A DNA stretch of 11,867 nt from Candidatus Hodarchaeota archaeon (GTDB taxonomy: Archaea; Asgardarchaeota; Heimdallarchaeia; Hodarchaeales; YT1-057). Location of the stretch: assembly GCA_016839955.1 (NCBI GenBank), contig JAEOTI010000254.1, forward strand, positions 1 through 11,867, read 5' to 3'. The notes beneath the pieces were generated by a model. It had not been told where the DNA came from. It ran no database searches and was given only the letters and a program-made list of their open reading frames with translations. The translations under genes were made by a program, and so were the position numbers. Shown here one piece after another: positions 1 through 11,867 of the stretch. Position 1 is the first letter of the stretch; the number at the start of each line of letters is the position of its first letter.

Positions 1-1154
1 AATTTCGTAGTCTTGTCTATTTTAAGTCCATATTGTTCAGCAATATTAGTTGAAAAGCTTGGAGGAAGTACTGCTGCTGAGAGTATAACTTTATCTGCGT
101 TTAGATCATCAAGTGATTGGGTTAATGTATTTTCTACACTAACTGAAAGGGCATCACCTTCATTTTCCTCTATTAAAGCGGTAGAACATCGAATGAATTT
201 AACACCATTTAACCGAGCATCTCGATATATCAATTCAGATAAACCAAGAGTTCTGATATCTTGATGTATAATTGTGACATCCGTATTTCCTGATTCAATT
301 AGTGATGTCGCTTCAGAGATCGCTGTTGTACAACAGTATGCTGAGCAGTACCAACGACCTCCTTCTTCCTTACTTCCGTAACACTGAGAAATAATAATTC
401 TCTCGTTTGTTGGGGGATTTATTTGTCGAAACTGTTTCCAGGTTAGAATTTGAGGGTGTTTAATTTCTTGGTGAGGGAGTTCTTCATAATCTCCTGAAAA
501 AACTACAATTGGAGCTTTAATTATTTGCTTATTATCAATTTTAAGTTCGAAGCTACCGATATATCCTTCTAATTCCGCAGTTTGAACATTTTCATAAATA
601 CTACAGCTCTCACGAACAGATTTCACCATCGACTTGAGTTCTTGTTTTGCTTCTTCAAAATTTGGAACCATATATACAAAATCTGTATCATCGATTGCCT
701 TTGGGGTAACAAGAGAAACTTTAATGCCTAATTTTGATAAATGATGAGCTGTTGTTAAACCTGAAATTCCTCCCCCAATTATAAGACAACTCTCAGACAG
801 TGGAATTGTTAGTTTTTCAATAGGTTGAGATTTTTCTAAATTGTGAACCGCACCAGAAATTAATGCAAGAATTGCAGATGTTATTTCTTCTTCTTTTGCA
901 TCACATTCTACAAGATATTTCATATCAATAAACGCGGGTTGTTTGTTTCTGTCATGAAAAAGAGGATAGAGATAATTCTGTGAACATGCACAAACAATCG
1001 CATTATCATCTAATTCTTGAACTTGATGACAAAGATCTTTTAGAACTATAACGTTTGAAATTCCTGCTATTTCTTTAATAGATTTAGAAAGCCCTTCGGT
1101 GTCAATTTTACTGGAGAGTGTTTCACCACAGGTACAAAGATAGACAGATACCAT
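1..1154 (-). CDS. Divergent HdrA-like protein, C-terminus beyond the window
   Basis: The reading frame is open from the ATG at 1154 to the window edge (384 codons visible). A GGAGGT ribosome binding site sits 7 bases upstream, and the gene starts 16 bases after the preceding hdrA-like gene. Residues 1-110 match the HdrA N-terminal domain, with CTCG at 7-10, Cys42 and an ACSQ segment around Cys57 (HdrA has CHCG and ACSP). A Rossmann motif GGGISG lies at 127-132. The HdrA core cluster motif C-x11-C-x3-CC is intact at Cys258, 270, 274 and 275, followed by the family's QDIRTLG stretch near 298. It lacks the inserted double ferredoxin domain and the DCxxC motif of canonical HdrA. The acidic residue ending the second Rossmann strand is also missing (LVTP instead of LVEK), so FAD binding is doubtful. 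Role inferred: a third HdrA-type electron-transfer subunit of the Hdr complex encoded here. Family assignment is firm; function is not. Confidence 0.85.
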   Translation of the reverse strand, partial: MVSVYLCTCGETLSSKIDTEGLSKSIKEIAGISNVIVLKDLCHQVQELDDNAIVCACSQNYLYPLFHDRNKQPAFIDMKYLVECDAKEEEITSAILALISGAVHNLEKSQPIEKLTIPLSESCLIIGGGISGLTTAHHLSKLGIKVSLVTPKAIDDTDFVYMVPNFEEAKQELKSMVKSVRESCSIYENVQTAELEGYIGSFELKIDNKQIIKAPIVVFSGDYEELPHQEIKHPQILTWKQFRQINPPTNERIIISQCYGSKEEGGRWYCSAYCCTTAISEATSLIESGNTDVTIIHQDIRTLGLSELIYRDARLNGVKFIRCSTALIEENEGDALSVSVENTLTQSLDDLNADKVILSAAVLPPSFSTNIAEQYGLKIDKTTK

Positions 1155-1170
1155 CGTTACAACCTCCATA

Positions 1171-2352
1171 TTATTGAAGAGCCTCAATTATTTCTAATGC
1201 AGTGGCTTTGGCTTGGTTAGTTATCTGTGGAATGTTTAAAATAAGCTCTCCGACTCTAAATGCGTTTATTCCTTTCCAAACATCTTCCATAGGTTCAGTA
1301 GTGGCTAAATCAGTAGAAAGAACAACAATATCCGTTTCAATATTAATAACTTTTCCAATACGAGTATCTTCTAGAACAGCGTGCATTTTACCGCTTAGTT
1401 GCTTCTCAATAAATCCTGGTCTCCCTCTGATGAACTTTACACCTGCGTTTCGGGCATTTATGTAAAGTTCCTCTAAATTTCCCAAAGTACGAATATCCAT
1501 GAAGGCAACAGTTACGTCAACACCAAGTTCTTTGAGCTTAATTGCATGTTTCAAACTATACGAACAACAAATAGAGGAACAGATTTCAGTTGATCGAACA
1601 TCCCTGGATCCCGCACATAGAACTATAAGAGTACTCTCAACTTTTGTTCCAGTTGGGCTTAGGAAGTCTTTTACTTTCATTGTATCTAGTAAATTTGCGA
1701 GTTCTATTTGTGTAATTACTTCTTCATATTCTTCAAGACCGTAAGGGATGGTTGTAGGTCTATTTTCTGTGAAACCTGTTGCTAATACGACTGTATCGAA
1801 TTTATGTTCTTCTCGTTTTCCTTGGTCTTCTAAATTGAATGCATCAACCGCACAAGCCTCAAGACACTCACGTTTACACTTTTCTGGGTCACATTTAATA
1901 TCATCAACCCAATATGCTCTTGGTATTGCTTGAGGATGAGGAAACGAGATTGCTTTCAATGGACAAGCATCAACACAACGTCCACAAGCAATACATTTCG
2001 CTGGGTTAATTTTTCGGGGTGCCCATTCAATTGTTGCCAAAATATTACCATTTTGCTTTTTTACATCAGTTACTTTTGCAGGACATGCAATTGAAAGGTT
2101 AGATTCAAATTCTAGAGCTGCGCGGTATTGGCATTTTCGAACAGACTCTGCTGAAAAAGAATTCCCTAAAGGCTCATAACACAAAGCACAGTCATTTGTA
2201 GGAAAAACAAACCCCAGTTCCTTTAGTAATCCTCCAACTGAATTGCTTTTCTCAACTAAAGTAACCTTTATCCCAAAATCAACTAGTGATTGGGCTGTTG
2301 TCGTACCTGCAATTCCTCCCCCAATAACAAGAACTGAAGTATCTGGTTTCAA
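1171..2352 (-). CDS. Short HdrA-like (QmoA-like) flavo-iron-sulfur protein
   Basis: This 393-residue protein belongs to the HdrA family but lacks the N-terminal domain and the C-terminal double ferredoxin domain, giving a length and layout close to QmoA of sulfate reducers. FAD-binding features are present: GGGIAG at 11-16, LVEK ending at 35 and VGG at 39-41. DCALC (Cys55, Cys58) replaces the HdrA DCSAC motif. A ferredoxin motif lies at Cys120, 123, 126 and 130. A second group at Cys154, 159, 163 and 167 has unusual spacing. The core cluster motif C-x11-C-x3-CC is at Cys246, 258, 262 and 263. The segment that in HdrA precedes the last FAD contact is shortened, and the protein stops where the thioredoxin-reductase-like domain ends. 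The start is TTG, directly preceded by an in-frame TGA, with GGAAG 8 bases upstream. The gap to hdrB is 53 bases, so the genes are probably cotranscribed. Role inferred: an electron-transferring partner of HdrBC. Confidence 0.9.
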   Translation of the reverse strand: MKPDTSVLVIGGGIAGTTTAQSLVDFGIKVTLVEKSNSVGGLLKELGFVFPTNDCALCYEPLGNSFSAESVRKCQYRAALEFESNLSIACPAKVTDVKKQNGNILATIEWAPRKINPAKCIACGRCVDACPLKAISFPHPQAIPRAYWVDDIKCDPEKCKRECLEACAVDAFNLEDQGKREEHKFDTVVLATGFTENRPTTIPYGLEEYEEVITQIELANLLDTMKVKDFLSPTGTKVESTLIVLCAGSRDVRSTEICSSICCSYSLKHAIKLKELGVDVTVAFMDIRTLGNLEELYINARNAGVKFIRGRPGFIEKQLSGKMHAVLEDTRIGKVINIETDIVVLSTDLATTEPMEDVWKGINAFRVGELILNIPQITNQAKATALEIIEALQ

Positions 2353-2405
2353 TCAACCTACTTCCTTTGAAAAAGATAAAGCGTGTATTACGAGGAAGAA
2401 TGTTC

Positions 2406-3284
2406 TTAAGCTTCTGCCTTCTGAAGGAATTTCGGTTTAATCCTGTGTTGGTTAATTCCTAATTCTTTTTGATCTATTCCCATAGCGATTCCTAGTAATT
2501 CGGGGTAAAACATGACAGGTATGTTAAAATCTTTTCCTAAATCCTTTCTCATCAAAAGCTGTCCAACCTCATACTGCAAATAACAAGTAGGACAATATAA
2601 AATCATCATATCTGCTCCTGTGCCTTTAAGTGCTTCAAGTTTCTCAGCAGATGCTTTTAATGCGATGGAAGGATCGGCAGTCCGGCTACCAGCACCACAA
2701 CATAAACCCTTGTGAAGATAGGGGACAGACTCGATTCCAAGAGCGGATATAAGTTCATCGAGTGTGTTGGGTCTTTCAGGATCATCAACTTGAAGTATGT
2801 CAGCTGGACGAAGTAAGTGACAACCATAGTGTGCCCCAGCTTTTAATCCAGAGAAAACATCATTGACAAGTTTTTCTTTGATTTTAGGAATACCAATTTC
2901 GTTATAGAGTAACTGGTGAAGATGAATTACTTCTGAAGTTCCTTTGAACTCCTTATCTATCTGTTTTAAGTGTTCATTGACATTTTCGTTCAACTCAGGT
3001 TCATGAAGAAGCTCATGCCTTGCAACAGCAAGCGTTTCAAAGCAACCATTACAAATAGTAAGAATAGGAAGATTTTCCTCCTCAGCTAAAGCGAGGTTAC
3101 GTGCAGCTAGTGTTAACCATGTCTCTTTATTGAAGGAATGAATACCTGTTGGATCGGGACAACATCCAAAGGGGATCTCATCAACAAACTCGACTCCGAA
3201 TTGAGGAATTGTTTTACGAACAGCTAATTCAAAGAATGGTAAACGCCAGGGAATTGTACAGCCTAAAAATAAAGCATACTTCAT
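2406..3284 (-). CDS. hdrB: Heterodisulfide reductase subunit B
   Basis: HdrB is the catalytic subunit that reduces disulfides in methanogens (CoM-S-S-CoB) using two noncubane [4Fe-4S] clusters held by CCG domains. Both CCG domains are complete in this 292-residue protein. The first has Cys9, Cys41-Cys42, Cys78 and Cys81; the second has Cys155, Cys195-Cys196, Cys231 and Cys234. Length is normal for the family. The ATG overlaps the hdrC stop by four bases (ATGA), indicating translational coupling and a stable HdrC-HdrB pair. It should act in the cytoplasm, since no membrane segment is present. The natural substrate is unknown here: the window shows no methanogenesis gene, and in non-methanogens HdrBC-type proteins serve other disulfides or sulfur compounds. 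The neighbouring glutaredoxin-like protein is one possible partner. HdrD and GlpC-type fusions are excluded because HdrB and HdrC are separate proteins. Confidence 0.95.
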   Translation of the reverse strand: MKYALFLGCTIPWRLPFFELAVRKTIPQFGVEFVDEIPFGCCPDPTGIHSFNKETWLTLAARNLALAEEENLPILTICNGCFETLAVARHELLHEPELNENVNEHLKQIDKEFKGTSEVIHLHQLLYNEIGIPKIKEKLVNDVFSGLKAGAHYGCHLLRPADILQVDDPERPNTLDELISALGIESVPYLHKGLCCGAGSRTADPSIALKASAEKLEALKGTGADMMILYCPTCYLQYEVGQLLMRKDLGKDFNIPVMFYPELLGIAMGIDQKELGINQHRIKPKFLQKAEA

Positions 3285-3796
3285 ACAGCTTCAACCTCCT
3301 GTTTTGGTTGGGATGTTAGTTTCTCAAGAGCTTCTGTATAACCAGTAGCATCCAAGAGCTTTTTTATCTCATCTACTGGTGGTTCTGTCCATTTTGGTAA
3401 ACCCCATTTTTCTCGACGTTTTTCGACTGCTTTAGAAATTTGAGCGGTAATACCAGTTTCCATAATTGCTGTAGCTTCTGCTATTAAGGCGCTTGGAGCT
3501 TTTCCAATTTTTACAGCAAGATTCTTAATCTCTACAAGGATATGCATAAGGTCTACGCCTTGTGGGCATCTTGCAGAACAAGTTCCACAGAGACTACAAT
3601 ACCAGATATTACTATCTTCAGTTAATACTCCTTCATACTCCCCCAATAGTAACTTCTCAACGAGAAGGCGTGGATTTCGTGTTTGATCAACTCTAAAGAC
3701 TGGACACCCCGCTGAACATGTTCCACATTGATAACATAACCGTAATTTTATCGCTAATTCCTGTAATTCCGAAATCGCTTCCTCACTTTGGGACAT
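3281..3796 (-). CDS. hdrC: Heterodisulfide reductase subunit C
   Basis: HdrC is the small iron-sulfur subunit that passes electrons from HdrA to HdrB. The 171-residue protein carries two classical ferredoxin motifs of the Cx2Cx2Cx3CP type, at Cys21, 24, 27 and 31 and at Cys67, 70, 73 and 77. A helical tail follows, without transmembrane segments, so this is the soluble form and not the membrane HdrE/QmoC-linked type. The start is ATG with GGAG 9 bases upstream. Its stop overlaps the hdrB start by four bases. It lies 222 bases after the glutaredoxin-like gene, and that gap contains a possible small ORF. The gap could hold a second promoter, but I see no convincing TATA box there. Confidence 0.95.
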   Translation of the reverse strand: MSQSEEAISELQELAIKLRLCYQCGTCSAGCPVFRVDQTRNPRLLVEKLLLGEYEGVLTEDSNIWYCSLCGTCSARCPQGVDLMHILVEIKNLAVKIGKAPSALIAEATAIMETGITAQISKAVEKRREKWGLPKWTEPPVDEIKKLLDATGYTEALEKLTSQPKQEVEAV

Positions 3797-3859
3797 AGAT
3801 TATTTCTCCAATAGATTCAGTCAAGTTAATTTTTATCAAAATTGCATGTCTGAGGTCTT

Positions 3860-3967
3860 TTAACTAATCTCAGCAATCGGAAATTGACGACTCATAAAAA
3901 CTCTACCATCCGTCATGTGGTCAATTTGGTACCACATGACCCATTTGAATTTAGGTTTATCGTTCAT
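3860..3967 (-). CDS. Possible 35-residue small protein inside the hdr operon
   Basis: A short frame runs from ATG at 3967 to TAA at 3860, in the gap between the glutaredoxin-like gene (51 bases upstream) and hdrC (63 bases downstream), on the operon strand. The predicted peptide begins MNDKPKFKWVMWYQIDHM and ends PIAEIS. Its composition is mixed and protein-like, with two tryptophans and four methionines, unlike the Lys/Asn/Ile-rich output of random AT-rich DNA. There is no clear ribosome binding site: only GAG directly abuts the ATG, so translation would depend on coupling or readthrough from upstream. A perfect 10-base inverted repeat (3912-3940) lies inside the frame and offers a competing, regulatory explanation for the region. 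I recognise no family. Confidence 0.4.
   Translation of the reverse strand: MNDKPKFKWVMWYQIDHMTDGRVFMSRQFPIAEIS
3912..3940. repeat. Perfect 10-bp inverted repeat, possible operator or RNA hairpin
   Basis: The arms GTCATGTGGT (3912-3921) and ACCACATGAC (3931-3940) are exact reverse complements separated by 9 bases. The element lies between the glutaredoxin-like gene and hdrC, inside the possible 35-codon ORF. It could be a binding site for a dimeric regulator, or an RNA hairpin that sets HdrC/HdrB levels relative to the upstream genes. No T-run follows on the transcribed strand, so a terminator role is not supported. Confidence 0.6.
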
Positions 3968-4018
3968 CTCGATACATAAATTACTGATTTTTTTCTAAAA
4001 TCTCAGTAAATTAACAAT

Positions 4019-4795
4019 TTATAATTGTTCTATTTCGTCTAAAATTAGTGAAAGATCCAAGGGACGTTGGGTAATGTTTAGAAAATTATCCAATTGCATA
4101 GCACACTCCCAAGCTGTTATAAAGGTCGAAATTATTTCCATTTTTGGTAAAGAAACATTTGACGTAATTGACCAAGTCCCATAGATTATATCACCTAACA
4201 ATTTTGCTTTCATGAATCCTCCATCATTTCCTATAAACCAACTATTTAGTGTTTGAATATGCCCTATTTGGGCATTTTCATGATTTAATAACTCTTGGAA
4301 AGCTGGACGGTCATCAATTCGAATATTTTCAAAGTCGCTCAAGAAAAAAATGAGTGAAGTTGAGACTATTTGCCAAAACTGGTTAGGAATTTGATGTGGC
4401 ACATTAGAAATAATGAATGAAGCTGTTCCCGGGGAACCAGCTTCAAAAATACGGTTAATAAGATGTTTCATCAATCCTGAATATGCTTCAAAGCAAGAAA
4501 AGGTATGTACTCGTGAAGCCTTACTTTCATAGGTTTGCCCTAAAACTAGGGGCCAAATTTCTTCTATTTCAGGGATTCCTGGTAGTAAAACATCTCCTAT
4601 TAAGACACTAGGTATTGTAATTTTGCCATATACGTCAAGATAAGGAGAAAGATCTTCTTGAGTCGAATCAAGTGGACTGACTATAACATTCTTTTGTTCA
4701 ACAATAGGTTGTAGACGATCGAGGAGTTCAGAACACCATAAGCAATTAGGTTTGGTGAATACCGTGATCTTCAGAGTTTCCAAACCTAGCTCCAT
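4019..4795 (-). CDS. Glutaredoxin/thioredoxin-like protein with unknown C-terminal domain
   Basis: Residues 8-85 form a glutaredoxin-like thioredoxin fold: strand KITVFTKPN, redox motif CLWC (Cys18, Cys21) and the cis-proline motif TIPSV (Pro62). The motif differs from the usual CPYC of glutaredoxins. Residues 95-258 are a soluble, mostly helical region that I do not recognise, with isolated Cys101 and Cys231. The gene sits 32 bases after hdrA and ahead of hdrC and hdrB, so a role in thiol-disulfide exchange with the Hdr complex is a reasonable inference, not shown. Start choice: the ATG at 4795 has no good ribosome binding site. A TTG at 4783 (codon 5) has GGAG 6 bases upstream and would begin right at the first strand, so it may be the true start. 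No signal peptide; cytoplasmic. Confidence 0.75.
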   Translation of the reverse strand: MELGLETLKITVFTKPNCLWCSELLDRLQPIVEQKNVIVSPLDSTQEDLSPYLDVYGKITIPSVLIGDVLLPGIPEIEEIWPLVLGQTYESKASRVHTFSCFEAYSGLMKHLINRIFEAGSPGTASFIISNVPHQIPNQFWQIVSTSLIFFLSDFENIRIDDRPAFQELLNHENAQIGHIQTLNSWFIGNDGGFMKAKLLGDIIYGTWSITSNVSLPKMEIISTFITAWECAMQLDNFLNITQRPLDLSLILDEIEQL

Positions 4796-4827
4796 CCTAT
4801 AAGATTCTGTGGATTGATAATGTGTAA

Positions 4828-6804
4828 CTAAGTCGCTAATTTCTCTTTTACAGATCGAGATTCTTCAAGGATTCCGTCAATCTGAGACAATAGTTGGTCA
4901 TCTGTAAAGTGAAGTAGATCTATTGCTCCAGTTGGACATCCTGCGGCACAAGATCCGCAGCCATGACAGAGAGCTTCATTTACTTCTGCTATCTTGGCTC
5001 CAAGGGATAATGCGTTGTATGGGCAAAGCCTTGTACAGATTCCACAGGAGATGCATAAATTTTCATCGATTATAGGAATGAAAGGTTCAATTTCGGCTTT
5101 TCCTTGAACTAATAGCATGGCTGCACTTGACGCAGCAGCTTTAGCTTGAGCAACCACATCGGGAATATCTTTCGGCCCTTGAGCCATACCACAAATAAAG
5201 ACACCCCTAGTCGCTGTGTCCACTGGAGCAAGCTTTGGGTGAGATTCAAGAAAGAAACCGTCAGAACTTAAGGAAATTCCAACTTTCATCGCTAGGTCAA
5301 GAGTATCACTATTTGGTTCTACGCCAGTCGATAGAACTACCATATCATACTCTAAAGTTAGAATTTCTCCAAGTAGGGTGTCTTCTGCCCGAACTATCAG
5401 ATTGTCTCGTTCAGGGTTCTCATTAATCTCAGCAACTCGACCCCGAATTAACCGAACTCCATATTCTCGCTGTGCGATCTCATAAAATTCTTCGTAACCT
5501 TTTCCAAATGCTCTGATGTCCATATAATAAATATGAACTTGCATATCAGGATATTTCTCCCTTAACATCCTAGCATGCTTTAGAGCATACATACAACATA
5601 CTCGACTACACCAGGGATTACGTTCTACATCCCTACTTCCAACACATTGTAAGAATGCAATTGATTTTGGTTTCTTGCCATCCGCTCGAATAACTTGCCC
5701 TTCAGTTGGTCCAGCAGCGTTCAACAATCTTTCCATATCTAGGCCAGTTAATACGTGTGGACTTTTTCCATATTTCCAAAGTAGGTCATTGGAAGGATCA
5801 TATTGTTGAAAACCAGAGGCTACTATAATTAAACCCGGATTTATTTCAATTATTTTCTCTTCATCATCAAAGTTTAACGCTTCTGGCTTACAAGCTTCCG
5901 CACACTTTTTACATTTAATACATTGGTCTATATCTATTATATACTTATTCGGGATCGCTTGAGGGAATGGAATGTAAATAGCTTTTCGTGGTGCAAGTCC
6001 CATGTCAAATTCATTTGGAACAGTAACAGGACATACGTCCACACAATCTCCACAGGCATTACATTTCTCTTTATCCACATACCAGGGATTTTGACGAATT
6101 TTAACCTTAAAATTGCCTACATATCCTTCAACTTCGAGTACTTCGGAATTTGTAATCAGTTCAAGACTTTCTGCCCAGCTGATATCGCTCATTTTAGGAG
6201 TGAGAATACACGCACTACAATCCATGGTTGGAAAGGTTTTGTCGAGACGAGCCATGTTGCCGCCTATGGAAGGTGTTTTTTCTACTAACCAAACTTTGAA
6301 TCCTTCTTCAGCAAGGTCAAGAGCAGCAGAAATACCGGCAATGCCTGCACCAATAATTAGAACAGATTGGGCTACAGGAACATGGTTTACTTCTAATGGT
6401 TGTAATTTTGCTGCTTTACCAACAGCCATTCGAATAAGATCCTTTGCTTTCTCTGTGGCTATCTCAGGTTCTTTCATATGTACCCATGAGTCATGTTCAC
6501 GAATGTTAGCCATTTCTACAAGGAATGGATTAACACCAGCTGCAGCAAGAGTTTTTCGAAAAGTTTTTTCATGAAGACGAGGAGAACAAGCTGCAACTAC
6601 AACAGCATCGAGATTTTCCTCTGCAAGACTTTCACGAATGAGATTTTGACCTACCTCACTACACATGTAAGCATAGTTTTTTGCTACTACGTTAGGTAAA
6701 GTATTCGCGTAGCGAACAACCTCATCAATATCTACAACACCTGCAATGTTTGTTCCACAATGGCAAGTAAAAACTCCAACTCGTCTGGCATGACCATGTG
6801 TCAT
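4828..6804 (-). CDS. hdrA: Heterodisulfide reductase subunit A, full length
   Basis: HdrA is the flavin subunit where electron bifurcation takes place in Hdr complexes, coupling ferredoxin reduction to disulfide reduction. This 658-residue protein has every expected part: N-terminal domain with CHCG (Cys14, Cys16), Cys48 and ACSP (Cys73); FAD Rossmann motif GAGIAG at 152-157 with LVEK and IGG; DCSAC at Cys196 and Cys199; inserted ferredoxins at Cys248/251/254/258 and Cys295/298/301/305; core cluster C-x11-C-x3-CC at Cys387, 399, 403 and 404; a GMAQGPKDIP stretch near 539; and C-terminal ferredoxins at Cys584/587/590/594 and Cys613/616/619/623. No MvhD domain is fused and no selenocysteine is apparent. 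I chose ATG at 6804; an in-frame TTG at 6822 would add six residues, and neither has a clear ribosome binding site. A TATA box lies upstream at about 6861-6869. It is the first gene of the hdr operon. Confidence 0.95.
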   Translation of the reverse strand: MTHGHARRVGVFTCHCGTNIAGVVDIDEVVRYANTLPNVVAKNYAYMCSEVGQNLIRESLAEENLDAVVVAACSPRLHEKTFRKTLAAAGVNPFLVEMANIREHDSWVHMKEPEIATEKAKDLIRMAVGKAAKLQPLEVNHVPVAQSVLIIGAGIAGISAALDLAEEGFKVWLVEKTPSIGGNMARLDKTFPTMDCSACILTPKMSDISWAESLELITNSEVLEVEGYVGNFKVKIRQNPWYVDKEKCNACGDCVDVCPVTVPNEFDMGLAPRKAIYIPFPQAIPNKYIIDIDQCIKCKKCAEACKPEALNFDDEEKIIEINPGLIIVASGFQQYDPSNDLLWKYGKSPHVLTGLDMERLLNAAGPTEGQVIRADGKKPKSIAFLQCVGSRDVERNPWCSRVCCMYALKHARMLREKYPDMQVHIYYMDIRAFGKGYEEFYEIAQREYGVRLIRGRVAEINENPERDNLIVRAEDTLLGEILTLEYDMVVLSTGVEPNSDTLDLAMKVGISLSSDGFFLESHPKLAPVDTATRGVFICGMAQGPKDIPDVVAQAKAAASSAAMLLVQGKAEIEPFIPIIDENLCISCGICTRLCPYNALSLGAKIAEVNEALCHGCGSCAAGCPTGAIDLLHFTDDQLLSQIDGILEESRSVKEKLAT

Positions 6805-6860
6805 CGTTAAAACCACAATCAAGCAATTAATGTGAATCGAAGAAATAAGAATTATAGAAT

Positions 6861-6869
6861 TATATAAAC
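6861..6869 (-). promoter_or_regulatory. Probable TATA box of the hdr operon
   Basis: Read on the minus strand the bases are GTTTATATA, close to the archaeal TATA consensus. Transcription would start about 25 bases downstream, near 6838-6842, giving a leader of roughly 36 bases to the hdrA ATG at 6804. It is the best such match in the 113-base gap between hdrA and the membrane protein gene. This is a consensus match only. Confidence 0.5.
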
Positions 6870-6894
6870 TGATACATCTTCGCTTTAATTAAAT

Positions 6895-6914
6895 CCAAAA
6901 CGGTGACTTTTTGG
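6895..6914. repeat. Short inverted repeat between membrane protein gene and hdr promoter
   Basis: The arms CCAAAA (6895-6900) and TTTTGG (6909-6914) enclose 8 bases, about 20 bases past the stop of the membrane protein gene and 26 bases upstream of the hdr TATA box. On the minus strand it is followed by ATTTAATT. It may end the upstream transcript or serve as an operator for the hdr promoter. The overlapping 9-mer TTTGGTACC (6910-6918) also occurs in the inverted repeat before hdrC. Confidence 0.3.
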
Positions 6915-6935
6915 TACCGACTCTAAGAAAATAGG

Positions 6936-7448
6936 TTAATATTCAAACGAAATTCCAATAAATAATGCAATAATCCAAGTTACTACATATACTATAATAA
7001 AAACTGCTGAAATTTCATCGTTGTTGAATTCTGGTTCTTTTCCTAGGTATTTCCGCGTGTAGAAAAGTATTCCACCAGTTATAATTGGTATACCTACATA
7101 TGTCAATAAAAGTAAACCAACTGTAACAATTGGATCGAAACCCCACTCGGAAACTAAAACATCATAGATTACCAGAATAGGTTGAGCAAGAATTGCAACA
7201 ACCAAAACTAATATGGCAATTTGGAAGAGGATAGGTACAATGAAGGTCATAAATGCAATTACACTAAAAACAATGACAAGAATTCCACCTATGATATAGG
7301 TCAATAATCCTTCATCGTCATCTGATGCTGTTTTTATTTTTTCCATGGGTTTGTAGGCCTTAGGGTCTGAATGAGCATTCAAATCCTTTGAAGAGGATGT
7401 ATGGGAAGTTTCATCTTCATCGAAGACAAATTTCAATTTTTTACACAT
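6936..7448 (-). CDS. Four-helix membrane protein of unknown function
   Basis: This 170-residue protein is not recognised. Residues 1-46 are polar and acidic with Ser/Asp/Glu-rich stretches and no signal peptide, so the tail is probably cytoplasmic. Four hydrophobic segments follow, at about 48-68, 72-95, 107-130 and 146-167. A short basic loop (TRKYLGK) between the third and fourth is consistent with the even-numbered topology, leaving both ends inside. No catalytic or metal-binding motif is seen; the only cysteine is Cys2. The start is ATG at 7448 with no clear ribosome binding site. It is transcribed in the same direction as its neighbours, between the 192-residue unknown gene and the hdr operon, with gaps of 139 and 113 bases (to the hdrA ATG, 131), so it may be a separate unit. 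Confidence 0.75.
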   Translation of the reverse strand: MCKKLKFVFDEDETSHTSSSKDLNAHSDPKAYKPMEKIKTASDDDEGLLTYIIGGILVIVFSVIAFMTFIVPILFQIAILVLVVAILAQPILVIYDVLVSEWGFDPIVTVGLLLLTYVGIPIITGGILFYTRKYLGKEPEFNNDEISAVFIIVYVVTWIIALFIGISFEY

Positions 7449-7487
7449 CTTAGGGTTATGGTTGCTTTAGACAGAATAGTTTAATTG

Positions 7488-7493
7488 AAAAAA
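7488..7493 (-). terminator. T6 tract, weak candidate transcription terminator
   Basis: On the minus strand this is a run of six T, about 95 bases past the stop of the 192-residue gene and before the membrane protein gene. Archaeal terminators are often T-runs of this kind. It is short, and equally could be chance in AT-rich intergenic DNA. Confidence 0.2.
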
Positions 7494-7543
7494 TAGACTT
7501 TATTTCTTTGATAAATAGATTTCTCTTTTCAAATTATTTGAAT

Positions 7544-7562
7544 GGGACATTTACATTGTCCC
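7544..7562. repeat. Perfect 6-bp hairpin after the 192-residue gene
   Basis: GGGACA (7544-7549) and TGTCCC (7557-7562) are exact reverse complements with a 7-base loop, about 26 bases past the stop codon of the upstream gene. G/C-rich arms stand out in this AT-rich gap. It could stabilise the 3' end of the upstream transcript or be an operator for the membrane protein gene. No T-run directly follows, so it is not a classical terminator. Confidence 0.4.
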
Positions 7563-7587
7563 TGAACAATTAAATCAAATCTAGTCA

Positions 7588-8166
7588 TTATCCATAAATT
7601 GAAGATCTCATTGGATATTTCTTTCGAAAAATCCTGTCAGCTTCGATTGACAATCTTCGTTCCACTTCCTGATGATAGGAACCGATTCTTCCCAAATTAG
7701 GAAAATTCAAATTTAAATATGGGCCTGCAACTACTGCATCGACTCTTCGCCTCTCAATTTCTCTAATAGGCAGTGGCTTAGTTTTAAAAATATCCTCAAT
7801 AGCCTGATCTTGAGCCATTTTGCCTTCTTGCAAAGAATCGATTATTTGATTTATGTTTCTTTGAGCGAGAGGGCGGAAACCATAGGAATGCATACCTTGT
7901 GTAATCAATTTTAAATCTTGAAGCGGAGACTCTTCTGGGATTTTCATTCCTACTCCTGTGTATTTTTGAGGATTTATTTGGACTAATTTTAACTGATAGC
8001 TATTCATTGGTCCTAAAATGACAACATTGCCGCCTAGATCAGACATAACATTCCAATCTTCTGGTGTCTGATCATAATTGTACATTATTTTCTTCATTAG
8101 ATCATCTAGTGGTTCAATTTCCATTTTTTTCCGTAAATCTTTGTGAGTCTTTTTCAACTCAAACAT
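7588..8166 (-). CDS. Hypothetical soluble 192-residue protein
   Basis: I do not recognise this protein. It has no signal peptide, no transmembrane segment and no cysteine. The first 30 residues are charged and probably helical (LKKTHKDLRKKMEIEP). The middle (about 40-75) looks like a small alternating strand region, and the C-terminal third is arginine-rich, with REIERRR near 136 and EVERR near 168. No enzyme motif stands out. The ATG at 8166 directly abuts a GAGAGG sequence, which is too close to serve it. A TTG at 8157 (codon 4) would have that site at a normal 9-base distance and may be the real start. It lies 98 bases after the M24 gene, behind a TATA-like TATTATAT at 8241-8248. Confidence 0.7.
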   Translation of the reverse strand: MFELKKTHKDLRKKMEIEPLDDLMKKIMYNYDQTPEDWNVMSDLGGNVVILGPMNSYQLKLVQINPQKYTGVGMKIPEESPLQDLKLITQGMHSYGFRPLAQRNINQIIDSLQEGKMAQDQAIEDIFKTKPLPIREIERRRVDAVVAGPYLNLNFPNLGRIGSYHQEVERRLSIEADRIFRKKYPMRSSIYG

Positions 8167-8240
8167 CCTCTCTTCTAATCTCTCCTACTAGGATGACTCT
8201 TTATTAAAGATCATTCTTATGAATGTAGTAATTCCTCCAA

Positions 8241-8248
8241 ATATAATA
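8241..8248 (-). promoter_or_regulatory. Possible TATA box of the 192-residue gene
   Basis: The minus-strand bases TATTATAT lie about 75 bases upstream of the ATG at 8166, which would give a leader of roughly 50 bases containing the GAGAGG ribosome binding site. The match is plausible in position but ordinary in an AT-rich gap. Confidence 0.3.
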
Positions 8249-8264
8249 ACTTGGGTATTTTGAA

Positions 8265-9449
8265 TTAAATTTGGATTGTTAAGGAGTTTAAATCCCTTGG
8301 ATAATTAATGGTTAGAACTTCATTACCTTCTTCAGTAACAAGTACAGTATCAGAATGGCGGAATCCACCAAAATCCAATTCGTAAATTCCCGGTTCTACA
8401 GTTAATACCATTCCAGGTTGCAATTTTGTTTCTAAACCTCTATCCAAAAAGGGTCTTTCATGTCCCTCTAGTCCAATCCCATGTCCAGTATGGTGAAGAA
8501 CCAAATGATCAAATCCACTGCTTTTGAAACTCGAAAAGGAAGCATTGTCTACATCTGCACAAGTAGCACCTGGTTTAATTGTATCTATTGCTGCAGTTTG
8601 AGCATTGAGCATAGCAGTGAAATAGCGCTCTTGCTTAGGGGTTGGTTGACCAATAATCATTGTCCGCTCTAATTCTGAATAATAGTGAAAGATATCCGCA
8701 CTAGCCCCAGTTACAAGTATATCTCCTGCTTTCATTGTTAAATTCGAAAAAATGGCATGTGGAAGTGCAGAATTCTTTCCAATTTGTCCTCTAAATCCGG
8801 CATAAGCGGGTAGCATTGAGGGAGACGCATCAGGTAATTCCTTTTGTAATTCTTTTGAAGCTACTTCAGTTGCTTTCAGGGTGACTTCCCCTTCGGATTT
8901 TCCGTTAGCACATTCCTCTTGGAGAATCTTGTGAGCCCTTTGACCCCATTTTGCGCTTGTTTTAATGAACTCAATTTCTAAAGGCTCTTTAATAATCCTC
9001 AGATCAGGAATAAAAGTTCCACAATCGAGAAATTTCCACCCGTTTAATATTTCAGTGAGTAATGGACCTTCATAACCCCAAAATCCAGGAGCTCCTTTTC
9101 CATCTGCTGTGATTATTTTGTCCCCCTTTACTGTTTTTTCCAAAACAGATGCTAGTAGTTTCATTGGATGTTTAAAATCCGGATATTCATAATAATTTTC
9201 TATGTTGGTGATCCATGGAACATTTTTTTCCCAATGAGTGATTTCCAGTTGGGGAAGGAAAATTATAGGTTCTTCATCGATGGGAGTAAGTAATGCAATC
9301 GGTCTTTCAGTAGGGATAAAACGAAATCCTGTCAAATAATAAATCGTCTTTACACTAAAAAATAAACCTAAATTTGCTTTTTTCTTTTCTAGATTAGAAA
9401 CTACTTTTGTGAGTCGAGATTCAAAGATTTCTTTGGTTAATTTCTTCAA
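8265..9449 (-). CDS. M24 family (creatinase/Xaa-Pro peptidase fold) protein with degenerate metal site
   Basis: This is a two-domain M24 protein: an N-terminal creatinase domain (about 1-150, with IYYLTGF near 36-42) and a C-terminal pita-bread domain containing TGHGIGLEGHE (321-331) and VEPGIYE (351-357). Active M24 peptidases bind two metals through Asp, Asp, His, Glu and Glu. Here the positions read Gly248, Glu259, His323, Glu352 and Ser366, so three of five differ. Dimetal peptidase activity is therefore doubtful. A metal-free hydrolase, as in creatinase, or a monometal enzyme is possible. Start: the frame stays open up to 9569, but that would overlap the carboxyltransferase by about 100 bases. 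The TTG at 9449 has GGAG 9 bases upstream, lies 16 bases past the upstream stop and gives a family-like start of 394 residues. An ATG at 9485 is the alternative. It is probably cotranscribed with the carboxyltransferase. Confidence 0.9.
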   Translation of the reverse strand: MKKLTKEIFESRLTKVVSNLEKKKANLGLFFSVKTIYYLTGFRFIPTERPIALLTPIDEEPIIFLPQLEITHWEKNVPWITNIENYYEYPDFKHPMKLLASVLEKTVKGDKIITADGKGAPGFWGYEGPLLTEILNGWKFLDCGTFIPDLRIIKEPLEIEFIKTSAKWGQRAHKILQEECANGKSEGEVTLKATEVASKELQKELPDASPSMLPAYAGFRGQIGKNSALPHAIFSNLTMKAGDILVTGASADIFHYYSELERTMIIGQPTPKQERYFTAMLNAQTAAIDTIKPGATCADVDNASFSSFKSSGFDHLVLHHTGHGIGLEGHERPFLDRGLETKLQPGMVLTVEPGIYELDFGGFRHSDTVLVTEEGNEVLTINYPRDLNSLTIQI

Positions 9450-9465
9450 ATAATATCGCTCCACT

Positions 9466-11016
9466 CTATAGTGGGATATTTCCATGCTTTCTTGGAGGTC
9501 TAGCTTTCCTCTTTCCCTGTAACATCTGCAGTGCCTTATAGACCTTCTGGCGGGTAAATCGAGGCTCAATCACGTCATCAATGAAGCCGTGAGACGCAGC
9601 AATCCATGGACTTGCGAATTTTTCACGATAGTCATCGATTCTTTTTTGAAGAGCTTCTTTTGGATCCTTTGCACTAGCAATTTCTCTTCTAAAGATAATA
9701 TTGGCAGCACCTTCTGGACCCATTACAGCACATTCAGTGGTTGGCCATCCAAAAACCATGTCTGCACCGATGTGTCGGCTACACATAACTACATAGGCTC
9801 CACCATAAGCCTTCCGTGTTATTACCGTTATAAGAGGAACAGTTGAATCAGCATAGGCATAGAGAATTTTAGCTCCATGTCGAATTATTCCACGATGTTC
9901 TTGATCGACACCAGGTAAAAAACCAGGTACGTCCATGAAGGTAAGTAAAGGAATATTGAATGCATCACAGAAACGTACAAATCGAGCAATCTTATCTCCA
10001 GCATCTATATCAATCGTACCAGCTAAATGATTTGGTTGATTCCCGACGATTCCTATTGAACGACCGCCAATTCTTCCAAAACCAGTAACAGCATTTCTAG
10101 CAAACAGTGGCTTGGCTTCAAAAAAATCTCCATTATCTACAACGTTTTTAATAACATCCCTCATATCATATGGCTTATTAGGATCAATTGGAACAATGTT
10201 ATCAAGGTCTGGAGATTCTCGAAGTGGGTCATCACCTGTATCAATGATTGGTGGGTCTTCCATATTATTAGAGGGTATAAAACTGAGAAGTGATCGAATT
10301 ATATTGAAACATTGTTCTTCATCAGTTGCCATTAAATCAGCAACCCCACTCACACTATTATGTATTAGGGGTCCTCCCAGAGCTTTAGACGTTGTTTCTT
10401 CACCAGTAGCTGCTTTAATGACCTGTGGTCCAGTAATATGCATGAAACTAGTTTTATCCACCATGATCGTAAAATCAGTAACAACTGGAGAATAAACTGC
10501 TCCTCCCGCACAGGGTCCCATTATTGCAGAAATTTGAGGTATTACCCCCGATACCAGTGTATTTCGATAAAAAATATCACCATAGGATCCCAAACTAAGT
10601 ACACCTTCTTGGATCCTGGCTCCAGCTGAATCATTCAAACCAATAAAAGGTGCACCTTGATCTAAAGCTAAATCCATTACCTTACAGATTTTTTTTCCAA
10701 ACATATCTCCTAATGCTCCCCCAAAGGCAGTGAAATCTTGAGAGAATAAGAAGACTAATCGTCCATCAATTAATCCGGATCCTGTAATTACTCCATCTCC
10801 AAGGATTTTCTTTTTCTCCATATCAAAATCTGTAATATGGTGTGTAGCGAATGTATCAATCTCCACAAACGTTCCGGGATCGAGTAGTCGATCAATTCTT
10901 TCACGAGCAGTTAATTTTCCCGCTGCACGTTGTTTTTTTATCCGTTCTTCTCCTCCACCTAGGAATACTTGCTTTCGTTTTTCCCGGAGTTGCTGATTTT
11001 GTTCTGATTTTGTCAA
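9466..11016 (-). CDS. Acyl-CoA carboxyltransferase (propionyl-CoA carboxylase beta / methylmalonyl-CoA decarboxylase alpha)
   Basis: This 516-residue protein is full length for the biotin-dependent carboxyltransferase family that moves CO2 between biotin and propionyl- or acetyl-CoA. The N-terminal crotonase-like domain has LNDSAGARIQEGV (127-139) and the first oxyanion-hole region GPCAGGAVYSP (167-177). The C-terminal domain has MDVPGFLPG (361-369), RKAYGGAY (401-408, second oxyanion hole) and GWPTTECAVMGPEGAA (423-438). The residue after GGAY, an Asp in characterised propionyl-CoA-specific PccB, is Val409 here. No biotin carboxylase, biotin carrier or sodium-pump subunit is in the window, so carboxylase and decarboxylase roles cannot be separated. 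The start is TTG with GAGG 7 bases upstream; an in-frame stop lies shortly upstream and no early ATG exists. It is the first gene of its unit, followed by the M24 gene. Confidence 0.93.
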   Translation of the reverse strand: MTKSEQNQQLREKRKQVFLGGGEERIKKQRAAGKLTARERIDRLLDPGTFVEIDTFATHHITDFDMEKKKILGDGVITGSGLIDGRLVFLFSQDFTAFGGALGDMFGKKICKVMDLALDQGAPFIGLNDSAGARIQEGVLSLGSYGDIFYRNTLVSGVIPQISAIMGPCAGGAVYSPVVTDFTIMVDKTSFMHITGPQVIKAATGEETTSKALGGPLIHNSVSGVADLMATDEEQCFNIIRSLLSFIPSNNMEDPPIIDTGDDPLRESPDLDNIVPIDPNKPYDMRDVIKNVVDNGDFFEAKPLFARNAVTGFGRIGGRSIGIVGNQPNHLAGTIDIDAGDKIARFVRFCDAFNIPLLTFMDVPGFLPGVDQEHRGIIRHGAKILYAYADSTVPLITVITRKAYGGAYVVMCSRHIGADMVFGWPTTECAVMGPEGAANIIFRREIASAKDPKEALQKRIDDYREKFASPWIAASHGFIDDVIEPRFTRQKVYKALQMLQGKRKARPPRKHGNIPL

Positions 11017-11384
11017 AGTCGCCCCTCTGTTTTGTGAATCGTTTTGAAATTATCTAGATATCCTCTTATGACCAAATTTGGAAAAAGATTTTGGATGGAG
11101 ACTAAATGAATATTTCACTCAACTGAAACTAAGTTATTTCATTCGAAAGATGATTTGAATATTTCGTGAATATATATCATTTATTTGGGATTTTTCGAAT
11201 TTAGATAACTTTTAAAGCAAAATTATGTGATTCCAATAAGTTTATTCAATGTAGAACAGTTCTTTCACGTCTTACGATATTTTTTGTTAAGAACCATTTG
11301 AAAAGGAATTAAAGGTTTAAGTAACAAAATGAAAAACGGAGAAAATTAGATTTTACTTAATAAGAAGAGGGAGTTTTATCAAAA
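11017..11384. other. Divergent intergenic region with two 10-bp palindromes
   Basis: This 368-base AT-rich gap separates the minus-strand carboxyltransferase from a plus-strand gene and should hold both promoters. Two perfect 10-base palindromes, TATCTAGATA (11051-11060) and CCAAATTTGG (11072-11081), lie 35-65 bases upstream of the carboxyltransferase start. TATA-like stretches occur at 11171-11178 (minus gene, leaving a long leader) and weakly near 11316 (plus gene). A direct repeat TGAATATTTC occurs at 11107-11116 and 11157-11166. I see no RNA gene or credible small ORF. Confidence 0.5.
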
Positions 11385-11867
11385 ATGAGAAATTATTCTT
11401 TTTTTTTGAATTTTTTCTTTGTTTTAATATTCTTTTTAATGCTTTCACACACTATAACCTTAGTAAATAGCAGTATGCTTCCAATTCAAATGAACAATAA
11501 TACAATAATTGATACAATTTCTTCCAATAATAATTTCACAAGTACAGCAATTTGTTATTTTCAGTCTTATGAATATTCCTCGAATCTTGAAGACATCGAA
11601 ATTGTTTATGATTATCAATTAGAAATTACTCACTTAATCTGCGAGTTTTACAATGTAAAAGAATGGAAACAGTACCTTCTTCATTTATTAGTTTATAAAA
11701 ATGGTACTATTGTCTCGAAACAGATTTCTGAAGAATATTCCGCAGTATGGACTTACATTTTTGCTCCAAATGAGGGTGGTGTAAAAGTAATCTGGTATTC
11801 GAGTATCACCAACCGTTTAATGGAATATAAATGGACGCCCAACACGAAAGGGGAGGTAAAACTTCTC
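11385..11867 (+). CDS. Secreted or membrane-anchored protein, N-terminal part only
   Basis: The frame is open from ATG at 11385 to the window edge (161 codons), preceded by a purine-rich GAGGGAG ribosome binding site about 11 bases upstream. It is the only plus-strand gene. Residues 1-5 are polar with one Arg and residues 6-27 are strongly hydrophobic (FFLNFFFVLIFFLML), giving a signal peptide or an N-terminal anchor. An Asn/Ser/Thr-rich linker follows (about 28-55), with N-glycosylation sequons at Asn28, Asn38 and Asn50 and another at Asn106, as expected for an archaeal surface protein. The remainder is rich in aromatic and beta-forming residues, with Cys57 and Cys86 that could pair. I recognise no family. 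The C-terminus, and any further membrane segment, lies outside the window. Confidence 0.75.
   Translation, partial: MRNYSFFLNFFFVLIFFLMLSHTITLVNSSMLPIQMNNNTIIDTISSNNNFTSTAICYFQSYEYSSNLEDIEIVYDYQLEITHLICEFYNVKEWKQYLLHLLVYKNGTIVSKQISEEYSAVWTYIFAPNEGGVKVIWYSSITNRLMEYKWTPNTKGEVKLL

What the first reader, a model, noticed from the sequence alone, without database searches (positions are those of the whole stretch)
1..6804. One hdr operon with three different HdrA modules
Seen: a full-length HdrA, a short HdrA without its N- and C-terminal domains, and a third HdrA that keeps the N-terminal domain but lacks the inserted ferredoxin. All three keep the core cluster motif C-x11-C-x3-CC. They share a strand with a single HdrB and HdrC. 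Known: methanogen HdrABC uses one HdrA type, and Qmo of sulfate reducers uses two HdrA-like flavoproteins. Inference: this may be a hetero-oligomeric Hdr complex in which the two reduced modules form a pseudo-HdrA dimer half with a different electron donor, or a fixed non-bifurcating branch.
Basis: partly seen in the sequence, partly recalled or inferred. Interest (0 to 1): 0.75.

Follow-up and report, generated by a model that had tools for sequence, protein, structure and literature searches.

The report
Three-HdrA operon with a split pair
An archaeal energy-metabolism operon carries one ordinary copy of an electron-handling protein plus two cut-down copies whose missing parts fit each other like two halves, so those two probably work together as one lopsided enzyme, a design proposed before for other archaea.

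Summary
On the minus strand lie hdrA (full, 658 aa), a glutaredoxin-like gene, hdrC, hdrB, a short hdrA (393 aa) and a divergent third hdrA. The third gene is cut by the contig end; its relatives (54-60% identical) run on into a C-terminal ferredoxin and an MvhD domain, so it is QmoB-shaped, not simply reduced. Key result: the short HdrA lacks the N-terminal cluster domain but keeps the cysteine (Cys197 of 5odc) that ligates that cluster in the partner subunit; the third HdrA keeps the domain and has lost the cysteine. The same split holds in 39 of 39 short-then-partner gene pairs examined and 62 of 62 two-FAD fusions (related sequences, not independent trials). hdrC-hdrB-short-partner recurs in Asgard archaea, often near a full HdrA. 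Phylogeny rejects orthology with the QmoA/QmoB sampled. Best reading: short and third form an obligate asymmetric HdrA heterodimer on HdrBC; the full HdrA is a linked extra. The idea is already published for ANME tandem HdrAs (PMC9012536). New variant of a known kind, moderate interest; bifurcation and substrates are unknown.

The parts
4828..6804 (-). full-length HdrA, 658 aa: N-terminal cluster domain, FAD/TrxR domain with Cys197 equivalent (Cys199), inserted 2[4Fe-4S] ferredoxin, core cluster, C-terminal 2[4Fe-4S] ferredoxin; no MvhD domain (an earlier TTG start at 6822 is possible)
   Evidence: NF040770, 910 bits; 5odc_A, 833 bits, residues 8-648
6208..6234 (-). FPTMDCSAC motif of the full HdrA; last Cys = equivalent of Cys197 in 5odc_A
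6586..6765 (-). N-terminal-domain cysteines 14, 16, 48, 73 of the full HdrA
4019..4795 (-). glutaredoxin-like protein, 258 aa, with CLWC; weak glutaredoxin match in residues 10-76, rest unknown; two relatives found
   Evidence: (TIGR02180, 19.7 bits against a cut-off of 87); low-confidence model
3281..3796 (-). HdrC, 171 aa, two CxxCxxCxxxC motifs; overlaps hdrB by 4 bases
2406..3284 (-). HdrB, 292 aa, two complete CCG motifs (Cys 9/41/42/78/81 and 155/195/196/231/234)
1171..2352 (-). short HdrA, 393 aa, QmoA-shaped: no N-terminal cluster domain, FAD site, Cys197 equivalent kept (Cys58), inserted ferredoxin with 8 Cys, core cluster, no C-terminal ferredoxin
2179..2205 (-). FPTNDCALC motif of the short HdrA; last Cys (Cys58) aligns with 5odc_A Cys197
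1852..1995 (-). inserted ferredoxin of the short HdrA: Cys 120/123/126/130 and 154/159/163/167 (second set with spacing C-x4-C-x3-C-x3-C)
   Evidence: (all eight invariant in 16 sequences)
1564..1617 (-). core cluster motif C-x11-C-x3-CC of the short HdrA
3..1154 (-). third HdrA, QmoB-shaped, cut by the contig end: N-terminal cluster domain kept, FAD site, no inserted ferredoxin, Cys197 lost, core cluster kept; relatives continue with C-terminal 2[4Fe-4S] and MvhD
984..1136 (-). N-terminal-domain cysteines of the third HdrA (Cys 7, 9, 42, 55, 57)
330..383 (-). core cluster motif C-x11-C-x3-CC of the third HdrA

Best explanation
The short and the third HdrA are the two halves of one obligate, asymmetric HdrA heterodimer, and the neighbouring hdrC-hdrB encode its HdrBC arm. 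The full-length HdrA is a linked, separate homodimer-type HdrA that may use the same HdrBC. Shown by sequence: the short subunit has no N-terminal cluster domain but keeps the Cys197 ligand; [quoted passage not shown] If the ligand scheme of the solved HdrA holds, one bridging N-terminal cluster can form per heterodimer, and neither subunit could build it as a homodimer. [quoted passage not shown] Input and low-potential output would thus be split between two subunits. Whether it bifurcates, confurcates or runs as a simple conduit is not decided.
For: Cys197 of 5odc_A is the second Cys of FPTNDCSIC; PMC9012536 (section 15 part 1) says it ligates the N-terminal cluster of the other HdrA and that tandem ANME HdrAs show the complementary loss. 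The window pair shows it. In 39 of 39 short-then-partner pairs the short has Cys at the 197 column and lacks the N-domain and the partner has no Cys there; all four N-domain Cys columns are filled in 32 of 39 partners. Control: of 38 unpaired single HdrAs with the four N-domain Cys, 33 have Cys197; the five that do not start within 900 bases of the upstream edge of the fetched stretch, and two of them have a short HdrA beside them. 62 of 62 two-FAD fusions show the same split. hdrB directly precedes the short gene in 18 of 34 pairs outside the qmoC loci, and in two more seen with longer flanks. Short and partner path distances correlate (r 0.84 for 25 pairs, 0.89 for 17 main-group pairs; 0 of 5000 permutations each). 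The window's two proteins each sit beside those of the Thorarchaeota pair in the tree.
Against: The third gene is truncated, so its ferredoxin and MvhD are inferred from relatives. The pairs and fusions are related to each other, so 39 and 62 are not independent counts; the pairs were picked by gene length and many loci by a pattern that includes part of the FPTxD motif of the short HdrA, so only the partner's loss of Cys197 is free of selection. Tree co-variation also follows from shared descent, and the supports that join window and Thorarchaeota (93/96 and 86/92) are not at the top level. No co-purification, structure or multimer model exists for this pair. In 14 of 34 pairs hdrB is not directly upstream: hdrC and hdrB lie downstream in five, an HdrC-like match alone in two, neither was seen in seven, some with short flanks. 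One partner (L179) has lost the N-domain cysteines too, one (L178) keeps two of four; 11 Thorarchaeota partners plus L179 have lost the core cluster and L169 keeps three of its four cysteines.
Confidence: 0.7

Rival explanations
1. All three HdrAs belong to one larger complex: the full HdrA dimerises with, or docks on, the short:third unit and both share the single HdrBC.
For: The genes share a strand and compact spacing with one hdrBC in the window. An HdrA flagged as full (N-domain and Cys197 motif, or over 600 aa and over 400 bits to the window's HdrA) lies on the same strand within 7 kb in 10 of 39 downstream pairs; four more Thorarchaeota loci have a 1134-1135 aa HdrA there and two an HdrA cut by the locus end.
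Against: In Thorarchaeota L001-L005 and Baldrarchaeum L015 two hdrCB sets are present; L180, L181, L182, L175 and L176 have hdrCB-short-partner with no full HdrA in stretches of 14-16 kb. In the window a 222-base gap and the glutaredoxin-like gene separate hdrA from hdrCB. The full HdrA has its own N-domain and Cys197 and needs no partner.
Confidence: 0.15
2. It is a true Qmo system (QmoAB-HdrBC type) that feeds APS reductase in sulfate metabolism.
For: Short and third have the QmoA and QmoB domain layout, including the complementary loss, as read in five loci with a qmoC over its cut-off. QmoAB-HdrBC is known from Gram-positive sulfate reducers and others (PMC10504309 and PMC3569383, passages).
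Against: AU tests reject short+QmoA and partner+QmoB (p 1.6e-06 and 0.001 for all shorts and partners; 0.00055 and 0.00015 for the main groups); QmoA and QmoB group with each other (100/100). HdrC matches the qmoC model at 51 bits against a cut-off of 300. No aprBA or sat among the ten ORFs scanned, but the contig is short.
Confidence: 0.04
3. The short:third unit with HdrBC is a fixed, non-bifurcating electron conduit, for example from an MvhD-linked donor to a disulfide or thiol protein, rather than a bifurcating enzyme. This is a rival to the mechanism, not to the heterodimer.
For: Only one N-terminal cluster and one inserted ferredoxin remain per heterodimer; in 11 Thorarchaeota relatives the partner has also lost the core cluster. 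A glutaredoxin-like gene lies in the operon.
Against: The pair together still holds every element of the published bifurcating path: C-terminal ferredoxin and MvhD (in relatives), FAD motifs in both subunits, core cluster, N-terminal cluster ligands, inserted ferredoxin.
Confidence: 0.3
4. The short and third HdrAs are decaying duplicates without a role.
For: They have lost domains relative to the full HdrA.
Against: All eight inserted-ferredoxin cysteines and the four core cysteines are invariant in 16 short HdrAs; both proteins have 54-68% identical relatives; losses are complementary and recurrent.
Confidence: 0.03

Closest known systems
Tandem HdrA pairs HdrA5/6 and HdrA12/13 and fused HdrA3/4 of ANME archaea (Chadwick et al. 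2022, PMC9012536; section 15 part 1 of 2 and passages seen)
   Same: Complementary presence/absence of N-terminal cluster domain and Cys197 between two HdrAs, proposed heterodimer; MvhD and HdrBC partners; more hdrA than hdrBC genes.
   Different: Here with a directly preceding hdrCB, an additional full HdrA and a glutaredoxin-like gene, in what is probably an Asgard archaeon. In the 62 fusions I examined the half without N-domain comes first, the reverse of the order that paper gives for HdrA3/4. Orthology to HdrA5/6 or 12/13 was not tested.
QmoA/QmoB of QmoABC and QmoAB-HdrBC (PMC10504309 passages)
   Same: Two unequal HdrA-like flavoproteins: one short without N-domain, one with N-domain, C-terminal ferredoxin and MvhD; complementary split seen in five qmoC-bearing loci; HdrBC in place of QmoC in some organisms.
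   Different: Separate placement in the tree; no QmoC and no sulfate genes seen in the contig; extra full HdrA.
HdrABC-MvhADG of methanogens (5odc; 7bkb; 8rvu)
   Same: Full HdrA, HdrB and HdrC of the window are recognisable relatives with intact cluster motifs.
   Different: The solved methanogen complexes are dimers of one HdrA type (PMC9012536 passage); no MvhA/MvhG or FdhA/FdhB among the ten ORFs scanned here.
MetFV-HdrABC-MvhD complex of Moorella (as described in a PMC9012536 passage)
   Same: Fused two-HdrA protein with complementary Cys197/N-domain loss.
   Different: Fused, bacterial, with MetFV; none of this in the window.

Membership tests
Asymmetric (heterodimeric) tandem HdrA as proposed in PMC9012536 | One HdrA lacks the N-terminal cluster domain and keeps Cys197; the adjacent one keeps the domain and lacks Cys197 | tested here: met
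   window pair; 39 of 39 downstream pairs; 62 of 62 two-FAD fusions
Asymmetric (heterodimeric) tandem HdrA as proposed in PMC9012536 | The two proteins physically form a heterodimer with one shared N-terminal cluster | not testable with these tools
   multimer modelling and biochemistry not available
Asymmetric (heterodimeric) tandem HdrA as proposed in PMC9012536 | Same gene family as ANME HdrA5/6 or HdrA12/13 | not tested
QmoABC | QmoA layout (short HdrA, no N-domain) and QmoB layout (N-domain, no inserted Fd, C-terminal Fd, MvhD) | tested here: met
   for the window's own third gene the C-terminal part is not visible and is taken from relatives
QmoABC | Phylogenetic grouping with QmoA and QmoB | tested here: not met
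QmoABC | QmoC membrane subunit | tested here: not met
   HdrC is 171 aa and scores 51 bits against the qmoC cut-off of 300; genes beyond the contig end unknown
QmoABC | Linkage to aprBA/sat | tested here: inconclusive
   none among the ten ORFs scanned; the contig ends inside the operon
HdrABC (methanogen type) | HdrB with two CCG motifs and HdrC with two [4Fe-4S] motifs | tested here: met
   profile scores are below the equivalog cut-offs
HdrABC (methanogen type) | Full four-domain HdrA with N-domain Cys and Cys197 | tested here: met
   met by the gene 6804-4828 only
HdrABC (methanogen type) | Single HdrA type in a symmetric dimer | tested here: not met
   three distinct HdrAs, two of them complementary
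HdrABC (methanogen type) | Reduces CoM-S-S-CoB | not testable with these tools
   substrate unknown; PMC11291895 passages speak of an unidentified heterodisulfide in Asgard archaea

The most novel reading that the evidence does not exclude
HdrA has more than once been split into an 'output' subunit (inserted ferredoxin plus Cys197) and an 'input' subunit (N-terminal cluster domain, C-terminal ferredoxin, MvhD), here in an Asgard-type lineage separately from Qmo, giving an asymmetric flavin-based bifurcating enzyme with one bridging cluster. In this lineage it is encoded with HdrBC, a full HdrA and a glutaredoxin-like protein, so the disulfide end may serve a protein thiol system instead of a coenzyme disulfide.
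Probability: 0.3. Interest if true: 0.6.

Novelty: new variant of a known kind. Interest (0 to 1): 0.42.

Why it matters
The HdrA symmetry-breaking proposed from ANME genomes becomes a sharp, testable rule (one N-terminal cluster and one foreign cysteine per dimer) that held in every short-then-partner pair and two-FAD fusion examined here, in a group placed apart from the sampled Qmo. It gives a concrete target, Cys58 of the short subunit, for asking how asymmetric HdrA complexes route electrons in archaea whose redox partners are largely unknown.

Tried and rejected
Rejected: reading the third HdrA as lacking a C-terminal domain; its relatives have one and the contig simply ends. Rejected: filing the pair as QmoAB; architecture fits, phylogeny does not. 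'Short HdrA' is not one clade: the group needs two changes in both trees, because the shorts of five loci (L037, L065, L167, L169, L171) group with full HdrAs. One origin of the partners is not ruled out (16% of 200 bootstrap trees).

Led nowhere: viral contigs (one pattern match, no relative); first genome-contig scan with the close-relative alignment A3 (24 pattern matches, no relative by tblastn). In 227 held genomes of the phylum the best short-HdrA match was 390 bits (8 candidates scored per genome), so no close orthologue seems to be held. The structure model of the glutaredoxin-like protein is poor (mean pLDDT 47.8), so no fold search was made; its C-terminal part stays unidentified. 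No whole genome is held for the window.

Not done: multimer modelling; a tree with type II Qmo, sHdrA or named ANME paralogues; a census of the cassette per genome. Of the 40 unique pairs, 25 went into the quick tree (68 rows) and 22 complete pairs into the careful tree and the distance test, with the window pair and two presumed pairs (P0103/P0002, P0101/P0004) added. The careful tree left out seven rows (L179_B0, both L178 rows, both L006 rows, P0111, P0112). Of 72 proteins of 900 aa or more, the 62 with two FAD motifs at the expected spacing were assessed as fusions; 10 were not.

Papers: PMC9012536 section 15 part 1 of 2 plus passages; PMC10504309, PMC3569383, PMC11237513, PMC10553843, PMC11227280 and PMC11291895 passages only; PMC12054007 searched for six terms, none found; all others as search listings only. 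I found no description of the Asgard pair, but most papers listed there were not opened and the library is open-access only.
Full report
WHAT IS THERE. The window is itself a complete contig of 11867 bases (contig length given for P0100 and P0220). On its minus strand, in order of transcription, lie a full hdrA (6804-4828), a glutaredoxin-like gene (4795-4019), hdrC (3796-3281), hdrB (3284-2406), a short hdrA (2352-1171) and a third hdrA (1154-3) that runs off the end. Spacing is compact (32, 222, -4, 53 and 16 bases), which suggests but does not show one transcript. Profiles support the identities, though every score is below the curated equivalog cut-off. The full HdrA matches 5odc_A at 833 bits over residues 8-648. 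HdrB holds two complete CCG motifs and HdrC two [4Fe-4S] motifs. The core motif C-x11-C-x3-CC is present in all three HdrAs.

THE THIRD GENE IS NOT SIMPLY REDUCED. Its best relatives (P0001-P0005, 54-60% identical) are 646-659 aa and go on, past the point where the contig ends, into a C-terminal 2[4Fe-4S] ferredoxin and a FlpD/MvhD domain (PF02662 at 66 bits in P0002). Source names among the relatives are Thorarchaeota and Hodarchaeales/Hodarchaeota, so the window probably comes from an Asgard archaeon (inference). P0002 and P0103 both show a contig length of 85852, and P0004 and P0101 both 5801, which suggests that third and short genes are linked there too.

COMPLEMENTARY LOSS. PMC9012536 (section 15 part 1) states that in HdrABC-MvhADG one ligand of the N-terminal cluster of HdrA comes from Cys197 of the other HdrA, and that tandem ANME HdrAs show complementary loss of the N-terminal domain and Cys197, suggesting heterodimers. 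In 5odc_A, Cys197 is the last Cys of FPTNDCSIC. The window's short HdrA lacks the N-domain and keeps this Cys (FPTNDCALC, Cys58); the third HdrA keeps the N-domain cysteines and has no Cys at this place; the full HdrA has both. So short and third could build one complete bridging cluster together, and neither could build it alone.

HOW GENERAL. From the loci I collected adjacent HdrA-like genes of 330-480 aa and 540-840 aa: 49 pairs, 40 unique. One (L016, 825-aa HdrA upstream of the short gene) keeps Cys197; that short gene also has a downstream partner. In 39 of 39 the short lacks the N-domain and has Cys at the 197 column, and the partner has no Cys there. The four N-domain Cys columns are all filled in 32 of 39 partners, three in the five QmoB (their spacing is CxxC), two in L178, none in L179. 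Selection: pairs were chosen by length, and one search used a pattern that includes part of the FPTxD motif, so the traits of the short gene are partly selected; the partner's loss of Cys197 is not. Control: of 45 unpaired single HdrAs, 38 have all four N-domain Cys and 33 of those have Cys197; the five that do not start within 900 bases of the upstream edge of the fetched stretch, and two of them (L089, L021) have a short HdrA beside them. Of the other seven, six have Cys197 and one has not. Fusions of short and partner in one protein: 62 of 62 with two FAD motifs show the same split, short half first. These are related sequences, not independent trials.

GENE ORDER. Outside the qmoC loci there are 34 downstream pairs. 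hdrB directly precedes the short gene in 18, and in L175 and L176, longer stretches of two further pairs. In the other 14, hdrC and hdrB lie downstream within 7 kb in five (L020, L022, L177, L178, L179), an HdrC-like match alone in two (L016, L169), and neither was seen in seven (L017, L018, L019, L062, L166, L167, L171), some with short flanks. A full HdrA lies on the same strand within 7 kb in ten of the 39 pairs (L001-L005, L015, L016, L022, L023, L179); four more (L006, L008, L012, L013) have a 1134-1135 aa HdrA, and two are cut by the locus end (L009, L011). In Thorarchaeota L001-L005 the order is hdrC-hdrB-short-partner-(304-319 aa ferredoxin/MvhD protein)-full hdrA-hdrC-hdrB; in Baldrarchaeum L015 hdrC-hdrB-hdrC-hdrB-short-partner-full hdrA-mvhD. 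L180, L181, L182, L175 and L176 have the cassette without a full HdrA in 14-16 kb. So the pair, often with hdrCB in front, is the recurring unit, and the full HdrA is a frequent extra. The window's exact order was not seen in the fetched loci.

PHYLOGENY. In a careful tree of 61 rows and 341 columns QmoA and QmoB of three qmoC-bearing loci group together (100/100). The window's third HdrA joins the Thorarchaeota partners (93/96), and the window's short HdrA joins the Thorarchaeota shorts (86/92); neither reaches the star level. AU tests reject short+QmoA and partner+QmoB: p 1.6e-06 and 0.001 with all shorts and partners, 0.000545 and 0.000151 with the main groups, which were drawn after the tree was seen. 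Five loci (L037, L065, L167, L169, L171) have short HdrAs that group with full HdrAs (100/98), so the short form has more than one place in the tree. Short and partner path distances correlate (r 0.84 over 25 pairs; 0.89 over 17 main-group pairs; 0 of 5000 permutations as high); shared descent contributes to this.

MECHANISM. Shown: cofactor ligands and their distribution. Taken from PMC9012536 for methanogen HdrABC-MvhADG: electrons pass from MvhD through the C-terminal ferredoxin to the flavin, then to HdrBC or, through the N-terminal cluster and the inserted ferredoxin, to ferredoxin. Inferred: in the short:third heterodimer the input side lies on the third subunit and the ferredoxin side on the short one, with HdrC-HdrB for the disulfide. 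Donor, disulfide and direction are unknown. In 11 Thorarchaeota partners of 651-654 aa the core cluster is gone, so there HdrBC could be served only by the short subunit (inference). The glutaredoxin-like protein has two relatives found by a word-based search of about 5.8 billion proteins and a conserved C-x-W-C; a role as thiol partner of HdrB is a guess.

KNOWN OR NEW. The tandem-heterodimer idea is published for ANME (PMC9012536); multiple hdrA copies in Thorarchaeota and Lokiarchaeota and fused HdrAs with MvhD in archaea are reported (PMC11237513 passage); QmoAB-HdrBC is known. Searches for Asgard with Qmo, HdrA or heterodimer terms gave no description of this pair that I saw (open-access library, most listed papers not opened). 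I rate it a new variant of a known kind.

Noticed in passing
L008:14140-17544 (similar lengths in L006, L012, L013): Thorarchaeota HdrA of 1134 aa carries an insert of about 450 aa in the inserted-ferredoxin region that matches NF009410 'NAD(P)-binding protein' (497 bits) and several glutamate synthase small-subunit models; only L008 was scanned. Resembles the NfnB-like insert reported for ANME-1 HdrA9-11.
   Followed up: partly
62 fusion proteins in the fetched loci, e.g. L164:1290-4295, L163:3567-6554: Short and partner HdrA occur as one polypeptide, short half first; the order is the reverse of that stated for ANME HdrA3/4 in PMC9012536.
   Followed up: partly
many phylum genomes, e.g. G161:C87:5170-6243: HdrA frames with one in-frame TGA; consistent with the selenocysteine HdrA reported for Asgard archaea (PMC11227280 passages). 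In solved chain 9sfi_A the Cys197 position reads X.
   Followed up: no
window 4019-4795: Glutaredoxin-like 258-aa protein with only two relatives found; unknown C-terminal part.
   Followed up: partly
L001:11267-13231 and other Thorarchaeota partners of 651-654 aa: Partner HdrA has lost the core cluster cysteines and is followed by a 304-322 aa protein; the one scanned (L001) has ferredoxin and MvhD matches.
   Followed up: partly
window 9466-11016 and 8265-9569: Carboxyl transferase (TIGR01117, methylmalonyl-CoA decarboxylase alpha type, below cut-off) and an M24 peptidase upstream on the same strand; the two frames overlap as called.
   Followed up: no
window 6936-7448 and 7588-8166: Two unidentified small proteins upstream of hdrA with no Pfam or NCBIfam match at E 0.001; the first looks by eye like a membrane protein.
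   Followed up: no
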